Of a stretch of DNA of 64,000 nucleotides, positions 1 to 64,000 are shown one piece after another. Numbering within the stretch: position 1 is the first letter of the stretch; every line of letters begins with the position of its first letter. Under the pieces are notes generated by a model. The model was not told where the DNA came from. It saw only the letters and a list, made by a program, of their open reading frames with translations, and did no database searches. Origin of the DNA: Streptomyces lincolnensis (GTDB lineage Bacteria; Actinomycetota; Actinomycetes; Streptomycetales; Streptomycetaceae); NCBI RefSeq assembly GCF_001685355.1, contig NZ_CP016438.1, forward strand, positions 2,046,001 through 2,110,000, given 5' to 3'. The translations under genes were made by a program, and so were the position numbers.

Positions 1-381
1 CTCGATCTTGCGGAGCGTCGCGGTCTCGATCTTCGGGTCGTTGCTGCGCACTATCCGCAGCAGCGGCTCCAGGACCGGGTTGTAGGGGTTGGAGCGCTGG
101 ACGCCGAGGCGGGCCAGACGGGCGCGGACGCGGTTGGAGGAGCCGGAGCGGGCGGGCTGGCCGGCGGGGGCACGGACCGTGGAGGTGTTCACGGGGCGCT
201 CGGGCACGACCGGCTTGGGGCGCGGCTGCTCCGCGGGCTTGTCGACGGGCGCGGCCTGGGCGTGCTGGACCGGCCCGCGGGTGTCGTTCTTCGCCTGCGA
301 CACGTTCGGCGCGGGCTTCGCCGCGGGGGCCGAGGCGGGCTCGGGCTTGGCGGCGGTCAGGGGCTGGGCCTCGTCTGGCAA
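1..381 (-). CDS. relA: RelA/SpoT-family (p)ppGpp synthetase, N-terminal part only
   Basis: The gene runs off the left edge, so only about 127 N-terminal codons are visible. They encode a Pro/Ala-rich flexible leader followed by a stretch (NPYNPVLEPLLRIVRSNDPK) that is characteristic of the start of the hydrolase half of Streptomyces RelA. RelA makes and degrades (p)ppGpp in the stringent response. The catalytic HD and synthetase domains lie outside the window. I chose the TTG at 381 because GAGGAG sits about 6 nt upstream and the next in-frame candidates would remove conserved sequence. The position downstream of apt and secF/secD on the same strand is the classical Streptomyces arrangement. 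A hairpin at 505-533 separates apt from relA, so relA probably has its own promoter in 382-500 in addition to any readthrough. Confidence 0.88.
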   Translation of the reverse strand, partial: MPDEAQPLTAAKPEPASAPAAKPAPNVSQAKNDTRGPVQHAQAAPVDKPAEQPRPKPVVPERPVNTSTVRAPAGQPARSGSSNRVRARLARLGVQRSNPYNPVLEPLLRIVRSNDPKIETATLRKIE

Positions 382-504
382 GAGGACTCCTCGTGCGCGA
401 TCCGGGTCCCCCGGTCAGGCTCCGGAGACCCCATGGTAGCGATCCTGCGCCCGAGGATCGCCTTCAGGCCGATGTGAGGGCCGTCTACTCGTGAAACACA
501 AGAG

Positions 505-533
505 GCGGGCACCGGATTCCTCCGGGCCCGCCC
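505..533 (-). terminator. Stem-loop terminator after apt
   Basis: A 7-bp stem (GGCGGGC/GCCCGCC) is stacked on a 5-bp stem (CCGGA/TCCGG) with a TTCC loop and a single bulged A. It lies about 54 nt beyond the apt stop codon, between apt and relA. There is no T-run, as is usual for Streptomyces terminators. The remaining bases between the two genes (382-504) probably contain the relA promoter, but I cannot assign boxes confidently. Confidence 0.6.
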
Positions 534-586
534 TCGCGGTGTTCCGCGGGTGACGCCGGGGTGTCCCCCGGGTGCCCGCGCCGGTC

Positions 587-1126
587 TCAGACCGTGAGCA
601 GCGCCTCCAGCGGGGCGCCGGACAGCGCCGGTTCCAGACGGCCGCGGCCGCCCAGGAAGCCCAGTTCCATCAGGACGGCAAGGCCGGCGACCTCGGCGCC
701 CGCCCGGCGGATGAGCTGGATCGAGGCCTCGGCGGTGCCGCCGGTGGCCAGGACGTCGTCGACGACCAGGACCCGGTCGCCCTGCGCGAGGTCCTCGGCG
801 TGCACCTCGATCTCGGCGGAGCCGTACTCCAGGTCGTAGGCCTGGCTGAGGGTCGCTCCGGGGAGCTTGCCCGCCTTGCGTACGGGGATGAAGCCGAGGC
901 CCGCGCGGACCGCGACCGGGGCGCCGAGGATGAAGCCGCGGGCCTCCAGGCCGACGATCTTCGTGGCGCCGGTCTCCGTGGCGATCCCGGCGAGGGCGTC
1001 GGTGAGCGCGGTGAACGCCGCCGGGTCCGCCAGCAGCGGGGTGATGTCCTTGAACATCACCCCCGGCTCCGGGTAGTCGGCCACGTCACGGATCCGGCTG
1101 AGCAGCAGCTCCTGAATGTCGGTCAT
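587..1126 (-). CDS. apt: Adenine phosphoribosyltransferase
   Basis: A 179-aa protein of the usual Apt length. Apt converts adenine and PRPP to AMP in cytoplasmic purine salvage. The PRPP-binding loop is visible as VLVVDDVLATGGTAEA near residue 120, and the N-terminal region (RDVADYPEPGVMFKDITPLL) is the typical Apt start. The ATG at 1126 overlaps the secF stop codon as ATGA, so apt is translationally coupled to secF. A much longer open frame continues upstream through secF in another frame, but it is only the shadow of that gene. The order secD-secF-apt-relA links purine salvage and ppGpp metabolism in Streptomyces, and a hairpin follows apt. Confidence 0.95.
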   Translation of the reverse strand: MTDIQELLLSRIRDVADYPEPGVMFKDITPLLADPAAFTALTDALAGIATETGATKIVGLEARGFILGAPVAVRAGLGFIPVRKAGKLPGATLSQAYDLEYGSAEIEVHAEDLAQGDRVLVVDDVLATGGTAEASIQLIRRAGAEVAGLAVLMELGFLGGRGRLEPALSGAPLEALLTV

Positions 1127-2244
1127 CGGCGCTTCCCCGACGGTCGGCCGCGGCCCCGGCTGCGGGCCGCGGGCTGGTTGCGCGGGCCGACGACCGCGTG
1201 GGCCTCGTCGTCCTCGGGCTCGTCCGCGGGCACCTCGTCGGTGACGCGGGTGTCCGGGGCCTCGCCCGCCGTGGCACCCTGGGCGCGCTTGGCGAGGACG
1301 CGCTTCTTCAGCGCCTTCATCTGCGGCTCGAGCTCCTTGAGGTCGGCGACGAGCGGCGTGGCGATGAAGATCGAGGAGTACGCACCGGCCGCGAGACCGA
1401 CGAACAGCGACAGCGAGATGTCGTTCAGCATGCCGGCGCCGAGGACACCGCCGCCGATGAACAGCAGGCCACCCACCGGCAGCAGCGCCACCACGGTGGT
1501 GTTGATGGAGCGGACCAGGGTGCTGTTGATCGAGCGGTTGGCGACGTCGCTGTAGGTCCAGCGGGTCTGCTTGGTGATGTCCCTGGTCTGTTCCTTGAGA
1601 CTGTCGAAGACGACGACCGTGTCGTAGAGCGAGTAACCGAGGATGGTCAGCAGACCGATCACCGTGCCGGGTGTGACCTCGAAGCCGACGAGGGCGTAGA
1701 TACCGACCGTGATGGTGATGTCGTGGATCAGCGCGACGAACGCGGCGATCGCCATGCGCCATTCGAAGGCGATCGCCAGATAGATCACGACGAGGACCAG
1801 GAAGATCCCGAGGCCCTGCCAGGCCTTGTTGGCGATCTGGTCACCCCAACTGGGGCCGATCAGGTCGGCGTTGATGCTCTCGGAGTCGACCTTCAGGTCG
1901 GTCGCCAGCTCTTCCTTGATCTGGTTGGACTTCTCGGTGTCGATGCCGGCGATCTGGATGCGCAGGCTGCCGTTGCCGAGCTTCTGCACGATCGCGTCGT
2001 GGCCGGAGGCCTCTTCCGCGTACGTCTCGGCCTGGGAGACCGAGGCGACCGTCTTCTTCGGGGTGGTGAAGACCGCGCCGCCCTGGAAGTCGATGCCCAT
2101 GTTCAGGCCGCGCACCGCCAGGCCGACGATGGCCGTGATGGTGATCAGGATCGAGATGCTGTACCAGATCTTGCGGTTCTTGACGAAGTCGTAGCCGACC
2201 TCGCCACGGTGCAGTCGGGCGCCGAGGGTGCCGAGCTTCGACAT
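1123..2244 (-). CDS. secF: Protein translocase subunit SecF
   Basis: A 373-aa inner-membrane subunit of the SecDF complex, which uses the proton gradient to help pull preproteins through SecYEG. The first membrane helix is near residues 27-45, followed by the SecF signature GIDFQGG (residues 50-56). A periplasmic loop and a block of five further helices follow, typical of the RND-like SecF fold. The C-terminus from about residue 325 is charged and basic, ending in an Arg/Lys-rich tail seen in actinobacterial SecF. The gene starts one base after the secD stop codon and its own stop overlaps the apt start, so secD, secF and apt form one tightly coupled unit. Confidence 0.95.
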   Translation of the reverse strand: MSKLGTLGARLHRGEVGYDFVKNRKIWYSISILITITAIVGLAVRGLNMGIDFQGGAVFTTPKKTVASVSQAETYAEEASGHDAIVQKLGNGSLRIQIAGIDTEKSNQIKEELATDLKVDSESINADLIGPSWGDQIANKAWQGLGIFLVLVVIYLAIAFEWRMAIAAFVALIHDITITVGIYALVGFEVTPGTVIGLLTILGYSLYDTVVVFDSLKEQTRDITKQTRWTYSDVANRSINSTLVRSINTTVVALLPVGGLLFIGGGVLGAGMLNDISLSLFVGLAAGAYSSIFIATPLVADLKELEPQMKALKKRVLAKRAQGATAGEAPDTRVTDEVPADEPEDDEAHAVVGPRNQPAARSRGRGRPSGKRR

Positions 2245-2245
2245 C

Positions 2246-4024
2246 TCACGCCTCCTTCGGGTCGACGGGGCCGGCGGTGGGAGCGGAGCGACGCGTGCGG
2301 CGCAGCGGAGGCTTGGCGCCCAGAGCCTTGGGGTCGAGGCCGGACCACTTGTGGCCGCTCGCGAAGAAGTTGCGGCGGGCCATGAGCGTCAGCAGCGGCT
2401 TGGTGAAGAGGAAGACCACGACGACGTCGAGCAGGGTGGTCAGACCGAGCGTGAACGCGAAGCCCTGGACCTTGCCGACGGTGACGATGAACAGCACCGC
2501 CGCGGCGAGGAACGACACGAAGTCGGAGACCAGGATGGTGCGCCGGGCACGCGGCCAGGCCCGCTCGACGGCGGGGCGGAGCGTGCGACCCTCGCGGATC
2601 TCGTCACGGACACGTTCGAAGTAGACGATGAACGAGTCCGCCGTGATGCCGATCGCGACGATGGCACCGCAGACGGCCGGCAGGTTGAGCGCGAAGCCGA
2701 TGGCCGGGCCGAGCAGCGACATGATCACATAGGTGAGCGCGGCGGAGACCAGCAGCGAGGCGACCGCGATGAACGACAGACCCCGGTAGTACACCAGCAG
2801 GTAGAGCACGACCAGGGCGAGGCCGATGGCGCCGGCGATCAGACCGGCGTGCAGCTGCTCGCCGCCGAGCGCGGCGGTCACCGTGGTGACGCTGTCCTCC
2901 TTGAAGGACAGCGGCAGGGCGCCGTACGACAGCATGTTGGCGAGGCCCTGGGCCTCCTCCTGGGTGAAGCTGCCGGAGATTTCCGCGTTGCCGGTGGTCA
3001 GCGCCTGGCTGACGCGCGGGTCGGAGACGACCTCGCCGTCGAGCACGATCGCGAACTGGTTCTGCGGGGGCTGGTTCTGGGCGAGCCGGCCGGTGATGTC
3101 GGCGAACTTCTTGGTGCCGCTGCCCGTGAAGTCCATGGTGACGGTCCAGCCGGCGGCGGTCGTCGTCTGGAAGACGGCCTGCGCCTTGTCGACGTCGGTG
3201 CCGTCGACCGCGGCCGGGCCGAGGATGTACTTCTGCCACTGGCCGCTCGAGTTGCCGCAGGCCACCGTGGGGTCGGTGGGCTTGGTGCCCTTGCCGGCCT
3301 CGGCGCGGACCTTCGGGTTGGTGCAGTCCAGGGCGGCGTACTCGGCCTGGAGCTTGCTGGTCGCGTCGTCGGTGGCGCCACCGCTGGCGGGCGGGGAGGC
3401 GGCCGGGCTTCCGGAACCGGAGGGGTTCGTGGACGGCGTGGCATCGGCGTCGGCCTTCAGGGCGTCGGTGACCACACGGCCCTGGGTGGTGGAGGTCGAC
3501 GAAGGCGTGGCGGAGGGGGATCCCGACGAGGTCGCCTTCTCGTCCTTGGCGCCGTCGGTCGCCTTGTCGCTCGCACCGCTGGAGGGGCTCGGCGACGGGC
3601 TGGTCGGCGTGCCGGCGGAGAGCTCGGTGGTGAGGACCGGCCGGAAGTACAGCTTGGCGGTGGTGCCGACCTGGTCCTGGGCCTCCTTGGAGTTCGTGCC
3701 CTTGGGGATGTTGACGATGATGTTCGCGTCGCCCTGGGTCTGAACCTCGGCCTCGGACACACCAAGACCATTGACACGGCGGTTCATGATCTCGACCGCG
3801 GTGTCCATGTTGGTCTTGTTGATCGCGGACTCCTGGCCCGGCTCCGTCTCGGCCCGCAGTGTGATGCTGGTGCCGCCGGCGAGGTCGATGCCGAGCCGCG
3901 GGGTGGTGTGCCCGGACAGGAACATGCCTCCGGTGAGCGCCACCATGGCGATCAGGATGAGGGCCAGCGAGCGCCCTGGCTTGCTCTGGGCGCTCGCGTT
4001 CCGGCCCCTCTTAGGTGCTGCCAC
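2246..4024 (-). CDS. secD: Protein translocase subunit SecD
   Basis: A 592-aa SecD, partner of SecF. Residues 19-36 form the first membrane helix, followed by the signature GIDLAGG (45-51). Five helices cluster in the C-terminal third, including the RND-type segment around IVAIGITADSFIVYFERVRD. Between residues about 138 and 220 the periplasmic head carries a Ser/Thr/Pro/Ala-rich low-complexity insert that Escherichia coli SecD lacks. The GTG at 4024 was chosen because GGAG lies about 9 nt upstream and the protein then starts immediately before the basic stretch and first helix. It lies downstream of yajC, separated by 130 nt that contain a strong hairpin. Confidence 0.95.
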   Translation of the reverse strand: MAAPKRGRNASAQSKPGRSLALILIAMVALTGGMFLSGHTTPRLGIDLAGGTSITLRAETEPGQESAINKTNMDTAVEIMNRRVNGLGVSEAEVQTQGDANIIVNIPKGTNSKEAQDQVGTTAKLYFRPVLTTELSAGTPTSPSPSPSSGASDKATDGAKDEKATSSGSPSATPSSTSTTQGRVVTDALKADADATPSTNPSGSGSPAASPPASGGATDDATSKLQAEYAALDCTNPKVRAEAGKGTKPTDPTVACGNSSGQWQKYILGPAAVDGTDVDKAQAVFQTTTAAGWTVTMDFTGSGTKKFADITGRLAQNQPPQNQFAIVLDGEVVSDPRVSQALTTGNAEISGSFTQEEAQGLANMLSYGALPLSFKEDSVTTVTAALGGEQLHAGLIAGAIGLALVVLYLLVYYRGLSFIAVASLLVSAALTYVIMSLLGPAIGFALNLPAVCGAIVAIGITADSFIVYFERVRDEIREGRTLRPAVERAWPRARRTILVSDFVSFLAAAVLFIVTVGKVQGFAFTLGLTTLLDVVVVFLFTKPLLTLMARRNFFASGHKWSGLDPKALGAKPPLRRTRRSAPTAGPVDPKEA

Positions 4025-4109
4025 CTTCTCGTACTCCCTCTCGGGCCGCCTCGCGCCGGATCAACGGGCGGGCGGCCATGAATGTGTCGGGATCCCGTGT
4101 GAGCTGCGC

Positions 4110-4152
4110 GTATGCCGGGGCGCGCGGCGGCGGCCCGCGCACCCCGGCATAC
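4110..4152 (-). terminator. Strong intercistronic hairpin between yajC and secD
   Basis: An 11-bp perfect stem (GTATGCCGGGG with CCCCGGCATAC), extended by GCGCGG/CCGCGC after one mismatch. It begins 3 nt after the yajC stop codon. Its position suggests partial termination or 3'-end protection of a yajC transcript ahead of secD. There is no T-run. Confidence 0.5.
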
Positions 4153-4154
4153 GG

Positions 4155-4697
4155 CTACTTCGCCTCGGAGTCGCCGTCGGTCTTCTTCGGCTCCTCGTCC
4201 GTCTTCGCGTCGTCCGCCTTGACGTCGTCCGTCTTGGCGTCATCCGCCTTCGCGTCGTCCGCCTCGGCGGCCGCGGCCTCGGTGGGCTCGGCGTCGGTGG
4301 TCTCCTCGACCGTGTCCTTCTTGCCGAGGTCCACGGACTTGGCGTCGCCGTCGGTCTCGGTGAGGGAGGAGGCGTCGTCCGGGACGACGTCGGAGTCGGA
4401 CTTCAGATCGTGCTCGACGCCGTGGACGATGCGGTTGTACTCGTCGTCGGTCAGGACCGCACCGATGGCGTTCTTCGCGAAGAGCAGGTCGACGCCCGGA
4501 CCGGCGTCGACGAGGACCGTGTCCTCGTTGACCTCCTTCACCGTCGCGTACATGCCCCCGATGGTGCGGATGCCACTGCCGGGCTGCATATCGTTCCGCA
4601 TCTGCGCAGCGGCCTGCTGCTTCTTCTTGGCGGAGCGGGTCATCAGGAACATGGCCCCGATGAGCACGATGAACGGGAGGAGGGTCACGAGACTCAC
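4155..4697 (-). CDS. yajC: Preprotein translocase subunit YajC
   Basis: A 180-aa YajC, the small accessory subunit of SecDF-YajC. One membrane helix spans about residues 3-20, followed by basic RSAKKKQQ and the conserved YajC core (GSGIRTIGGMYATVKEV) through about residue 90. The remainder is a long acidic tail not found in short YajC proteins. It ends in repeated KADDAKTD-type units and is very probably disordered and cytoplasmic. The GTG at 4697 is preceded by GGAAG. The gene heads the yajC-secD-secF-apt cluster; 4698-4872 upstream holds its promoter region but no clear boxes. Confidence 0.9.
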   Translation of the reverse strand: MSLVTLLPFIVLIGAMFLMTRSAKKKQQAAAQMRNDMQPGSGIRTIGGMYATVKEVNEDTVLVDAGPGVDLLFAKNAIGAVLTDDEYNRIVHGVEHDLKSDSDVVPDDASSLTETDGDAKSVDLGKKDTVEETTDAEPTEAAAAEADDAKADDAKTDDVKADDAKTDEEPKKTDGDSEAK

Positions 4698-4872
4698 GGG
4701 TCGGTACTTCCTTCACGCGACCGCGGTGGTGAGCGGCCTGATGGTTGGGGGGATGTGCACCGCCGACAAAGGCGGCATCGGCGGAGTCTAAGCGAGTCCG
4801 CGCGCATGGAACAACGCTCAGCATCCCACCGTGGTTCCTGCCGCGGCCAATGCGCGCGCCGTCACCGCGTCG

Positions 4873-5943
4873 TCACGTCCCGAACAGGTCCTGTTGTCCG
4901 TTTCCTGTGGCCGCCGAGCCGGGCGGGGTGAGGCCGAGATGCGCCCATGCCGCGGGTGTGGCGACCCGTCCGCGCGGGGTGCGGGCGAGCAGTCCCTCCC
5001 GGACCAGGAACGGTTCGGCGACCTCCTCCACGGTCTCGCGCTCCTCCCCCACCGCGACCGCCAGGGTGGACAGGCCGACCGGGCCGCCGCCGAACAGTTT
5101 GAGCAGGGCCTCCAGGACGCCCCGGTCCAGGCGGTCGAGGCCGCGGGCGTCGACCTCGTAGACGGCGAGGGCCGCCTCGGCGATGTCGCGGGTGATCAGA
5201 CCGTCGGCCTTGACCTGGGCGTAGTCGCGCACCCGGCGCAGCAGCCGGTTGGCGATACGGGGCGTGCCGCGGGAGCGGCCGGCGATCTCGGCGGCACCGT
5301 CGGCCTCGATCTCGACGTCGAGCAGGTTCGCCGAGCGGTGGATGACGCGCTCCAGCTCAAGGGGCTCGTAGAACTCCATGTGCGCGGTGAAGCCGAAGCG
5401 GTCGCGCAGCGGCGGCGGCAGCAGGCCAGCGCGGGTGGTGGCGCCGACCAGGGTGAAGGGAGGCAGCTCCAGGGGGATGGCGGTGGCGCCGGGGCCCTTG
5501 CCGACGATGACGTCGACCCGGAAGTCCTCCATCGCCATGTACAGCATCTCCTCGGCGGGCCTCGACATGCGGTGGATCTCGTCGAGGAAGAGGACCTCGC
5601 CCTCCTGGAGGGAGGACAGGATCGCGGCGAGGTCGCCGGCGTGCTGGATCGCGGGGCCGCTGGTGATGCGGATCGGGGCGTTCATCTCGGCCGCGATGAT
5701 CATCGACAGGGTGGTCTTGCCGAGGCCGGGGGCGCCGGACAGGAGCACGTGGTCGGCGGTGGCCCCGCGCGCGCGTGCCGCCCGGAGCACCAGGTCGAGC
5801 TGTTCGCGGACCTTCTCCTGGCCGATGAACTCGCCCAGGTCCTTGGGGCGCAGGGCGGCCTCGACGGCCTGGTCCTCCCGGTCGGCGCCGGAGTCCACCA
5901 GTCGCTCCGCGGCGGACTCGTCGGCCGTGTCGTCCCAGTTCAT
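4873..5943 (-). CDS. ruvB: Holliday junction branch migration ATPase RuvB
   Basis: A 356-aa AAA+ motor of the RuvABC resolvasome, which drives branch migration of Holliday junctions during recombinational repair. Visible motifs are Walker [10 protein letters not shown] (about residues 69-77), Walker B LFLDEIHR, sensor region [19 protein letters not shown] and the C-terminal winged-helix DNA-binding domain. The N-terminus is slightly longer and more acidic than that of E. coli RuvB. It starts 25 nt after the ruvA stop, so ruvC-ruvA-ruvB form one operon in that transcription order. Confidence 0.96.
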
Positions 5944-5968
5944 GTGATGTGCCTCGGTATCCGGTGGG

Positions 5969-6574
5969 TCAGCGGGCGCGGTTCAGGGTCTGAAGGGCCG
6001 CCTTCAGCAGGTGGCCGACCTGGGGCGTGCCCCCGGCGGCCTCGGCCTGCGGCGCCACCGCGGAGACGGCCTCGTCGGCCTCGCGGGTCGCGTACCCCAG
6101 GCCGATCAGGGCCGCGTGCAGCTGGTCGCGCCAGCCCTGGGTGACCGGGGCACCGATCGCGGGGGCGCCGACGGGCTCGCCCAGGCGGTCCTTCAGTTCG
6201 AGGAGGAGCTTCTGGGCGCCCTTCTTGCCGATGCCGGGGACGGCGATGAGCGCCTTCTCGTCGCCCGTCGCGACGGCCCGGCGCAGTGCGTCCGGGCTGT
6301 GCACGGCCAGCATCGACTGGGCCAGCCGCGGGCCGACTCCGCTCGCGGTCTGGAGCAGTTCGAAGACCTGGCGTTCGTCGTCGTCCACGAAGCCGTACAG
6401 GGTCAGCGAGTCCTCACGGACGACGAGAGAGGTCGCGAGCTTGGCCGGCCGGCCGAGCCGGAGCGTGGAGAGGGTGTTCGGCGTGCACTGGACGGCCATG
6501 CCGACACCGCCCACCTCGACCACCGCGGCGTCGGGAGCGAGTGCGGCGACGGTCCCGCTGACGAAGGCGATCAT
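5969..6574 (-). CDS. ruvA: Holliday junction DNA-binding protein RuvA
   Basis: A 201-aa RuvA, the tetrameric junction-binding partner of RuvB. The N-terminal OB-fold begins [20 protein letters not shown]. The middle domain has helix-hairpin-helix elements ([13 protein letters not shown] and [17 protein letters not shown]). The C-terminal domain III, which contacts RuvB, ends at [12 protein letters not shown]. The ATG at 6574 overlaps the ruvC stop as ATGA, indicating translational coupling. Confidence 0.96.
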
Positions 6575-7101
6575 GCCCTACGGCCTTTCGTTGCGTGCAG
6601 GGCGACGGCCTGCTGGAGTCGGTTCTGGGCGGGGGCGCGCCAGATGTGGCAGATGGCGAGCGCGAGGGCGTCGGCCGCGTCGGCGGGCTTCGGGGGTGCG
6701 TCGAGCCGCAGCAGCCGGGTGACCATGGCACCGACCTGGGCCTTGTCCGCGCGGCCGCTGCCGGTGACGGCGGCCTTGACCTCGCTGGGCGTGTGCAGGG
6801 CGACGGGGATGCCGCGCCGGGCGGCGCAGAGCATCGCGACGGCGCTGGCCTGGGCGGTACCCATGACCGTACGGACGTTGTGCTGGCTGAACACCCGCTC
6901 CACGGCGACGCATTCGGGCCGGTGCTCGTCCAGCCACTGTTCGATGCCCTGCTCGACGGCGACGAGCCGCTGCCCCAACTCGGCGTCCGCGGGCGTGCGG
7001 ACGACGCCGACGCCGAGCATGGTGAGCGGCCGTCCCGCGACGCCCTCGACCACACCGACACCGCAACGCGTCAGTCCCGGGTCCACCCCCAGTACGCGCA
7101 C
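6571..7101 (-). CDS. ruvC: Crossover junction endodeoxyribonuclease RuvC
   Basis: A 176-aa RuvC, the Mg-dependent nuclease that resolves Holliday junctions. The RNase H-like fold starts at [20 protein letters not shown], in which the first catalytic aspartate is visible. Other acidic residues lie at VAVERVF and near the C-terminal [12 protein letters not shown]. The GTG at 7101 fits the family start. It is first in the ruvC-ruvA-ruvB operon. The 200 nt upstream (7102-7301) contain the yebC terminator and presumably the ruvC promoter. Confidence 0.95.
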
Positions 7102-7242
7102 CCGCGCTCCCCTCTTTGCGGCTGAGCCGCCGCCGCTCTCGCGGACGTGGCCGAGCGCCGTCGGGGTTGCTCAATTCTTGGCTGCGGCCCGTGGACGGCG
7201 ATCTTTGACTGTCGTCAGGCTATCCGCTGCCACCGACAACAG

Positions 7243-7278
7243 CGGCGGGCCGGCGGGACGTGTCCCAACGGCCCGCCG
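7243..7278 (-). terminator. Stem-loop terminator after yebC
   Basis: A perfect 9-bp stem (CGGCGGGCC/GGCCCGCCG) encloses a second perfect 5-bp stem (GGGAC/GTCCC). It starts about 24 nt after the yebC stop and ends yebC transcription before ruvC. Confidence 0.7.
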
Positions 7279-7301
7279 AAACGGCTCAGCTCGCGGCAGC
7301 G

Positions 7302-8054
7302 CTACGCGTCGACCTTCTCCATGACCTCGTCGCTGACGTCGAAGTTGGCGAAGACGTTCTGGACGTCGTCGCTGTCCTCGAGCGCGTCGATCAGCTTGAA
7401 GATCTTCCTGGCGCCCTCCTCGTCCAGCTCGACCTGCATGGTCGGGACGAAGTTGGCGTCGGCGGAGTCGTAGTCGATCCCGGCGTCCTGGAGGGCGGTG
7501 CGGACGGCGACCAGGTCGGTGGCCTCGCTGAGGATCTCGAAGGACTCGCCGAGGTCGTTGACCTCTTCGGCGCCCGCGTCCAGGACCGCTCCGAGGACGT
7601 CGTCCTCGCCCAGCTCGCCCTTGGGGACGATGACGACGCCCTTGCGGTTGAAGAGGTACGACACCGAGCCCGGGTCGGCCATCGAGCCGCCGTTGCGGGT
7701 CATGGCGACGCGGACGTCGGAGGCGGCGCGGTTGCGGTTGTCGGTGAGGCACTCGATGAGCACCGCGACACCGTTGGGGCCGTAACCCTCGTACATGATC
7801 GTCTCGTAGTCGGCGCCACCGGCCTCAAGCCCACCGCCGCGCTTGATCGCGGAGTCGATGTTCTTGTTCGGGACCGAGCTCTTCTTCGCCTTCTGGACGG
7901 CGTCGTACAGCGTCGGGTTGCCGTCGAGGTCCACGCCGCCCATGCGCGCCGCGACCTCGATGTTCTTGATCAGCTTCGCGAAGAGCTTGCCGCGCTTGGC
8001 GTCGATCACGGCCTTCTTGTGCTTCGTCGTGGCCCATTTAGAGTGGCCGGACAT
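7302..8054 (-). CDS. yebC: YebC/PmpR-family protein
   Basis: A 250-aa member of the YebC family, of standard length. It starts with the invariant [23 protein letters not shown] and contains the conserved acidic middle region ([19 protein letters not shown]). Family members have been described as DNA-binding regulators and, more recently, as factors that relieve ribosome stalling at proline-rich stretches; the sequence alone does not decide. The second role would suit a proteome with many Pro-rich proteins such as the BluB-CobT fusion here. The ATG at 8054 is preceded by GGAGAC. It lies between pdxT and ruvC and has its own downstream terminator. Confidence 0.93.
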
Positions 8055-8103
8055 CTGCCTGTCTCCTTCGCGTAACCCATCCAGATACGAACTGCCAGAG
8101 ATC

Positions 8104-8721
8104 CTACAAGGACTCGGCCGCCCGGTTGGCGCGCACCATGTCGACAAAGAGCGCGTGCACGCGGTGGTCGCCGGTCAGTTCGGGGTGGAACGACGTGGCG
8201 AGCGCGTTGCCCTGGCGGACCGCGACGATGTGGCCGTCGTGCTCGGCGAGCACCTCGGCCTCGGCGCCGACGGACTCCACCCAGGGGGCGCGGATGAACA
8301 CGCCCTCCACAGGATCGCCCTCGATGCCCTTGACGTCGACCGCCGCTTCGAAGGACTCGTTCTGACGTCCGAAGGCGTTGCGGCGCACGATCATGTCGAT
8401 GCCGCCGATCGTCTCCTGGCCCGAGCGCGGGTCGAGGATCTTGTCGGCGAGCATGATCAGGCCCGCGCAGGTGCCGTAGACGGGCATGCCGTCGCGCACG
8501 CGCGCGCGGAGGGGCTCCATCACGCCGAAGAGGACGGCCAGTTTGGAGATGGTGGTGGACTCGCCGCCGGGGATGACGAGGGCGTCCACCTCGGCGAGTT
8601 CCTCGGGGCGCCGCACCGGCCTGGCCACGGCGTCGGCCGCGGCCAGGGCGATGAGGTGCTCCCGTACGTCGCCCTGGAGTGCGAGTACTCCGACGACGGG
8701 AGAGGCCGTGGGAGAGGTCAT
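8104..8721 (-). CDS. pdxT: Pyridoxal 5'-phosphate synthase glutaminase subunit PdxT
   Basis: A 205-aa class I glutamine amidotransferase that supplies ammonia to PdxS for de novo PLP synthesis. Visible motifs are the oxyanion-strand GGEST, the nucleophile elbow [11 protein letters not shown], and the His/Glu pair in [11 protein letters not shown]. The ATG at 8721 shares one base with the pdxS stop codon (TGATG), so the two subunits are translationally coupled, as expected for a 12:12 complex. Confidence 0.96.
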
Positions 8722-9632
8722 CACCAGCCCCGGTTCGCGTAACGCTCGGCCTCGGGCAGGGTGTCGCAGTTGATGCCGACCATGGCCTCGCCGAGGTTGC
8801 GGGAGGCGTCCGCGATGATCTTGGGGTCGTCGTAGAACGTGGTGGCCTTGACGATGGCGGCGGCGCGCTTGGCCGGGTCGCCGGACTTGAAGATGCCGGA
8901 GCCGACGAAGACGCCCTCGGCACCGAGCTGGCGCATCAGGGCGGCGTCGGCCGGGGTGGCGACGCCACCGGCGGAGAACAGGACCACCGGGAGCTTGCCG
9001 AGCTCGGCGACCTCCTTGACGATCTCGTACGGGGCGCGCAGTTCCTTCGCGGCGGCGTACAGCTCGTTGTTGTCGTAGCCGCGCAGCCGGGCGATCTCGT
9101 TCTTGATCTGGCGCAGGTGGCGCACGGCCTCGACGACGTTGCCGGTGCCGGCCTCGCCCTTGGAGCGGATCATGGCCGCGCCCTCGGCGATGCGGCGCAG
9201 GGCCTCGCCCAGGTTGGTGGCGCCGCAGACGAAGGGGGTCGTGAAGGCCCACTTGTCGGAGTGGTTGACCTCGTCGGCCGGGGTGAGGACCTCGGACTCG
9301 TCGATGTAGTCGACGCCGAGGGACTGGAGCACCTGGGCCTCGACGAAGTGGCCGATGCGGGACTTGGCCATGACCGGGATCGAGACGGCCTCGATGATGC
9401 CCTCGATCATGTCCGGGTCGGACATACGGGCCACGCCGCCGTCCTTGCGGATGTCGGCGGGGACCCGCTCCAGGGCCATGACGGCGACGGCGCCCGCGTC
9501 CTCGGCGATCTTCGCCTGGTCCGGCGTGACGACGTCCATGATCACGCCGCCCTTGAGCTGTTCGGCCATGCCGCGCTTCACACGCGCGGTGCCGGTCTCG
9601 GGAACCTGGTTGTCGGAAAGCGTGCTGGACAC
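8721..9632 (-). CDS. pdxS: Pyridoxal 5'-phosphate synthase subunit PdxS
   Basis: A 303-aa TIM-barrel PdxS, which makes PLP from ribose 5-phosphate, glyceraldehyde 3-phosphate and ammonia from PdxT. Conserved segments include [20 protein letters not shown], the catalytic-lysine region VMAKSRIGH, and the phosphate loop region [15 protein letters not shown] chose the GTG at 9632 (protein [20 protein letters not shown]) because it gives the usual PdxS length. An upstream start at 9710 would add a non-conserved extension. It is the first gene of the pdxST unit; 9633-9780 upstream is a likely promoter region. Confidence 0.96.
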
Positions 9633-9780
9633 GGATGACCTCGCTGAAGGGAAAGAGGGTTTCAACAGCACCGAGGAAACGCGAGGGGACCAGGCCACAG
9701 CAAGGGCCAATGAGGAGGCGGTGGATCGTTTTCCGGCCTGCGGCGGTCTGGGACGGGGGCCGGGCGGGGCGTGGCCGCCG

Positions 9781-10323
9781 TCAGGCGGTGCGATCGGTGA
9801 GCGCCGCCGGAGGCTCGTCGTCCATCTCGAAGGCCATCGGGAACGGCGCGTGGCCGGCCAGCCGGAACCAGCGGACCTTGCGGTGCCTGCGCAGCGCCCT
9901 GGCCGCCCGTACGGCGTCGTTGTGGAAGCGCCGGGCCATGGGCACCCGGCGTACCGCCTCGGTCAGTTCCCGGGTGGCCTCCTCTCCCCCGGGCGCCTCA
10001 CGGACCGCCTCGACCTGCTGGGACTCGGCGAACACGGCCCGCAGCGCCTGGCTCAGCTCGCTCTCGGCGACCTCGCGCTGTTCCTCCTCGGCCTGGCGTG
10101 CGGCGTGGGCCGCCTCGTACAGGACGATCGACGCGGCCGGGTCGAGCACCGCGGAGGTGGCCAGTTCCTGGGCCACCGAGGCGCGGCGCAGCAACTGGGC
10201 GTCCAGGGCGGCGCGGGCCGCGTCGATCCGGGCGTGCAGTCGGTCGAGCCGGCCCGCGGTCCAGCTCAGATAGAGGCCGATCGCGAACAGGGCCACCGCG
10301 ATCCAGATGAGTGTGGAAGTCAC
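9781..10323 (-). CDS. Divergent LemA-like single-pass membrane protein
   Basis: A 180-aa protein with one N-terminal membrane helix (about residues 4-20, [17 protein letters not shown]) and a long helical cytoplasmic or extracellular part rich in Ala, Glu and Arg. The C-terminal pattern [19 protein letters not shown] followed by FPMAFEMDD resembles the end of LemA family proteins, where a YNDAV-like motif is followed by a short Pro/Phe-containing tail. Function is unknown. The GTG at 10323 ([10 protein letters not shown]) is preferred over an upstream ATG because the hydrophobic helix then starts directly. It sits between pdxS and pimA, separated from pimA by 400 nt. Confidence 0.65.
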
Positions 10324-10722
10324 GGCCCGCAGGCTACCCGTGCCCGCAGGCGCCTTCGGACCGGCCCGGGTCCGGCCGTGCCGGGCGTGAGGCGCCCTCG
10401 GCACGCCACACGCTCTTGGCGAGGCGGAGGCGCCGTCGCGGCCACGGCCGGACCCGGTGCCGGGCGCCCGGCCCACGCGGGCCCGGGCGGCGTGCTGCCG
10501 TCGGGGTCACTCCCCGCGAGGATCTGGCCGCCGCGCAGGACCACAGCCGACTGCGGGCCGGCCACCCACCGGCGCGGTCTTCGCCGACTCGTCGGCCACT
10601 CCTCGGTCACCGGGCTCGCCCCGGACGCGACGGCGCACGACGCGTCCCCCTGCTGCGGCAGGTGGTCGCACGGGACGTGTGACCCCGGCCGACGCCTCGA
10701 ACCGTACGGACACCCAGGCCCG
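10324..10722. other. Gene-poor 400-nt gap between the LemA-like gene and pimA
   Basis: Open frames exist on both strands here, but all are compositionally Arg/Pro/Ala-rich and show no recognisable motif. I see no convincing gene, RNA or terminator. The promoter of the LemA-like gene must lie near its right end of transcription, around 10324-10400. Confidence 0.4.
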
Positions 10723-11892
10723 TCAGTCGCGCGCCAGCCCCAGCCGTGCCCGCAGGCCCGTGGCCCGTTCGTCGTCCGCCGCGGCGACGGCCGCCGCTCC
10801 GGCCGTCACCGTCTCGTACACGGAGAGGATGTCCGCGCCGACCGTCGACCAGTCGAACCGCCGTACGTGCGCGCTGCCCCGCTCGCGCAGCCCCTCCCGC
10901 CGCTCCGGGTCCCCGAGCAGTCGTAGGGCGGCCTCGGCGAGGGCGTCCGCGTCCTCGTTGGTGAACAGTTCGCCCGCCGCGCCCTGGTCCAGGACCTGGG
11001 CGAAGGCGTCCAGGTCCGCGGCCAGCACCGGGGCGCCCGCCGACATGGCCTCGACGAGGATGATCCCGAAGCTCTCGCCGCCGGTGTTGGGAGCGACGTA
11101 CAGGTCGACACTGCGCAGCAGTCGCGCCTTGTCCTGGTCGCTGACCATGCCGAGGAACTCCACCCGGGAGCGGAGTTCGGCGGGCAGGGTCTCCACCGCC
11201 TCCTCCTCGTCCCCGCGCCCGGCCACCAGCAGACGGGCCCGCGGGCGTTCGGCGAGGATCTTCGGCAGGGCCTTCATCAGGACCGGCAGACCCTTGCGGG
11301 GCTCGTCGATCCGGCCGATGAAGCCGATGGTGTCGCCCTGCCACTCGGGCTTGGGCTCGGCCCGGGCGAAGAAGTCGACATCGACGCCGTTCGGGATGAC
11401 GACCGCGTCTCCGCCGAGGTGTTCCACCAGCGTGCGCCGGGCGTACTCGCTCACCGCGATCCGCGCGCTGATCTTCTCCAGGGCGGCCTGGAGGATCGAG
11501 TACGCGGCGACCATGACCCGGGAGCGCGGGTTGGAGGTGTGGAAGGTGGCGACGATCGGCCCCTGGGCGATCCAGCAGGTGAGCAGGCCGAGGGAGGGCG
11601 AGGACGGCTCGTGGATGTGGACGACGTCGAACGCGCCGTCGTGCAGCCAACGGCGCACCCGGGCCGCCGACAGGAAGCCGAAGCTCAGCCGGGCCACCGA
11701 GCCGTTGTAGGGCACGGGTACCGCGCGGCCGGCCGAGACGACGTACGGCGGCAGCGGGGTGTCGTCGTCGGCCGGGGCGAGGACGGACACGTCGTGGCCG
11801 AGCCGGATGAAGTACTCGGCGAGGTCACGGATGTGGAACTGGACGCCACCCGGCACGTCCCAGGAGTACGGACAGACGATGCCGATTCTCAC
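10723..11892 (-). CDS. pimA: Phosphatidylinositol alpha-mannosyltransferase (PimA-like, GT4)
   Basis: A 389-aa GT-B glycosyltransferase. It begins MRIGIVCPYSWDVPGGVQFH, the typical PimA N-terminus with the glycine-rich loop, and carries the GT4 nucleotide-sugar motif GGESFGIILVEAMSAGAPV near residue 285. PimA transfers mannose from GDP-mannose to phosphatidylinositol on the cytoplasmic leaflet, the first step of PIM synthesis. The GTG at 11892 overlaps the stop of the upstream acyltransferase (GTGA). The order pgsA - acyltransferase - pimA is the same as in mycobacteria, which supports the assignment. Confidence 0.92.
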   Translation of the reverse strand: MRIGIVCPYSWDVPGGVQFHIRDLAEYFIRLGHDVSVLAPADDDTPLPPYVVSAGRAVPVPYNGSVARLSFGFLSAARVRRWLHDGAFDVVHIHEPSSPSLGLLTCWIAQGPIVATFHTSNPRSRVMVAAYSILQAALEKISARIAVSEYARRTLVEHLGGDAVVIPNGVDVDFFARAEPKPEWQGDTIGFIGRIDEPRKGLPVLMKALPKILAERPRARLLVAGRGDEEEAVETLPAELRSRVEFLGMVSDQDKARLLRSVDLYVAPNTGGESFGIILVEAMSAGAPVLAADLDAFAQVLDQGAAGELFTNEDADALAEAALRLLGDPERREGLRERGSAHVRRFDWSTVGADILSVYETVTAGAAAVAAADDERATGLRARLGLARD

Positions 11893-12797
11893 GAGGGCCT
11901 CTTGGTGGGGTCCAGGTCCTTGAGCCACAACCGCTGCAGCATGTGCCAGTCCTCCGGATGGTCGGCGATCCCCGAGGCGAAGGCATCGGCCAGCGCCTGT
12001 GCCATGACAGACGTCTTCTCGGCCCGGGTACCTGTCTCGGGCACCTCGACCGGGGGGTGCACGCGGCCCTTCATGACGGGCGAGTCGTCGTACCAGAGGG
12101 TCACCGGGAGCAGCAGGGCGCCGGTCTGCTGGGCGAGCAGCGCCGGTCCGGCCGGGATCCGGGTGGCCTCGCCGAAGAACCGCACCTCGACGCCGGAGGA
12201 GGACAGGTCGCGTTCGGCGACCAGGCAGACCACGCCGCCGTCGCGCAGCCGCCGGGCCAGCGTGCCGAAGGCGGTGCCGCCCGTGTGCGGCAGGACCTCC
12301 ATGCCGAGGCCCTCGCGGTAGGCGACGAAACGGTCGTACAGCGTCTCCGGCTTGAGGCGCTCGGCGACCGTGGTGAAGGGCATGCCGAGCTTGGTGGTGA
12401 GCCAGGCGCCGGCGAGGTCCCAGTTGGCCATGTGCGGCAGCGCGAGGATGACGCCCCGGCCGGCCGCGAGGCCGTCGGTGAGGTGGTGCAGGTCCTTGGC
12501 CTCGAAGCCGGCCCTGACGCGGTCCGCGCTCCAGGCGGGCAGCCGGAAGGACTCCATCCAGTAGCGCAGGTACGACCGCATGCCCGCGCGCGAGAGCTCG
12601 GCCAGGCGCTCCGGGCTCGCGCCCGGCACCACGCGCGCGTAGTTGCTCTCCAGCCGCAGCACGCCCTTGCCGCGCCGCTTCCAGGCGAGGTCGGCGATGC
12701 TCCGGCCCAGGCGCACGGCGACCGGCTCGGGGAGCTTCTTGACCACGCCCCAGCCGAGGCCGTACAGCGCGTCCGTCAGCCGCTCCTGGGCGCTCAC
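11889..12797 (-). CDS. Phosphatidylinositol mannoside acyltransferase
   Basis: A 302-aa protein of the LpxL/HtrB-like lysophospholipid acyltransferase family. The catalytic HX4D motif is visible as HMANWD near residue 127. A basic segment and an ER-type acceptor block (VCLVAERDLSSSGVEVRFFG) follow. In mycobacteria the syntenic enzyme acylates the mannose of PIM. The GTG at 12797 overlaps the pgsA stop (GTGA) and its own stop overlaps the pimA start, so all three lipid genes are translationally coupled. No signal peptide is seen; a membrane-associated cytoplasmic location is expected. Confidence 0.9.
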   Translation of the reverse strand: MSAQERLTDALYGLGWGVVKKLPEPVAVRLGRSIADLAWKRRGKGVLRLESNYARVVPGASPERLAELSRAGMRSYLRYWMESFRLPAWSADRVRAGFEAKDLHHLTDGLAAGRGVILALPHMANWDLAGAWLTTKLGMPFTTVAERLKPETLYDRFVAYREGLGMEVLPHTGGTAFGTLARRLRDGGVVCLVAERDLSSSGVEVRFFGEATRIPAGPALLAQQTGALLLPVTLWYDDSPVMKGRVHPPVEVPETGTRAEKTSVMAQALADAFASGIADHPEDWHMLQRLWLKDLDPTKRPS

Positions 12798-13474
12798 TTC
12801 GCGGCCTCGCTCCCCTGGGTCTCCGGCTTCGCGGGAGGCTCGGCGGCCTCCGCCTCGGCGGACTCCCGGCGGACCGTGACGACCCGCTGGATCAGCGTGA
12901 CCAGGCTGCCGACCGCGACGATCCACAGCGCGACGGGCAGCAGGTACTGGATGCCCGGCACCCCGAAGGTGTGCAGCCCCGCGAGCCCGGCCGCGACCAG
13001 GGAGATCACCAGGCGCTCGGCGCGCTCGACGAGGCCGTTGACGGCGACCGGCAGGCCGATCGACTCGCCGCGGGCCTTGGTGTACGACACCACCTGGCCG
13101 CTGGCCAGGCAGAAGATCGAGACCGCGCACAGGACGAGGTCGTCGCCCCCGCCGGCGTACCAGAGGATGAAGCCGCCGAAGATCGCGCCGTCGGCGACCC
13201 GGTCGAGCGTGGAGTCCAGGAAGGCGCCCCAGCGGCTGGAGCGGCCGAGCTGGCGGGCCATGTTTCCGTCGACGAGGTCGGAGAACACGAAGAGCGTGAT
13301 CACGACGGTGCCCCAGAAGAACTCGCCCATGGGGTAGAAGACCAGCGCGCCCGCGACCACACCGGCGGTGCCGATGAGCGTGACCGTGTCGGGGCTGACG
13401 CCCCGCCGGATCAGAAACGCGGCGAACGGTGTGAGGACACGCGTGAAGAATGCACGCGCGTACTTGTTCAGCAT
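12794..13474 (-). CDS. pgsA: Phosphatidylinositol (phosphate) synthase, CDP-alcohol phosphatidyltransferase
   Basis: A 226-aa polytopic membrane enzyme. The complete CDP-alcohol phosphatidyltransferase signature D-G-x2-A-R-x8-G-x3-D-x3-D is present at residues 69-91 (DGNMAR ... GAFLDSTLD). In Actinobacteria this position in the cluster encodes the enzyme that makes phosphatidylinositol phosphate from CDP-diacylglycerol and inositol phosphate. The ATG at 13474 has GGGAAGG upstream. Longer in-frame starts (for example near 13531) exist and cannot be excluded. It is the first gene of the pgsA-acyltransferase-pimA operon; the 306 nt to the divergent EF-G2-like gene hold both promoters. Confidence 0.9.
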   Translation of the reverse strand: MLNKYARAFFTRVLTPFAAFLIRRGVSPDTVTLIGTAGVVAGALVFYPMGEFFWGTVVITLFVFSDLVDGNMARQLGRSSRWGAFLDSTLDRVADGAIFGGFILWYAGGGDDLVLCAVSIFCLASGQVVSYTKARGESIGLPVAVNGLVERAERLVISLVAAGLAGLHTFGVPGIQYLLPVALWIVAVGSLVTLIQRVVTVRRESAEAEAAEPPAKPETQGSEAAK

Positions 13475-13780
13475 GGCCTTCCCGAGGGTCGGTGTGGCCG
13501 CGCGGCCCCTGCTGGCCACCGGCTGGCCCATCGTAGCCACGCCCGCCGGTGCGCGACGGGCGGGCACCCGGCCCTCGTGTCACGTCCTGACGGCATCGAG
13601 GTCACGGGCCGATTGCGCGCGGCCCGCCGAGGCGGGAGCGGTGGGATCACGTCCGCCGTATGGACGCACCGTGACGGGAGTGGAAAGCTCGAAGAACACC
13701 GCGGGCGTCGCCGGAGCCGCCACCGCGGATCCCGCGTGTCCGCGCCCACAGTGACCTCACCGTGCACGGGAGGCAAGGCC
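13475..13780. promoter_or_regulatory. Divergent promoter region between pgsA and the EF-G2-like gene
   Basis: No gene is seen in this 306-nt gap. Both flanking genes point away from it, so it must carry two promoters. I could not pick convincing -35/-10 pairs. A GGGAGG ribosome site at 13768-13773 serves the plus-strand gene. Confidence 0.5.
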
Positions 13781-15979
13781 ATGGGCGACAAGGCGAACGC
13801 ACACCCCGGAGCCGCCGGCAGGGCGACAGCGGCCGACCACCCCGCGTCCGTACGGAATGTGGTGCTGGTCGGCCACTCCGGATCGGGCAAGACGACATTG
13901 GTGGAAGCTCTCGCGCTGACGGCGGGAGCACTCAACAGGGCGGGCCGTGTGGAGGACGGCGGCACCGTCTCCGACTACGACGAGATCGAGCACCGCCAGC
14001 AACGCTCGGTGCAACTGTCCCTGGTACCCGTCGAATGGGACGGATACAAGATCAATCTCCTCGACACCCCCGGATACGCCGACTTCGTCGGAGAACTCAG
14101 GGCCGGTCTGCGAGCGGCGGACGCGGCCCTTTTCGTCGTCTCCGCCTCCGACGGCGTGGACGGCTCGACCCGCATGGTGTGGGAGGAGTGCGCGGCCGTC
14201 GGCATGCCGAGGGCGATCGTCGTCACGCACCTGGAGTCCGCCCGGGCGGACTTCGAGGAGATGACGCGGATCTGCGCGGAGGCCTTCGGCGGCGACGACC
14301 CCGACGCCGTACTGCCGCTGTACCTCCCGCTGCACGGCCCGCAGGCCGCGGACGGGCACGCGCCCGTGACCGGGCTGACCGGGCTGCTGTCGCAGAAGCT
14401 GTTCGACTACTCGTCCGGGGAGCGCAAGGAGTCCGAGCCGGGCGAGGACCAGCTGCCGCTGATCGAGGAGGCCCGCAACCGGCTGATCGAGGGGATCATC
14501 TCGGAGTCCGAGGACGAGACCCTCATGGACCGGTATCTCGGCGGGGAGCCGATCGACTTCAAGACGCTGGTGGAGGACCTGGAGCGGGCCGTGGCGCGCG
14601 GGGTCTTCTTCCCGGTCCTGGCCGCCGCCCCGGCGGCCGACGGCGCCCGGCAGGGCATCGGCACGGTCGAGCTGCTGGAGCTGATCACCGGGGGTTTCCC
14701 GACGCCGTTCGAGCACCCCACGCCGGCGGTCACCACGATCGACGGCAAGCCGCGCGAGATCAAGGCGTGCGACACCGAGGGTCCGCTGGTCGCGGAGGTC
14801 GTGAAGACGGCGTCCGACCCGTACGTCGGCCGGATCTCGATGGTCCGGGTCTTCTCCGGCACCCTGCGCCCCGACCAGACGGTCCATGTCTCGGGGCACG
14901 GGCTGGCCGACCGCGGCCACGAGGACCACGACGTCGACGAGCGGATCGGCGCCCTGTCCGCGCCGTTCGGCAAGCAGCAGCGGGCGCTGACGCACTGCAT
15001 CGCGGGAGACATGGCGTGCGTGGCGAAGCTGAGCCGGGCGGAGACCGGGGACACCCTGTCGGCCAAGGACGACCCGCTGCTCATGGAGCCGTGGGAGATG
15101 CCCGACCCGTTGCTGCCGCTCGCCATCCAGGCGCACAGCAAGCCGGACGAGGACAAGCTCTCCCAGGGGCTCGCCCGGCTGGTCGCCGAGGACCCGACCA
15201 TGCGGCTGGAGCAGAACCAGGACACCCACCAGGTCGTGCTGTGGTGCCTGGGCGAGGCACACGCCGACGTGGCGCTGGAGCGGCTGCGCAGCCGCTACGG
15301 CGTGCAGGTCGACGTGGTCCCGCACCGGGTGTCCCTGCGGGAGACGTTCGCGGCCAGGTCCGCCGGGCGCGGCCGGCATGTCAAGCAGTCCGGCGGGCAC
15401 GGGCAGTACGCCATCTGCGAGATCGAGGTGGAGCCGCTGCCGGGCGGCTCGGGCATCGAGTTCGTGGACAAGGTGGTCGGCGGGGCGGTGCCGCGGCAGT
15501 TCATCCCGTCGGTCGAGAAGGGCGTGCGCGCCCAGGCGACCAGGGGAGTCACGTCGGGCAACCAGCTGGTCGACGTCCGCGTCACGCTGCTGGACGGCAA
15601 GGCGCACTCCGTCGACTCCTCCGACGCCGCGTTCCAGACGGCCGGGGCGCTGGCGCTGCGGGAGGCGGCGGCCGACGCGAAGATCCATCTGCTGGAGCCG
15701 GTGGCCGAGGTGTCCGTGCTGGTCGGCGACGACTACGTGGGCGCCGTGATGAGCGACCTGTCCGGACGGCGCGGCCGGGTGCTCGGCACGGAACAGACCA
15801 GCGGCAAAAGGACGTTGGTACGGGCCGAGGTGCCGGAGATCGAGATCGGCCGGTACGCCGTCGACCTGCGTTCCCTGTCGCACGGCACGGCCCGTTTCAG
15901 CCGTTCCTACGCACGGCACGAGCCGATGCCGCCGCAAGTCGCCGAAAGGATCCGTGAAGAGGCGGGCGCGGCTTCGTAG
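13781..15979 (+). CDS. Elongation factor G-like GTPase (EF-G2/FusA2 type)
   Basis: A 732-aa translational GTPase with EF-G domain architecture: G domain (about 25-300), beta-barrel domain II (about 320-420) and domains III-V to the end. The P-loop GHSGSGKT is at residues 31-38 and the G3 motif DTPGYADF at 95-102. The G4 position, normally NKxD, reads THLE (149-152), so guanine recognition is non-standard. The protein is a paralogue, not the main EF-G of the str operon. Actinobacterial EF-G2 proteins lack a settled function. The ATG at 13781 has GGGAGG 7 nt upstream; a long open frame extends further upstream but has no support. A 12-bp hairpin terminator follows the gene. Confidence 0.88.
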   Translation: MGDKANAHPGAAGRATAADHPASVRNVVLVGHSGSGKTTLVEALALTAGALNRAGRVEDGGTVSDYDEIEHRQQRSVQLSLVPVEWDGYKINLLDTPGYADFVGELRAGLRAADAALFVVSASDGVDGSTRMVWEECAAVGMPRAIVVTHLESARADFEEMTRICAEAFGGDDPDAVLPLYLPLHGPQAADGHAPVTGLTGLLSQKLFDYSSGERKESEPGEDQLPLIEEARNRLIEGIISESEDETLMDRYLGGEPIDFKTLVEDLERAVARGVFFPVLAAAPAADGARQGIGTVELLELITGGFPTPFEHPTPAVTTIDGKPREIKACDTEGPLVAEVVKTASDPYVGRISMVRVFSGTLRPDQTVHVSGHGLADRGHEDHDVDERIGALSAPFGKQQRALTHCIAGDMACVAKLSRAETGDTLSAKDDPLLMEPWEMPDPLLPLAIQAHSKPDEDKLSQGLARLVAEDPTMRLEQNQDTHQVVLWCLGEAHADVALERLRSRYGVQVDVVPHRVSLRETFAARSAGRGRHVKQSGGHGQYAICEIEVEPLPGGSGIEFVDKVVGGAVPRQFIPSVEKGVRAQATRGVTSGNQLVDVRVTLLDGKAHSVDSSDAAFQTAGALALREAAADAKIHLLEPVAEVSVLVGDDYVGAVMSDLSGRRGRVLGTEQTSGKRTLVRAEVPEIEIGRYAVDLRSLSHGTARFSRSYARHEPMPPQVAERIREEAGAAS

Positions 15980-16028
15980 TTGAGGCCGGGCGCGGCTCAA
16001 GTGGCGCGTGCGGAACGCTCCCCTCCGT

Positions 16029-16058
16029 GTCGGCGGACGGTTTCCACCGTCCGCCGAC
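16029..16058 (+). terminator. Perfect 12-bp stem-loop terminator after the EF-G2-like gene
   Basis: GTCGGCGGACGG pairs perfectly with CCGTCCGCCGAC around a TTTCCA loop, 50 nt after the stop codon at 15979. This separates the EF-G2-like gene from the next plus-strand gene. Confidence 0.8.
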
Positions 16059-16164
16059 GCATGTCCGTACCTGGAGATACGCTGATGACCTGATCAACAG
16101 GTGTGCGAAGCACGGAAGTCGGGAAGGCCGCAGGAGGCGACACCTGCGGCGATCGGGGGCGGGA

Positions 16165-17823
16165 ATGACCGTTGACAGCGGCTACGCGGACATCTTCGGT
16201 CCGCAGGTGCCGCGCACCGGCGACACGGACCAGACGGCGACGTTCGCGCTGGCCTCGGCGGCCTACCGGGACAACCCGGTGGGGAAGATTCTCGAGGCCA
16301 ACAGCGAGTGGCACACGTCGACCATCAAGGCTGGCCGCAGGTGGGCGAAGATCTTCGAACCCAATCTGGGTGAGGCCTTCTCCGCGGCCGTGATCGCTCG
16401 CATGCTCGGAGCCGGCCGCAAGCCGCTCATCCAGTCCTTCGGCGCCGAGCCGCAGGTCGTGGTCGAGCACTGTCTCGCGGCAAACCGCATCCGCCGGGAC
16501 CGCGACAACCTCCTGACCATCGTCATGGTGCTGTGCGGCCTGCTGTTCCTGCCCGGCCTCCTCATCTGGCTCCTGGTCTTCCAGATCCGCAGGACCATGG
16601 CCAGGCAGGAGGGCAGGGCCGGCGCCATGGCCACCGCGCTGCTCGTCGGGGTGGGCGCGCTGGCGGTGCTCTTCCTCGTCAAGATGCCGTTCACGGGCTT
16701 CTGGGCCTGGTACGCGCGCGCGGCGGTCGTGCTGCCGGTGGTCGGCTGGTTCTGGGCCAAGCAGATCTGCGAGCGGACGGCCAACGACCTGCGGGGGCGC
16801 TGGAGCAGTCTGCTGGCCGGCAGCAGCATCGGGGCGAAGGTGCCCGAGGCGGTGCCGCGCAGCCCCGGCGAGACCGCGGCCGAGTCGCTGCGCCAGTCCC
16901 TGGCCCGGCTCAGCGCGGAGCAGGCGTCCAACTCCGTCTTCTACGCCGGGCCCAAGGGCATACTCGGCATGGGCACCCGCTGGGGCAGCTGGCAGCTCGC
17001 CGAGGACCTGGTGTCCGCCGATCCCACCCGGGAGATCCATCCCTTCCGCAGCTGGGACGTCATCCGGTCCATCCACGACCAACTGCGCATGCTGGAGCGG
17101 AACACGCTGAACACCGGCGGCTTCCCGAAGGCGTCCATACGCCACTGGGTCGTCACACCGGTCGCGGAGAACGCCAAGGCGGTGTCCCGGCCCACGGGCA
17201 CGGACGTGGACGCGTACCAGGTCAAGAACCACGCCATCCAGGACATCTGCAACAAGCAGCAGTTCGGCGCGGGCGACCGGCACTATCTGGGCGTGCAGTG
17301 GACGCTGTGGGACGGGCAGCTGGTGATCACGATGATGATCACGGTGACCGTGCTGCACGAGACGCTGCGCATCGAGGTGACCGGGCATGCGCTGGGGCCG
17401 GTGCACGGGCTGTTCACCTCGGGTCCCGACGCCAAGGAGAAGGAGGTCTCCAAGTCCCTCAAGTTCTGGGAGACGCGGAAGGTGAAGCTCCCCCTGGTCG
17501 ACGCGGACGAGGTGGTGCGCCTGGCCGCCCGGGCACCGCTGACCTGGTATCCCCCGCTGCTCAACTGGCTCGGCGGGTCCCTCGCCCTGCCCGAGCCGTT
17601 CGGACTGCGGCACGCCTGGGCCGACAAGCCCTGGCGGCACCGCTTCATGGCCGACGACGCGCTGCGTGCCGCCACGCCGGTCCTGCGCGTGGTCCACTCG
17701 GCGGCGATCCGGGTCCTCGCGGAGAACGGCGTGAACACGGAGAAGTTCGGCAACCGGTCGGCGTTCCTGAGCACGGCGGTGCAGGACGCCTCTCCGCGCA
17801 AGGCCGACGTCTACGACGCGTAG
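16165..17823 (+). CDS. Membrane protein of unknown function, three N-terminal helices and a large soluble C-terminus
   Basis: A 552-aa protein I cannot assign to a family. Residues about 115-140 (LLTIVMVLCGLLFLPGLLIW), 155-175 (ATALLVGVGALAVLFLVKM) and 178-202 (WYARAAVVLPVVGWFWAK) are predicted membrane helices. The remaining 350 residues look soluble, with no catalytic motif that I recognise. A further hydrophobic stretch (LVITMMITVTVLHETLRIEV) near 390 may be a buried strand or a re-entrant segment. The ATG at 16165 (MTVDSGYADIFGP) has only a G-rich tract upstream. A longer start at 16027 would overlap the upstream terminator and is unlikely. It is convergent with the HIT gene across a bidirectional hairpin. 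Confidence 0.75.
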   Translation: MTVDSGYADIFGPQVPRTGDTDQTATFALASAAYRDNPVGKILEANSEWHTSTIKAGRRWAKIFEPNLGEAFSAAVIARMLGAGRKPLIQSFGAEPQVVVEHCLAANRIRRDRDNLLTIVMVLCGLLFLPGLLIWLLVFQIRRTMARQEGRAGAMATALLVGVGALAVLFLVKMPFTGFWAWYARAAVVLPVVGWFWAKQICERTANDLRGRWSSLLAGSSIGAKVPEAVPRSPGETAAESLRQSLARLSAEQASNSVFYAGPKGILGMGTRWGSWQLAEDLVSADPTREIHPFRSWDVIRSIHDQLRMLERNTLNTGGFPKASIRHWVVTPVAENAKAVSRPTGTDVDAYQVKNHAIQDICNKQQFGAGDRHYLGVQWTLWDGQLVITMMITVTVLHETLRIEVTGHALGPVHGLFTSGPDAKEKEVSKSLKFWETRKVKLPLVDADEVVRLAARAPLTWYPPLLNWLGGSLALPEPFGLRHAWADKPWRHRFMADDALRAATPVLRVVHSAAIRVLAENGVNTEKFGNRSAFLSTAVQDASPRKADVYDA

Positions 17824-17832
17824 GGGTGTGAG

Positions 17833-17869
17833 GGTGTGGGGGCCGCCCGCTGGGGGCCGCCCCCACACC
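17833..17869. terminator. Bidirectional hairpin between convergent genes
   Basis: An 11-bp perfect stem (GGTGTGGGGGC/GCCCCCACACC) with a 15-nt loop lies between the stop codon at 17823 (plus) and that at 17881 (minus). It can terminate both. Confidence 0.75.
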
Positions 17870-17880
17870 CGCCGAGGTCG

Positions 17881-18429
17881 TCAGACCGCCGGCCAGGCCT
17901 CCGCCAGCATCTTGCGGGTGTCCGCCAGCAGTTGCGGCAGGACCCGGGTGTGGCCGACGACCGGCATGAAGTTCGTGTCGCCGCCCCAGCGGGGGACGAT
18001 GTGCTGGTGCAAGTGGGCTGCGATGCCCGCGCCGGCCACCGAACCCTGGTTCATGCCGATGTTGAAGCCGTGGGCGCCGGAGGCGGTGCGCAGGGCGGTC
18101 ATGGCCTGCTTGGTCAGCGCCGCGAGTTCCCCCGTCTCCGCGTCGGTGAGGTCGGTGTAGTCGGCCACGTGACGGTAGGGGACGACCATGAGGTGGCCGC
18201 CGTTGTACGGGTACAGGTTGAGCACGGCGTAGACCTGCTCACCGCGCCGCACGACCAGCCCGTCCTCGTCGGACTTGGCCGGAATCGAGCAGAAGGGGCA
18301 GCCGTCGTCGGCACCCGGGCCGGTCGGCTTGTTCTCACCCTGGATGTAGGCCATCCGATGGGGCGTCCACAGACGCTGGAACGCGTCCTGGGTCCCCACG
18401 CCCCACTGCTGCTCCGGCTCACTCGTCAT
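17881..18429 (-). CDS. HIT-family nucleotide phosphorylase/hydrolase (Ap4A phosphorylase-like)
   Basis: A 182-aa histidine-triad protein. The HxHxHxx motif appears as HLHQHIV, and the N-terminal CPFCS pair plus YPYNGGHLMVVPYRH match the actinobacterial branch that contains mycobacterial Ap4A phosphorylase. In Mycobacterium tuberculosis, from memory, the same gene lies directly between thrS and pgsA, which supports the assignment. The likely reaction is phosphorolysis of diadenosine polyphosphates, by-products of aminoacyl-tRNA synthetases such as ThrRS. The ATG at 18429 is used; an ATG 12 nt upstream is possible. It is separated from upstream thrS by a terminator. Confidence 0.85.
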   Translation of the reverse strand: MTSEPEQQWGVGTQDAFQRLWTPHRMAYIQGENKPTGPGADDGCPFCSIPAKSDEDGLVVRRGEQVYAVLNLYPYNGGHLMVVPYRHVADYTDLTDAETGELAALTKQAMTALRTASGAHGFNIGMNQGSVAGAGIAAHLHQHIVPRWGGDTNFMPVVGHTRVLPQLLADTRKMLAEAWPAV

Positions 18430-18468
18430 GCAGTGCAGCATATGGCTTCGTTCTGAGGGTATGGAAAA

Positions 18469-18493
18469 GGCCCCCGGGATCGCCCCGGGGGCC
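18469..18493 (-). terminator. Terminator after thrS
   Basis: A perfect 10-bp stem (GGCCCCCGGG/CCCGGGGGCC) with a 5-nt loop lies 13 nt beyond the thrS stop. It is followed on the minus strand by CCTTTTCC, a short T-run that is unusual for this genome and makes the terminator convincing. Confidence 0.8.
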
Positions 18494-18506
18494 CTGCGCC
18501 GTCCGA

Positions 18507-20483
<1,977 letters not shown>

Positions 20484-20573
20484 CGGTCTCTCCTGACTGA
20501 AGGGGGATGCGGCGCCATACCGTGAGCGCACGCAGGAGGGGATCGTACCGACCCCGGGCCCCCCTCCGCGAAG

Positions 20574-21800
20574 TCAGTCCCCTCCGCAGGCCTCCTCGAA
20601 GAAGGCCGTGATCTCGGAGGTCTCCTGGAGCGACTTCATCAGCCGGTCCCGTTCCACCTCGTCCACCTGCACCGGTACGACCTCACTGGCGTCCACCAGC
20701 CGCCGGAAGCCGCCCCGGCTCTCCAGCCGGCCCTGCACCCGCACCGGCATGCCGACCAGGTGGGCGTGCCCGGCGATGCGGTACGTCTCCTCGTCCAGCG
20801 TCAGTCGTACGTGCGGGATCTCGGCGCCCGCGATCACGCGCAGCCGTACCGTCCCCTCCCCGCGCGGCCCCGACCTGCGCATCCTGACCACCGTGCCGGT
20901 GATCCGGACCGGTACGGAGGGCTCCTCGCGCAGATAGCGGGCCCCGGCCTCCCGCAGGACGGGCAGGTCACCGGGCGAGAACTCGACGGCCTCGGCGCGG
21001 GACGCGCATCCCTCGGGGACGCCGGCGGCCGGCGCCCACTCGACGGCGACGCGCGCGCCCTCCGTGCCCCGCACCAGGGCGATCAGCGCCTCGGTGAGTT
21101 CACGGCTGACGCCCGCCTCGACGGCGCCGTCGAAGGCGTCCATGCCGCCGGTGGCCCGCTGGTAGTCGATGGCCTCGCGGGCGGCGTACAGGGCCTGGTG
21201 CAGGCGTACGGCGAGCGGGCGGCCGGTGTCGACGGGCACGAACGCGGTGAGGCGGCGGCCGCCGGAGGCGGAGCCCACCAGGACGTCATGAAGGGACGCG
21301 GCGGCGGTGCGCCGGTATCGGGCGCCGTAGTACCCGGCACGCGCGCGGGTGGCGAGCGATCCGGCGAGCAGCATCTGCCGCGCGGCCGTGCGCAGCTGTT
21401 CCTCGACGACCCAGGGGGCCGCGCCGGCCGGTCCGGTCGGGACGTCACGCCACCAGCGGACCTCGTCGCTGGGCACGGCGAGGGAGACCAGCACCTCGCG
21501 CGCGGAGGGCGTGCCGCTGCGGGACAGCGCGAGGAGCGCCTCGCCGAGCAGGTCCTCGCTGTCGGGGAAGGCCAGGCTCTCGGGCACGAGCAGGCTGGTC
21601 CCGCCGCCGCCCGGTCCGGGCGGGGTCCAGCGGCCGTAGCGTCCGGCGGCTCCGCCGCGCCGCTGCCAGCCGTGGCGGTGCAGCAGGGCGCCGAGGACGG
21701 CGGGGTCGACCTCGTCGGGCTCGGGTGGCCGGTGCCAGGCGGCGTCCTCGGGGTGCGGCCTGACGGGCCGCAGTGGCTCGTCGAGTGGTCGGTGGGTCAT
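20574..21800 (-). CDS. Uncharacterised 408-aa protein with an OB-like C-terminal segment
   Basis: I do not recognise a named family. The N-terminal half is Ala/Arg/Gly-rich and predicted alpha/beta without obvious catalytic residues. From about residue 305 the pattern of alternating beta strands (PVRITGTVVRMRR, GTVRLRVIAG, GMPVRVQGRLESRGGFRRL, DASEVVPVQV) resembles an OB-type nucleic-acid-binding barrel; this is inference. The last 25 residues are helical and acidic. The ATG at 21800 overlaps the stop of the upstream DUF4365-like gene as ATGA, so the two are co-translated and probably interact. It lies 90 nt upstream of thrS on the same strand. Confidence 0.7.
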   Translation of the reverse strand: MTHRPLDEPLRPVRPHPEDAAWHRPPEPDEVDPAVLGALLHRHGWQRRGGAAGRYGRWTPPGPGGGGTSLLVPESLAFPDSEDLLGEALLALSRSGTPSAREVLVSLAVPSDEVRWWRDVPTGPAGAAPWVVEEQLRTAARQMLLAGSLATRARAGYYGARYRRTAAASLHDVLVGSASGGRRLTAFVPVDTGRPLAVRLHQALYAAREAIDYQRATGGMDAFDGAVEAGVSRELTEALIALVRGTEGARVAVEWAPAAGVPEGCASRAEAVEFSPGDLPVLREAGARYLREEPSVPVRITGTVVRMRRSGPRGEGTVRLRVIAGAEIPHVRLTLDEETYRIAGHAHLVGMPVRVQGRLESRGGFRRLVDASEVVPVQVDEVERDRLMKSLQETSEITAFFEEACGGD

Positions 21801-22363
21801 GGTCTGCCTCCCGTCCCGACCCGCGTCATGATCTCGCAGAGCGCCCGGTCGTCGAAGATGCGCGAGGTCGGCACCCGGACGGTGGTGCGGGTGCGGCCGG
21901 TGATGCGGTGACCGGCGAGGTTGACCCAGTAGCAGCAGTGTCTGAGGTCGAGCCGGTCGTGGCCGGCGCGCAGCCAGTCGTCCCGGGACCGCGGGACGAG
22001 CATCACGACCAGGATCTTGTGGACCGAGACCGGGGTGCGGGCGAGTTTGCGCAGGTGGTCGTTGTCGAGCGTGAAGGAGAAGGAGCGGCCGGGCGGGTTC
22101 GGCGCGATCTGGTAGGTGCACTTCAGCTGCACCTTGATGGTCACCTCGTCGTCGACGGTGTGCCCGGGTGAGCCGTGGCTGACGTGCCAGTCGATGCCGT
22201 TGTCCGGAAAGGGCTGCGACAGCGAGCAGCCGGCCGCCGCGGCGACCGCGTGCAGATAGCCCACCTGCAAGGTCTCCATGCAGGCGGTGGTGGCGAGTGT
22301 GCCGCGATGGGGGCCCGTGCGTTCGGGCAGCAGCCCGCCCCGCTCGGGCTGCGCTATCGCCAT
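21797..22363 (-). CDS. DUF4365-like protein, possible PD-(D/E)XK-fold nuclease relative
   Basis: A 188-aa protein resembling DUF4365 proteins. After a helical start (TTACMETLQVGYLHAVAAAA) come GIDWHVS and VTIKVQLKCT. The spaced acidic residue followed by QLK is the pattern of a PD-(D/E)XK active site with Q in place of E/D; assignment as a nuclease fold is inference. A following WLRAGHDRLDLRHCCYWVNL region is also typical. The ATG at 22363 (MAIAQPERGG) is used; upstream in-frame codons lack a ribosome site. It overlaps the 408-aa gene by 4 nt and is divergent from a DEDDh exonuclease gene across 191 nt. Confidence 0.65.
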   Translation of the reverse strand: MAIAQPERGGLLPERTGPHRGTLATTACMETLQVGYLHAVAAAAGCSLSQPFPDNGIDWHVSHGSPGHTVDDEVTIKVQLKCTYQIAPNPPGRSFSFTLDNDHLRKLARTPVSVHKILVVMLVPRSRDDWLRAGHDRLDLRHCCYWVNLAGHRITGRTRTTVRVPTSRIFDDRALCEIMTRVGTGGRP

Positions 22364-22554
22364 GACCAACAGCCTTCCCAGCCAAGTGAAATGCCCACAC
22401 AGGGGCCACATGTATCCCGCGCCGGGCCGCTGAACTGCGCAGACCCGTACTCCTGTTGTGTCCTTCCGGCGTACGGCGCAAACAGCCCGGGTATCACCAA
22501 ACGGGCAGAAGACGGTGCGTCAGCTGCCGTGGGTGAACGAGGGGTTGTGAAGGT

Positions 22555-23280
22555 ATGACGTGCTGGTACGAAGGGCCTCTGGCCGCCTTCGACACAGAGA
22601 CCACGGGCGTCGACGTCGAGACCGACCGGATCGTGTCGGCCGCCGTCGTCGTCCAGGACGCTCCGGGGTGCCGGCCGCGGGTGACCCGCTGGCTGGTGAA
22701 TCCGGGTGTGCCGGTGCCCGCCGCGGCGACGGAGGTGCACGGGCTGACGGACGACCATCTTCAGCGCAACGGCCGCTGGCCCGCGCCGGTGATGCAGGAG
22801 ATAGCGGAGGCGCTCGCCGAGCAGGCCGCGGCGGGCCGGCCGCTGGTCGTGATGAACGCGCCGTTCGATCTGACGCTGCTGGACCGCGAGTTGCGGCGCC
22901 ACCGCGCCTCGTCCCTGGACCGCTGGTTGGAGGCGACCCCGCTCCACGTGCTCGACCCGCGGGTCCTGGACAAGCATCTGGACCGCTACCGCAAGGGCCG
23001 CCGCACCCTCACCGACCTGTGCGCGCACTACGACGTGGAGCTGGAGGGCGCGCACGACGCCGGGGCGGACGCGCTGGCCGCGCTGAACGTCGTCCGCGCG
23101 GTGGGGCGGCGTTTCGCGGCCCGCCTGGAGCGGCTGAGCCCGGCCGAACTGCAGACCCTGCAAGCCGTGTGGCACGCGGCGCAGGCCCGTGGCCTCCAGG
23201 CGTGGTTCGCGCGCAGCGGCACCTTCGAGGTGGTGGACCCGGCGTGGCCGCTGCGTCCGGATCTGCCCGCCGCGGCATGA
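22555..23280 (+). CDS. DEDDh-family 3'-5' exonuclease (DnaQ-like)
   Basis: A 241-aa stand-alone exonuclease. The DEDDh residues are visible in order: FDTETTG (D13, E15), MNAPFDLTLLD for the second aspartate, and AHDAGADALAA for the final H and D. This fold removes nucleotides from DNA or RNA 3' ends; the closest roles would be proofreading-like trimming or repair, not the polymerase epsilon subunit itself. The ATG at 22555 follows GAAGGT. It is transcribed away from the DUF4365-like operon and ends 2 nt before a strong bidirectional hairpin that also closes the opposing tRNA-Val gene. Confidence 0.88.
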   Translation: MTCWYEGPLAAFDTETTGVDVETDRIVSAAVVVQDAPGCRPRVTRWLVNPGVPVPAAATEVHGLTDDHLQRNGRWPAPVMQEIAEALAEQAAAGRPLVVMNAPFDLTLLDRELRRHRASSLDRWLEATPLHVLDPRVLDKHLDRYRKGRRTLTDLCAHYDVELEGAHDAGADALAALNVVRAVGRRFAARLERLSPAELQTLQAVWHAAQARGLQAWFARSGTFEVVDPAWPLRPDLPAAA

Positions 23281-23282
23281 AG

Positions 23283-23313
23283 AAGGCCGGTCCGCGAGCT
23301 GCGGACCGGCCTT
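23283..23313. terminator. Bidirectional terminator between exonuclease gene and tRNA-Val
   Basis: A 13-bp perfect stem (AAGGCCGGTCCGC with its complement) closed by GAGCT. It is 2 nt from the exonuclease stop codon and 6 nt from the 3' end of the tRNA on the other strand. Confidence 0.85.
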
Positions 23314-23319
23314 TCCCGG

Positions 23320-23391
23320 TGGGCGATACTGGGTTCGAACCAGTGACCTCTTCGGTGTGAACGAAGCGCTCTCCCACTGAGCTAATCGCCC
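23320..23391 (-). tRNA. tRNA-Val (anticodon CAC), copy 1
   Basis: A 72-nt cloverleaf: acceptor GGGCGAU/AUCGCCC, D arm GCUC...GAGC, anticodon stem CUUCG/CGAAG with loop UUCACAC (anticodon CAC, decoding GUG), and T arm with GGUUCGAACCC. The discriminator base is A and no CCA is encoded. It is identical over all 72 nt to the copy at 33455-33526. Confidence 0.97.
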
Positions 23392-23430
23392 GGGAACGCA
23401 TTGAACAATACAGGTCCCCGCGGGTTTCCT

Positions 23431-23877
23431 TCAAACCGCTTGCAGGTGACCGCGCAGTCCGCGCCGCCCGGACCGCATCATCAGCCAGTGGTTGGCGCGG
23501 AACACCGGCCGCCCCGGTACGGCGAACCGCCTGAGCAGCGGCTTGTTGACGGTCACGACCTGTTCGTAGCGGGCGAGAGTGCCGGCGCCGTTCCCGGTGA
23601 TCGTCCAGCGTGCCCAGCCGTCGATGTCCCCGGACATCGCGATCTCCAGCACCCCGGCCGCCGGGTCGCGCCGCACCTCGCGCGCGGTGAAGGTCACGTC
23701 GTACGGCAGCAGGGAGCGGATCCGGATCGCCCCGCTCGTGTCGTCGATCCGGGCGATCTCGCGCACCTGGCGCCACCAGCGCGGATAGTCCTCGGCGCGT
23801 TCCAGGGCGGCGTAGACGAGGGCGGGCGGCGCGGGCAGGGTCCACCGGCTGCGGAAGCGGTAGCGGGTCCAGTCCAT
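23431..23877 (-). CDS. SRPBCC-fold polyketide-cyclase/ligand-binding-like protein
   Basis: A 148-aa protein of the START/SRPBCC type. It begins MDWTRYRFRSRWTLPAPPA with the typical VYAALERAEDYPRWWRQVREI segment. The beta strands of the hydrophobic-ligand cavity (SLLPYDVTFTAREVRRD, ARWTITGNGAGTLARYEQVV) follow. No catalytic residue can be assigned, so the ligand is unknown. The ATG at 23877 was chosen since the fold begins there; upstream in-frame sequence is not conserved-looking. It is divergent from the large membrane protein gene at 23962; the 84 nt between them must carry both promoters. Confidence 0.8.
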   Translation of the reverse strand: MDWTRYRFRSRWTLPAPPALVYAALERAEDYPRWWRQVREIARIDDTSGAIRIRSLLPYDVTFTAREVRRDPAAGVLEIAMSGDIDGWARWTITGNGAGTLARYEQVVTVNKPLLRRFAVPGRPVFRANHWLMMRSGRRGLRGHLQAV

Positions 23878-23961
23878 GAGCCGAGTGTGGCACCGGATCT
23901 GAGTACGGCATGAGTACGCGCACTCATGCCGTACGACGTGACCCGGACCACACTCCAGGGC

Positions 23962-26433
23962 ATGACGCACATCCCGCCGCCGACCGAGGAACTACGGCTC
24001 CTCGACTCCGAGCTGTGGCAACTGGACGCCCGCCGGGCACAGTTGCTGGCCCGCCGCGCCTGGCTGGTCGCTGCCCTGCACCAGGCCCAGCCGGCTCCTT
24101 CGGCTCCCGCGCCACGGCCGGTGTCCGTCGCGCCGCCCCGTCCCGAGGCCTCCGCGCCGCGCGTCCAGAACGTGCTGCTCCTGCTCGGCGGGGTGCTGTT
24201 GACCATCGCGGCGATGGTGTTCACGCTGGTCAGCTGGGGTCACCTCGGGATCGCCGGGCGGTCGGCGGTGCTGGGAGCGGTCACCCTGGCCGCGCTCGCC
24301 GCGCCGGTGCCGCTGCTGAAGCGGGGCCTGCGGTCGACGGCCGAGTCCCTGGCGGGTCTCGGTCTGGCGCTGACGGTGCTCGACGCGTACGCGCTGCACG
24401 AGGTCGCTCTCGCGGGCACGGACGGCACGGCGTACACGGCGGTAGCGTCGGCGGTGCTCGCGGGCGTCTGGCTCGGGTACGGCCTCCTGCCGGGCTCGAC
24501 CGCTCTGCGGCTGCCCCTCCCCGCCGCGCTCGTCGCGGCCCAACTCCCGCTGCTGCTCTGGGCGCTGGCCGCGGACGCCGGGGCCCACGGCATCACGGCC
24601 GCGCTCCTGGTGACGGCCGCGCTGGACACCGCTGTGGCACTGCGAATGCCGTCCGGGTCCGTGCGCGTCGTCGCCGCCGTCGGCGCCTACGCCATGGGGT
24701 CCTGGGGCGCACTGGCCGCCGGCTGGCTGTCCTGGACGGCCACCGGCCCGAGCGCCGCCGCCCGTGCGGCGGCGCTCCTCCTCCTCGCTGCGGCGATCGC
24801 GGTGGGCGCGGCCTGGCCGGGTGGCCGTACGGCCCTCCAGGGGGCCGGCGACGCGGCGGCCCCGGGCAGGCCTGTGGTCGGCGCGGACCAGGCCGTCGGC
24901 CTCGCCCTGGCCGCCGGGCTGCTCGCGGTCAACGCCGTCGGCGGCACGGCGCGTACCGTCCTGCCGGACACGTGGACGGTTCCGGCTTATCTGGCCTGCG
25001 GGATCGCCCTGTTGGCGGTGGTCCGGGCCGGCCTGTTGCCGGACGCGCTGCGGCGCGGGGTGCTGTGGGCCTCGGGTGCCGTGCAGGCACTGGCGGTGCT
25101 GTGGGCGCTCCCCGTCGTGGGTGTGGCGGTGCTCGGTCCGGGCGCCTGGGTGGAGCGGGCGTGGAGCGGGGCCCCGGCGGACATGCGCGCCGCGGTGACT
25201 CCGGATCTGCCCTGGCCGCCGGACGCGACGGCGGTGCCCGTCGTCCTGGCCGCCGTGGCGATCGTGCTCGCCCTGGCGGTCCGTGACACGGCCTGGCACC
25301 CCAGGGCACTCGTCGGCGCGCTGTGCCTGTCCTGGACCACGGTCCTGACCCTGCCCGCGGTGCTGGAGCTCCCCTACACGGTCGGCCTGTTGGTCTACGG
25401 AGTGACGACAGCCGGCGCCCTGGCAGTGGCGACGCTCGCCTCCCCGACCACCGCCCCAGCGTCGGAGACACCACAGGCCGCGCACATCCGGCTCACGGCC
25501 ACCCAGCTCGCCCTGGTGACCTCGCTCAGCCTGGCCCTGCTCTCCCTCGCCTCGCAGACCGCGACCCTGACCGTGCTCTCCCTGCTGACGGCGCTGTTCG
25601 CGACGGCCGCGACGCGTGCCCGGATCGCTCCCTTCACGGCTCCGGCCGCACTGGCTCACGCCACCGCCCTGGCCTGCGCGACCGGCGCCGCCGCGGGCTG
25701 GACAACTGCTTCCACCGCCCTGCTCGTGCTGGTGGTCCCCGCAGTCGCCGCCCTGCTCGCACCGCGGCTCGACGGCCCCCGCACCACCGTGCCGGTCGAG
25801 GCGACGGGAGCCGCCGCCGCGCTGCTCGCGATCGGCCTGGCCGTCACCGACCCGCCGCTGCTCGCCCTGGTGCTGGCCCTGTGCGGAGTGATCACCGCGG
25901 GCACCGCGGTACGGCCCGACCGCCGTCCCCTCGGCTACGCGGCCACCGCCCTGTTCGTCCTGGCCACCTGGGTACGCCTGGCGTCCTGGGACATCGGCAC
26001 CCCGGAGGCGTACACGCTCCCGGTCACCGTCCCGGCGCTGCTCGTCGGTGCCCTTCGGCGCCGCCGGGACCCGCAGGCGTCCTCCTGGACCGCGTACGGC
26101 CCCGGACTCGCCGCGACCCTCGTGCCGAGCCTTCTCGCGGCCTGGGGCGACCCGGGCTGGACGCGTCCACTGCTCCTGGGCACGGCGGCCCTGGTGGTCA
26201 CCCTCCTGGGCGCCCGGTACCACCTCCAGGCGCCGCTCGTGCTCGGCGGCTCGGTGCTCGCCCTGGTCGCGCTCCACGAACTCGCCCCGTACATCGCGCA
26301 GGTGGCCGGTACCCTCCCCCGTTGGGTACCGCCCGCCCTGGCCGGCCTCCTGCTGCTCGCCCTGGGAGCAACATACGAACAACGCCTGAGGGATGCCCGA
26401 CGAGTGCGGAACATCCTGACGAAGATGCACTGA
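23962..26433 (+). CDS. Very large polytopic membrane protein (SCO7613 C-terminal-domain type)
   Basis: An 823-aa protein. Residues 1-45 form a soluble helical segment (EELRLLDSELWQLDARRAQL) followed by a Pro/Ala linker. The rest is an almost continuous series of roughly 20 or more predicted membrane helices rich in Ala, Leu and Val. This matches a Streptomyces-lineage family that databases name after the SCO7613 C-terminal domain. No transporter or enzyme motif is visible and the function is unknown. The ATG at 23962 is preferred because homolog-like sequence starts there; an upstream ATG at 23926 is possible. A dispersed hairpin repeat lies immediately after the stop codon. Confidence 0.8.
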   Translation: MTHIPPPTEELRLLDSELWQLDARRAQLLARRAWLVAALHQAQPAPSAPAPRPVSVAPPRPEASAPRVQNVLLLLGGVLLTIAAMVFTLVSWGHLGIAGRSAVLGAVTLAALAAPVPLLKRGLRSTAESLAGLGLALTVLDAYALHEVALAGTDGTAYTAVASAVLAGVWLGYGLLPGSTALRLPLPAALVAAQLPLLLWALAADAGAHGITAALLVTAALDTAVALRMPSGSVRVVAAVGAYAMGSWGALAAGWLSWTATGPSAAARAAALLLLAAAIAVGAAWPGGRTALQGAGDAAAPGRPVVGADQAVGLALAAGLLAVNAVGGTARTVLPDTWTVPAYLACGIALLAVVRAGLLPDALRRGVLWASGAVQALAVLWALPVVGVAVLGPGAWVERAWSGAPADMRAAVTPDLPWPPDATAVPVVLAAVAIVLALAVRDTAWHPRALVGALCLSWTTVLTLPAVLELPYTVGLLVYGVTTAGALAVATLASPTTAPASETPQAAHIRLTATQLALVTSLSLALLSLASQTATLTVLSLLTALFATAATRARIAPFTAPAALAHATALACATGAAAGWTTASTALLVLVVPAVAALLAPRLDGPRTTVPVEATGAAAALLAIGLAVTDPPLLALVLALCGVITAGTAVRPDRRPLGYAATALFVLATWVRLASWDIGTPEAYTLPVTVPALLVGALRRRRDPQASSWTAYGPGLAATLVPSLLAAWGDPGWTRPLLLGTAALVVTLLGARYHLQAPLVLGGSVLALVALHELAPYIAQVAGTLPRWVPPALAGLLLLALGATYEQRLRDARRVRNILTKMH

Positions 26434-26480
26434 GGCGCCCCTTCAGGGGCGCGGGGAACTGCGCGACCAGCCACTACGGA
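26434..26480. repeat. Dispersed Streptomyces intergenic repeat, copy 1
   Basis: The element starts right after a stop codon with the hairpin GCGCCCC-TTCA-GGGGCGC and continues as GGGGAACTGCGCGACCAGCC. The same sequence recurs inverted at 57555-57596 and as a variant at 61030-61100. Its hairpin probably terminates both convergent genes here. Confidence 0.7.
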
Positions 26481-26501
26481 CCCGCAGTTCCCCACGATCC
26501 G

Positions 26502-29237
26502 TTACGGCATCTTGTCCCCGAGAAGCGCCAGATTCTCAATCGCGGCCAAGCCGTACAACGCCGTGTCGTTCGTAGCCACCCACGCCGCCTCACTCCCCGG
26601 CACCAGCGCCATGGGCCCGCTCAGCTTCTCCGTCCTCCACGGCGAAGCCTCCTTGTACCCGTCGGAGTTGTAGAACTTCTCCCACGCCCGCTTGGCGAGC
26701 TTCTCGTCCCCGGTCTGCACCGCCGCGTAGGCGTCCAGTCGCGAGTGCCCCTGGAAGAGCAGCAGGTTCCCGAAGTTGGACCCGTACCGCGCCGCCTGCT
26801 CGGCCTTGGTGGCGTTGAAGTAGCGGCAGTAGTCGAAGTACGCCTCGTTGAACTTCGGCATGTCGACCAGGTCGATGAGCTCGGCGCACAGTTCGTTGAG
26901 CCCGAACACGGCGGACAGGTGGGACACCCCGACCACGGGCTGCGGGGCGACCGCGAACCTGCCGGTGTCGAGGTCGTACAGACCGGTCCCCTGCACGAAC
27001 CCGTTGGGCTGCGCGGCGATCGTCTCCATCGTCGACAGCACCCGCGCCCTGGCCTTCTCCCACTTGGGGCCCTTGCGCTCCCACTCGGTCAGCCAGGCCG
27101 ACACCAGACCGCTCCAGTCCGTACCGAAGCCGATCGACAGCGCGTGCCGGTCGGGCGTGTACGGCTCGGTGCGGATCTTGCGGATCGGGTCGAGGACGAG
27201 GAACGTCTCGTCGGAGTCGACGTTGGCGTGCATGAGGTCGCCGACCCGCTCGTCCGCGGTGAGGAAGTAGTAGTAACGGCGATACGTCGTGTTGGCGATG
27301 CGCTGCTGCTTGGCGCTGTCGGCGTAGTGCTGCACACCGTGCCGGGTGCCGAGTCCGGCCCACTTGCCCAGGTGGTAGACGTCGACCTCACCGGTGTGCC
27401 GGGTCATCGCCTCGGCGAAGCGGAAGATGTCCGAACGGCCGGACCTGAGGTAGGCGAACCAGAGCCAGAGGTCCGGGGACAGCTCCGAGTTGTCCCAGGC
27501 GTAGCCGCCGATGTCGTACCGCCACTGGTGCCGCACCGTGTCGTAGGTGTGCATGATGTCGCCGTAGTCCCAGAAGCCGTACCAACGGCGCTGCTCCACC
27601 TGGTCCTTGTAGTAGGTGAAGAGGAAGTCGAGGTGGTCCTCGATCTTCGCCTTGGCGGGCGTGGAGCGGTCCGGCTCGGAGTACAGCTTCGGGCCGAAGA
27701 CCCCGGCCTTGATGAGCTGCTTGGGCGGCGCGGCCAGCTGCGGCAGCACCCGTACGGCCTCGACCTGTTCGGCCAGCTTCTCGGCGCTCGGCGTCGACTC
27801 GTTGGCCCAGAAGAGGAGTTCGGAGGTGCGGGCGATGCCGTAGGGGGTGCCGAACTCGGGCTCGTAGTCCTCGTAGGTGATGTTGAGGCCTTCGAGCTGT
27901 TCGGCGAAGGTGTCCTGGCCCATGCCGTCGTGGTAGAAGCGCAGGTCCATGGGCTGCGCCTCGGGCGACCAGAGCCAGAGGGTGACCTCGGCCTCGTCGG
28001 TCTGGGCGTCCCGGATGTCGAGCTGGGCGGGGAACTTCTCCCAGAAGTCCCTGAGGCCGAAGGAGAATCCGCCGCTCGCGCCGCCGACGTAACCGAAGCC
28101 GGACGCCCGCCTGCCGCCGCCGGCGCCGATCCAGCCGTGGCCCTTCTTGGTCCGCTTGCGCAGGCCGAAGCCGTCGGCGGAGAGCTGGGAGAGGGTGTAG
28201 TCGCCCCACTCGGGGATGTACTGGAGCCGGGTCGTCACCCGCTGGTCCCAGGTGGCCGGGTCGGGCAGCTTCTGGCCCGCGTACTGGGCCGCCTGGACGG
28301 CCGCGCCCGGGTCGCGGCGCAGTCCGGTGATGCCCTTGACGGCCTCGCGCAGCAGACCGGTGCCGTCGCCGCCGATACGGATGTGGCGGTCGTAGGACTC
28401 GTCCCGCATCGGCACGGTGAAGCGGACGCCGAGACCGCGGATGAAGTCGCCGCTCGCCTTGCCGGGCTCCTGGGTGCCGTCGAAGGTGATGGTGTGCACC
28501 ATGCGGAAGGAGTCGGCGCCGGCGTAGAAGTAGAGCCGGATCGAGAACGGCAGCCAACTCCGGTTGCCCTTGCGGTGCTTGCCGTCGATGCGGACCACCG
28601 CGCGGACCGGGCCGTCCTGCTCGACCTCGACCTTGGAGATGGCCCCTTCGAAGCGCTCGGTCTTGACCGCGCCCTGGTCCTCGTCCTCGATCTCGGGCTG
28701 GCGGATCAGCACGAGCCGGCCGTTCTTGGCGATCTCGGTGGAGCCCCGGGTGACCGACTTGACGAGGGTCGCGCCCGACTTGCCGATCTTCGCGGTGATG
28801 ACCCCGGTGGAGACCGTGATCGTGCCACCGCGCTGGTCGACGGTGACCTTCTTCTCCGGTACGGCGGCCTCGCCGGCGGTGAGGGTGAGCTTGCCGTTGC
28901 CCGAACTCACCGCGTGGGCGGTCCACTTGAGGGAGCCGTCCGGCCAGTAGGCGAGGGGCCAGGACTGCGCGGGCACGGACTTCCCGTCCGCGTCCGTCAC
29001 CGCGAACTTCTGGTCCTCCTGGTAGGTGCCCTTCGGCCAGGGCACGCCCACGGTGGAGCCGGGCGCGGCACCGAGGCCGCCGTCCTCCAGCCAGTCGAGG
29101 GTCACGGGGTCGGCATCGGCGTCGGCGGCTCTCGGCGCGGCCTGCGCGTCCTTGGCCCCTAGCGCCCAGCTGAACTGCGCGGCGGCTCCGGCGACGGCGG
29201 CCGCCTTGAGGATCGACCTGCGGGGGATGGGAGACAT
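26502..29237 (-). CDS. Secreted exo-rhamnogalacturonan lyase-like protein (PL26/YetA family)
   Basis: A 911-aa protein with a Tat signal (RRSILKAAAVAGAAA, residues 6-20; likely cleavage after AQA near 33). The order of regions, an N-terminal beta-sandwich (about 45-240), a central galactose-mutarotase-like domain and a long C-terminal alpha-helical barrel (from about 470 to the end), fits the PcRGLX/YetA family. That family removes disaccharides from rhamnogalacturonan I by beta-elimination. The substrate is inferred from the family and from the YesL-like gene and ABC importer upstream in the same operon. The ATG at 29237 is the only start that retains the whole signal peptide. The gene ends convergent with the membrane protein gene across a hairpin repeat. 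Confidence 0.8.
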   Translation of the reverse strand: MSPIPRRSILKAAAVAGAAAQFSWALGAKDAQAAPRAADADADPVTLDWLEDGGLGAAPGSTVGVPWPKGTYQEDQKFAVTDADGKSVPAQSWPLAYWPDGSLKWTAHAVSSGNGKLTLTAGEAAVPEKKVTVDQRGGTITVSTGVITAKIGKSGATLVKSVTRGSTEIAKNGRLVLIRQPEIEDEDQGAVKTERFEGAISKVEVEQDGPVRAVVRIDGKHRKGNRSWLPFSIRLYFYAGADSFRMVHTITFDGTQEPGKASGDFIRGLGVRFTVPMRDESYDRHIRIGGDGTGLLREAVKGITGLRRDPGAAVQAAQYAGQKLPDPATWDQRVTTRLQYIPEWGDYTLSQLSADGFGLRKRTKKGHGWIGAGGGRRASGFGYVGGASGGFSFGLRDFWEKFPAQLDIRDAQTDEAEVTLWLWSPEAQPMDLRFYHDGMGQDTFAEQLEGLNITYEDYEPEFGTPYGIARTSELLFWANESTPSAEKLAEQVEAVRVLPQLAAPPKQLIKAGVFGPKLYSEPDRSTPAKAKIEDHLDFLFTYYKDQVEQRRWYGFWDYGDIMHTYDTVRHQWRYDIGGYAWDNSELSPDLWLWFAYLRSGRSDIFRFAEAMTRHTGEVDVYHLGKWAGLGTRHGVQHYADSAKQQRIANTTYRRYYYFLTADERVGDLMHANVDSDETFLVLDPIRKIRTEPYTPDRHALSIGFGTDWSGLVSAWLTEWERKGPKWEKARARVLSTMETIAAQPNGFVQGTGLYDLDTGRFAVAPQPVVGVSHLSAVFGLNELCAELIDLVDMPKFNEAYFDYCRYFNATKAEQAARYGSNFGNLLLFQGHSRLDAYAAVQTGDEKLAKRAWEKFYNSDGYKEASPWRTEKLSGPMALVPGSEAAWVATNDTALYGLAAIENLALLGDKMP

Positions 29238-29359
29238 AGAAGTCCAGCCTTTCCTTCCGTGCGGGGATGCAGAGGGTGGTCAGGGGCATGGGTGGTCAGG
29301 GGCATGACACAGAGAGGTACGACGCCCGGGGCGCCGACCTGGTGCGAGGGCACCGCCCG

Positions 29360-29959
29360 TCAGCGGTGCCGGTACCGCTCTTCCACGGCGACGGCCGCCG
29401 CCGCGACGGCTCCCAGGACGGGAACCGCCAGCGGCGCGACGAACATGGCGGACAGGACCACGACCGCGAGCCCGCACACGACCAGGAAGGTGCCGGCGGG
29501 ATCGAGCACGGTCCGCCGCCCGGCGTCCGCGAGCAGCGCCCGCCAGGACGCTCCCGGCGTCCAGACGGCGGCCGCCCTCAGACAGGCCACGACGAGCGCG
29601 ATCAGCGCGAGGATGCCGACGGCCCCGACGAACCGGCCGCCGGGAATCCCGGCCCGCGCGGCCATGACGTCCACCCAGACCGCGACGACCGCCCCCCAGC
29701 CGAGGAGCCCTACGACCCACCCGCCGCGCAGCGCGGCCCGGAAGTCCGTGACGAACTCCCGCAGACCGCCGCCCTCGTGGGTGGTACGACGCCGCAGGTG
29801 CCGTGCGCCGGCGGCGAAGGCGGCCGGGTAGGTCACCACACCGAGACAGGCGACGGCGATCCACACCCCGGTGAGCAGGGACTCGGCGAAGACGGAGAAC
29901 CGCTCGCCGAAGACGAGCCCCCGGCGCGGGGAGCGGGCTTTCACACGCGCTTGGGCCAT
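29360..29959 (-). CDS. YesL-like (DUF624) membrane protein
   Basis: A 199-aa protein with four or five predicted membrane helices (for example TGVWIAVACLGVVTYPAAFA, VGLLGWGAVVAVWVDVMAA, FVGAVGILALIALVVACLRA, FLVVCGLAVVVLSAMFVAPL). The length and helix arrangement match DUF624/YesL proteins. These accompany carbohydrate ABC importers, including the yes rhamnogalacturonan cluster of Bacillus subtilis. The precise role is unknown. The ATG at 29959 lies 10 nt after the permease stop codon, so it is in the same operon; 122 nt separate it from the lyase. Confidence 0.8.
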   Translation of the reverse strand: MAQARVKARSPRRGLVFGERFSVFAESLLTGVWIAVACLGVVTYPAAFAAGARHLRRRTTHEGGGLREFVTDFRAALRGGWVVGLLGWGAVVAVWVDVMAARAGIPGGRFVGAVGILALIALVVACLRAAAVWTPGASWRALLADAGRRTVLDPAGTFLVVCGLAVVVLSAMFVAPLAVPVLGAVAAAAVAVEERYRHR

Positions 29960-29969
29960 GGTGACCGCC

Positions 29970-30842
29970 TCACTTCAGTCCGGACGTCGCCATGCCGTCG
30001 ATGAGGTAGCGCTGGAAGGCCATGAAGAAGGCGATGACCGGCACCAGAGCCACCAGCGACATCGCGATCATGCTGCCGTAGTTGGAGATGCCCTCCTGGT
30101 CGCGGAACATCATCAGACCCAGCGACACGGTGTACTTCTCGGGGGTGTTGAGGTAGATCAACGGCCCCATGAAGTCGTTCCACGCGTTGATGAAGGTGAA
30201 GATGGCGCTGGTGATGATGGCGGGGCGGCTCAGCGGCAGCACGATGGACCAGTAGGTCCTGAAGTGCCCGCAGCCGTCGAGCTTGGCCGCCTCGTCCAGC
30301 TCGCGCGGCAGCCCGCGCATGAACTGCACCATCAGGAAGACGAAGAAGGCTTCCGTGGCCAGGAACTTGCCCGCGACGAGCGGCACCAGGGTGTCGGTGA
30401 GCTCAAGGTTGCGGAAGAGCACGTACTGCGGGATGAGCAGTACGTGGTACGGCAGCAGCAGCGTGCCGATCATCAGCGTGAAGAGCAGGTTCCGTCCCGC
30501 GAACCGGATCTTGGCGAAGGCGTAGGCGGTCAGCGAGCTGGACACCACGACACCGACCACGGCGAGGACCGCGTACATCAGCGAGTTCCAGAAGAAGCTG
30601 CTGATGGGGATGCCGGAGATGCCGTCGCCGAGCCCGGAGAAGTTCGCCCAGACCGGCTGCGTGGGCAGCAGGTCGATGCTGGCGATGATGTCCTTGCTGG
30701 GCTTGAACGAAGCACCGACGACCCAGATCACGGGATACAGGACGACCGCGAGGACGGCGAGCGCGCCCAGGTGCCAGGCGATCGATCCGGTGCGCCGCCG
30801 CTCGTTGGGGGTGCGCACGACAGGCGTGCTGACACTGGTCAC
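29970..30842 (-). CDS. Carbohydrate ABC transporter permease (second subunit, MalG/LplC type)
   Basis: A 290-aa inner-membrane permease with six helices. The EAA loop that contacts the ATPase is visible as EAAKLDGCGHFRTYW followed by IVLPLSRP near residue 200. Subunits of this kind import oligosaccharides of the CUT1 family. The GTG at 30842 overlaps the stop of the first permease (GTGA), so both are co-translated. No ATPase gene lies in the operon, and a shared MsiK-type ATPase is the usual solution in Streptomyces. Confidence 0.92.
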   Translation of the reverse strand: MTSVSTPVVRTPNERRRTGSIAWHLGALAVLAVVLYPVIWVVGASFKPSKDIIASIDLLPTQPVWANFSGLGDGISGIPISSFFWNSLMYAVLAVVGVVVSSSLTAYAFAKIRFAGRNLLFTLMIGTLLLPYHVLLIPQYVLFRNLELTDTLVPLVAGKFLATEAFFVFLMVQFMRGLPRELDEAAKLDGCGHFRTYWSIVLPLSRPAIITSAIFTFINAWNDFMGPLIYLNTPEKYTVSLGLMMFRDQEGISNYGSMIAMSLVALVPVIAFFMAFQRYLIDGMATSGLK

Positions 30843-31795
30843 TTGGCGGCCTCCTCGTAGTGCACCCACTTCTTCTGCGACCAGAACAGGACCGCCGTGA
30901 CGAGCGCCACCGCGATCACCAGCGTCCAGGCCATCGCGGAGGCGAAGCCCATCTGGGCCTCCTTGAAGCCCTTCTGGTAGAGGTAGCAGGTATAGACGAG
31001 CGTGGCGTCGGCGGGCCCGCACCGGGTGTCGGAGACGACGTACGCGGAGCCGAACACCTGGAACGCGTGGATGGACTCCAACAGCACGTTGAAGAACAGC
31101 ACCGGCGAGATCATCGGCAGGGTGATGTTCCAGAACCTCCGGAGGGGTCCGGCCCCGTCCACCTCCGCGGCCTCGTACAGCTCCTGCGGCACCTGCTTGA
31201 GGCCGGCCAGGAAGATGACCATCGGTGCGCCGAACTGCCAGATGCTCAGGGCCACCAGGGCGTAGATGACGTAGTCCGGATTGCCGATCCAGCCCCCCAC
31301 GTCGAGGCCGAAGATCTTCTGCGTACGGTCCACGACCGCGTCGTCCGAGAACAGCGCCCGCCAGACGAAGCCCACGGAGACACTGGCGCCGATGAGCGAA
31401 GGCATGTAGAACGCGGCCCGGTACACACCCTGTCCGCGCCGCTTCTGTGCGAGCAGCAGCGCGACGCCGAGCGCGAGCAGCAGCTTCAGCGGAGTGGCCA
31501 CGACGACGTACTTGAGGGTGACCTCCACCGACTTCTGCCAGCGTGGGTCCTGGAACATCGTCGTGAAGTTGTCGAAGCCCACCCACTCGGGCGGTGTGAA
31601 CAGGTTGTACCGGGTGAACGCGTAGTACAGCGACGCGATCATCGGTCCCGCCGTGAGCAGCAGGAATCCCGCGATCCACGGCGACATGAAGAGATAGCCG
31701 GCGAGGTTCTCGCGGCGCCGCCCGCGCCGCCCGGCGGCGGGAGCGGCGGGCCGCTTCCCGGCCGGGCGCGCGGGCGCTTCCTTGACGAGCGTCAT
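30839..31795 (-). CDS. Carbohydrate ABC transporter permease (first subunit, MalF/LplB type)
   Basis: A 318-aa permease. After a basic, Pro/Ala-rich cytoplasmic leader (residues 1-28) comes the first helix (AGYLFMSPWIAGFLLLTAG). The EAA loop is EAAEVDGAGPLRRFW followed by ITLPMISP near residue 225. It pairs with the adjacent permease and the binding protein 14 nt upstream. The ATG at 31795 is preceded by a GGGG-type ribosome site. Confidence 0.92.
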   Translation of the reverse strand: MTLVKEAPARPAGKRPAAPAAGRRGRRRENLAGYLFMSPWIAGFLLLTAGPMIASLYYAFTRYNLFTPPEWVGFDNFTTMFQDPRWQKSVEVTLKYVVVATPLKLLLALGVALLLAQKRRGQGVYRAAFYMPSLIGASVSVGFVWRALFSDDAVVDRTQKIFGLDVGGWIGNPDYVIYALVALSIWQFGAPMVIFLAGLKQVPQELYEAAEVDGAGPLRRFWNITLPMISPVLFFNVLLESIHAFQVFGSAYVVSDTRCGPADATLVYTCYLYQKGFKEAQMGFASAMAWTLVIAVALVTAVLFWSQKKWVHYEEAAK

Positions 31796-31809
31796 GGTGG
31801 TACGTCCCC

Positions 31810-33096
31810 TCAGCCCGCGAACGCGGCCTTGGCCTCGCTGAACAGCGTCTTGGCGGCGTCGGCCGGCTTGGTCTTGCCCTGGGAGACCTCACCGCCGATG
31901 CGCAGGAACGCCGCCTCGATGACGTCGGCACCGGACGGGTGCGGGGTGATCTTCCCGAGCACGCCCGCCTTGGCGACCTCGTCCTCGTAGGCCGCGACAC
32001 CCTTGTTGTTGGGGTCGGTGGGCTTGAAGGCGTCGTACTGCTCGGTCGTGGCGAGGATGCCGCGGTCGTAGCCCATGATCTTGCCGACCTCGGGGTCGTG
32101 GACCATGAAGCTGATGAACTGCGCGACCTCCTTCGGGTGCTTGGTCCCGGAGAAGGCGCTCATCATCAGCGAGCCGAGGTACTGGCCGGTGTCCTTGCCG
32201 TCCGTGGTGGGGATCGGCGCGAGCCCGTAGTCCGACTCGCCCTCGCCCTCGTAGCGGATGGAGAAGTTGTCCCAGGTGAACTCGGACGCGGCGAGCCCCG
32301 CCGAGAGACCGGACTTCGGCTTGGCCTGCTCGATCTTCTTCGGGTCGGCGACGAGCCCGGACCTGACGCGCTTGTAGCCGTCCTCCCACCACTGCGTCAG
32401 ATCGTCCTCGGTGAAGCCGAGATCGGAGTCGGTGAAGAAGGCCTTGCCGTTCTGGCGCAGGTACAGGTCGTAGAGGTACATGATGGCGAAGTAGCCGGTG
32501 TCACCGGCGATCTTCAGCTTGTCCTGGATCGTCTGGAGCGCGGCGAAGTACTCGTCCCAGGTCCAGCCGAACTTCGGCTCGACGCCCGCCTTCTGGAAGG
32601 CCTTGAGGTCGATGACGAGCGCCATGGTGTTGGCGCCGACGGGTACACCGATCTGCTTGCCGTCGACCTGACCGTTCGCCAGAACGCCGTTGCGGAAGTT
32701 CTTCAGGTCCAGATTCCCGGCGTCCGCCTGCGGCTTGAGATCCATCAGAACACCGCGCTTGTCGTACTTGCGCAGGAAGCCGACCGCATTCTGGAAAACG
32801 TCCGGCGGATTCCCGCCGGAGGCCTGGGTCTGGAACTTCTCCCAGAACGCCTCGTAGTCGGTGAATTCAGGCTTGATCTTGATCTTCGGATACTTCTTCT
32901 CGAAGAGCGCGATCGCCTTCTTCATGGCGATGGTGCGCGGCTCACCGCCCCACCACGCGTAACGGAGGGTCACGTTCCCGTCTCCGGAACCGCTCTCGCC
33001 CCCACACGCGGTCGTCGCTCCCAGCCCGACCGTGGCCACCGAGGCCCCGGCCACCTTCAGGACCGTTCGTCTCTCAACATTCCTGCTGGTTCCCAT
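31810..33096 (-). CDS. Extracellular sugar-binding lipoprotein of the ABC importer
   Basis: A 428-aa family-1 solute-binding protein. The signal sequence carries an RR motif (ERRTVLKVAG, residues 8-17) and a lipobox-like ATTAC with the acylated Cys at 31. The fold signatures LRYAWWGGEPRTIAMKKAI and FEKKYPKIKIKPEF are typical of oligosaccharide binders. Its ligand is inferred to be unsaturated rhamnogalacturonan fragments from the operon context. The ATG at 33096 was chosen over upstream ones because GGAGGG lies 9 nt ahead. It is the first gene of a five-gene operon ending with the PL26-like lyase, and two operator-like palindromes lie 40-60 nt upstream. Confidence 0.9.
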   Translation of the reverse strand: MGTSRNVERRTVLKVAGASVATVGLGATTACGGESGSGDGNVTLRYAWWGGEPRTIAMKKAIALFEKKYPKIKIKPEFTDYEAFWEKFQTQASGGNPPDVFQNAVGFLRKYDKRGVLMDLKPQADAGNLDLKNFRNGVLANGQVDGKQIGVPVGANTMALVIDLKAFQKAGVEPKFGWTWDEYFAALQTIQDKLKIAGDTGYFAIMYLYDLYLRQNGKAFFTDSDLGFTEDDLTQWWEDGYKRVRSGLVADPKKIEQAKPKSGLSAGLAASEFTWDNFSIRYEGEGESDYGLAPIPTTDGKDTGQYLGSLMMSAFSGTKHPKEVAQFISFMVHDPEVGKIMGYDRGILATTEQYDAFKPTDPNNKGVAAYEDEVAKAGVLGKITPHPSGADVIEAAFLRIGGEVSQGKTKPADAAKTLFSEAKAAFAG

Positions 33097-33118
33097 GGTT
33101 GGGCCCCCTCCCCGCAGC

Positions 33119-33159
33119 TTCATTGCCGCCTGCATGAATCGTTTCAAGTAAGCGCTTGC
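33119..33159 (-). promoter_or_regulatory. Promoter with two LacI-type operator half-palindromes ahead of the rhamnogalacturonan operon
   Basis: TGAATCGTTTCA (33135-33146) and GTAAGCGCTTGC (33148-33159, core AAGCGCTT) are adjacent palindromes of the type bound by LacI/GalR repressors. Read on the minus strand, TTGAAA (33142-33147) and AATGAA (33119-33124) could be -35 and -10 with a 17-nt spacer, so a bound repressor would block the promoter. No LacI-family gene is in this window. Confidence 0.5.
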
Positions 33160-33411
33160 TGGCACAAGCTACGAGGGGCCTCGTGGTGCGTCAATGATTC
33201 GGACAGGATTTTCTTGCGGAACGGCGCGGCAAGTTGACGGCCCGCCAGGACCCATCCGGACCACCGTCGGCTCAACTGCGCAGGTGGGAGGCGTGCGATC
33301 GACCGGCCGAACGCGAACTGGCCGCCTGGGCACGGATGTTGATCGGCCAGAACTCGCCTGCCCCGCCCGGCGCCGTCGCGAGGGTACGCGGGCGCGCCGG
33401 CGGACATACGA
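33160..33411. other. Gene-free stretch upstream of the sugar-uptake operon
   Basis: Only short open frames without motifs are seen. The left end belongs to the operon's regulatory region and the right end borders the terminator of the tRNA-Val gene. Confidence 0.4.
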
Positions 33412-33447
33412 CGACGGCCCGTCTGCTGTCTCGCAGACGGGCCGTCG
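33412..33447 (-). terminator. Terminator of tRNA-Val copy 2
   Basis: A 15-bp perfect stem (CGACGGCCCGTCTGC with its complement) closed by TGTCTC lies 8 nt beyond the tRNA 3' end on the minus strand. Confidence 0.85.
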
Positions 33448-33454
33448 GTCCGGG

Positions 33455-33526
33455 TGGGCGATACTGGGTTCGAACCAGTGACCTCTTCGGTGTGAACGAA
33501 GCGCTCTCCCACTGAGCTAATCGCCC
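33455..33526 (-). tRNA. tRNA-Val (anticodon CAC), copy 2
   Basis: A 72-nt tRNA identical base for base to the gene at 23320-23391, in the same orientation: anticodon loop UUCACAC, acceptor GGGCGAU/AUCGCCC, no encoded CCA. The flanks differ apart from a few bases. Each copy has its own, unrelated hairpin terminator. Confidence 0.97.
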
Positions 33527-33605
33527 GGACGCAGGAAGAAGATTACCCCATGTCAGGGGGTGCGCGTGACCGACGGACACCGGCGCGGGCACCCCCTGCG
33601 CCGGA

Positions 33606-34058
33606 TCACTGGTCCTTGATCTTCCAGGGCATCACGAGCCCGAACTTCCACAGGTAGATGCCGACGATCACACCCACGATCACCAGGCCGATCGACGTCA
33701 GAATGATGTTGCGCCGCCGCACCTTGGGATCCAGGGCGCGCTGGGCGGCCTCGGTGACCTTGCGCTTGGTCCAGCGCAGCACCAGCTGGGCCCAGACGAA
33801 CTCGGTCGCCCAGATGGCCATGCCGCCGAAGATCACCACCCAGCCCGGGCCGGGCAGCGGCAACATGATGATGCCCAGGATCACGACCGCGAGGCCGATG
33901 ATGAAGATTCCGACCTGCCAGCTCAGGTGCAGCATGCGGCGGGCCTTGATGAATTCCGGCGCCTTGGAGCCGAGCCCCCGCTCGTCACTCGCCCCGTCCG
34001 CCTTCGCCTTGTCCGCCGCCACGGCAACCTCGCCCGGCTCGTCACTCCCCGTATTCAT
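33606..34058 (-). CDS. TIGR02611-type small membrane protein
   Basis: A 150-aa protein. A hydrophilic N-terminus (about 1-50) is followed by two close membrane helices (VGIFIIGLAVVILGIIMLPL, GPGWVVIFGGMAIWATEFVW), a basic cytoplasmic link and a third helix (IILTSIGLVIVGVIVGIYLW). The helix pair joined by PLPGPGW is the hallmark of the actinobacterial TIGR02611 family. Its function is unknown. The ATG at 34058 gives MNTGSDEPGE; an upstream in-frame start at 34118 lacks a clear ribosome site. It is divergent from ssgB across 191 nt. Confidence 0.8.
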   Translation of the reverse strand: MNTGSDEPGEVAVAADKAKADGASDERGLGSKAPEFIKARRMLHLSWQVGIFIIGLAVVILGIIMLPLPGPGWVVIFGGMAIWATEFVWAQLVLRWTKRKVTEAAQRALDPKVRRRNIILTSIGLVIVGVIVGIYLWKFGLVMPWKIKDQ

Positions 34059-34159
34059 ACGGCCAAACCCTACCGGACGGAAACCGGTCACCGGAATGGT
34101 CGTACGGTGCGAACGCACTCTCGGCCGGAAGAGTTACGTAAAGGCACGCAAAACACTCA

Positions 34160-34249
34160 GAGGGGTTTACAACGGCACCGTAGGTGGCATGTCGATTTCG
34201 CCGACGTGCGAATCCCCGAGCGCACACTGAGCGAAAGGCCCTGGCGCTT
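34160..34249 (+). promoter_or_regulatory. Upstream region of ssgB with a possible SigH-like promoter
   Basis: GTTTAC at 34165-34170 is followed 12-14 nt later by GTAGGT/GGTGGC, which loosely resembles the GTTT...GGGTAT pattern of SigB/SigH-type promoters. ssgB is reported to depend on SigH in S. coelicolor, so the match is worth noting, but it is weak. Confidence 0.3.
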
Positions 34250-34663
34250 ATGAACACCACGGTCAGCTGCGAGCTGCACCTGCGCCTCGTTGTGTCGAGC
34301 GAGTCATCCCTGCCTGTCCCCGCAGGCCTGCGGTACGACACGGCCGACCCCTATGCCGTGCACGCCACCTTCCACACCGGAGCCGAGGAGACCGTCGAGT
34401 GGGTGTTCGCCCGCGACCTCCTCGCGGAGGGCCTCCACCGGCCCACCGGCACCGGCGACGTCCGAGTCTGGCCGTCGCGCAGCCACGGTCAGGGCGTCGT
34501 CTGCATCGCCCTGAGCTCTCCGGAGGGCGAGGCGCTGCTCGAGGCCCCGGCGCGCGCCCTGGAGTCCTTCCTGAAGCGGACGGACGCCGCCGTACCCCCG
34601 GGCACCGAACACCGTCACTTCGACCTCGATCAGGAGCTCTCACACATCCTTGCGGAGAGCTAG
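34250..34663 (+). CDS. ssgB: Sporulation-specific cell division protein SsgB
   Basis: A 137-aa SsgA-like protein whose sequence (MNTTVSCELHLRLVVSSESS onwards) I recognise as Streptomyces SsgB, the most conserved member of the family. In sporulating aerial hyphae SsgB, positioned by SsgA, recruits FtsZ to future septum sites. This gene alone fixes the organism as a sporulating streptomycete. The ATG at 34250 follows GCGAAAGG. It is monocistronic: a 16-bp perfect hairpin follows 80 nt after its stop codon. Confidence 0.97.
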   Translation: MNTTVSCELHLRLVVSSESSLPVPAGLRYDTADPYAVHATFHTGAEETVEWVFARDLLAEGLHRPTGTGDVRVWPSRSHGQGVVCIALSSPEGEALLEAPARALESFLKRTDAAVPPGTEHRHFDLDQELSHILAES

Positions 34664-34743
34664 ACCGAGGCCGTTCAGAGCCGCCCGGCGCCGTCCACTC
34701 GGGGAGACGGCTCGGGCTCAGACAACTGCATACGGTTGGAGCC

Positions 34744-34779
34744 GGCGCCGTCACCGTGAGTCATCACGGTGACGGCGCC
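34744..34779 (+). terminator. Perfect 16-bp hairpin terminator after ssgB
   Basis: GGCGCCGTCACCGTGA pairs without mismatch with its complement around a GTCA loop, 80 nt after the ssgB stop. It is the longest perfect hairpin I found in the window. Confidence 0.85.
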
Positions 34780-34906
34780 GAGCCGTGTGCGCCGTGGCCG
34801 GGACCGCTACCCCTGCGGGCGGCGCGACTGCCCCGGTATGGGTGGAGCCACTACCATCGGCCAGCATCGGCGGGCGGCCGCCCGCCTCCAGGCCAGGGAG
34901 CGAAAC

Positions 34907-35467
34907 GTGCTGATCACCCACGACACCCGGTGCGCCCTCGACACCGTGGTGGATCTGGTGAACACCGCACCGGAGGACGACGCGACCCCGGACGCGCTGC
35001 CGGATCTCGCGGCCCTCGAGGATTTCGTACGAAGCCACGAGGTCAGTGACGTCGGAGTGCTCTCCGAGCTCGACCTGACGGCGGTGCGCCAGGTCCGGGG
35101 CCTGTTCGCCGCGGTCTTCGCCGCCCCGGACGCCCGCGCCTCGGCCGGCCTGATCAACGACCTGATCGCCGCCGCGGGCACCACCCCCCGGCTCACGGAC
35201 CACGACGGCTACGACTGGCACGTGCACTACTTCGCCCCCGGAGCCTCCATCGCCGACCATCTGGCGGCCGACTGCGGGATGGCGCTGGCCTTCTTCGTGG
35301 TGGCCGGGGAGCAGGAGCGGCTGCGCCGCTGCGAGGCGCCGGACTGCCGGCGCGCCTTCGTGGATCTCTCCCGGAATCGCTCCCGGCGCTACTGCGACAG
35401 CCGCACCTGCGGAAACCGGCTGCATGTCGCCGCCTACCGCGCGCGGCGCAAGGAAGCGGCGGGCTGA
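34907..35467 (+). CDS. CGNR zinc-finger/ABATE-domain protein
   Basis: A 186-aa protein. The N-terminal two thirds match the ABATE-type domain (DTVVDLVNTAPEDD start), thought to bind a small ligand. The C-terminus has the four-cysteine zinc knuckle C-x4-C...YC-x4-CGNR (RYCDSRTCGNRLHVAAYRAR), a putative DNA-binding element of stress or regulatory proteins. The GTG at 34907 was chosen because GGGAG lies 6 nt upstream and the protein then begins exactly at the domain. Longer starts would run into the upstream terminator. Confidence 0.85.
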   Translation: MLITHDTRCALDTVVDLVNTAPEDDATPDALPDLAALEDFVRSHEVSDVGVLSELDLTAVRQVRGLFAAVFAAPDARASAGLINDLIAAAGTTPRLTDHDGYDWHVHYFAPGASIADHLAADCGMALAFFVVAGEQERLRRCEAPDCRRAFVDLSRNRSRRYCDSRTCGNRLHVAAYRARRKEAAG

Positions 35468-35501
35468 CGCCCGGACACCGGGCCTCACCACGGATGGCGA
35501 C

Positions 35502-35532
35502 GTGGTCCCCGGCGGGTGGCGCCGGGAACCAC
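35502..35532. terminator. Hairpin between the CGNR gene and a possible small minus-strand ORF
   Basis: A 7-bp CCCGGCG/CGCCGGG stem with a further GTGGT/ACCAC pairing across one mismatch. It is 34 nt after the CGNR gene stop codon and 9 nt after the stop of the 22-codon ORF on the other strand, so it could serve both. Confidence 0.6.
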
Positions 35533-35541
35533 GGGTACGGC

Positions 35542-35610
35542 TCAGAGCAGCAGCAGATCGTGCAGCGCAGCCATGAGCAGCAGACACCCGATCACCGCAA
35601 GAAAGATCAT
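35542..35610 (-). CDS. Possible 22-aa hydrophobic membrane peptide
   Basis: A short ORF reading MIFLAVIGCLLLMAALHDLL plus two leucines: a nearly perfect single membrane helix ending in a leucine run. Support comes from its all-hydrophobic composition in a GC-rich genome and from a hairpin located 9 nt after its stop codon. Against it, no clear ribosome site precedes the ATG, and the ATG overlaps the stop of another short frame as TGATG. The whole 35468-35862 interval otherwise has no gene. Treat as a candidate. Confidence 0.35.
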   Translation of the reverse strand: MIFLAVIGCLLLMAALHDLLLL

Positions 35611-35862
35611 CAGCGGTGGCTGGGAAAGGGCGAAGAGGCATCCACGCGGCTCGTCCTGCGGCGGCGCGGTATCGCTCTGTGTCGTGTCCAGCATCTCGCG
35701 GCGATGATGACGCAGTGGGCCGGCCCTGCGCGATCAACACGCCCGGATTGAGCGGGAGTTCGCCGATTTCCGTGATGTCCGGTTCGGGTCTTGATCACTT
35801 CGGGACGGCCGGGGACCTCACTGTGTCGTTTCAGTCCTCATGCACCGGACCTCATGCGCAGG

Positions 35863-36309
35863 TCATATGCCGTGCTTCTTGAGGATGGCCTCGATGTCGC
35901 TGAAGTCCTCCGTGGCGGTCTCGGTGCGGGGCCGCTTCGCGGGCTGGGCCGCCGGACGGGCGCCCGCGCCCAGGGAGGGTGCCGAGGCCGCCGGGGCCAC
36001 CGCCTCGCGCTGTGCGCCCTTGGCGGCCGCCCGGCGTTCCTTGCGGGTGCCGCCACGGCGGCGCTCCACCGCACGCGTGCTCGTGAACAGCAGCCAGGAC
36101 GCGCCGAGCACGCCGAAGCCCGCCCACGCCGTCGGACTGAGCGCGGTGTCCGCCAGCCACTCGACCACGCCGGTCATGACCAGCCCGATCGGGACGAGCG
36201 AGTACGCCGCGATACGGGTGGCCGCGAGGAATCGCTTGCGGTACGCCGTGACCGCCGCGATGCCCAGGCCGGCCGCGGAGACGGCGGAACAGACGGTCTC
36301 GGCAATCAT
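35863..36309 (-). CDS. Small two- or three-helix membrane protein of unknown function
   Basis: A 148-aa protein. Predicted helices are at about residues 3-20 (AETVCSAVSAAGLGIAAVTA), 30-50 (AAYSLVPIGLVMTGVVEWLA) and 55-75 (TAWAGFGVLGASWLLFTS). A basic Arg-rich segment and an Ala/Pro linker lead to a short acidic C-terminal helix (EDFSDIEAILKKHGI), which looks like an interaction motif. No family is recognised with certainty. The ATG at 36309 has GGAGG 8 nt upstream. It is divergent from the DsbA-like gene. Confidence 0.7.
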   Translation of the reverse strand: MIAETVCSAVSAAGLGIAAVTAYRKRFLAATRIAAYSLVPIGLVMTGVVEWLADTALSPTAWAGFGVLGASWLLFTSTRAVERRRGGTRKERRAAAKGAQREAVAPAASAPSLGAGARPAAQPAKRPRTETATEDFSDIEAILKKHGI

Positions 36310-36524
36310 CCGGTCCTCCAGGCAGGCTCGGTCGAGCGAGGCGGTTCGTCCCTTCCATCCTGCACCCGCCGCACCCCGCCGTGCCATGGTCCGGCGGGAC
36401 ATCAGGGACATCTCCGGGTCGGCTCCTCCGCAGGTGCCGGTCCGAGTCCTACGACCGGCGGTGGACGCCGTACCCGGTCCGGGTCCGATTCGGCCCCGCG
36501 AACCCGGGCTGGGAGACTGTGACC

Positions 36525-37046
36525 ATGAGCGACTCCTCCCCCGTCCGTCCCGCCACCCCCGTCCTCGACGTGTGGTGCGAACTCCAGTGCCCGGACTGCC
36601 GCGACGCCCTGGACGACCTGCGTGTCCTGCGCGCCCGCTACGGCGACCGGCTGGAACTGCGGCTGCGGCACTTCCCGCTGGACAAGCACCGGCACGCCTT
36701 CGCCGCCGCGCAGGCCGCCGAGGAGGCCGCGGAGCAGGGGCAGGGCTGGGCCTACGTCGAGGCGGTGCTCGCCAACGTGGCCGAGCTGGACCGCCGGGGC
36801 GAGCCCTTCCTCGTCGACGTGGCCCGCGAACTCGGCCTGGACGCCGAGGAGTTCGACACCGCGCTGATCGACGGCCGGCACATCCTGATCGTGGACGCCG
36901 ACCAGGCCGAGGGCAAGGCGATCGGCGTCACCGGTACCCCCACCTACGTCATCGGCGGCGAGCGACTCGACGGCGGCAAGAGCCAGGAAGGGCTGCGCGA
37001 GCGTGTCGAGGAGATCGCGGACCGGCTGCTGGCCGAGGGCGCGTGA
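36525..37046 (+). CDS. DsbA-family thioredoxin-fold oxidoreductase
   Basis: A 173-aa protein with a CPDC active site (residues 22-25) at the end of the first strand. A helical insertion and the cis-proline segment GVTGTPTYVIGG near residue 140 complete the thioredoxin fold with a DsbA-type insert. There is no signal peptide, so it should act in the cytoplasm as a reductase or isomerase-like protein of the FrnE/DsbA class. The ATG at 36525 follows GGGAG. It converges with the GNAT gene, leaving only 21 nt. Confidence 0.85.
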   Translation: MSDSSPVRPATPVLDVWCELQCPDCRDALDDLRVLRARYGDRLELRLRHFPLDKHRHAFAAAQAAEEAAEQGQGWAYVEAVLANVAELDRRGEPFLVDVARELGLDAEEFDTALIDGRHILIVDADQAEGKAIGVTGTPTYVIGGERLDGGKSQEGLRERVEEIADRLLAEGA

Positions 37047-37067
37047 TCCTCGGAGCAGCTCCTTGAA

Positions 37068-37892
37068 TCAGAGCAGTTCCTTGAACACGTGATGGGTGAT
37101 CGTCTCGTAGCCGAGTGAGGCGTACAGCCGCTCGGCGGGGCCGTTGCCCGCGAAGACGTTCAGACGGATGGCGGGCCACCCGGCCTCGACGGCCTGTGCC
37201 TCCGCCGCCAGCATCAGGCTCCGGCCGTGCCCCCGGCCCCGGTGGGCCTCCTCGGTCTCGACGTCGTAGACGAAACCGAGCCCGTCGCGGGCCGCCAGCC
37301 ACAGTGTGCCGACCGGGGTCCCCTCGTGCTCCAGGACGCTCAGGAGCATGCCCTCGGTGTCCGGGCCGTCGGGCAGCATCTGGTCGTGGTCCTTGTCGGC
37401 CTTGGCGCGGGCCTCGCTCTCGGGCACCCCGCGGGAGATCCAGCTCTGCGCGTACTCCTCCTTCGCGTGCACCGTCCAGAGAGCGAACTCCGCCTGGGTC
37501 ATGGGCCGGCTCCGGCTCCCGGCGGGCAGGGCCGGCGCGCCGGCGCCGACGGTCTTCGCCATCAGCCGGTTGCGGACGACGTACCCGAGGGCGGTCGCCA
37601 GTCCGAGCGCGGTGCGGGCCTCGGCGGGCACCGCCGCCTCGATCCGCCGGCACCCCCAGCCGCGCGCCACCTCCTCCGCGGCGAGCGCGGCCACGGTGCC
37701 CCGGCCGCGCCGCCGGTCCGGCTCCTCGATCCGCAGGTCCGTGATCAGGGCCACCTCGGCGCCGAAGGTCGGGGAGGTGCCGAGGTGTATGTCGCCGACG
37801 GGACGGCTGTTCACGCACACCTGGAAGCGGCGTGAACGCGTCCCGTCGGCCGCGCGCTGAAGCGGCTCGATCGGCCGCAGGGTCGTGGTCAT
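37068..37892 (-). CDS. Tandem GNAT-domain N-acetyltransferase
   Basis: A 274-aa protein with two GNAT halves. The first has the acetyl-CoA loop as DRRRGRGTVAALAAEE (about residue 60). The second has HRGRGHGRSLMLAAE (about 215) followed by NGPAERLYASLGYE. The layout suggests one catalytic and one structural domain, as in mycothiol synthase-like proteins, but the substrate is unknown. The ATG at 37892 (MTTTLRPIEP) is used. Directly after the stop codon the last codons are repeated (see findings). It is 111 nt downstream of the pabC-like gene. Confidence 0.82.
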   Translation of the reverse strand: MTTTLRPIEPLQRAADGTRSRRFQVCVNSRPVGDIHLGTSPTFGAEVALITDLRIEEPDRRRGRGTVAALAAEEVARGWGCRRIEAAVPAEARTALGLATALGYVVRNRLMAKTVGAGAPALPAGSRSRPMTQAEFALWTVHAKEEYAQSWISRGVPESEARAKADKDHDQMLPDGPDTEGMLLSVLEHEGTPVGTLWLAARDGLGFVYDVETEEAHRGRGHGRSLMLAAEAQAVEAGWPAIRLNVFAGNGPAERLYASLGYETITHHVFKELL

Positions 37893-38003
37893 CAGAGGTG
37901 TTCTACCCGCTGCCGACCTCCCGGTCAGCCGAATATCCCCCGGCTTTCCCCGATCTCCGCGATGCTCACGGGCTCTTCGGCATCCCCGCGGACCGCGCAC
38001 CGC

Positions 38004-38825
38004 CTACGGATCGAGGTCGTCGCCGGACCGCTCCTCGAAGGTCCGCATGGCCTTGGCGGTCACCGGGCCCGGGCCGCCCGGCAGTTCGCGGTCGTCGACG
38101 CGGTGGACGGCCTGGACGTCCCGCAGGGTCGAGGTCAGGAAGATCTCCTCGGCCCGGTCCAGGACGTCCAGCGGCAGGTCGGTCTCCTTGGCGCCCGTCC
38201 ACTCGATCGCGAGGGCGCGGGTGACGCCCGCGAGACAGCCGGAGGCGAGCGGCGGGGTGTGGATCTCGCCGTCGAGGACGACGAAGACGTTCGAACCCGT
38301 GCCCTCGCACAGCTGTCCGACGGTGTTGCCGAACAGCGCCTCGGAGGCCCCGTGCTCGCGGGCCCGGGACAGCGCGACGACGTTCTCCGCGTACGAGGTC
38401 GTCTTCAGGCCGGTCAGTGCGCCGCGTTCGTTGCGGGTCCAGGGGACCGTGATCACGGCCGTGGAGTCGGGGCGCCGGGCCGACTCGCCGAGCGCGACGA
38501 CGAGGGTCGGTCCCTGCTCTCCGCGGTCGGAGCCGAGCGGACCGTGGCCCCCGGTGTAGGTGACGCGCAGCCGCCCGAGCGGCATGGGGTTCGCCTCCAG
38601 GACGGCCGCGCAGGCACGGCGTACCTCGTCGAGGTCGGGGGCCGGCAGGCCCAGGCCCCGCGCCGAGCGGGTGAGCCGGTCGAGGTGACGAGTGAGCGCG
38701 AAGGGCTCGCCGTCGACCGCCTTCATCGTCTCGAAGACGCCGTCGCCCACGGTCAGCCCGTGATCGAAAACGGAGACGCGGGCGGTCTCGATCTCCTGCA
38801 ACCCGCCGTTGAGCCAGATCTTCAC
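38004..38825 (-). CDS. Aminotransferase class IV (aminodeoxychorismate lyase-like)
   Basis: A 273-aa PLP enzyme of fold type IV. The catalytic lysine is in LTGLKTTSYAEN (about residue 142), and FDHGLTVGDGVFETM (about 20-34) is the typical N-terminal motif. Next to a chorismate-binding enzyme the best assignment is 4-amino-4-deoxychorismate lyase (PabC), releasing p-aminobenzoate for folate. Branched-chain or D-amino acid transaminases share the fold. The GTG at 38825 overlaps the stop of the upstream gene (GTGA). Confidence 0.85.
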   Translation of the reverse strand: MKIWLNGGLQEIETARVSVFDHGLTVGDGVFETMKAVDGEPFALTRHLDRLTRSARGLGLPAPDLDEVRRACAAVLEANPMPLGRLRVTYTGGHGPLGSDRGEQGPTLVVALGESARRPDSTAVITVPWTRNERGALTGLKTTSYAENVVALSRAREHGASEALFGNTVGQLCEGTGSNVFVVLDGEIHTPPLASGCLAGVTRALAIEWTGAKETDLPLDVLDRAEEIFLTSTLRDVQAVHRVDDRELPGGPGPVTAKAMRTFEERSGDDLDP

Positions 38826-39868
38826 GTGGTCGGTCCCTCTCCGCTGCCGTCGTACGTCCCCGACGCTACCGCGAGCAGTCGGGAGGCCTTCAGTTCGGTC
38901 TCGTGCCATTCGGCCTCGGCGTCGGATCCCCAGGTGATCCCGGCTCCGGTACCGAAGCGCAGCAGACCGGCAGGGCGGTCGATCCAGAACGTCCGTATGC
39001 CGACGGCCAGCTCGCCGGTGCCCCGGTCGGCGTCCACCCAGCCGATCCCGCCGCAGTACGGCCCTCTCGGCACCGTCTCCAGCTCCTCGATGATCCGCAG
39101 CGCGCTCGACTTGGGCGCCCCGGTCACCGAACCGGGCGGGAAGGCGGCGGCCATCAGCTCGGGCCAGCCGGCCCCGTCCCGTAGCTCCCCGCGCACCGTG
39201 GAGACCAGATGCACCAGGCCGGGATGCTTCTCCACGGCGCACAGGTCGGGGACGGTCACACTGCCCGTGGCACACACCCGGCCCAGGTCGTTGCGGACCA
39301 GGTCCACGATCATCACGTTCTCGGCGTAGTCCTTGGCCAGCAGGTCCGCCTCGGTCCGCCCGGTCCCCTTGATCGGCCCGGAGACGACCGTACGGCCGTC
39401 CCGGCGCAGGAACAGCTCGGGGGAGGCGGTGGCGATCTCCACCCCGTGACCGGGCAGCCGGATCGTTCCTGCATACGGCGCCGGGTTACCGCGGGCCAGC
39501 AGGGCCGTCAGGGCGTCCACGTCGGCGCCGGGCGCGACGGGCGCCGACAGCACGCGGCAGAGGTTGGCCTGGTAGACCTCCCCGGTCGCGATGTACTCCC
39601 GGATCCGTGCCACCCCGGCCATGTACGCGGCGCGATCGAGGGAGGACGTCCAGTCACCGACGGCCGGTCCCCGCCAGGCCCCCGGCACCGGGGCGGGCAC
39701 CCGCTCCTGTCGTACGTCCCGGAAGCGGGCGCAGGTCACACGGCCCTCGAAATCGGCGGTCACGGCCCAGAAACCGGTGGAGTCCAGAGCCGCCGGATCG
39801 CTGGTGACGTCGAGGAGCCCGGTGGCGGTACGGTCGCCGAAACGGGCGAGAGCAGGGAGGTCGTGCAC
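38822..39868 (-). CDS. Chorismate-binding protein, aminodeoxychorismate synthase component I-like
   Basis: A 348-aa chorismate-utilising enzyme. Signature segments are GEVYQANLCRVLS, SGPIKGTGR, EKHPGLVHLVSTVRGEL and PGSVTGAPKSSALRIIEELE, all characteristic of PabB/TrpE catalytic domains. It is shorter than free-standing PabB at the N-terminus, and the glutamine amidotransferase partner is not in the window. With the pabC-like gene overlapping by 4 nt it forms a two-gene p-aminobenzoate unit. The GTG at 39868 gives MHDLPALARFGD. Confidence 0.87.
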   Translation of the reverse strand: MHDLPALARFGDRTATGLLDVTSDPAALDSTGFWAVTADFEGRVTCARFRDVRQERVPAPVPGAWRGPAVGDWTSSLDRAAYMAGVARIREYIATGEVYQANLCRVLSAPVAPGADVDALTALLARGNPAPYAGTIRLPGHGVEIATASPELFLRRDGRTVVSGPIKGTGRTEADLLAKDYAENVMIVDLVRNDLGRVCATGSVTVPDLCAVEKHPGLVHLVSTVRGELRDGAGWPELMAAAFPPGSVTGAPKSSALRIIEELETVPRGPYCGGIGWVDADRGTGELAVGIRTFWIDRPAGLLRFGTGAGITWGSDAEAEWHETELKASRLLAVASGTYDGSGEGPTT

Positions 39869-39976
39869 GCAGCCGAGTCTATGGCGCGTGTCCGGCAGGT
39901 GACCTGGTCATGTCTCCTCGGGACCCGTACGCACGTCTGTGAGCAGGCGCAGGGCAGCACGCTGCGCAAACGCGTT

Positions 39977-40004
39977 TTTGTGCTGGCCCCGGAATCCGCT
40001 AGAG
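39977..40004 (+). promoter_or_regulatory. Promoter of the tRNA cluster
   Basis: TTGTGC (39977-39982) and TAGAGT (39999-40004) separated by 16 nt fit the Streptomyces vegetative consensus well. The first tRNA begins 43 nt after the -10 box. Confidence 0.7.
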
Positions 40005-40046
40005 TTCAACTCGTCACCGGGACGCGTGAGCCGACCGAAACGACAA

Positions 40047-40119
40047 GCGGACGTAGCTCAGTTGGTAGAGCGCAACCTTGCCAAGGTTGAGGTCGCGAGT
40101 TCGAACCTCGTCGTCCGCT
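40047..40119 (+). tRNA. tRNA-Gly (anticodon GCC)
   Basis: A 73-nt cloverleaf: acceptor GCGGACG/CGUCCGC, anticodon stem CAACC/GGUUG with loop UUGCCAA (anticodon GCC), T loop UUCGAAC. The discriminator is U and no CCA is encoded. It is the first gene of a five-tRNA cluster. Confidence 0.97.
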
Positions 40120-40156
40120 CGAAGGAAGTGGGGGACCCCGGTCCCCATACACTCCT

Positions 40157-40227
40157 GGTGGAGTGGCCGAGAGGCGAGGCAACGGCCTGCAAAGCCGTCT
40201 ACACGGGTTCAAATCCCGTCTCCACCT
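40157..40227 (+). tRNA. tRNA-Cys (anticodon GCA)
   Basis: A 71-nt cloverleaf: acceptor GGUGGAG/CUCCACC, anticodon stem ACGGC/GCCGU with loop CUGCAAA (anticodon GCA), T loop UUCAAAU. The discriminator is U, as usual for tRNA-Cys. Confidence 0.97.
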
Positions 40228-40231
40228 CCAA

Positions 40232-40303
40232 GGACGATTAGCTCAGCGGGAGAGCGCTTCCCTGACACGGAAGAGGTCACTGGTTCAATCCCAGTATCGT
40301 CCA
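40232..40303 (+). tRNA. tRNA-Val (anticodon GAC), copy 1
   Basis: A 72-nt cloverleaf: acceptor GGACGAU/AUCGUCC, anticodon stem CUUCC/GGAAG with loop CUGACAC (anticodon GAC), T loop UUCAAUC. It starts 4 nt after tRNA-Cys. Confidence 0.97.
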
Positions 40304-40339
40304 CTGGATCTTCCGGCTCCTACGGCGAGATCCGAACCC

Positions 40340-40411
40340 GCGCGATTAGCTCAGCGGGAGAGCGCTTCCCTGACACGGAAGAGGTCACTGGTTCAATCCC
40401 AGTATCGCGCA
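40340..40411 (+). tRNA. tRNA-Val (anticodon GAC), copy 2 with altered acceptor stem
   Basis: A 72-nt tRNA identical to copies 1 and 3 in its body but with acceptor GCGCGAU/AUCGCGC. The 5' and 3' strands differ from the other copies in a matched way, so pairing is kept. Confidence 0.97.
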
Positions 40412-40445
40412 CGCAGTGCTCACGACCCTTGAGTCGTGGTCCCGA

Positions 40446-40517
40446 GGACGATTAGCTCAGCGGGAGAGCGCTTCCCTGACACGGAAGAGGTCACTGGTTC
40501 AATCCCAGTATCGTCCA
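40446..40517 (+). tRNA. tRNA-Val (anticodon GAC), copy 3
   Basis: A 72-nt tRNA identical to copy 1, with acceptor GGACGAU/AUCGUCC and anticodon GAC. It is the last gene of the cluster, followed by a hairpin terminator 7 nt downstream. Confidence 0.97.
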
Positions 40518-40523
40518 CACACC

Positions 40524-40553
40524 GAAGCCCCCGGCCCTCAGGTCGGGGGCTTC
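40524..40553. terminator. Terminator after the tRNA cluster
   Basis: A 10-bp perfect stem (GAAGCCCCCG/CGGGGGCTTC) is followed by TTCG on the plus strand. It also lies 39 nt beyond the stop codon of the minus-strand zinc-ribbon gene and may serve both. Confidence 0.8.
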
Positions 40554-40592
40554 TTCGTGTGCCGGTCGACGCGTGCCGGTCGACGTCAGCTG

Positions 40593-40919
40593 TCAGCTGG
40601 AGAACAGCATGTGGCCGAAGCCGCGGTTGCGCTGGTGGCCGTGGTGGCCGCCGTGTCCGCCGTGGTGACCGCCGTGCTGCGGGGCGCCCCAGGCGGGAGC
40701 GGGGGGCGCGGACGGGTACGGGGAGGACGCCGCCGGGTACTGGGGAGCGGCCGGAGGCGGCGGGACGGCCGGGCCTCCGCCCCACTGGGACTCCAGGCGG
40801 GTCAGGGCCTCCAGCTCGCCGTAGTCGAGAAAGATGCCGCGGCAGCCGCTGCACTGCTCGATCTGGACACCGTTGCGGTTGTACGTGTGCATCGGCGCAT
40901 GGCACTTCGGACACTGCAT
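40593..40919 (-). CDS. TFIIB-type zinc-ribbon protein with His-rich tail
   Basis: A 108-aa protein. The first 45 residues hold CPKC...CSGC, the zf-TFIIB ribbon (MQCPKCHAPMHTYNRNGVQI, then EQCSGCRGIFLDYGELEAL). A Pro/Ala linker follows, then a Gly/His-rich segment (HGGHHGGHGGHHGH) that could bind metal ions. The role is unknown. The ATG at 40919 is preceded by GAGGAG at about 11 nt. Longer in-frame starts are not supported. Confidence 0.85.
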   Translation of the reverse strand: MQCPKCHAPMHTYNRNGVQIEQCSGCRGIFLDYGELEALTRLESQWGGGPAVPPPPAAPQYPAASSPYPSAPPAPAWGAPQHGGHHGGHGGHHGHQRNRGFGHMLFSS

Positions 40920-40999
40920 GATCGGCTCAACTCCTCGCCGGTTGGTCCTGCTTCGCGTTACGCCAGGACAGACTCTGTCCGGCTCCCGTCGGTTGCACC

Positions 41000-41992
41000 C
41001 TACGCGGGGAAACCCGAGGTCAACTCCGGCGGGGTGGATCCCATTCGGTCGCAGGCGTCGACCAGTGCCTGCTCGACGTCGTCCAGGGGGCGGCCCGCCG
41101 CTACGGCCTTGGTGATCGACCGGGCCGCGGTCTGCGCGGTGAGGGCGCGGGCCGGGACGTCCAGGGTGGGCCAGGGGTCGCCGTCCGCGGGGACGGCGGG
41201 GCCGCCGGCCGTGCGGTAGGCGGTGAGGAAGCGGGTCCACTCGTCGGGGGTGAGCAGGCCGCAGGCGTACCAGGCCGCCGGGCGGGCGAGGTCCCAGGCG
41301 GGGGGTCCCGTGCCGAGGTCGTCGACGTCGATCAGGCGCCAGGGGCCGTCGGGGGCGGGGTGGCGTACGAGCTGGCCGAGGTGGAGGTCGCCGTGGCAGA
41401 GGGTGGTGGTGTCGGGCATGGGGGTCTCGGCGCGGGCCCAGGGCGGGAGGGTGTTCCAGGCGCGGAGGACGGGGGCGGTGGCGGTGGCGGGGTGGGGGGC
41501 GGTCGTGGCCGTGGCCGTGGTCGCGGTCGTCCGGAGGCGGGCGATTGCCTGGGCGGCCTTGAGGGGGCCTCGCATGGGGGGTAGGCCGGGTGGGATGGAC
41601 CGGGTGGGGGTGCGGTGGAGACGGGCCAGGAGGGTGGCGGCCTCTTCCCAGGGGGCGACGTCCGGGGTGTTCGGGTCCACGGGGGTGCCGTACGGCCAGA
41701 ACGTGACCAGGCGGCCGTGGAGGTGGGTCGGGGTGGGGGTGAGTGGGGGCAGGAGGATGTCGGGGAGGTGGGTGGCCGTCGTGAGGCGGGGGGTGAGGGT
41801 GGTGGGGTTGGTGTCGGGGGCGTGGGCTTTGGCGACGGTGTGGGCGTGGCGGACGACTGTGGCGTCGGGGCGGTCGGTGAGGGTGGTGGTGTCTGTTGCG
41901 TCTGTTGCTCCGCAGGGGCAGGCCGTGGTTGCCGAGTGGGCCTGGGCTCTGACTCGGGTGGTGAGTTCGGTGAGGAGGGGGTGGGGGGTCAC
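41000..41992 (-). CDS. Aminoglycoside phosphotransferase-fold kinase (APH family)
   Basis: A 330-aa protein. The catalytic loop CHGDLHLGQL and the metal-binding IDVDDLG (about residues 205-230) identify the APH/choline kinase fold. The substrate cannot be told and there is no resistance context. The protein is unusually rich in Thr, Pro, Ala and His, with runs such as TTATTATATT that look expanded. The GTG at 41992 has AGGAG 5 nt upstream. The upstream open frame belongs to the repeat region. Confidence 0.82.
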   Translation of the reverse strand: MTPHPLLTELTTRVRAQAHSATTACPCGATDATDTTTLTDRPDATVVRHAHTVAKAHAPDTNPTTLTPRLTTATHLPDILLPPLTPTPTHLHGRLVTFWPYGTPVDPNTPDVAPWEEAATLLARLHRTPTRSIPPGLPPMRGPLKAAQAIARLRTTATTATATTAPHPATATAPVLRAWNTLPPWARAETPMPDTTTLCHGDLHLGQLVRHPAPDGPWRLIDVDDLGTGPPAWDLARPAAWYACGLLTPDEWTRFLTAYRTAGGPAVPADGDPWPTLDVPARALTAQTAARSITKAVAAGRPLDDVEQALVDACDRMGSTPPELTSGFPA

Positions 41993-42480
41993 GGGGCTCC
42001 TGGGCGCGCGGGGGTGTTTCGTTCGTGAGGGTACGCAGGGGTGGGGGGTGGTGTTTCTTCGGTGCGCGGATTCTTTCGCCCCCGCCGCCCCTACCCGTCC
42101 CATCCCCAGGAGCTGCCGCCCCTTCGACCCCGCCGTCCCAAGGGGCTCCGCCCCCTGGACCCCCGATCGGCCCTCAAGGGGCCTCGTCCTCAAACGCCGG
42201 ACGGGCTGAAAGTGGCCGGGGTGGGTGGGGGACCGGGACGGCAAGAAACCCGGCCTCGGACGCCGGACGGGCCGAAAGGACGGGTGGGTGGGGGATCGGG
42301 ACGGCAAGGAGCCCGGCCTCGGAGGCCGGACGGGCTGGAATGACCCGGGCCGGCGATGAGACGTGCCAGCCTCTTTCGGGTGGGGATCGGGACGGTGAAA
42401 GCCCCGGCCTCGGACGCCGGACGGGCTGGAGGTGCCTGGGGTCGCGTTCAGAGGTTGTGCGGGGTGGATGAGGGCAAAGC
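41993..42480. repeat. Non-coding stretch with four related repeat units
   Basis: About 490 nt without a credible gene. Within 42180-42430, a module ending in CGGACGCCGGACGGGCTG-like sequence occurs four times (near 42191-42208, 42255-42274, 42314-42336, 42404-42428). The units are separated by G-rich spacers containing GGGGATCGGGACGG. Short open frames crossing it are products of composition. This is the type of GC-rich intergenic repeat common in Streptomyces. Confidence 0.6.
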
Positions 42481-42514
42481 AATGCCGGCGCAGCTCCCCA
42501 GCTGCGCCGGCATT
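42481..42514 (-). terminator. 15-bp perfect hairpin
   Basis: AATGCCGGCGCAGCT pairs perfectly with AGCTGCGCCGGCATT around CCCC. A T-run follows on the plus strand and CTTTGC on the minus strand. It lies 88 nt downstream of the 62-aa gene at 42602-42790 (minus). Confidence 0.75.
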
Positions 42515-42601
42515 TTTGCCGTCCGCCGCACCCCCGTCCCCACGGGGTTTCATGGGTGGATGTCCCCGCCCGGACCGCTCTTCCGGGCCTGGGGTCGCCG
42601 C

Positions 42602-42790
42602 TCAGCGCCCCAGCATCACTCCCACGGACGACGCTTGTGTGGACACTGTCTCCCAGCCGTCGAAGACGAGGAGGAGCAGTGCCGCCAGGGGAAGGGCCAT
42701 GAGTGTCGCCACCAAGGGGTGGCGACGGCCCGGGCGGAGCGTTTCGTGCTCCTTTGTGCGGATCATCGTCCGCGGTGCCGTGTGGGCCAT
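42602..42790 (-). CDS. Small single-helix membrane protein
   Basis: A 62-aa protein: a basic N-terminal half (RTMIRTKEHETLRPGRRHPL) followed by one membrane helix (VATLMALPLAALLLLVFDG) and a short polar end. The ATG at 42790 has AGGAGAGG 6 nt upstream and a hairpin terminator follows the gene, so I regard it as real in spite of its size. No function is known. Confidence 0.65.
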   Translation of the reverse strand: MAHTAPRTMIRTKEHETLRPGRRHPLVATLMALPLAALLLLVFDGWETVSTQASSVGVMLGR

Positions 42791-42988
42791 GGTCCCTCTC
42801 CTGACCGTTCTCTGTTGTGGTTGGCAGCGGCGGGTGTCTGACCTCGGGGGACGAGTGCTGCACCCGCCGCTTGACCTCAAATCTAGGCGTCCGCCGCTGT
42901 CAGGGCGTCATGCCCTCGTACCGATTGCCGGGCCTCCCGGAGGATGAGCCATGACCTGCGGAGTACTCCCCTGGGTGGAGACCGGGAC

Positions 42989-43264
42989 CTAGGTCTCGGG
43001 GTCTTCCCGGAGGGGTCGTCCGGAGTGCCCCGCTTTCTCTGAGGTGTCCTCGCGGGGAATCGGCTGCTCGACGAGTGCCAGGACCCTGGTCGCCATGAAA
43101 CGGGCCGTGCGGACCACGGAGCCGTTTCGGGTGACTTCGCTCACTTCTACGACGCCTCGGCGTACCGCTGTCTCCACGCGGCGGCCCGCCCTGCTCGCCA
43201 CCACCTCGTATGTGCGTGTCGTGTCCCCGGCGTCCACGACTATTTCCACGCGATCACCCTTCAC
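42989..43264 (-). CDS. Conserved-looking small protein of unknown function
   Basis: A 91-aa soluble protein starting MKGDRVEIVVDAGDTTRTYE, with strands EVVASRAGRRVETAVRRGVV and VRTARFMATRVLALVEQP, probably a small beta-rich fold. The GTG at 43264 follows AAGGGGG. It is divergent from the Ser/Thr kinase gene across 196 nt. I know of no function. Confidence 0.65.
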   Translation of the reverse strand: MKGDRVEIVVDAGDTTRTYEVVASRAGRRVETAVRRGVVEVSEVTRNGSVVRTARFMATRVLALVEQPIPREDTSEKAGHSGRPLREDPET

Positions 43265-43460
43265 GGGTTCAATCCCCCTTCTGCGATGGGTGGTTGGGAT
43301 CACACTTGTGCCGAAGTCGGCCTGTTCGCGCGGTCCCTGACCACTCTTCAAGTCTCCCACCCGGCACTGACAATCGATCGGGACGAGAGGGCGCGGCCTC
43401 TGCGCGCGGCGGGCCGTGGAAACGTAAGCTGTGGCACGTCACACGGACCGGGCAGCGGGG

Positions 43461-44900
43461 ATGAACATGGCGATGATGCGCCTGAGGCGCGAGGACCCGC
43501 GCGTCGTCGGCTCGTTCAGGCTTCACAGACGGCTCGGCGCGGGCGGGATGGGCGTCGTCTATCTGGGCTCCGACCGGAAGGGCCAGCGGGTCGCGCTGAA
43601 GGTGATCCGGCCCGATCTGGCCGAGGACCAGGAGTTCCGGTCGCGGTTCGCCCGTGAGGTGTCGGCGGCCCGGCGGATCCGGGGTGGCTGCACGGCCCGG
43701 CTCGTCGCCGCGGATCTGGAGGCGGACCGGCCGTGGTTCGCGACCCAGTACGTGCCCGGCCCTTCCCTGCACGACAAGGTCGCCGACGAGGGCTCGCTCG
43801 GCGCGGCCGAGGTCGCGGCCGTGGGTGCCGCGCTGTCGGAGGGGCTGGTCGCCGTCCACGAGGCCGGTGTGGTGCACCGGGACCTCAAGCCGTCCAACAT
43901 CCTGCTGTCCCCCAAGGGGCCGCGGATCATCGACTTCGGCATCGCCTGGGCGACCGGGGCCTCCACGCTCACGCACGTCGGTACGGCCGTCGGTTCACCG
44001 GGCTTCCTCGCGCCGGAACAGGTGCGCGGTGCCGCGGTGACTCCGGCGACGGACGTGTTCTCCCTCGGGGCGACCCTGGCGTACGCCTTGATGGGTGACT
44101 CGCCCTTCGGGCACGGCAGTTCCGAGGTGATGCTGTACCGCGTGGTGCACGAGGAGGCGCAGCTGCACGGCGTGCCGGACGCGCTGGCTCCGCTGGTGCG
44201 GGCGTGTCTGGCGAAGGATCCCCAGGAACGGCCCAGCACGCTCCAGTTGTCGCTGCGGCTGAAGGAGATCGCGGCCCGCGAGGCACAGGGGCACGCGGAC
44301 CTGCGTCCGCCCGCCCCGCGTACCGGTGAGGCGGACCGGCCCACCGGGCGGCTCTCCGACGCCTATCCGGACCGGGCACCCCAGCGGCGGCCGCAGGGCC
44401 AGCAGCCGGGCGGGCCGGATGCGCAGGGCACTCCCCCGCCGCGCGGTGGTGCCTCCTCCTCACGTGGCCCCGCTCCCTCGCGGGGCGGTGGCGCTCCCTC
44501 CCGGGGTGGCAGCGGCTCCCGCAACGGCGGCTCCGCCGCGCGGTCCGGGAGCGCCCGGCCCACTCCGGCCACGCGCAACACGACGCGTTCGGGGAGCGGG
44601 AACCGTCCCACCCCGCGCGGCGGTTCCGGTCGTCCGGGGCCCAGGACCACGGGGACCGGACGGCGGCCGGCCAATCCGCGGCTCCTGCGCCAGCGGCTGT
44701 TCGTGTTCGTCGTGGTCACCCTGCTCGTGGCGCTCGGCATCGCCGCGGCGCAGGGCTGCCAGGGCCCGTCACGCGGCATCGGCGACCAGCGGAATGTCGT
44801 ACGGGAGCAGGGGGTGCACACACCGTCTGCTCCCGGGTACACGCCTCTCGACGGGGTGATGGCCGAGCGGTACGAGTCGACCTTCAGCCAGGAGCGATAG
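43461..44900 (+). CDS. Membrane-anchored Ser/Thr protein kinase (PknB-like catalytic domain, no PASTA)
   Basis: A 479-aa Hanks-type kinase. The P-loop GAGGMG (residues 26-31), catalytic Lys in VALKV (47), HRDLKPSN (139-146), the metal-binding DFG in IDFGIAW and the APEQ motif are all intact, so it should be active. After residue about 285 comes a long Gly/Ser/Arg/Pro-rich linker of 130 residues, then one membrane helix (LFVFVVVTLLVALGIAAAQG) and a short extracytoplasmic tail of about 45 residues without PASTA repeats. Start codons at 43461, 43467 and 43473 are all possible; GGGG precedes each. It ends 3 nt from the convergent methyltransferase gene. Confidence 0.88.
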   Translation: MNMAMMRLRREDPRVVGSFRLHRRLGAGGMGVVYLGSDRKGQRVALKVIRPDLAEDQEFRSRFAREVSAARRIRGGCTARLVAADLEADRPWFATQYVPGPSLHDKVADEGSLGAAEVAAVGAALSEGLVAVHEAGVVHRDLKPSNILLSPKGPRIIDFGIAWATGASTLTHVGTAVGSPGFLAPEQVRGAAVTPATDVFSLGATLAYALMGDSPFGHGSSEVMLYRVVHEEAQLHGVPDALAPLVRACLAKDPQERPSTLQLSLRLKEIAAREAQGHADLRPPAPRTGEADRPTGRLSDAYPDRAPQRRPQGQQPGGPDAQGTPPPRGGASSSRGPAPSRGGGAPSRGGSGSRNGGSAARSGSARPTPATRNTTRSGSGNRPTPRGGSGRPGPRTTGTGRRPANPRLLRQRLFVFVVVTLLVALGIAAAQGCQGPSRGIGDQRNVVREQGVHTPSAPGYTPLDGVMAERYESTFSQER

Positions 44901-44903
44901 GGG

Positions 44904-45722
44904 TCAGGCCCGCGGTCGGCCCGTGGCCACCGCGTAGAAGGCGACCGCGGCCGCCGCGCCCACGTTGAGGGAGTCGACGCCGTGGGCCATGGGGATGCGG
45001 ACCCATTCGTCGGCGGCGACCAGGGCCTGGGTGGAGAGGCCGTCGCCCTCGGCGCCGAGCATGAGGGCGACCCGGTCCATGGTGTGGGGGGCGGCCTCGT
45101 CGAGGGTTCTGGCCTTGGCGTCCGGGGTGAGGGCGAGGAGGGTGAAGCCGGCCTCGCGGACCGACTCCAGGCCCTTGGGCCAGGTGTCGAGACGGGCGTA
45201 GGGGACGGAGAAGACCGCGCCCATGGAGACCTTGACGCTGCGGCGGTAGAGGGGGTCGGCGCAGTCGGGGGACAGCAGGACCGCGTCCATGCCGAGCGCC
45301 GCCGCCGAGCGGAAGATCGCGCCGATGTTGGTGTGGTCGTTCACGGACTCCATGACGACCACCCGGCGTGCCGTCTGGAGGAGTTCGGCGGCCGTGGGCA
45401 GCGGTTTGCGCTGCATGGAGGCGAGCGCGCCGCGGTGCACGTGGTAGCCGGTGACCTGTTCGGCGAGTTCCGGACTGGCCGCGTACACCGGGGCCGGGAG
45501 CTCGTCGATGACGTCGCGCATGACGTCGACCCACTTGGCGGACAGCAGCATCGAGCGCATCTCGTACCCGGCGTCCTTGGCCCGCCGGATGACCTTCTCG
45601 CCCTCGGCGATGAACAGGCCCTCGGCCGGTTCGCGCTTGCGGCGCAGTTCGACGTCGGTCAGGCCCGTGTAGTCGTGCAGGCGCGGGTCGTCGGGGTCCT
45701 CGACGGTGATGAGATCGGCCAC
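44904..45722 (-). CDS. SpoU/TrmH-family RNA 2'-O-methyltransferase
   Basis: A 272-aa SPOUT methyltransferase. Motif 1 NDHTNIGAIFRSAAALG, motif 2 LMLGAEGDGLS and motif 3 IPMAHGVDSLNVGAAAAV form the knotted SAM site. The N-terminal domain (FIAEGEKVIRRAKDAGYEM) is the substrate-binding type of RlmB or TsnR-like enzymes. The target could be rRNA or tRNA. The GTG at 45722 gives MADLITVEDPDDPR. It lies 64 nt downstream of the cobA/cysG-like gene. Confidence 0.88.
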   Translation of the reverse strand: MADLITVEDPDDPRLHDYTGLTDVELRRKREPAEGLFIAEGEKVIRRAKDAGYEMRSMLLSAKWVDVMRDVIDELPAPVYAASPELAEQVTGYHVHRGALASMQRKPLPTAAELLQTARRVVVMESVNDHTNIGAIFRSAAALGMDAVLLSPDCADPLYRRSVKVSMGAVFSVPYARLDTWPKGLESVREAGFTLLALTPDAKARTLDEAAPHTMDRVALMLGAEGDGLSTQALVAADEWVRIPMAHGVDSLNVGAAAAVAFYAVATGRPRA

Positions 45723-45786
45723 AGGGTGATACTGCCTTGTCCTGGGTGTGGTGCCAACGGCTGGGGACGGGTTGGGTTACCCCGGG

Positions 45787-47028
45787 TTACGCCAATGTCG
45801 TCGACGTCCGTGGTCCGACGGCGACGACCTCGCCGATGACGATCACCGCCGGGGGCTTGACGTCCTGCTCCCGTACGACGTCGGCGACGGTCGCGAGGGT
45901 GGCGTCGACCCGGCGCTGGGCGGCCGTCGTCCCCTCCTGGACCAGGGCGACGGGGATCTCGGGGGACTTGCCGTGGGCGATGAGCGTCTCGGCGACCTTC
46001 CCGATGGTGCCGACGCCCATGAGGATCACCAGCGTGCCGGTCAGCTTGGCGAGGGACGGCCAGTCGACCAGGGAGCGTTCGTCGTCCGGCGCGATGTGCC
46101 CGCTGACCACGGTGAACTCGTGGGCGACGCCCCGGTGGGTGACGGGGATCCCGGCGGCGCCCGGAACCGAGATCGAGCTGGAGATGCCGGGCACGACCGT
46201 GCACGGGACGCCGGCCTCGGCCAGCGCCTGGACCTCCTCCATGCCACGGCCGTAGACGAAGGGGTCGCCACCCTTGAGGCGGACCACCGACTTGCCCTGC
46301 TTGGCATGCTCGATCAGCGCGTCGTTGATGGCCTCCTGGGCCATGAAACGGCCGTACGGCAGCTTCGCCGCGTCGATGACCTCGACGCTCGCCGGCAGTT
46401 CCGCGAGCAGGTCGCGCGGGCCGAGGTGATCGGTGATGACCACGTCGGCCTCGGCGAGCAGGCGGCGGCCGCGGACCGTGATGAGATCCGGGTCGCCGGG
46501 GCCGCCGCCGACCAGGGCGACGCCGGGCGTACGGGTGCGGTGGTGCGGGGCCACGAGCGTGCCGTCGCGCAGGCCCTCGACCACGGCGTCGCGGATCGCC
46601 GCGGTGTGGCGGGGGTCGCGGCCCTTGGCGTCGGTGGTCAGGACGGCGATCGTAACGCCCTCGCTGTGGCCGGTGGCGGGGGTCCAGGCCGTGGCCCGGT
46701 CAGCGTCGTCGGAGCGGACGCACCACACGCGGTGGCGCTCGGCCTCCGCGGAGGCCCGGGTGTTGGCTTCCGTGTCACCGGTGGCGATGAGGGCGTACCA
46801 GGCGTCGGCGAGGTCGCCCTCCCGGTACGGCCGCTGCTCCCAGGTGATCTCGCCCGCGTCCGCCATCGCCTCGACCGAGGGGGTCGCTCCGGGCGACACG
46901 AGGACGATGTCCGCGCCCGCCGCGATGAGGGCCGGCAGGCGGCGCTGGGCGACCTGGCCGCCGCCGAGAACGACGACGCGACGGCCGGTGAGGCGGAGGC
47001 CTACGGGGTAGGCGGGGTGTTCGGCCAT
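45787..47028 (-). CDS. cobA: Uroporphyrinogen-III C-methyltransferase fused to precorrin-2 dehydrogenase-like domain (CobA/CysG type)
   Basis: A 413-aa bifunctional-looking enzyme. The N-terminal 140 residues have the dinucleotide-binding VVVLGGGQVAQRRLPALI of siroheme-type precorrin-2 dehydrogenase. The C-terminal 250 residues are the SUMT domain, with VALVGGGPGDPDLITVRG and RLKGGDPFVYGRGMEE. It converts uroporphyrinogen III to precorrin-2 (and possibly sirohydrochlorin), feeding cobalamin and siroheme. A separate ferrochelatase domain is absent. The ATG at 47028 was chosen as homolog-like start MAEHPAYPVGL. It lies downstream of cobT, past a terminator. Confidence 0.9.
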   Translation of the reverse strand: MAEHPAYPVGLRLTGRRVVVLGGGQVAQRRLPALIAAGADIVLVSPGATPSVEAMADAGEITWEQRPYREGDLADAWYALIATGDTEANTRASAEAERHRVWCVRSDDADRATAWTPATGHSEGVTIAVLTTDAKGRDPRHTAAIRDAVVEGLRDGTLVAPHHRTRTPGVALVGGGPGDPDLITVRGRRLLAEADVVITDHLGPRDLLAELPASVEVIDAAKLPYGRFMAQEAINDALIEHAKQGKSVVRLKGGDPFVYGRGMEEVQALAEAGVPCTVVPGISSSISVPGAAGIPVTHRGVAHEFTVVSGHIAPDDERSLVDWPSLAKLTGTLVILMGVGTIGKVAETLIAHGKSPEIPVALVQEGTTAAQRRVDATLATVADVVREQDVKPPAVIVIGEVVAVGPRTSTTLA

Positions 47029-47121
47029 GAGGTGCGGCTCCTCGTCCTGGCATGGCAACGGGTGCTACGGCGCTGGAGCAGCCCTGACGTGCAGATTTTT
47101 ACAGACGGATTCAGCGTACGG

Positions 47122-47161
47122 CCGGGGTGGGGTGCCCGCAGGAGCGTGTGCCCCACCCCGG
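47122..47161 (-). terminator. Terminator after the BluB-CobT gene
   Basis: An 11-bp perfect stem (CCGGGGTGGGG/CCCCACCCCGG) with an 18-nt loop begins 6 nt after the stop codon at 47168. It separates the fusion gene from the cobA/cysG-like gene. Confidence 0.75.
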
Positions 47162-47167
47162 TCGGGG

Positions 47168-50100
47168 TCACTTCTCGGTGACCCCCGCGGAGTCGAACGT
47201 GGCCACCTCGTGCATCGCCCGTGCGGTGCTCTGCACCAGCGGCAGGGCCAGCAGCGCGCCCGTGCCCTCGCCGAGGCGGAGGTCGAGGTCGACCAGGGGA
47301 CGCAGGCCGAGCTTGTTGAGGGCGGCCACATGGCCGGGCTCGGCGCTGCGGTGGCCCGCGATGCAGGCGGCCAGGACCTCGGGGGCGATCGCGCGGGCGA
47401 CCAGTGCGGCGGCACCGGCGCTGACGCCGTCCAGGATCACCGGCGTCCGCAGGGAGGCACCGCCGAGGAGCAGGCCGACCATGGCGGCGTGCTCGAAGCC
47501 GCCGATCGCGGCGAGAACGCCGATGGGGTCGGCCGGGTCCGGCTGGTGGAGCTCGATCGCGCGGCGGACGACCTCGGTCTTGCGGGCGAGGGTCTCGTCG
47601 TTGATGCCGGTGCCCCGGCCCGTGACATCGGCCGGGTCGGTGTCCGTGAACACCGAGATCAGGGCGGCGGACGCGGTGGTGTTCGCGATGCCCATCTCGC
47701 CGGTGAGCAGCGCCTTGTTGCCGGCGGCCACCAGGTCGCGGGCGGTCTCGATGCCGACCTCGATGGCCTGCTTGGCCTCCTCGCGGGTCATCGCGGGACC
47801 GGTGGTCATGTCGGAGGTGCCCGCGCGGACCTTGCGGGGCAGCAGGCCGGGGGTCGCGGGGAGGTCGGTGGCGACACCGACGTCCACGACGCAGACCTCG
47901 GCGCCCACCTGTCCGGCGAAGGCGTTGCAGACCGCGCCGCCGCCGAGGAAGTTGGCGACCATCTGGGCCGTCACCTCCTGCGGCCAGGGGGTGACGCCCT
48001 GGGCGTGCACACCGTGGTCGCCGGCGAAGATCGCGACGGCCGCGGGCTCCGGGATCGGCGGCGGGCACTGCCGGGACAGCCCGGACAGCTGCGCGGAGAT
48101 GATCTCCAGCATGCCGAGCGAGCCGGGCGGCTTCGTCATGCGCTTCTGCCGCTCCCACGCCTCGCCGAGCGCCTTGGCGTCCAGCGGGCGGATCTGCGCG
48201 ACGGTCTCGCCGAGCAGGTCGTGCGGCTCCTCGCCGGGCAGCGCGCGACGGCCGTACGTCTCCTCGTGCACGACCCAGGACAGCGGGCGGCGCTTGGACC
48301 AGCCGGCCTGCATCAGCTCGGGCTCGTCCGGGAACTCGTCGACGTATCCGACGCACAGGTAGGCGATGACCTCCAGGTGCTCGGGCAGGCCGAGGGCGCG
48401 GACCATCTCGCGCTCGTCGAAGAAGCTGACCCAGCCGACACCGAGGCCCTCGGCGCGGGCGGCGAGCCAGAGGTTCTCGACCGCGAGCGCGGCGGAGTAC
48501 GGGGCCATCTGCGGCTGGGTGTGCCGGCCGAGGGTGTGGCGCCCGCCGCGGGTGGGGTCGGCGGTGACGACGATGTTCACCGGGGTGTCGAGGATCGCCT
48601 CGATCTTCAGTTCCTTGAACTGTTTCGCCCGGCCCTTGGGGAGGGACTTCGCGTAGGCGTCGCGCTGGCGCATGGCCAGTTCGTGCATGGCCTGCCGGGT
48701 CTCGGCGGACCGGATCACCACGAAGTCCCACGGCTGCGAGTGGCCCACGGACGGGGCGGTGTGCGCCGCCTCCAGGACACGCAGCAGCACCTCGTGCGGG
48801 ATGGGGTCGCCGCGGAAGCCGTTGCGGATGTCGCGGCGCTCGCGCATCACCTTGAGCACGGCCGCGCGCTCGGCGTCGTCGTAGGCGGGCGCGGCCGGTC
48901 CGGTGGACTGCCGTACGCCCTCCACGGCGGCCGCGCTCTCCTCTCCCCCGGGCAGCTGAACGGCCCGGTCGTCCTGGTCCGCCGCCCGGGTCTCCAGGTC
49001 CTCCGCGTCCTGTACGACATCGGGGCCGCCGTCACGGGGTGCGGGGACCGGAGCCGGTTCCTGAGCGGGGAGGGGCGTGGCGTGCGGAGGCGTCGGGGCG
49101 AGGTGCGGGGTGGTGGGCACCGAGCCCTCCACGGGGACGAACTGGCCCACGGGGCCGCCCTGGGGGAAGGTGGGGTCCTCCTGGGCGGGAGCCTCCGCCT
49201 GCGCGGGCGCGGGCTGTTCCGGCTGCGCCTCCGGGGCGGGGGCCGCGACGAGTTGGGGACCCTGCGCCTGCTGCGGATCCTGCGCGAGCGGGGTGTCCGG
49301 GGTGGGTTGGGCGTCCGGCGTGGGCTGGGCTTCCACGAGCTGGGTTTCCACGACGGGTGTCTGGTCCTGCTCGGGTGCGATGGCCTCGGCGTCCGCTGCC
49401 GCGAGGGGTTCACCGTCGGCGGGTGCCGTGAGGCCGTCCTCGGTCTGTGGGACCGGTACGGCTTCCGGGGCGGGGGCGTCGACCGGCATGGGGCCGGCGG
49501 GGTCCGTGGCCTGTGCGGCTACGGCGGTCTCGGGGGCGGCGGGCTCGAAGACGGGGGCCGGTTCGGCTTCCGGGGCCGCGTCGATGCCCTCGGGGGTGAC
49601 CGCCTCGGGGGCGAGTGCCTCGGGGACAGGTGCCGCCTCGAACTCGGGAGCGGCCATGGTCTCGGCCGGCTGCGCGGTCTCGGCGTCCTGGTCGTCTTCC
49701 GGGGCGGGAGCGGGGGTCGGGTCCTGGGCGGTTTCCTGAGCGTCGGTTGCCACCTGCTCGGCGTCCGGGCCGGCCATGTCTTCCGGTTCCTGAAGGGCGT
49801 CCGGTGCGGGGACCTCTTCCGGCAGTTCAGCCGTCTCGGCGACCTCGGCGGTGACTTCGGCGCCGAGGGCCTGCACACCCTCCGTCGCCGCGACGGCTTC
49901 CGCCTGCTCGGCATCCGGGGTCGCGGCCGGGTCCGGAAGGGGCTCGGCGACCGAGGCCGACGGGGTCACCGGCAGCGGATCGGCCTCCGGAGCCTGTGCG
50001 TCGACGTCGACCGGAAGCTGGACACCCTCCGGCACCTGTACGGCCTCGGGGGTCGGCGCGCTCTCCGGGGCCGGTGCGGCCTCATCCGCCTGAGCGGCTT

Positions 50101-51244
50101 CGAGAGCCTGGGCAGGCTCGGGGGCCTGGGCAGGCTCGGGGGCCTGGGCAGGCTCGGGGGCCTGGGCAGCGTCCGGAACCTGCGCGGCCTCGGGGGGCTG
50201 CACTCCCTCCGGAGCGGGCGCGCCCTCCGCGGCCTGGATGAACTCCGGGGCCTGCTCGGGCTCCGGCGCCTGTTCGGGCTCCGGGGCCTGGACGCCCTCC
50301 AGAACCTGCGCGCCCTCGGGAACCTGCACGGGCTCCGGCAGTTGTCCGCCCTCGGGGCCCTGGGCGCCCTCCGGCCACGGGCCGGGAGCCTCGGCGTACG
50401 CCTGGGCGGGAAGCTGTGCCGCGTCGCCGGCGAACCCCGCTTCGCCCTCCTGCTGAACAGGGGCCGGAGCCGGAGCCATAGGCGGGACATGCCCATCGGG
50501 CTCGCCCTCGTGCCCCTGCGGAGCGAGGCTCGCGTCCGGGGAGAGAGAGGCCTCTCCCGGCGCGGACACGGCGACGGTCTCCGGGGCGGGGCGGGGCACC
50601 GCGGCCTGGGCCGTGTGCGCGGCTGCCATCGGCTCGCCGGTGTGGGCGGCCACGCCCACCGGTTCGGCCGCCGGAACAACCGTTTCGGCAGCCGGGGCCT
50701 GCGCGCCCACCGGTGCCTGGACGGCGCCGTGGACCGGCGTGGCACCCCAGGGCGCCGCCGCCTGCGGGGTCATCTCGCGCGCCTGTGGGACGTCGAGGTA
50801 CTCGGGGCCGGTCGTGGGCGGGCCGGACCGGCGGACCGGCGCGCCCACGGCGCCGCGGTCGGCGAGGGAGCGGACCGGGCTGGCGGAGGCGTCGGGGATG
50901 GGCGGGCCGAGGTGCAGGGGGCGCCGGGGCGGAGCCGCCATGGCGGGCGGGGCCGTCGCGTCGGCGGGGCTGGACATGCGGACGGCGCTGAGGTCGTGCG
51001 AGCCGCTGTCCCGGCCCGACACCTCGTGCGGGCCCGGCTCGTGGACGGTCTCGACGACCGGCTCGGGCGCGGGCGGGGCGACCTCGTTGCCCCAGGGGCT
51101 CTGGGCGCCCGGCAGCAGCAACAGGTCGTCGTCCTCGGTGGTGGTCTCGGAGAGGTAGGTGTACGCACCCGGCACGCCCGGCTGCTCCACCATGCCTGCG
51201 TTCTCCGGCAGCCCCTCGGCCGGGACCTGGCCGGTGTCGGTCAT
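47168..51244 (-). CDS. cobT: BluB-CobT fusion with a giant Pro/Glu/Ala-rich N-terminal region
   Basis: A 1358-aa protein in three parts. Residues 1-785 are low-complexity, rich in Pro, Glu, Ala and Gln, with many xPEP/AQAPEP-like repeats; this part is very likely disordered. Residues about 788-1010 (ERAAVLKVMRERRDIRNGF ... GWSKRRPLSWVVHEETYG) are a BluB-type nitroreductase that makes 5,6-dimethylbenzimidazole from FMNH2. Residues about 1015-1358 (AKALGEAWERQ ... GEGTGALLALPL) are CobT, which turns that base into its alpha-ribotide. The fusion channels the lower ligand of cobalamin. The ATG at 51244 has GAGGGG upstream; no cobalamin riboswitch is visible. A 3.5-copy 18-bp tandem repeat lies inside. 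Confidence 0.88.
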   Translation of the reverse strand: MTDTGQVPAEGLPENAGMVEQPGVPGAYTYLSETTTEDDDLLLLPGAQSPWGNEVAPPAPEPVVETVHEPGPHEVSGRDSGSHDLSAVRMSSPADATAPPAMAAPPRRPLHLGPPIPDASASPVRSLADRGAVGAPVRRSGPPTTGPEYLDVPQAREMTPQAAAPWGATPVHGAVQAPVGAQAPAAETVVPAAEPVGVAAHTGEPMAAAHTAQAAVPRPAPETVAVSAPGEASLSPDASLAPQGHEGEPDGHVPPMAPAPAPVQQEGEAGFAGDAAQLPAQAYAEAPGPWPEGAQGPEGGQLPEPVQVPEGAQVLEGVQAPEPEQAPEPEQAPEFIQAAEGAPAPEGVQPPEAAQVPDAAQAPEPAQAPEPAQAPEPAQALEAAQADEAAPAPESAPTPEAVQVPEGVQLPVDVDAQAPEADPLPVTPSASVAEPLPDPAATPDAEQAEAVAATEGVQALGAEVTAEVAETAELPEEVPAPDALQEPEDMAGPDAEQVATDAQETAQDPTPAPAPEDDQDAETAQPAETMAAPEFEAAPVPEALAPEAVTPEGIDAAPEAEPAPVFEPAAPETAVAAQATDPAGPMPVDAPAPEAVPVPQTEDGLTAPADGEPLAAADAEAIAPEQDQTPVVETQLVEAQPTPDAQPTPDTPLAQDPQQAQGPQLVAAPAPEAQPEQPAPAQAEAPAQEDPTFPQGGPVGQFVPVEGSVPTTPHLAPTPPHATPLPAQEPAPVPAPRDGGPDVVQDAEDLETRAADQDDRAVQLPGGEESAAAVEGVRQSTGPAAPAYDDAERAAVLKVMRERRDIRNGFRGDPIPHEVLLRVLEAAHTAPSVGHSQPWDFVVIRSAETRQAMHELAMRQRDAYAKSLPKGRAKQFKELKIEAILDTPVNIVVTADPTRGGRHTLGRHTQPQMAPYSAALAVENLWLAARAEGLGVGWVSFFDEREMVRALGLPEHLEVIAYLCVGYVDEFPDEPELMQAGWSKRRPLSWVVHEETYGRRALPGEEPHDLLGETVAQIRPLDAKALGEAWERQKRMTKPPGSLGMLEIISAQLSGLSRQCPPPIPEPAAVAIFAGDHGVHAQGVTPWPQEVTAQMVANFLGGGAVCNAFAGQVGAEVCVVDVGVATDLPATPGLLPRKVRAGTSDMTTGPAMTREEAKQAIEVGIETARDLVAAGNKALLTGEMGIANTTASAALISVFTDTDPADVTGRGTGINDETLARKTEVVRRAIELHQPDPADPIGVLAAIGGFEHAAMVGLLLGGASLRTPVILDGVSAGAAALVARAIAPEVLAACIAGHRSAEPGHVAALNKLGLRPLVDLDLRLGEGTGALLALPLVQSTARAMHEVATFDSAGVTEK
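50106..50169 (-). repeat. 18-bp tandem repeat inside the BluB-CobT coding region
   Basis: The unit GCCTGGGCAGGCTCGGGG (plus-strand sense) occurs three and a half times without mismatch. It encodes the six-residue repeat AQAPEP in the minus-strand frame. Because 18 is a multiple of 3, unit gain or loss keeps the frame. Confidence 0.9.
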
Positions 51245-51611
51245 GCGTACCCCTCGCCCATCGGTTAGTGCTTCTACGGCCGGCTCACCCGGAACGGCGC
51301 ACCCACCGCCCCACGGTGAAGAACGAGCGTGCGTGCCCAGCGGCACGAACGACCCGTCGACAAAAGACGACAAAGCCATTAACTGGCATTGTCGCGGCCG
51401 TTGCTCCGTCGCGACAGGTTGATCCGCGACGGCCCGCTGTGGACTGCGCCACGTTGCGCGTCCTCCGGTTGTGCCGTACCACACCCACCCCAAAACGGGC
51501 GTGTTTTCGGGACATTGACCGACGAAGTGCCGGGCGTCCGAGTGCGGTACAACGATCGGCCAGCCTACCGCGCGCAGTACGACAACAGGATCACGGGGAC
51601 GGCACAGAGGG
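51245..51611. promoter_or_regulatory. Region upstream of the BluB-CobT gene
   Basis: 367 nt without a credible gene. A comparatively AT-rich hairpin sits at 51368-51394 (CGACAA-A-GCCA, loop TTAAC, TGGC-A-TTGTCG). It may be a cis-regulatory RNA element or operator, about 125-150 nt before the start codon. I see no cobalamin-riboswitch B12 box (GCCACTG) on the minus strand. Confidence 0.45.
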
Positions 51612-52823
51612 TCAGGCCGTGCGGTCCGGCAACAGGCCGCTGAGCAGGAACGCGACGCTCCGTTCGGTCTCCGTCCAGGCCCTGGTGTCGAGTTCGACGG
51701 ACTGGACGAGGGCGCACTCCACCTGGTAGCCGTGCCCGCTCAGGTCGCGGCCGATGATTTCGGCGGCGTCCCGGGTCGCCGCGTGCGTGACGATGCGCTG
51801 CGGGCGGCGGTCGGCGACCGCGGAGACCACGGCCGCTCCCCCGCCGGCGACGCGGACGACGTCCGGTTCGGGGAGGTTCTCCAGGATGTGCGGGGCGGCG
51901 CCGTGCACGACCTGGAGCTGGAGCCCGAAGGCACGCGCGTTGGCCTCGGTGCGTTCGCAGGCCCGGGGGTCGCGGTCCACGGCGATGACGGCGGCGCCGG
52001 CCCGGGCGGCCTCGGTGGCGAAGGCACCGCTGCCGCAGCCGATGTCCCACACGAGGTCGCCGACGCGCGGGCCGAGCCGGACGAGTTGGGCGGCGCGGAG
52101 CGGTTCCAGTTCCCCTTCGCCCATGAGACCGCCGTAGGACTCCGCGGGCAGGGTCCAGCCGCGCGGGCCGGTGGCCGGGTCGCGGCCGGCGATCCAGCCG
52201 CCGCCGTCGGTCGCGGCCGCCGAGCCGCCGATGACGATGACGACGTTGGGGTCGCGCCAGGTGTGGTCGGCGGCCTTGTCGGAGGTGACGACGGTGACCT
52301 GTTCGTGGTCGGTGCCGACTTCCTCGCAGATGACGAAGGTGCGGTGAACGCCCTCCAGGAGCAGGCCGAGTTCGGCGGGGCCGGCGCCCGGTGAGGTGAG
52401 GACGGCGACCTTGGTGTGGGCGCGGCACACATTCACCGCGCGTCGCAGGGTGCGGCGGTGTGCGACGACCACCTGTGCGTCGTCCCAGGGCATACCGGCG
52501 CGGGCGAAGGCGGCGGCGACCGAGGAGACACCGGGGACGACCTCGACCTCCAGGCCGAACTCGGGTGCGCGCAGGGTCCGTACGACGCCGAAGAACCCGG
52601 GGTCGCCGTCGGCGAACACCACCGCGGTGCCGCGGTGTCCGGCGATCCGGCGGGCGACGAGGGCCACGCTGCCGAGCCGGATGCGTTCGGCGGTGGGCGG
52701 CACCTCGGCGAGGGCGAGGTGGTGGGCGGCGCCGGCCACCAGCGTGGCGGCGCTCAGAGCGGAGCGTGCCGCGGCGGTCAGCGGCGAGCCGTCCCAGCCG
52801 ATCACCGTGACGCGGTCGGCCAT
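51612..52823 (-). CDS. cobL: Precorrin-6Y C5,15-methyltransferase (decarboxylating), CbiE-CbiT fusion
   Basis: A 403-aa bifunctional enzyme of cobalamin synthesis. Residues about 1-200 are the CbiE-type tetrapyrrole methylase domain (VVFADGDPGFFGVVRTL). From about 230 on there is a CbiT-type class I SAM domain with DIGCGSGAFATEAARAGA. It methylates C5 and C15 and decarboxylates the acetate side chain at C12. The ATG at 52823 starts MADRVTVIGWDG. It lies upstream of cobT on the same strand with a 367-nt gap, so it has its own transcript or a long leader lies between them. Confidence 0.92.
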   Translation of the reverse strand: MADRVTVIGWDGSPLTAAARSALSAATLVAGAAHHLALAEVPPTAERIRLGSVALVARRIAGHRGTAVVFADGDPGFFGVVRTLRAPEFGLEVEVVPGVSSVAAAFARAGMPWDDAQVVVAHRRTLRRAVNVCRAHTKVAVLTSPGAGPAELGLLLEGVHRTFVICEEVGTDHEQVTVVTSDKAADHTWRDPNVVIVIGGSAAATDGGGWIAGRDPATGPRGWTLPAESYGGLMGEGELEPLRAAQLVRLGPRVGDLVWDIGCGSGAFATEAARAGAAVIAVDRDPRACERTEANARAFGLQLQVVHGAAPHILENLPEPDVVRVAGGGAAVVSAVADRRPQRIVTHAATRDAAEIIGRDLSGHGYQVECALVQSVELDTRAWTETERSVAFLLSGLLPDRTA

Positions 52824-52942
52824 CGTGTCTCAGTCTCCAGGGGGTGTGCGCAGGCCGTCGTCGGTGGGCAGCCCGCGGGCGGCTCCGTGAGGGTACCCGG
52901 TACGAGCCGGACGCGCGTTCGCAGGCCTGGGCCCGAATCCGG

Positions 52943-53581
52943 TCAGTTCCAGTCCGGGTACGTGGTGAACCCGCCCGAGTCGGCCAGTTGCCCGCCCGCG
53001 CCGTCGAGGTCCTCGGGCAGCAGGCTCCACACGATGAAATCGGTGCGCACGTCGCTCCAGGTACCGTCGTCGGCCCGGACGTGCGCTATGCAGGCGTTGC
53101 GCAGGACGCCCTCGCTGATACAGCCGATCTTCTGGGCGACCTGCTGGGAGGCGGTGTTGTCGGCTGCCGTGCGCAGTTCGATCCGTTCGAGTTTCTGGTC
53201 GTTGAACAGCCACTGGGCGGTGGCGAGCGCGGCCTCGGAGGCGTAGCCCTCGCCGCGGGCCCAGGGGGCGATGATGTACGACAGTTCGGTGGAGCGGATG
53301 TGCCAGTTCGTCCTGGCGAGCTGGACGATGCCGACCAGGCGCTGGGTGAGGAACTCGGTGACGGCGAGGTCGAGACCCCGGCCCGCCTCCCGTTCGGCCG
53401 GCGCGTACCGCGTGATCCAGTCGCGGGCCTGGTCCGCGGTGTAGGGCTGGGGGACGTCCGTCCAGGCCCCGACCTGCTCGTCGTTCATCATCTCGGCCAG
53501 CGCGGGCACGTCGTCCTCGTCGAGGGGGCGCAGCACCAACCGCTCCGTGCTGATGGAGATGTTGGGGAAGGTGCCACTCAT
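52943..53581 (-). CDS. GNAT N-acetyltransferase (RimJ/RimL-like)
   Basis: A 212-aa protein beginning with the RimJ/L-type TERLVLRPLDEDDVPALAEMM. The acetyl-CoA region is IAPWARGEGYASEAALATAQ, followed by LERIELRTAADNTASQQVAQ. The substrate is unknown; N-terminal or small-molecule amino groups are typical. The ATG at 53581 is preferred since the domain starts at once; a start at 53650 would add a non-domain stretch. It lies between cobL and metQ. Confidence 0.83.
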   Translation of the reverse strand: MSGTFPNISISTERLVLRPLDEDDVPALAEMMNDEQVGAWTDVPQPYTADQARDWITRYAPAEREAGRGLDLAVTEFLTQRLVGIVQLARTNWHIRSTELSYIIAPWARGEGYASEAALATAQWLFNDQKLERIELRTAADNTASQQVAQKIGCISEGVLRNACIAHVRADDGTWSDVRTDFIVWSLLPEDLDGAGGQLADSGGFTTYPDWN

Positions 53582-53661
53582 GCGCCACTCCGTAACCGTC
53601 GGAAAACCTTCAGGGCCAGCTGAACTGCCCAGCATGCAGCATCCGGGCACCGAACCGCACG

Positions 53662-53696
53662 ACGGGGTCGACCCCCGGTGAGGGAGTGGACCCCGT
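53662..53696 (-). terminator. Terminator after metQ
   Basis: An 8-bp perfect stem (ACGGGGTC/GACCCCGT) with a 19-nt loop, 34 nt beyond the metQ stop. CAC/GTG flanks may add pairing. Confidence 0.6.
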
Positions 53697-53729
53697 GCGT
53701 GGTGATACGTCGTATACGCGCCGGTGGGC

Positions 53730-54557
53730 TCAGAAGGACGCGATGACGGAGCCGGCGTACTTGTCCTGGATGAACTTCTTGACCTCGGGGGAGGTGAGGA
53801 GCTTGGCCAGCTTGGTGACGCGCGGGTCCTTCTCCTGGCCCTCCTTGACGGCGAGGAAGTTGCCGTAGGGGTTGTTCTTCGGGGACTCCAGGACGAGGGC
53901 GTCCTCGGCGGGCTTCAGGTCGGCCTCGATGGCGTAGTTGCCGTTGACGACGGCGGCGTCCACGTCGTCCAGGGAGCGCGGGGTCTGGGCCGCCTCCAAC
54001 TCCTTGAACTTGAGCTTCCTGGGGTTCTGGGCGATGTCGGAGGGGGTCGCCTCGTTGCCCACGCCGTCCTTGAGCGTGATGATCCCGTTGGCGTCGAGGA
54101 GCTTGAGGGCACGGGCCTCGTTGACGCTGTCGTTCGGGACGGCGATCGTCGCGCCGCTCTTGAGGGCGTCGGCGCTCTTGACCTTGCGGGAGTAGAGGCC
54201 GAGGGGCTCCAGATGGACCGTGACGACGGGCACGATGTGGGTGCCGTTCTTCTTGTTGAAGTCGTCGAGGTAGGGCTGGTTCTGGAAGTAGTTGGCACCC
54301 ACCGAGCCGTCCTCGGTCGCCGTGTTCGGCGTGACGTAGTCGGTGAACTCCCGGACCTCCAGGTCGAGTCCGGCCTTCTTCGCCAGGTTGTCCTTGACGT
54401 AGGTGAGGATCTCGGCGTGCGGGGTCGGGCTCGCGGCGACGACCAGCGGGCCGCTGGTGTCGGAGGCGGCGTCCGTGCCCGAGCCGCAGGCGGAGAGCCC
54501 GAGAGCCAGGGCTCCGACGGCGAGGACGGCGGTGGTGAGCTTTGCGGTGTTACGCAC
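53730..54557 (-). CDS. metQ: Methionine-binding lipoprotein MetQ
   Basis: A 275-aa NlpA/MetQ-family substrate-binding lipoprotein. The signal peptide ends in the lipobox LGLSAC with the acylated Cys at residue 24. Family segments ANYFQNQPYLDDFN and IAVPNDSVNEARALKLLD are visible. It delivers methionine (L or D) to MetNI. The GTG at 54557 has AAGGAAAGG upstream. It is last in metN-metI-metQ, separated from metI by 66 nt, with a terminator after it. Confidence 0.93.
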   Translation of the reverse strand: MRNTAKLTTAVLAVGALALGLSACGSGTDAASDTSGPLVVAASPTPHAEILTYVKDNLAKKAGLDLEVREFTDYVTPNTATEDGSVGANYFQNQPYLDDFNKKNGTHIVPVVTVHLEPLGLYSRKVKSADALKSGATIAVPNDSVNEARALKLLDANGIITLKDGVGNEATPSDIAQNPRKLKFKELEAAQTPRSLDDVDAAVVNGNYAIEADLKPAEDALVLESPKNNPYGNFLAVKEGQEKDPRVTKLAKLLTSPEVKKFIQDKYAGSVIASF

Positions 54558-54623
54558 GAAAAGTGCCTTTCCTTTTGGGTGCGGCGATCCCGTGAAGGGG
54601 TGCACGGGAGGAACGGGGGTGTC

Positions 54624-55349
54624 TCAGACGGTCTTGGTGTCCGCCGTCGATGCCTTCAGCAGACGGAGTTTCGGCGCCGGGCCCGAGGTGCCGCCGCGGC
54701 GGTACAGGGAGCGGGCCGCGTAGTCGCCGGCGAACTGGATGAGCGAGATGACGACGGCGAGGACCGCCACGGTGATCCACATCAGCTCGGTCTCGAAGCG
54801 CTGGTAGCCGTAGCGGATGGCGATGTCGCCGAGGCCGCCGGCGCCGACCGTGCCGGCCATCGCCGAGTAGCCGATGAGGGCGACGATCGTGGTCGTGGTG
54901 CTGGCGATCAGCGAGGGCAGGGCTTCGGGGACGAGGACCTTGCGGACGATCGTCCAGGTGTTGCCGCCCATCGACTGCACGGCTTCGACGAGGCCGCCGT
55001 CCACTTCGCGGACAGCCGTCTCGACGAGGCGCGCGAAGAAGGGGATGGCGCCGACGGCGAGGGGAACGATGGCGGCCTCGCGGCCGATGGTCGTCCCGGT
55101 GATCGAGCGGGTGAAGCCCATCAGCGCGACCATGAGGATGATGAACGGCATCGAGCGGGCGACGTTCACGACCTGCCCGATGACCTTGTTGGCGACGACG
55201 TTCCGGAGCAGTCCGCCGCGGTCGGTGAGGACCAGCAGGACGCCGAGCGGAAGCCCGCCGACGACGGCGATGAGCGTGGACCAGCCGACCATGTAGAGGG
55301 TGTCCCAACAGGCCTGCTCCAGCAGGGGCTGCATTTCGGACCAGGTCAC
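54624..55349 (-). CDS. metI: Methionine ABC transporter permease MetI
   Basis: A 241-aa permease with five predicted helices. The ATPase-contact loop is in AVQSMGGNTWTIVRKVLVPE near residue 145. The C-terminal hydrophilic end is slightly longer than in E. coli MetI. The GTG at 55349 overlaps the metN stop (GTGA), showing translational coupling. Confidence 0.94.
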   Translation of the reverse strand: MTWSEMQPLLEQACWDTLYMVGWSTLIAVVGGLPLGVLLVLTDRGGLLRNVVANKVIGQVVNVARSMPFIILMVALMGFTRSITGTTIGREAAIVPLAVGAIPFFARLVETAVREVDGGLVEAVQSMGGNTWTIVRKVLVPEALPSLIASTTTTIVALIGYSAMAGTVGAGGLGDIAIRYGYQRFETELMWITVAVLAVVISLIQFAGDYAARSLYRRGGTSGPAPKLRLLKASTADTKTV

Positions 55350-56380
55350 TTGGCACCTTCCTTCACCAGGACGGGCTCCTGGCCCACGACGTCGATCTGG
55401 AGGCCCTGTTCGCGCAGGAAACCGATCGGCACCACGTTCTCCTCGTAGCGGCCGGGCAGTTCGATGCGCATCCGGCCGACCTGGAGCCCGCCGACGGTGT
55501 CGATGGCGGCACCGAGGATCGATATGTCGATGTTGTAGGTGCGCGAGAGCTGGGAGATGACCGGCTGGGTCGCGGCCTCGCCCTGGAAGGTGACGTCGAC
55601 GACGGTGCGGTCGTCGGCGGAGACCTCGCCGCTCACCGGGAAGAGCGCGGACGCCAGCTGGGAGCCCGGGGTCGCGAGCAGTTCGCTGACCGTCCCGGAC
55701 TCGACGATCCGGCCCCGTTCCATGAGCGCCGCGGAATCGCAGACCGACTTCACGACGTCCATCTCGTGGGTGATGAGCAGGACGGTCAGGTCCAGCTGCC
55801 GGTTCAGGTCGCGCAGCAGCCTGAGGATGGAGCGGGTGGTCTCCGGGTCGAGGGCGCTGGTGGCCTCGTCGGACAGCAGCACCTTCGGGTCGCCGGCCAG
55901 GGCGCGGGCGATGCCGACGCGCTGCTTCTGGCCGCCGGACAGCTGGGCGGGATAGGCACCCGCCTTGTCGGCGAGGCCGACGAGGTCGAGCAGGTCGAGC
56001 GCCTTGCGGGAGCGTTCCTTGCCCGACTTGCCGAGGATTTCGAGGGGCAGCTCGACGTTGTCCTGGACCGTCCGGGTGGACAGCAGGTTGAAGTGCTGGA
56101 AGACCATGCCGATACGGCTGCGCGCGCGGCGGAGTTCGCGGCCCGCGCGCGGACCGCGGCCCGCGAGGGCGGTGAGCTCCTGGCCGGCGACGGTCACGGT
56201 GCCGGCGGTGGGGTGCTCCAGCAGGTTGACGCAGCGGATGAGCGAGGACTTGCCGGCGCCGGACTGGCCGATGACGCCGTACACCTCGCCTTCGCGGACG
56301 TGCAGGTCGACGCCGTCCAGGGCGGTGACCTCGCGGCCGCGGGAGCGGTAGACCTTGGTCAGGCCCGATGTGGTGATCAC
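55346..56380 (-). CDS. metN: Methionine ABC transporter ATP-binding protein MetN
   Basis: A 344-aa ATPase of the MetNIQ importer. Walker A GQSGAGKSS (residues 38-46), signature LSGGQKQR (147-154) and Walker B VLLSDEATSALD are followed by a C-terminal NIL regulatory domain (from about 265) that senses internal methionine. I chose the GTG at 56380 (MITTSGLTKVYRSRG) since GGAAAA lies about 6 nt upstream; a GTG at 56395 is possible but has no ribosome site. The 157-nt leader between the stop of a Cys/Met-rich small ORF and this start suggests attenuation control. Confidence 0.94.
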   Translation of the reverse strand: MITTSGLTKVYRSRGREVTALDGVDLHVREGEVYGVIGQSGAGKSSLIRCVNLLEHPTAGTVTVAGQELTALAGRGPRAGRELRRARSRIGMVFQHFNLLSTRTVQDNVELPLEILGKSGKERSRKALDLLDLVGLADKAGAYPAQLSGGQKQRVGIARALAGDPKVLLSDEATSALDPETTRSILRLLRDLNRQLDLTVLLITHEMDVVKSVCDSAALMERGRIVESGTVSELLATPGSQLASALFPVSGEVSADDRTVVDVTFQGEAATQPVISQLSRTYNIDISILGAAIDTVGGLQVGRMRIELPGRYEENVVPIGFLREQGLQIDVVGQEPVLVKEGAK

Positions 56381-56537
56381 TGGGTTTTCCGTCACTGTCG
56401 AGTACGAGGGCGTGGGTGTGCCCTGGTACGGGAGAGAAGATGTGCGTGCGGCAGCGTGGTCACGTACGGGATGCGCACGGACATGCCGCGACTGCTCGCT
56501 TCGGGGCGCGAGGCTCAAGGGGTGGTGCGGGGGCCCT
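56381..56537 (-). promoter_or_regulatory. Leader segment between the small ORF and metN, with potential attenuator hairpins
   Basis: A CTCGC...GCGAG hairpin with an 8-nt loop (56495-56512) and longer imperfect pairings around GCGGCA/TGCCGC (near 56451-56490) can form. This could couple leader-peptide translation to metN expression. Which structures compete cannot be settled by eye. Confidence 0.4.
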
Positions 56538-56624
56538 CTAGCAGGCGCACATTCGACACATACAACGAGCACCGGGCGTCATGGTCGCCTCGGTCGCAGT
56601 GGTGCGGCAGCTCGTGGTGGTCAT
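56538..56624 (-). CDS. 28-aa Cys/Met-rich putative leader peptide upstream of metNIQ
   Basis: A 28-codon ORF from the ATG at 56624, ending in the residues ARCMCRMCAC immediately before TAG: five cysteines and two methionines in the last 9 codons or so. Nothing is conserved-domain-like. Its position ahead of a methionine transporter and the sulfur-amino-acid-rich end fit a leader peptide whose translation stalls when charged Cys- or Met-tRNA is short. A promoter-like TTGGCC-16-TTTACT ends 7 nt before the ATG, so the message may be leaderless, as is common in Actinobacteria. It was found by reading the intergenic region; it is shorter than usual gene-finder limits. Confidence 0.7.
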   Translation of the reverse strand: MTTTSCRTTATEATMTPGARCMCRMCAC

Positions 56625-56630
56625 GCGATC

Positions 56631-56658
56631 AGTAAAGCAGACGTATGGGAGCGGCCAA
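56631..56658 (-). promoter_or_regulatory. Possible promoter giving a leaderless leader-peptide mRNA
   Basis: On the minus strand TTGGCC (56653-56658) and TTTACT (56631-56636) are 16 nt apart. The predicted transcription start falls on the A of the leader ATG at 56624. The -10 box is weak. Confidence 0.35.
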
Positions 56659-56764
56659 GAACCGCTGTCCGAATGCCGGACAGCGGTGGACAGGGTGCGG
56701 GGCGGGGGCAGGGTGCACCGGGGTCGGCCGCACCAGGCCTTTTGGCCCGTAATAGGGTCGCTCC

Positions 56765-57124
56765 ATGCTTGATGCCCTGACGCTCGCGACCGGCGTCGCC
56801 GCTCTGCTGCTCGCGGCGTGGTGCGGCTGGGCCGCGTATCGCGACCAGCCGACCAAGGACTGGCACTTCATCGGGATGGCCGTGGTGTCGGTGCTGGCCC
56901 TCGTCCAGCTGGTGGTCGGGACCGTGCAGCTGGCTCGGGGCGAGAAGCCGGATCAGGGCACGACGATCTTTGTGGCGTATCTGCTGGGCGCGTTCGCGTG
57001 TGTGCCGGCGGCGGGGTTCATGTCGCTGGCCGAGCGGACGCGGTGGGGGTCGGTGACGGTCGCCGCCGGCGGTGTGGTGCTGGCTGTGCTGGAGGTGCGG
57101 CTCTATGACATCTGGGGAGGCTGA
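56765..57124 (+). CDS. Small four-helix membrane protein
   Basis: A 119-aa protein with four predicted helices (for example LTLATGVAALLLAAWCGWAA, FIGMAVVSVLALVQLVVGTV, IFVAYLLGAFACVPAAGFMS, VTVAAGGVVLAVLEVRLYD). No family function is known. The ATG at 56765 is the natural start. It is followed after one base by another membrane protein gene; the two probably act together. Confidence 0.75.
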   Translation: MLDALTLATGVAALLLAAWCGWAAYRDQPTKDWHFIGMAVVSVLALVQLVVGTVQLARGEKPDQGTTIFVAYLLGAFACVPAAGFMSLAERTRWGSVTVAAGGVVLAVLEVRLYDIWGG

Positions 57125-57125
57125 C

Positions 57126-57533
57126 GTGAGCCCGCGGCGGCTCAGCGGTGGGCCCGGGACGCTGTTGGTGTGGTTGTACGGGGTGATGGTGGTCGGGGCG
57201 GTGTCGCGATCGGCCGTGCAGATCTCCACCGAGTTCGACCATGCGCCGCTCGCGTATTCGCTGTCCGCGGTGGCCGGTGTGGTCTACGGCTTCATCACGT
57301 ACTCGCTGGTGCGGGGCGGGGAGACGGCTCGTAAGGCGGCGTTGGCGTGCTGTGTCCTGGAGTTGGCGGGTGTACTGACGGTCGGTACCTGGACGCTCGT
57401 GGAGCCGTCCGCGTTCCCTGATGCGACCGTGTGGTCGGACTTCGGGATCGGGTACCTCTTCATTCCCGTGCTCTTGCCACTTTCCGCCATCTACTGGTTG
57501 CGGAAAGCGGCGCCTACGGGGGATGCCGCCTGA
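57126..57533 (+). CDS. Small membrane protein, partner of the preceding gene
   Basis: A 135-aa protein with four predicted helices (TLLVWLYGVMVVGAVSRSA, LAYSLSAVAGVVYGFITYSL, ALACCVLELAGVLTVGTW, GIGYLFIPVLLPLSAIYWL). The GTG at 57126 is used: GGGGAGG lies about 6 nt upstream inside the end of the previous gene. The spacing of one base shows an operon. Function unknown. Confidence 0.75.
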   Translation: MSPRRLSGGPGTLLVWLYGVMVVGAVSRSAVQISTEFDHAPLAYSLSAVAGVVYGFITYSLVRGGETARKAALACCVLELAGVLTVGTWTLVEPSAFPDATVWSDFGIGYLFIPVLLPLSAIYWLRKAAPTGDAA

Positions 57534-57554
57534 GGTTCGTCTGGCGGCATCCGG

Positions 57555-57596
57555 TCCGTCGTGGCTGGTCGCGCAGTTCCCCGCGCCCCTGAAGGT
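57555..57596. repeat. Dispersed Streptomyces intergenic repeat, copy 2 (inverted)
   Basis: The sequence GGCTGGTCGCGCAGTTCCCC followed by GCGCCCCTGAAGG is the reverse complement of the element at 26434-26480. It sits between two convergent stop codons. Confidence 0.7.
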
Positions 57597-57602
57597 TGGC
57601 CA

Positions 57603-58100
57603 TCACGCTGTTGTTGCGTATGCCCCCGCCGGCTTTTCCAGGACGATCATCTCTACGCCGTCCGCGCCCTTGGACGTGCCCACCGTCTGGTAGCCCACGC
57701 GGCGGTAGAGGCGGAGGTTGCCCTCGCTGCGGTGGCCCGTGTGGAGGCGGAAGCTGGTGGCGCCGCGCTCCTCCGCGAGGGCGGATTCGGCCGCCCGGAG
57801 GAGGCGGGCGCCGATGCCGTGGCCCTGGAGGCGGGGGTGGACGCAGAGTTTGCCGATGGAGGCGGAGCCGTCCTCTGTGACCCGGCCGCGGACCGAGCCG
57901 ACGACCTCCTCGCCGAGGCGGGCCACAAAGACGCAGTCCGCGGTGACCTCCTCACGGACCGAGTCCAGGGTCTGGACGAGCGGATCGATGCGGTAGTTGC
58001 CGTACAACGCCGCCTCGCTCTGGAAGCACAGGTACTGGAGCCTGAAGATCTGCTCCGCGTCCTGCCCGGTCGCCGCCGAGATGGTCACGCTCATGCCCAT
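57603..58100 (-). CDS. GNAT N-acetyltransferase
   Basis: A 165-aa single-domain GNAT. The acetyl-CoA loop is CVHPRLQGHGIGARLLRAAE, followed by EGNLRLYRRVGYQTVG. The substrate is unknown. The ATG at 58100 has GGGAGG about 9 nt upstream; an ATG 6 nt further in is also possible. It lies 45 nt downstream of the sigma-like gene on the same strand and may be cotranscribed with it. Confidence 0.83.
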   Translation of the reverse strand: MGMSVTISAATGQDAEQIFRLQYLCFQSEAALYGNYRIDPLVQTLDSVREEVTADCVFVARLGEEVVGSVRGRVTEDGSASIGKLCVHPRLQGHGIGARLLRAAESALAEERGATSFRLHTGHRSEGNLRLYRRVGYQTVGTSKGADGVEMIVLEKPAGAYATTA

Positions 58101-58145
58101 GTGCGCACGCCTCCCGCTCACCTGATCGCCTGTTGTCCCTCACTC

Positions 58146-58652
58146 CTATCCCCGCACTCCGCGGGCCGCAACCTCCGGCGTGAGCAATCGCCGCAGACAT
58201 CCCAGACATCTGGAACGTTCCGGTCCCAGACTTCCCTGTGAGATACCCAACTCCCCCGCGATCTCCCGGTATGTGAGGTCCCGGGGAGACAGGAGAGCGG
58301 CCATGAGAGTGGGGCACCGGCCGGGCAGGCGCCGTACGGCGTCATGGAGGGCACGGCGGCGGGCGGCGGCGAGGGTGAGCTGTTCGGGGCCGCTGTCGCC
58401 GTCGTCGGCGGGCTCGGTGTCGTACGGCCGTTCGAATCGAGTGGTACGGCGGGTGCGGCGGGACTCGGAGCGGACGGCGCGGCGGAGCCAGCCGGGCGGG
58501 TCGAGGGGCGGGCCCTCGGTCTGGAGGCGTTCCAGGAGCCGGAGCCAGACCGCCTGTTCGAGGTCGCCGGGTTCCGTTCCGGTGGCGTGTGCCTCCGCGG
58601 ACGCCTCGGCGGTGAGCAGCGGGCGCAGGGTGGTGACCAGGTCGTACGTCAT
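58146..58652 (-). CDS. Sigma-70-family RNA polymerase sigma-like factor
   Basis: A 168-aa protein with a compact region-2-like N-terminal part (GDLEQAVWLRLLERLQTEGP, GWLRRAVRSESRRTRR) and region 4 at the C-terminus (LHDAVRRLPGRCPTLMAALL, then REIAGELGISQGSLGPERSR). The GSLGPERSRCL turn is typical of a subgroup of ECF-like factors. No anti-sigma gene adjoins it. The ATG at 58652 starts MTYDLVTTLRP. Its target genes are unknown. Confidence 0.8.
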   Translation of the reverse strand: MTYDLVTTLRPLLTAEASAEAHATGTEPGDLEQAVWLRLLERLQTEGPPLDPPGWLRRAVRSESRRTRRTTRFERPYDTEPADDGDSGPEQLTLAAARRRALHDAVRRLPGRCPTLMAALLSPRDLTYREIAGELGISQGSLGPERSRCLGCLRRLLTPEVAARGVRG

Positions 58653-58666
58653 GTGCGGAGCGACGC

Positions 58667-58698
58667 GGCCGCCCGGGCAACGGGTTGCCCGGGCGGCC
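58667..58698 (-). terminator. 15-bp perfect inverted repeat after the phosphodiesterase gene
   Basis: GGCCGCCCGGGCAAC pairs perfectly with its complement across GG, so the actual loop is about 4-6 nt. It lies 83 nt after the phosphodiesterase stop (58781) and just before the sigma-like start, where it could also act as an operator. Confidence 0.65.
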
Positions 58699-58780
58699 GG
58701 AAGTCACCCCAACCGGGGCCGGTCGCCTACCGGTTGACCTCGGACGTTGACGAGCACGTCAGCGGTTCGTCAGTGGTCCG

Positions 58781-59956
58781 TCAGCGGTCGAGGAAGTCCT
58801 CGCGGGCCAGCACGCCGGTGTCCGGGTTGTCGGTGAAGACGCCGTCGATGCCGGTGGCGAAGTACGTCCGGAAGGCGCCGAAGACATCGCCGTAGGCGTC
58901 CGCGTCCGTGCCCTTCCTGAAGTTCGCGGGCAGGAAGGGGTTCTCGTTGCGCATGGTCCAGGGGTGCAGGACGAGACCGACCTTGTGGGCGTCCTTGACG
59001 AGCGTGGTGGGCTTGGTGAGGTTGCCCTGGGCGTCCCTCGGGATGATCAGGTCGAGGGTCGGGCCGATGCCCTGGGCGTAGCCGGCGATCTCCCTCAGGC
59101 CCTTGGGGGTGATGAGGTCGGCCACCGTGCGCGGGTCACCGCTCGCCACGAAGTCCCAGGGGCGGCTGTCCGCCGAGGACAGCAGCACGGCCAGCGGGTT
59201 GTCCACCAGCCTGTTCAGCCGCTGGATGCTGGTCGGCTCGAAGGACTGGATGATGACCGGCGAGTTCCGCCTGTCCTTGCCGTACTTGTGCAGCAGCTTG
59301 GCGACCCGCTCCTCCAGGCCGAGGCCGAGCCCCCGGAAGTAGGTGGGGTGCTTGGTCTCGGGGTAGATCCAGACCTGCTTGCCGCGCTTGCGGGTCTGCT
59401 CGTCCTGCCACTTCAGGACCTCTTCGAAGGTGGGGATCTCCCAGTGGCCGTTGTAGAGCGTGTTGTGCGGACGGTTGGCCGGGATGCGCTCGATCGCGCG
59501 GAGCGTCTTGAGCTCGGCGAGCGTGAAGTCCTCGGTGAACCAGCCGGTGGTGGAGACCCCGTCCAGGACCTTCGTGGTCCTGCGGGCGGCGAACTCGGGG
59601 TGGTTCGCGACGTCCGTGGTGCCACCGATCTCGGGCTCGTGGCGGCAGACGATGTGACCGTCCCTGGTGGGCACCAGGTCACCGGCCTCGACGATGTCGG
59701 CGCCCATGTCGAGGGCCAGCTGGTAGGAGCCGAAGGTGTGCTCGGGGCGGTAACCGCTGGCCCCCCGGTGGCCGATGATCGTGGGGACGGGCAGGCTCTT
59801 CAGGCCCCCGCCGCCCGGCCTCGCGCCTGCCGCTCTCGCGGTGCCGGACAGTCCGAGGACCGTTCCGCCCGCGCCGAGCACGGCTGCGCCGAGGAGTGCC
59901 CGGCGTCCCGTGTGCGCCTGCTCGGTGGACTCGTGCTGCGGCTCCTGGGTTCCCAT
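58781..59956 (-). CDS. Secreted glycerophosphodiester phosphodiesterase (GlpQ type)
   Basis: A 391-aa Tat-exported enzyme (signal GRRALLGAAVLGAGGTVLG from residue 17, cleavage near ARAAGA). The GDPD TIM barrel starts with IIGHRGASGYRPEHT and continues with the metal-ligand region VEAGDLVPTRDGHIVCRHE. The HxxE/GlpQ-like pattern and the C-terminal DGVFTDNPDT are intact. It hydrolyses glycerophosphodiesters, releasing glycerol 3-phosphate, and may act on teichoic acids. The ATG at 59956 was chosen; it precedes the twin arginine at residues 18-19. Confidence 0.88.
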   Translation of the reverse strand: MGTQEPQHESTEQAHTGRRALLGAAVLGAGGTVLGLSGTARAAGARPGGGGLKSLPVPTIIGHRGASGYRPEHTFGSYQLALDMGADIVEAGDLVPTRDGHIVCRHEPEIGGTTDVANHPEFAARRTTKVLDGVSTTGWFTEDFTLAELKTLRAIERIPANRPHNTLYNGHWEIPTFEEVLKWQDEQTRKRGKQVWIYPETKHPTYFRGLGLGLEERVAKLLHKYGKDRRNSPVIIQSFEPTSIQRLNRLVDNPLAVLLSSADSRPWDFVASGDPRTVADLITPKGLREIAGYAQGIGPTLDLIIPRDAQGNLTKPTTLVKDAHKVGLVLHPWTMRNENPFLPANFRKGTDADAYGDVFGAFRTYFATGIDGVFTDNPDTGVLAREDFLDR

Positions 59957-60314
59957 GAGCGCCCTCCCTGCGTCGGCTCGTGAATGCGCGCCGATCGTAG
60001 GTGGGCGGACATGGCGGACGGGAGACCCCCGGCCGAACACGCGGGTGACACGGGATGTCGCATGGGAACAGATGTCTGACAGTCCGTCGGCTTCACGGTG
60101 CGGGACCGGGGTACGCGACCTCTGTCACATCGTTCCGGCAGGGTTACCGTGCGGCAACGGTGGGCCGCCGCAGGTAAACCCGGGTCAACAGTGCGTAAGG
60201 CCTCGGTGAACCCGACGCGCTCGATGTGCACGACACCCCGGGCCGCGAGTAATGTCCTCACCTGCACGGACTCATACAGATTCCCTGGCCGTTCTCTTGA
60301 CACCGGAGGGCTCG
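59957..60314. promoter_or_regulatory. Divergent intergenic region between phosphodiesterase and PlsC-like genes
   Basis: 358 nt without a credible gene. It must contain the promoters of both genes. GGGTTACCGTGCGGCAACGG and GTAAACCCGGGTCAACAG are slightly AT-richer patches, but I cannot assign boxes. A PHO-box is not obvious. Confidence 0.4.
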
Positions 60315-60986
60315 TTGTCCCGCTTCGCGCTCATCAAGGCAGTGCTCGGACCGATCATGCGCCTGATGTTCCGCCCACAGGTGGAGGGCGCGGAGCACAT
60401 CCCGGGCGACGGTCCGGTCATCCTGGCCGGCAACCACCTCACCTTCATCGACTCGATGATCCTGCCGCTGGTCTGCGACCGTCAGGTCTTCTTCATCGGC
60501 AAGGACGAGTACGTCACCGGCAAGGGCTTCAAGGGCCGGCTCATGGCCTGGTTCTTCACCGGCGTCGGCATGATCCCGGTCGACCGGGACGGCGGCCGGG
60601 GCGGCGTGGCGGCACTGATGACCGGCCGCCGGATCCTGGAGGAGGGCAAGCTCTTCGGCATCTACCCCGAGGGCACGCGGTCTCCCGACGGACGGCTGTA
60701 CCGGGGCCGCACCGGGATCGCGCGCCTGACGCTCATGACCGGGGCGCCCGTCGTGCCGTTCGCCATGATCGGCACGGACAAGATCCAGCCGGGTGGGTCG
60801 GGCATGCCGCGGCCCAGCAAGGTGACCGTGCGGTTCGGTGAGGCGATGGAGTTCTCCCGGTACGACGGGATGGACCGGGACCGGTATGTGCTGCGGGCCG
60901 TGACGGACTCCGTGATGACGGAGGTCATGCGGTTGTCGGGGCAGGAGTACGTGGACATGTACGCCACGAAGGCGAAGGCCGCGTAG
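60315..60986 (+). CDS. 1-acyl-sn-glycerol-3-phosphate acyltransferase (PlsC family)
   Basis: A 223-aa acyltransferase. HX4D is in NHLTFIDS (about residue 41-48), and the substrate-binding YPEGTRSPDG lies near 117. It acylates lysophosphatidate in phospholipid synthesis at the membrane. I prefer the TTG at 60315 (MSRFALIKAVLGPIMR) because GGAGGG lies 5 nt upstream; an in-frame ATG at 60252 would add 21 residues but has no ribosome site. No partner gene adjoins it. Confidence 0.88.
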   Translation: MSRFALIKAVLGPIMRLMFRPQVEGAEHIPGDGPVILAGNHLTFIDSMILPLVCDRQVFFIGKDEYVTGKGFKGRLMAWFFTGVGMIPVDRDGGRGGVAALMTGRRILEEGKLFGIYPEGTRSPDGRLYRGRTGIARLTLMTGAPVVPFAMIGTDKIQPGGSGMPRPSKVTVRFGEAMEFSRYDGMDRDRYVLRAVTDSVMTEVMRLSGQEYVDMYATKAKAA

Positions 60987-61029
60987 CGGGTTGCGCCGTT
61001 GGGGGTGCGGTTGTCGGCGGGCTGCGGGT

Positions 61030-61100
61030 CCGTTGTGGCTTGTCGCGCCCGCGCGGCGGAGCCGCACATCGATACAGCCCCGCGCCCCTAGAGGGGCGCC
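61030..61100. repeat. Dispersed Streptomyces intergenic repeat, variant copy 3
   Basis: CCGTTGTGGCTTGTCGCGCC at the left is related to copies 1 and 2. An insertion follows, then the hairpin GCGCCCC-TAGA-GGGGCGC (61082-61099). The hairpin loop contains the stop codon of the kinase gene. Confidence 0.6.
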
Positions 61101-62350
61101 GTCGGTGGAGGCGTGTCGTTTCCGTTCTCAGCGTTCGGGGCCGGGAACCACAGGACGAACGTCGAGCCCTCCCCTACTTGTGAGAACAGTCTGACCTGGC
61201 CGCCGTGGGACTCCACGATCTGGCGGACTATCGCCAGGCCCAGTCCCGCGTGGCGGTCTCGGCCGGTGGTTGTGGACCTGGCTCGCCAGAAGCGGTCGAA
61301 GACGCGGGACTGGTCGTCGTCGAGGATGCCGGGACCCTCGTCGCGTACCGCCGTCCAGAGCCAGTCGCCGTTGCGGCCGGCGGCGACGGTGATGCGGGTG
61401 CCCGGTGGGGCCAGGCGTACGGCGTTGGAGAGCAGGTTGCCGACGGCTCGGCGGAGGGCGTCGTGGTCGCCGATGACGGTCAGGCCCGGGGTGAGGCGGC
61501 GCCGGAGGGTGAGGCCGCGTTCGGCGGCGAGCGGGGCGAACTCCTCGCAGGCCTCCGCTGCCGCGGCCGCCAGGTCCATGTCGGCGTCGGCGAGGGCGGG
61601 CGCGTTGCGGCGGGAGGTGGCCAGGAGGTCCTCGACGAGGCGGGTCATGCGGGTGGTGGCCCGGTCCACGCCGAGGACGGCCTGACGGCGCTCCTCCTCG
61701 TCGGACTCCTCGGCGGTCAGGACGGCGTCCAGGTTGGCGCGGATGATCGCGAGCGGGCTGCGCAGTTCGTGGGAGGCGTCGTCGATGAGCTGGCGCTGGG
61801 CGCGGAACGCCTCGTCGAGCCGGTCGAGCATGGAGTCGACGGTGTCGGCGAGGTCGCGCAGTTCGTCCTTGGGGCCGGTGAGCCGGATGCGCTGGGAGAG
61901 GTCGGTGGCCTGGATGTCCGCGGCGGTGCGGGAGATGGCGCGCACCGGACGCAGGGCGCGGCCGGAGAGGATCCAGCCGAGGGCGAGGCTGGTGGCGGCG
62001 ACGCCGCCGAGGACGGCGTAGGAGAAGCGGCGCAGGTTGCCGAGGGTCTCGTAGTTGACGGCGGCCTCGATCTCCTCGACCCGGGCGACCTGGATCTGGC
62101 CGACGTACCGCTCGCCGACGTATTTCTCCGCCGAGTACTGCTTGGTGACCGGGTGGGCGTCGCCGCTGCGTTCGACCGCGATGTAGACACCGCCGAGGAC
62201 GAGGGCGGTGAGGACGAACAGGAGGCCGGAGTACAGGACGGTGAGGCGGAAGCGGATGGTGTGGGTGAAGGCGGGCAGGCGCGGGCGCCGGACGGGGAGC
62301 CGCCTGGTCAGGCGTTTGAGAGAGAGCCGCTTGACGGAGGGGCGTTTCAT
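61088..62350 (-). CDS. Two-component sensor histidine kinase
   Basis: A 420-aa membrane kinase. A basic N-terminus is followed by helix 1 (about 36-58), a small extracytoplasmic loop of about 50 residues and helix 2 (about 110-130). HAMP follows (131-185), then the H-box with His194 in DASHELRSPLAIIRAN, the N-box GNLLSNAVRL, G1 VRDEGPGI and G2 HAGLGLAIV. All key residues are present. The ATG at 62350 overlaps the response-regulator stop (ATGA). The stop codon lies in the loop of a dispersed hairpin repeat. Confidence 0.93.
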   Translation of the reverse strand: MKRPSVKRLSLKRLTRRLPVRRPRLPAFTHTIRFRLTVLYSGLLFVLTALVLGGVYIAVERSGDAHPVTKQYSAEKYVGERYVGQIQVARVEEIEAAVNYETLGNLRRFSYAVLGGVAATSLALGWILSGRALRPVRAISRTAADIQATDLSQRIRLTGPKDELRDLADTVDSMLDRLDEAFRAQRQLIDDASHELRSPLAIIRANLDAVLTAEESDEEERRQAVLGVDRATTRMTRLVEDLLATSRRNAPALADADMDLAAAAAEACEEFAPLAAERGLTLRRRLTPGLTVIGDHDALRRAVGNLLSNAVRLAPPGTRITVAAGRNGDWLWTAVRDEGPGILDDDQSRVFDRFWRARSTTTGRDRHAGLGLAIVRQIVESHGGQVRLFSQVGEGSTFVLWFPAPNAENGNDTPPPTAPL

Positions 62351-63015
62351 CGGGTCTCCCTCAGGCGGTAGCCCTGCCGGATCACCGTCTCGATGAGCGG
62401 ATCGTCGTCCCCGGTGACCTTGCGGCGCAGCGAACCGACCGTGACGCGGACGGTGTTGGTGAACGGGTCGGCGTACTCGTCCCAGACGTGTTCGAGGAGT
62501 TCCTCGGCCGGTACGACGCGGCCGGGGCGGGTCATCAGATAGTGCAGGACGCTGAACTCCTTGGGTGTGAGCTGGAGTTGGCGGTCGCCCCGGTAGGCCT
62601 CGAAGCGTGCGGTGTCCAGGCGGAGTTCGCCGACCGCGACGATCGCGGTGCCGCCGTCCTCGCGGCGCAGCAACGCCCGTATGCGGGCGAGGAGTTCGGG
62701 CAGCGCGAAGGGTTTGACCAGGTAGTCGTCGGCCCCCTCGTCGAGGCCGCGTACCCGGTCGGCGAGACGGTCGCGGGCGGTGAGCATCAGGATGCGGGGG
62801 CCGCCGGGGTGGGCGCGGATGGCGCGGCAGACCGAGAAGCCGTCGCCGTCGGGCAGGTTGAGGTCGAGCAGGACCAGGTCGTAGTCGTTGACGACGAGTT
62901 TCTCGGTCGCGGTGTCGACGTCCGGGGCGACGTCGACCGCGTAGCCGGCCCTCACCAGCCCGACCTTGAGCGCGACGACCAGGTCCTCCTCGTCCTCGAC
63001 CACCAGCAGTCGCAT
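62347..63015 (-). CDS. OmpR-family response regulator
   Basis: A 222-aa regulator. The receiver domain has the phospho-acceptor Asp51 in VLLDLNLPDGDG and Lys101 in LVKPF. The C-terminal winged helix (from about 130) contains LTPKEFSVLHYLMTRPGRVV and TNTVRVTVGSLRRKV. It is partnered by the downstream kinase with a 4-nt overlap. It starts 14 nt after the HtrA-like protease gene, so all three share a transcript. Confidence 0.94.
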   Translation of the reverse strand: MRLLVVEDEEDLVVALKVGLVRAGYAVDVAPDVDTATEKLVVNDYDLVLLDLNLPDGDGFSVCRAIRAHPGGPRILMLTARDRLADRVRGLDEGADDYLVKPFALPELLARIRALLRREDGGTAIVAVGELRLDTARFEAYRGDRQLQLTPKEFSVLHYLMTRPGRVVPAEELLEHVWDEYADPFTNTVRVTVGSLRRKVTGDDDPLIETVIRQGYRLRETR

Positions 63016-63029
63016 GTCCGCCCCCTGTG

Positions 63030-63980
63030 TCAGCTGCCGTCGATGATCGTCCGGGCGGCGGTCGCGGCATCCGCCACGGGGATGGCGAAACCGATGCCTA
63101 TCGAGCCGCCCCTTTGCCGGTCCAACGTCGCGATGGCCGTATTGATGCCGATGACCCGCCCGTCGGCGTCGACCAGCGGTCCGCCGGAGTTGCCCGGGTT
63201 GATCGACGCGTCGGTCTGGAGGGCGCGCCGCTGTCCACCGCCGTCGCCCAGTTGTACGGCACGGTCGAGTGCGCTGACGATGCCGGAGGTCACGGTGCCG
63301 CTGAGGCCGAGCGGCGATCCGATGGCCAGGACGGTGTCCCCGACGCCGGGGCGGGTTCCCGTGGCCAGGTCGACGGCCCGGAGCCCGCGCGCCGTCTCGG
63401 GCTCCAGTACGGCCACGTCGTGCGCCGGGTCGTCCCCGATCACCTCCGCGCGCAGCCGGCGCCCGTCCTGGAGCTCGACGGTGACGCTGGAACTGCCGTC
63501 CACCACATGGGCGTTGGTCATGATCCGGCCCCGCTCGTCGAAGACGAACCCGGAGCCCTGCCCGTTCGCCGTCCGCACGGAGACCACGCTCGGCAGCACC
63601 CGCGCCGCGACGGTCTCCAGGTCCCCGCCCGCCCGCGCGGCGGCCTGCGGCGCGGCGGGGTCGTCGTCGCCGAGACCCCCTGCCGCGTATCCGGCGGCCC
63701 CGCCCGCCAGGACTGCGGCGAGGATCGTGGCGGCGAGGGGACGGGGGGTGCGGGAGCGTGGGGGTACGGCGGGAGTGGTCGGAGCCTGGTTCTGCGGCGG
63801 GGTGGAGGGCGGTGCGGCGACCGCCGCCTCCCGCGGCGCCTGACGGGCGGGGAGCGCGGGGCGACGACCGGGGAGGAAGGAGGGGCCACGGGGTTGGCCG
63901 AGGCCGGGTGGGGACGGTGATCCGGCGGGACCGGCGGGATCCGGTGCGTCCGTCGGGGCGGAACTGGTGGGATCGGTCAC
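63030..63980 (-). CDS. Membrane-anchored HtrA/DegP-like serine protease without PDZ domain
   Basis: A 316-aa trypsin-fold protease. A Pro/Ala-rich cytoplasmic N-terminus (1-80) leads to one membrane helix (about 82-100) and an extracytoplasmic catalytic domain with His158 (TNAHVVDG), Asp188 (AHDVAVLE) and Ser265 (GNSGGPL). The chain ends right after the protease domain, so the C-terminal PDZ of DegP/HtrA is missing. The GTG at 63980 has AAGGAGG about 7 nt upstream. It heads an operon with the two-component pair, which suggests that it tunes or is tuned by an envelope-stress signal. Confidence 0.9.
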   Translation of the reverse strand: MTDPTSSAPTDAPDPAGPAGSPSPPGLGQPRGPSFLPGRRPALPARQAPREAAVAAPPSTPPQNQAPTTPAVPPRSRTPRPLAATILAAVLAGGAAGYAAGGLGDDDPAAPQAAARAGGDLETVAARVLPSVVSVRTANGQGSGFVFDERGRIMTNAHVVDGSSSVTVELQDGRRLRAEVIGDDPAHDVAVLEPETARGLRAVDLATGTRPGVGDTVLAIGSPLGLSGTVTSGIVSALDRAVQLGDGGGQRRALQTDASINPGNSGGPLVDADGRVIGINTAIATLDRQRGGSIGIGFAIPVADAATAARTIIDGS

Positions 63981-64000
63981 GGTATGCCTCCTTGGGCGGG

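Follow-up and report, generated by a model that had tools for sequence, protein, structure and literature searches.

Does the short open reading frame (ORF) that precedes the methionine importer operon metNIQ of Streptomyces lincolnensis serve as a leader through which the supply of sulfur amino acids controls the operon? The window studied here, a stretch of 64,000 nt from contig NZ_CP016438.1, carries on its minus strand an ATG, 27 further codons, and a TAG, together encoding the peptide MTTTSCRTTATEATMTPGARCMCRMCAC. A sequence-only reading of the same DNA had described this ORF as a 28-codon frame ending in ARCMCRMCAC, had judged such an end very unlikely by chance, and had placed it ahead of a methionine importer. 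We found the frame exactly as described, and the three downstream genes were confirmed by Pfam as metN, metI, and metQ, with metN starting at a GTG (56380, minus strand) 157 nt beyond the stop of the ORF (Table 1).

A leader ORF ahead of metNIQ and its taxonomic range

Among 529 ORFs of 12 to 60 amino acids in the window, only this one has at least five Cys or Met residues in its last eight positions, and none of the 111,332 ORFs in 120 windows randomised by order-1 and order-2 Markov models had an equally dense tail. The Cys/Met tail is therefore not a product of chance. Calling the ORF uncharted was, on the other hand, mistaken, because the S. lividans TK24 ortholog has been in print since 2021 as metL (SLIV_29928; Droste et al. 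2021, PMC8079986), a table entry plus a brief paragraph, described in the accessible text of that paper as leaderless, methionine dependent, containing several methionines and threonines, and of unclear termination. Accordingly, we use the name metL. The window peptide aligns with it codon by codon, and two loci of our collection (L032 and L034) encode the exact S. lividans peptide. Shared by both are the place before metNIQ, the peptide family, and probably the leaderless start, which TSS data show for S. lividans. Where the S. lividans authors point to methionines and threonines, our analysis adds a Cys reading of the tail, its CGA-ATG core, conserved hairpins, an upstream dyad, and the taxonomic range, all of which go beyond the accessible published account. 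Among open-licence PMC texts, metNIQ, Streptomyces, and leader peptide came together only in Droste et al. 2021, and the main texts of four Streptomyces transcriptome papers (PMC6742748, PMC4895711, PMC8780764, and PMC8914203) mention neither metN nor a leader peptide.

Table 1. Features of the metL-metNIQ region; positions refer to the window unless a locus is named
Feature	Position	Strand	Basis
Operator-like dyad CCGCTGTCC-N7-GGACAGCGG upstream of promoter	56662..56686		centre 49.5 nt before ATG
Extended -10 promoter element TCTGCTTTACT	56631..56641	-	TCTGnTTTACT exact in 138/157 loci; single such place in own genome
Leader ORF metL (probably leaderless), 28 codons + TAG	56538..56624	-	sequence, 138 same-genus loci, published S. 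lividans ortholog with leaderless TSS
Hairpin P3 inside ORF (codons 11-18)	56571..56594	-	pairing in 87 sequences, fold z
Tail ARCMCRMCAC (codons 19-28), CGA-ATG core at codons 24-25	56541..56570	-	CGAATG, Cys/Met tallies, changes per codon
Conserved AGGGCCC right after stop	56531..56537	-	TGAGGGNCC or TAGAGGGNCC in 149/157 loci
Hairpin P5, CTCGC-GCCCCGAA-GCGAG, conserved loop	56495..56512	-	exact in 122/157 loci
Hairpin P6 directly before metN ribosome-binding region	56402..56429	-	pairing in 64 sequences, fold z
metN, methionine importer ATPase	55346..56380	-	Pfam ABC_tran + NIL
metI, permease	54624..55349	-	Pfam BPD_transp_1
metQ, substrate-binding lipoprotein	53730..54605	-	Pfam Lipoprotein_9
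27-codon leader ORF MSGTGIALVSRRHVDLGRMSSAICPVR	L210 1377-1460	-	NCBIfam NF042934 'putative leader peptide', 33 bits, cut-off 27; precedes nitrite/sulfite reductase gene, own genome

A 320-nt region around the ORF found a match in 142 of 150 same-genus genomes at E 1e-3. Four of these (G113, G120, G121, and G135), which have no listed place, are not among the loci, nor is the second place of G002. The ORF lay in the same place in all 138 same-genus loci read, with metN downstream in 137 of them at 146 to 255 nt; the sequence of the remaining locus (L134) ends before metN, and this locus was excluded from metN-based counts. We built an alignment (A1) and a covariance model (R1, comprising the ORF and the next hairpin) from 87 of the 138 loci, all under 90% identity. 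In a draw across the order, R1 matched 101 of 119 genomes, namely, 101 of 104 from the same genus and 0 of 15 from other families, and a draw across the class gave 16 matches in 197 genomes, all from the same genus (1 of 90 genera). In a draw across the family, R1 matched 19 of 36 genomes from other genera at E up to 1e-4. Diverged copies may escape such searches, which left 8 of 150 (region search) and 3 of 104 (R1) same-genus genomes without a match.

All 19 matches from other genera were read. Each showed an ORF before metN and after TCTGnTTTACT that begins with MTTT or similar and closes with R-M-(C or R) and one or two further residues; the central part of the peptide was unrelated in the genera that had diverged more. 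Of 29 further loci (L174 to L202), 19 were taken into the combined set. Left out were L175 to L177, L180, L186, L187, L189, and L191, whose type was already represented and which all carry the ORF, as well as L181 and L202, whose fetched stretches lack metN. L181 (G400:C1:4424518-4424637) is a weak hit (E 0.009) that R1 gave in addition to the first in one genome of the same genus. Conservation among relatives had been named as the check on this ORF, and no loss was found, since the frame is kept in all 138 same-genus loci and in all 27 additional loci whose sequence includes metN. By these matches, metL is present in most of the searched genomes of the genus and extends to further genera within the family. 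In short, metL is real, deeply conserved, and already described in one strain.

There is one copy of metL in its own genome, where R1 found other matches only at E 2.7 or worse. The window peptide and two relatives matched no NCBIfam family at E up to 1, metL scored below the curated cut-offs of the leader peptide models NF042934 and NF042936, and a Pfam search gave no match for the leader peptide. Rfam covariance models gave no match in 56300-56780 at E up to 10. Elsewhere in the window, Rfam placed a cluster of five tRNA genes (40047-40517, plus strand).

A dense Cys/Met end with such broad conservation would also suit a small protein acting in trans. We consider this very improbable, as several peptide positions vary freely, the middle is not kept in the more diverged genera, the ORF precedes metN wherever the fetched stretch contained metN, and neither Pfam nor NCBIfam recognizes the product.

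Selection on the reading frame and on the tail codons

Since an ORF read from ATG to stop is always a multiple of three, the placement of the stop is the real test of whether the frame is selected. The stop was found at the landmark GGG(C/T)CC in 149 of 157 loci, though the ORF varies from 26 to 37 codons and changed in length about 16 times on the metN tree (136 leaves). Distances from the stop to P5 were mixed with respect to the reading frame (remainders modulo 3 in 86, 29, and 26 of 141 loci), and so were those from the stop to metN (58, 52, and 46 of 156). Moreover, two lineages, carrying TAGAGGGCCC and TGAGGGCCC, differ by one base exactly at the stop, and both keep a stop there (TAGA or TGA before GGGCCC). 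The in-frame tail was also kept in genera with an altered peptide middle. Because the stop stays at its landmark, the one-base shift retains a stop, and the tail survives a changed middle, the comparison of loci indicates that the metL frame is under selection. In L135 (568-731), L187 (ORF from base 433), and L196, the two halves of the tail are separated by a long in-frame insert that brings the ORF to 37 or 38 codons, yet R-M-C is retained close to the stop.

Changes per site at codon positions 1, 2, and 3 were 4.2, 5.0, and 2.9 in metL versus 2.0, 1.7, and 10.5 in metN (109 leaves). The first and second positions were free in codons 6, 8, 9, 14, and 15. In the underlying tally, two of the 109 rows (L091 and L100, with one codon inserted and one removed) are out of register over codons 14 to 26 and add a few false changes. 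Since third positions change less than first and second ones, much or most of the ORF is under constraint as nucleic acid and not as a peptide. Near its start, where even the nucleotides are fixed, stand most of the Thr codons to which the S. lividans authors draw attention.

We then considered the tail codon by codon. The last 12 residues contained Cys in 157 of 157 loci (one in 7, two in 50, and three or more in 100) and Met in 156. The expectation that the Cys and Met codons would be conserved thus held for the tail as a whole and did not hold for every single codon. Within the 109 ORFs of 28 codons, C21 was kept in 99 and C26 in 76, the metN tree showing about 9 and 11 changes at their first positions, respectively, mostly to Arg, and M22 was variable (92/109). 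The steadiest codons were C23 (104/109), R24 (106/109), and M25 (106/109). R24 was always or nearly always CGA, and CGAATG was in frame in 155 of 157 loci (56551-56556 in the window, codons 24 and 25); among the 144 Arg codons of seven ORFs close by, only 3 are CGA. Because C21 and C26 repeatedly became Arg, these comparisons describe a Met/Cys tail built around a fixed CGA-ATG core, and no strict Cys run or counter. The greater steadiness of C23, R24, and M25 suggests that Met or codon context may be as important as Cys. The near-invariant CGA is not accounted for by Met/Cys sensing or by the pairing that we tested.

The fixed CGAATG in spite of the rarity of CGA, together with the exchange of Cys for Arg, would fit a slow-decoding or arrest motif at the rare CGA followed by ATG-TGY, with a pause that is independent of Met and Cys or that depends on Arg or on global translation. 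This is improbable in our judgment, given that Cys and Met persist in the last 12 residues of essentially every locus and that the ORF is located ahead of a methionine importer.

Structure of the leader RNA

Three hairpins were identified in the leader. P3 lies within the ORF; its 7-bp helix was paired in 99.8% of the cells of the 87-sequence alignment, two pairs showed changes on both sides, and nt 25 to 60, which include P3, had a mean fold z of -1.97. In several other genera, a hairpin of differing sequence seemingly stands in its place, as judged by eye. The core of P5, CGCGCCCCGAAGCG, was present in 141 of 157 loci and once in its own genome. Two of its five pairs had changes on both sides (87 sequences), and the segment folded only slightly better than shuffled sequences (mean z, -0.83). 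The structure from the ORF to P5 reached a covariation score of 0.035 in the 87 sequences compared to at most 0.021 in slid controls, with 6 double-change pairs versus up to 5. On paper, the post-stop element could form a GGGC/GCCC pseudoknot with the loop of P5. A large outer helix, P1 (codons 1 to 5 with 18 to 24), proposed by RNAalifold, was discarded, as several of its pairs were broken without compensation in up to 11 of 87 rows.

The outer helix of P6 was paired to 99.6% in 64 sequences, one pair being changed on both sides in 6 rows, and the inner helix was paired to merely 75.6%. As a whole, P6 was 86.3% paired versus 24.0 to 65.5% when slid by 1 to 3 columns, and its mean fold z was -2.14 over 156 loci. 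Its covariation score of 0.120 was matched by slides of -3 (0.114) and -2 (0.117) columns, and P6 therefore rests on pairing and fold energy. The P6 alignment comprises 64 of 80 non-redundant loci and speaks for closer relatives, the 16 more diverged ones (L135, L136, L174, L182, L183, L185, L188, L190, and L194 to L201) having been left out. According to its accessible text, an earlier study of Actinobacteria saw no RNA structure conserved ahead of methionine operons (Seliverstov et al. 2005, PMC1262725).

The nucleotide-level conservation within the ORF, third positions included, the codons left free at their first and second positions, and the presence of P3 and of P5 with its conserved loop raise the alternative of a chiefly structured regulatory RNA, bound by a ligand or a protein, in which the ORF is secondary or merely admits or excludes ribosomes. 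Such an RNA would not call for a stop held at its landmark through length changes and through a one-base shift, nor for a tail that outlasts a changed middle in other genera, and Rfam gave no match to this leader at E up to 10; we regard this alternative as unlikely.

No intrinsic terminator was found in 56300-56760, and the accessible text on S. lividans likewise states that none was found for metL. The alignments examined yielded no covarying alternative (antiterminator) helix. A long-range duplex between the tail (UGUCGA..GUGC) and GCACUCGACA before metN was rejected as a covarying helix: changes on one side went unmatched on the other, CTCGAC was missing altogether in 24 of 156 loci, and the duplex energy (-26.8) was close to that of shuffled sequences (-24.2; sd, 4.9). 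When the free leader was folded in silico, the tail and the last 45 nt before metN formed 6.1 bp on average versus 3.0 and 2.5 with either side shuffled, an average taken over 80 of 156 loci drawn at random, which are related sequences. Because folding in context gives this about twofold excess, we retained the duplex as a candidate. A modelled ribosome on the tail or the stop abolished the tail pairing, as the construction of the model dictates. Simple unmasking of the metN ribosome-binding site (RBS) gained no support from modelling, in which its exposure was flat (0.41 to 0.43 in every ribosome state).

Promoter, upstream dyad, and a probable attenuator

The sequence-only reading had proposed a leaderless mRNA from a weak promoter. 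The element TCTGCTTTACT stands 6 nt before the metL ATG. In the 138 loci with an exact TCTGnTTTACT, the ATG follows 6 or 7 nt past TTTACT, and in the 10.3-Mb genome of the organism itself, TCTGNTTTACT followed by ATG at 6 to 9 nt occurs once. This spacing is close to the 6.3 nt that, on average, separate the -10 hexamer from the TSS according to the accessible text of Droste et al. 2021 on S. lividans (PMC8079986), where TSS data also place the start of the metL ortholog at a leaderless position. A sigma-70 consensus scan of 56300-56760 returned no promoter. The probable leaderless start and the putative metL promoter rest on conservation here and on the TSS published for the S. lividans ortholog.

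Upstream of the promoter, GTCC-N7-GGAC was present in 145 of 156 loci, its centre lying 48.5 to 51.5 nt before the ATG in 127 loci, 58.5 to 60.5 nt in 17, and 70.5 nt in 1. These steps are about one helical turn, as for an activator. The pattern TGTCCGNNATNCGGACA has three exact sites and four with one mismatch in the genome; the reversed control pattern has three sites with up to one mismatch. Besides metL, one exact site lies within a TetR-family gene and is perhaps due to chance, since it is coding. The other (L210 1501-1517) precedes by about 49 nt the ATG of a 27-codon leader ORF of a nitrite/sulfite reductase gene. This ORF belongs to the NF042934 family (cis_reg_atten), which resembles metL in being a short leader ORF, here at about the same distance from the same dyad, and differs from it in the peptide, metL itself having no match to the model. 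For NdgR, an IclR-type regulator of S. coelicolor, the accessible text of PMC4340878 reports a ChIP-seq motif consisting of a 15-bp imperfect palindrome, with GTCC-N7-GGAC in several peaks, and binding to sulfur-assimilation operons; metN was not seen there among its targets. The metL dyad resembles this motif, the inner bases differing in part. That NdgR or a relative acts at the metL dyad is our guess from this likeness.

Related leaders have been reported. In mycobacteria, leaderless poly-Cys uORFs before sulfur genes are described as cysteine-responsive attenuators (Canestrari et al. 2020, as cited in the accessible parts of PMC13236596, PMC9094748, and PMC9031893). They share with metL the short length, Cys codons ahead of sulfur genes, and probably the leaderless start; however, their Cys codons are contiguous and precede cysteine genes, whereas in metL Met and Cys are mixed with Arg ahead of a methionine importer. 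The accessible text of Seliverstov et al. 2005 (PMC1262725) lists candidate Cys leader peptides before cys operons without obvious terminators, which, like metL, have Cys codons near the stop and no clear terminator.

The order of promoter, ORF, sulfur-codon tail, hairpins, and methionine importer fits a ribosome-mediated attenuator, and we think it probable, with real room for doubt, that metL senses the Met/Cys supply for metNIQ in this way; stalling, signal, and output are all inferred. Transcription would begin at or beside the ATG from the extended -10 promoter, and the ribosome would translate codons 1 to 28, as the selection on the frame suggests. When charged Met-tRNA or Cys-tRNA runs short, the ribosome would pause in the M-C-R-M-C tail. 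The pause would block pairing between the tail and the segment ahead of the metN RBS and would alter the choice of leader hairpins or the loading of Rho, so that metNIQ expression rises. The output may pass through Rho, P6, or translation, at the level of either transcription or translation.

The sensor end of this attenuator is well supported by a selected frame with Met and Cys codons near its end, even if individual Cys codons are not constant. Against the attenuator stand the losses of C21 and C26 to Arg, the variation of M22, the third-position constraint, the non-covarying duplex, the flat RBS exposure, the P6 covariation score matched by two slid controls, the lack of a terminator, and the unexplained CGA. 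Going further, one may tentatively picture a composite sulfur-status switch, which we hold to be rather doubtful: one sulfur regulator at the fixed-phase dyad would drive the leaderless leader ORFs of both metNIQ and the sulfite reductase operon, the metNIQ leader would read Met and Cys through its M-C-R-M-C tail, with the near-invariant rare CGA setting the pause, and the tail would compete for the metN RBS region, so that a paused ribosome frees metN without a terminator.

If the attenuator reading is true, metL would be a case of attenuation in a GC-rich genome that responds to two sulfur amino acids and works without an intrinsic terminator; Table 1 gives the elements through which this reading can be tested directly. 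Overall, the comparative data single out the codons and RNA elements retained during evolution of the metL leader and suggest how Streptomyces may couple methionine import to the supply of methionine and cysteine.
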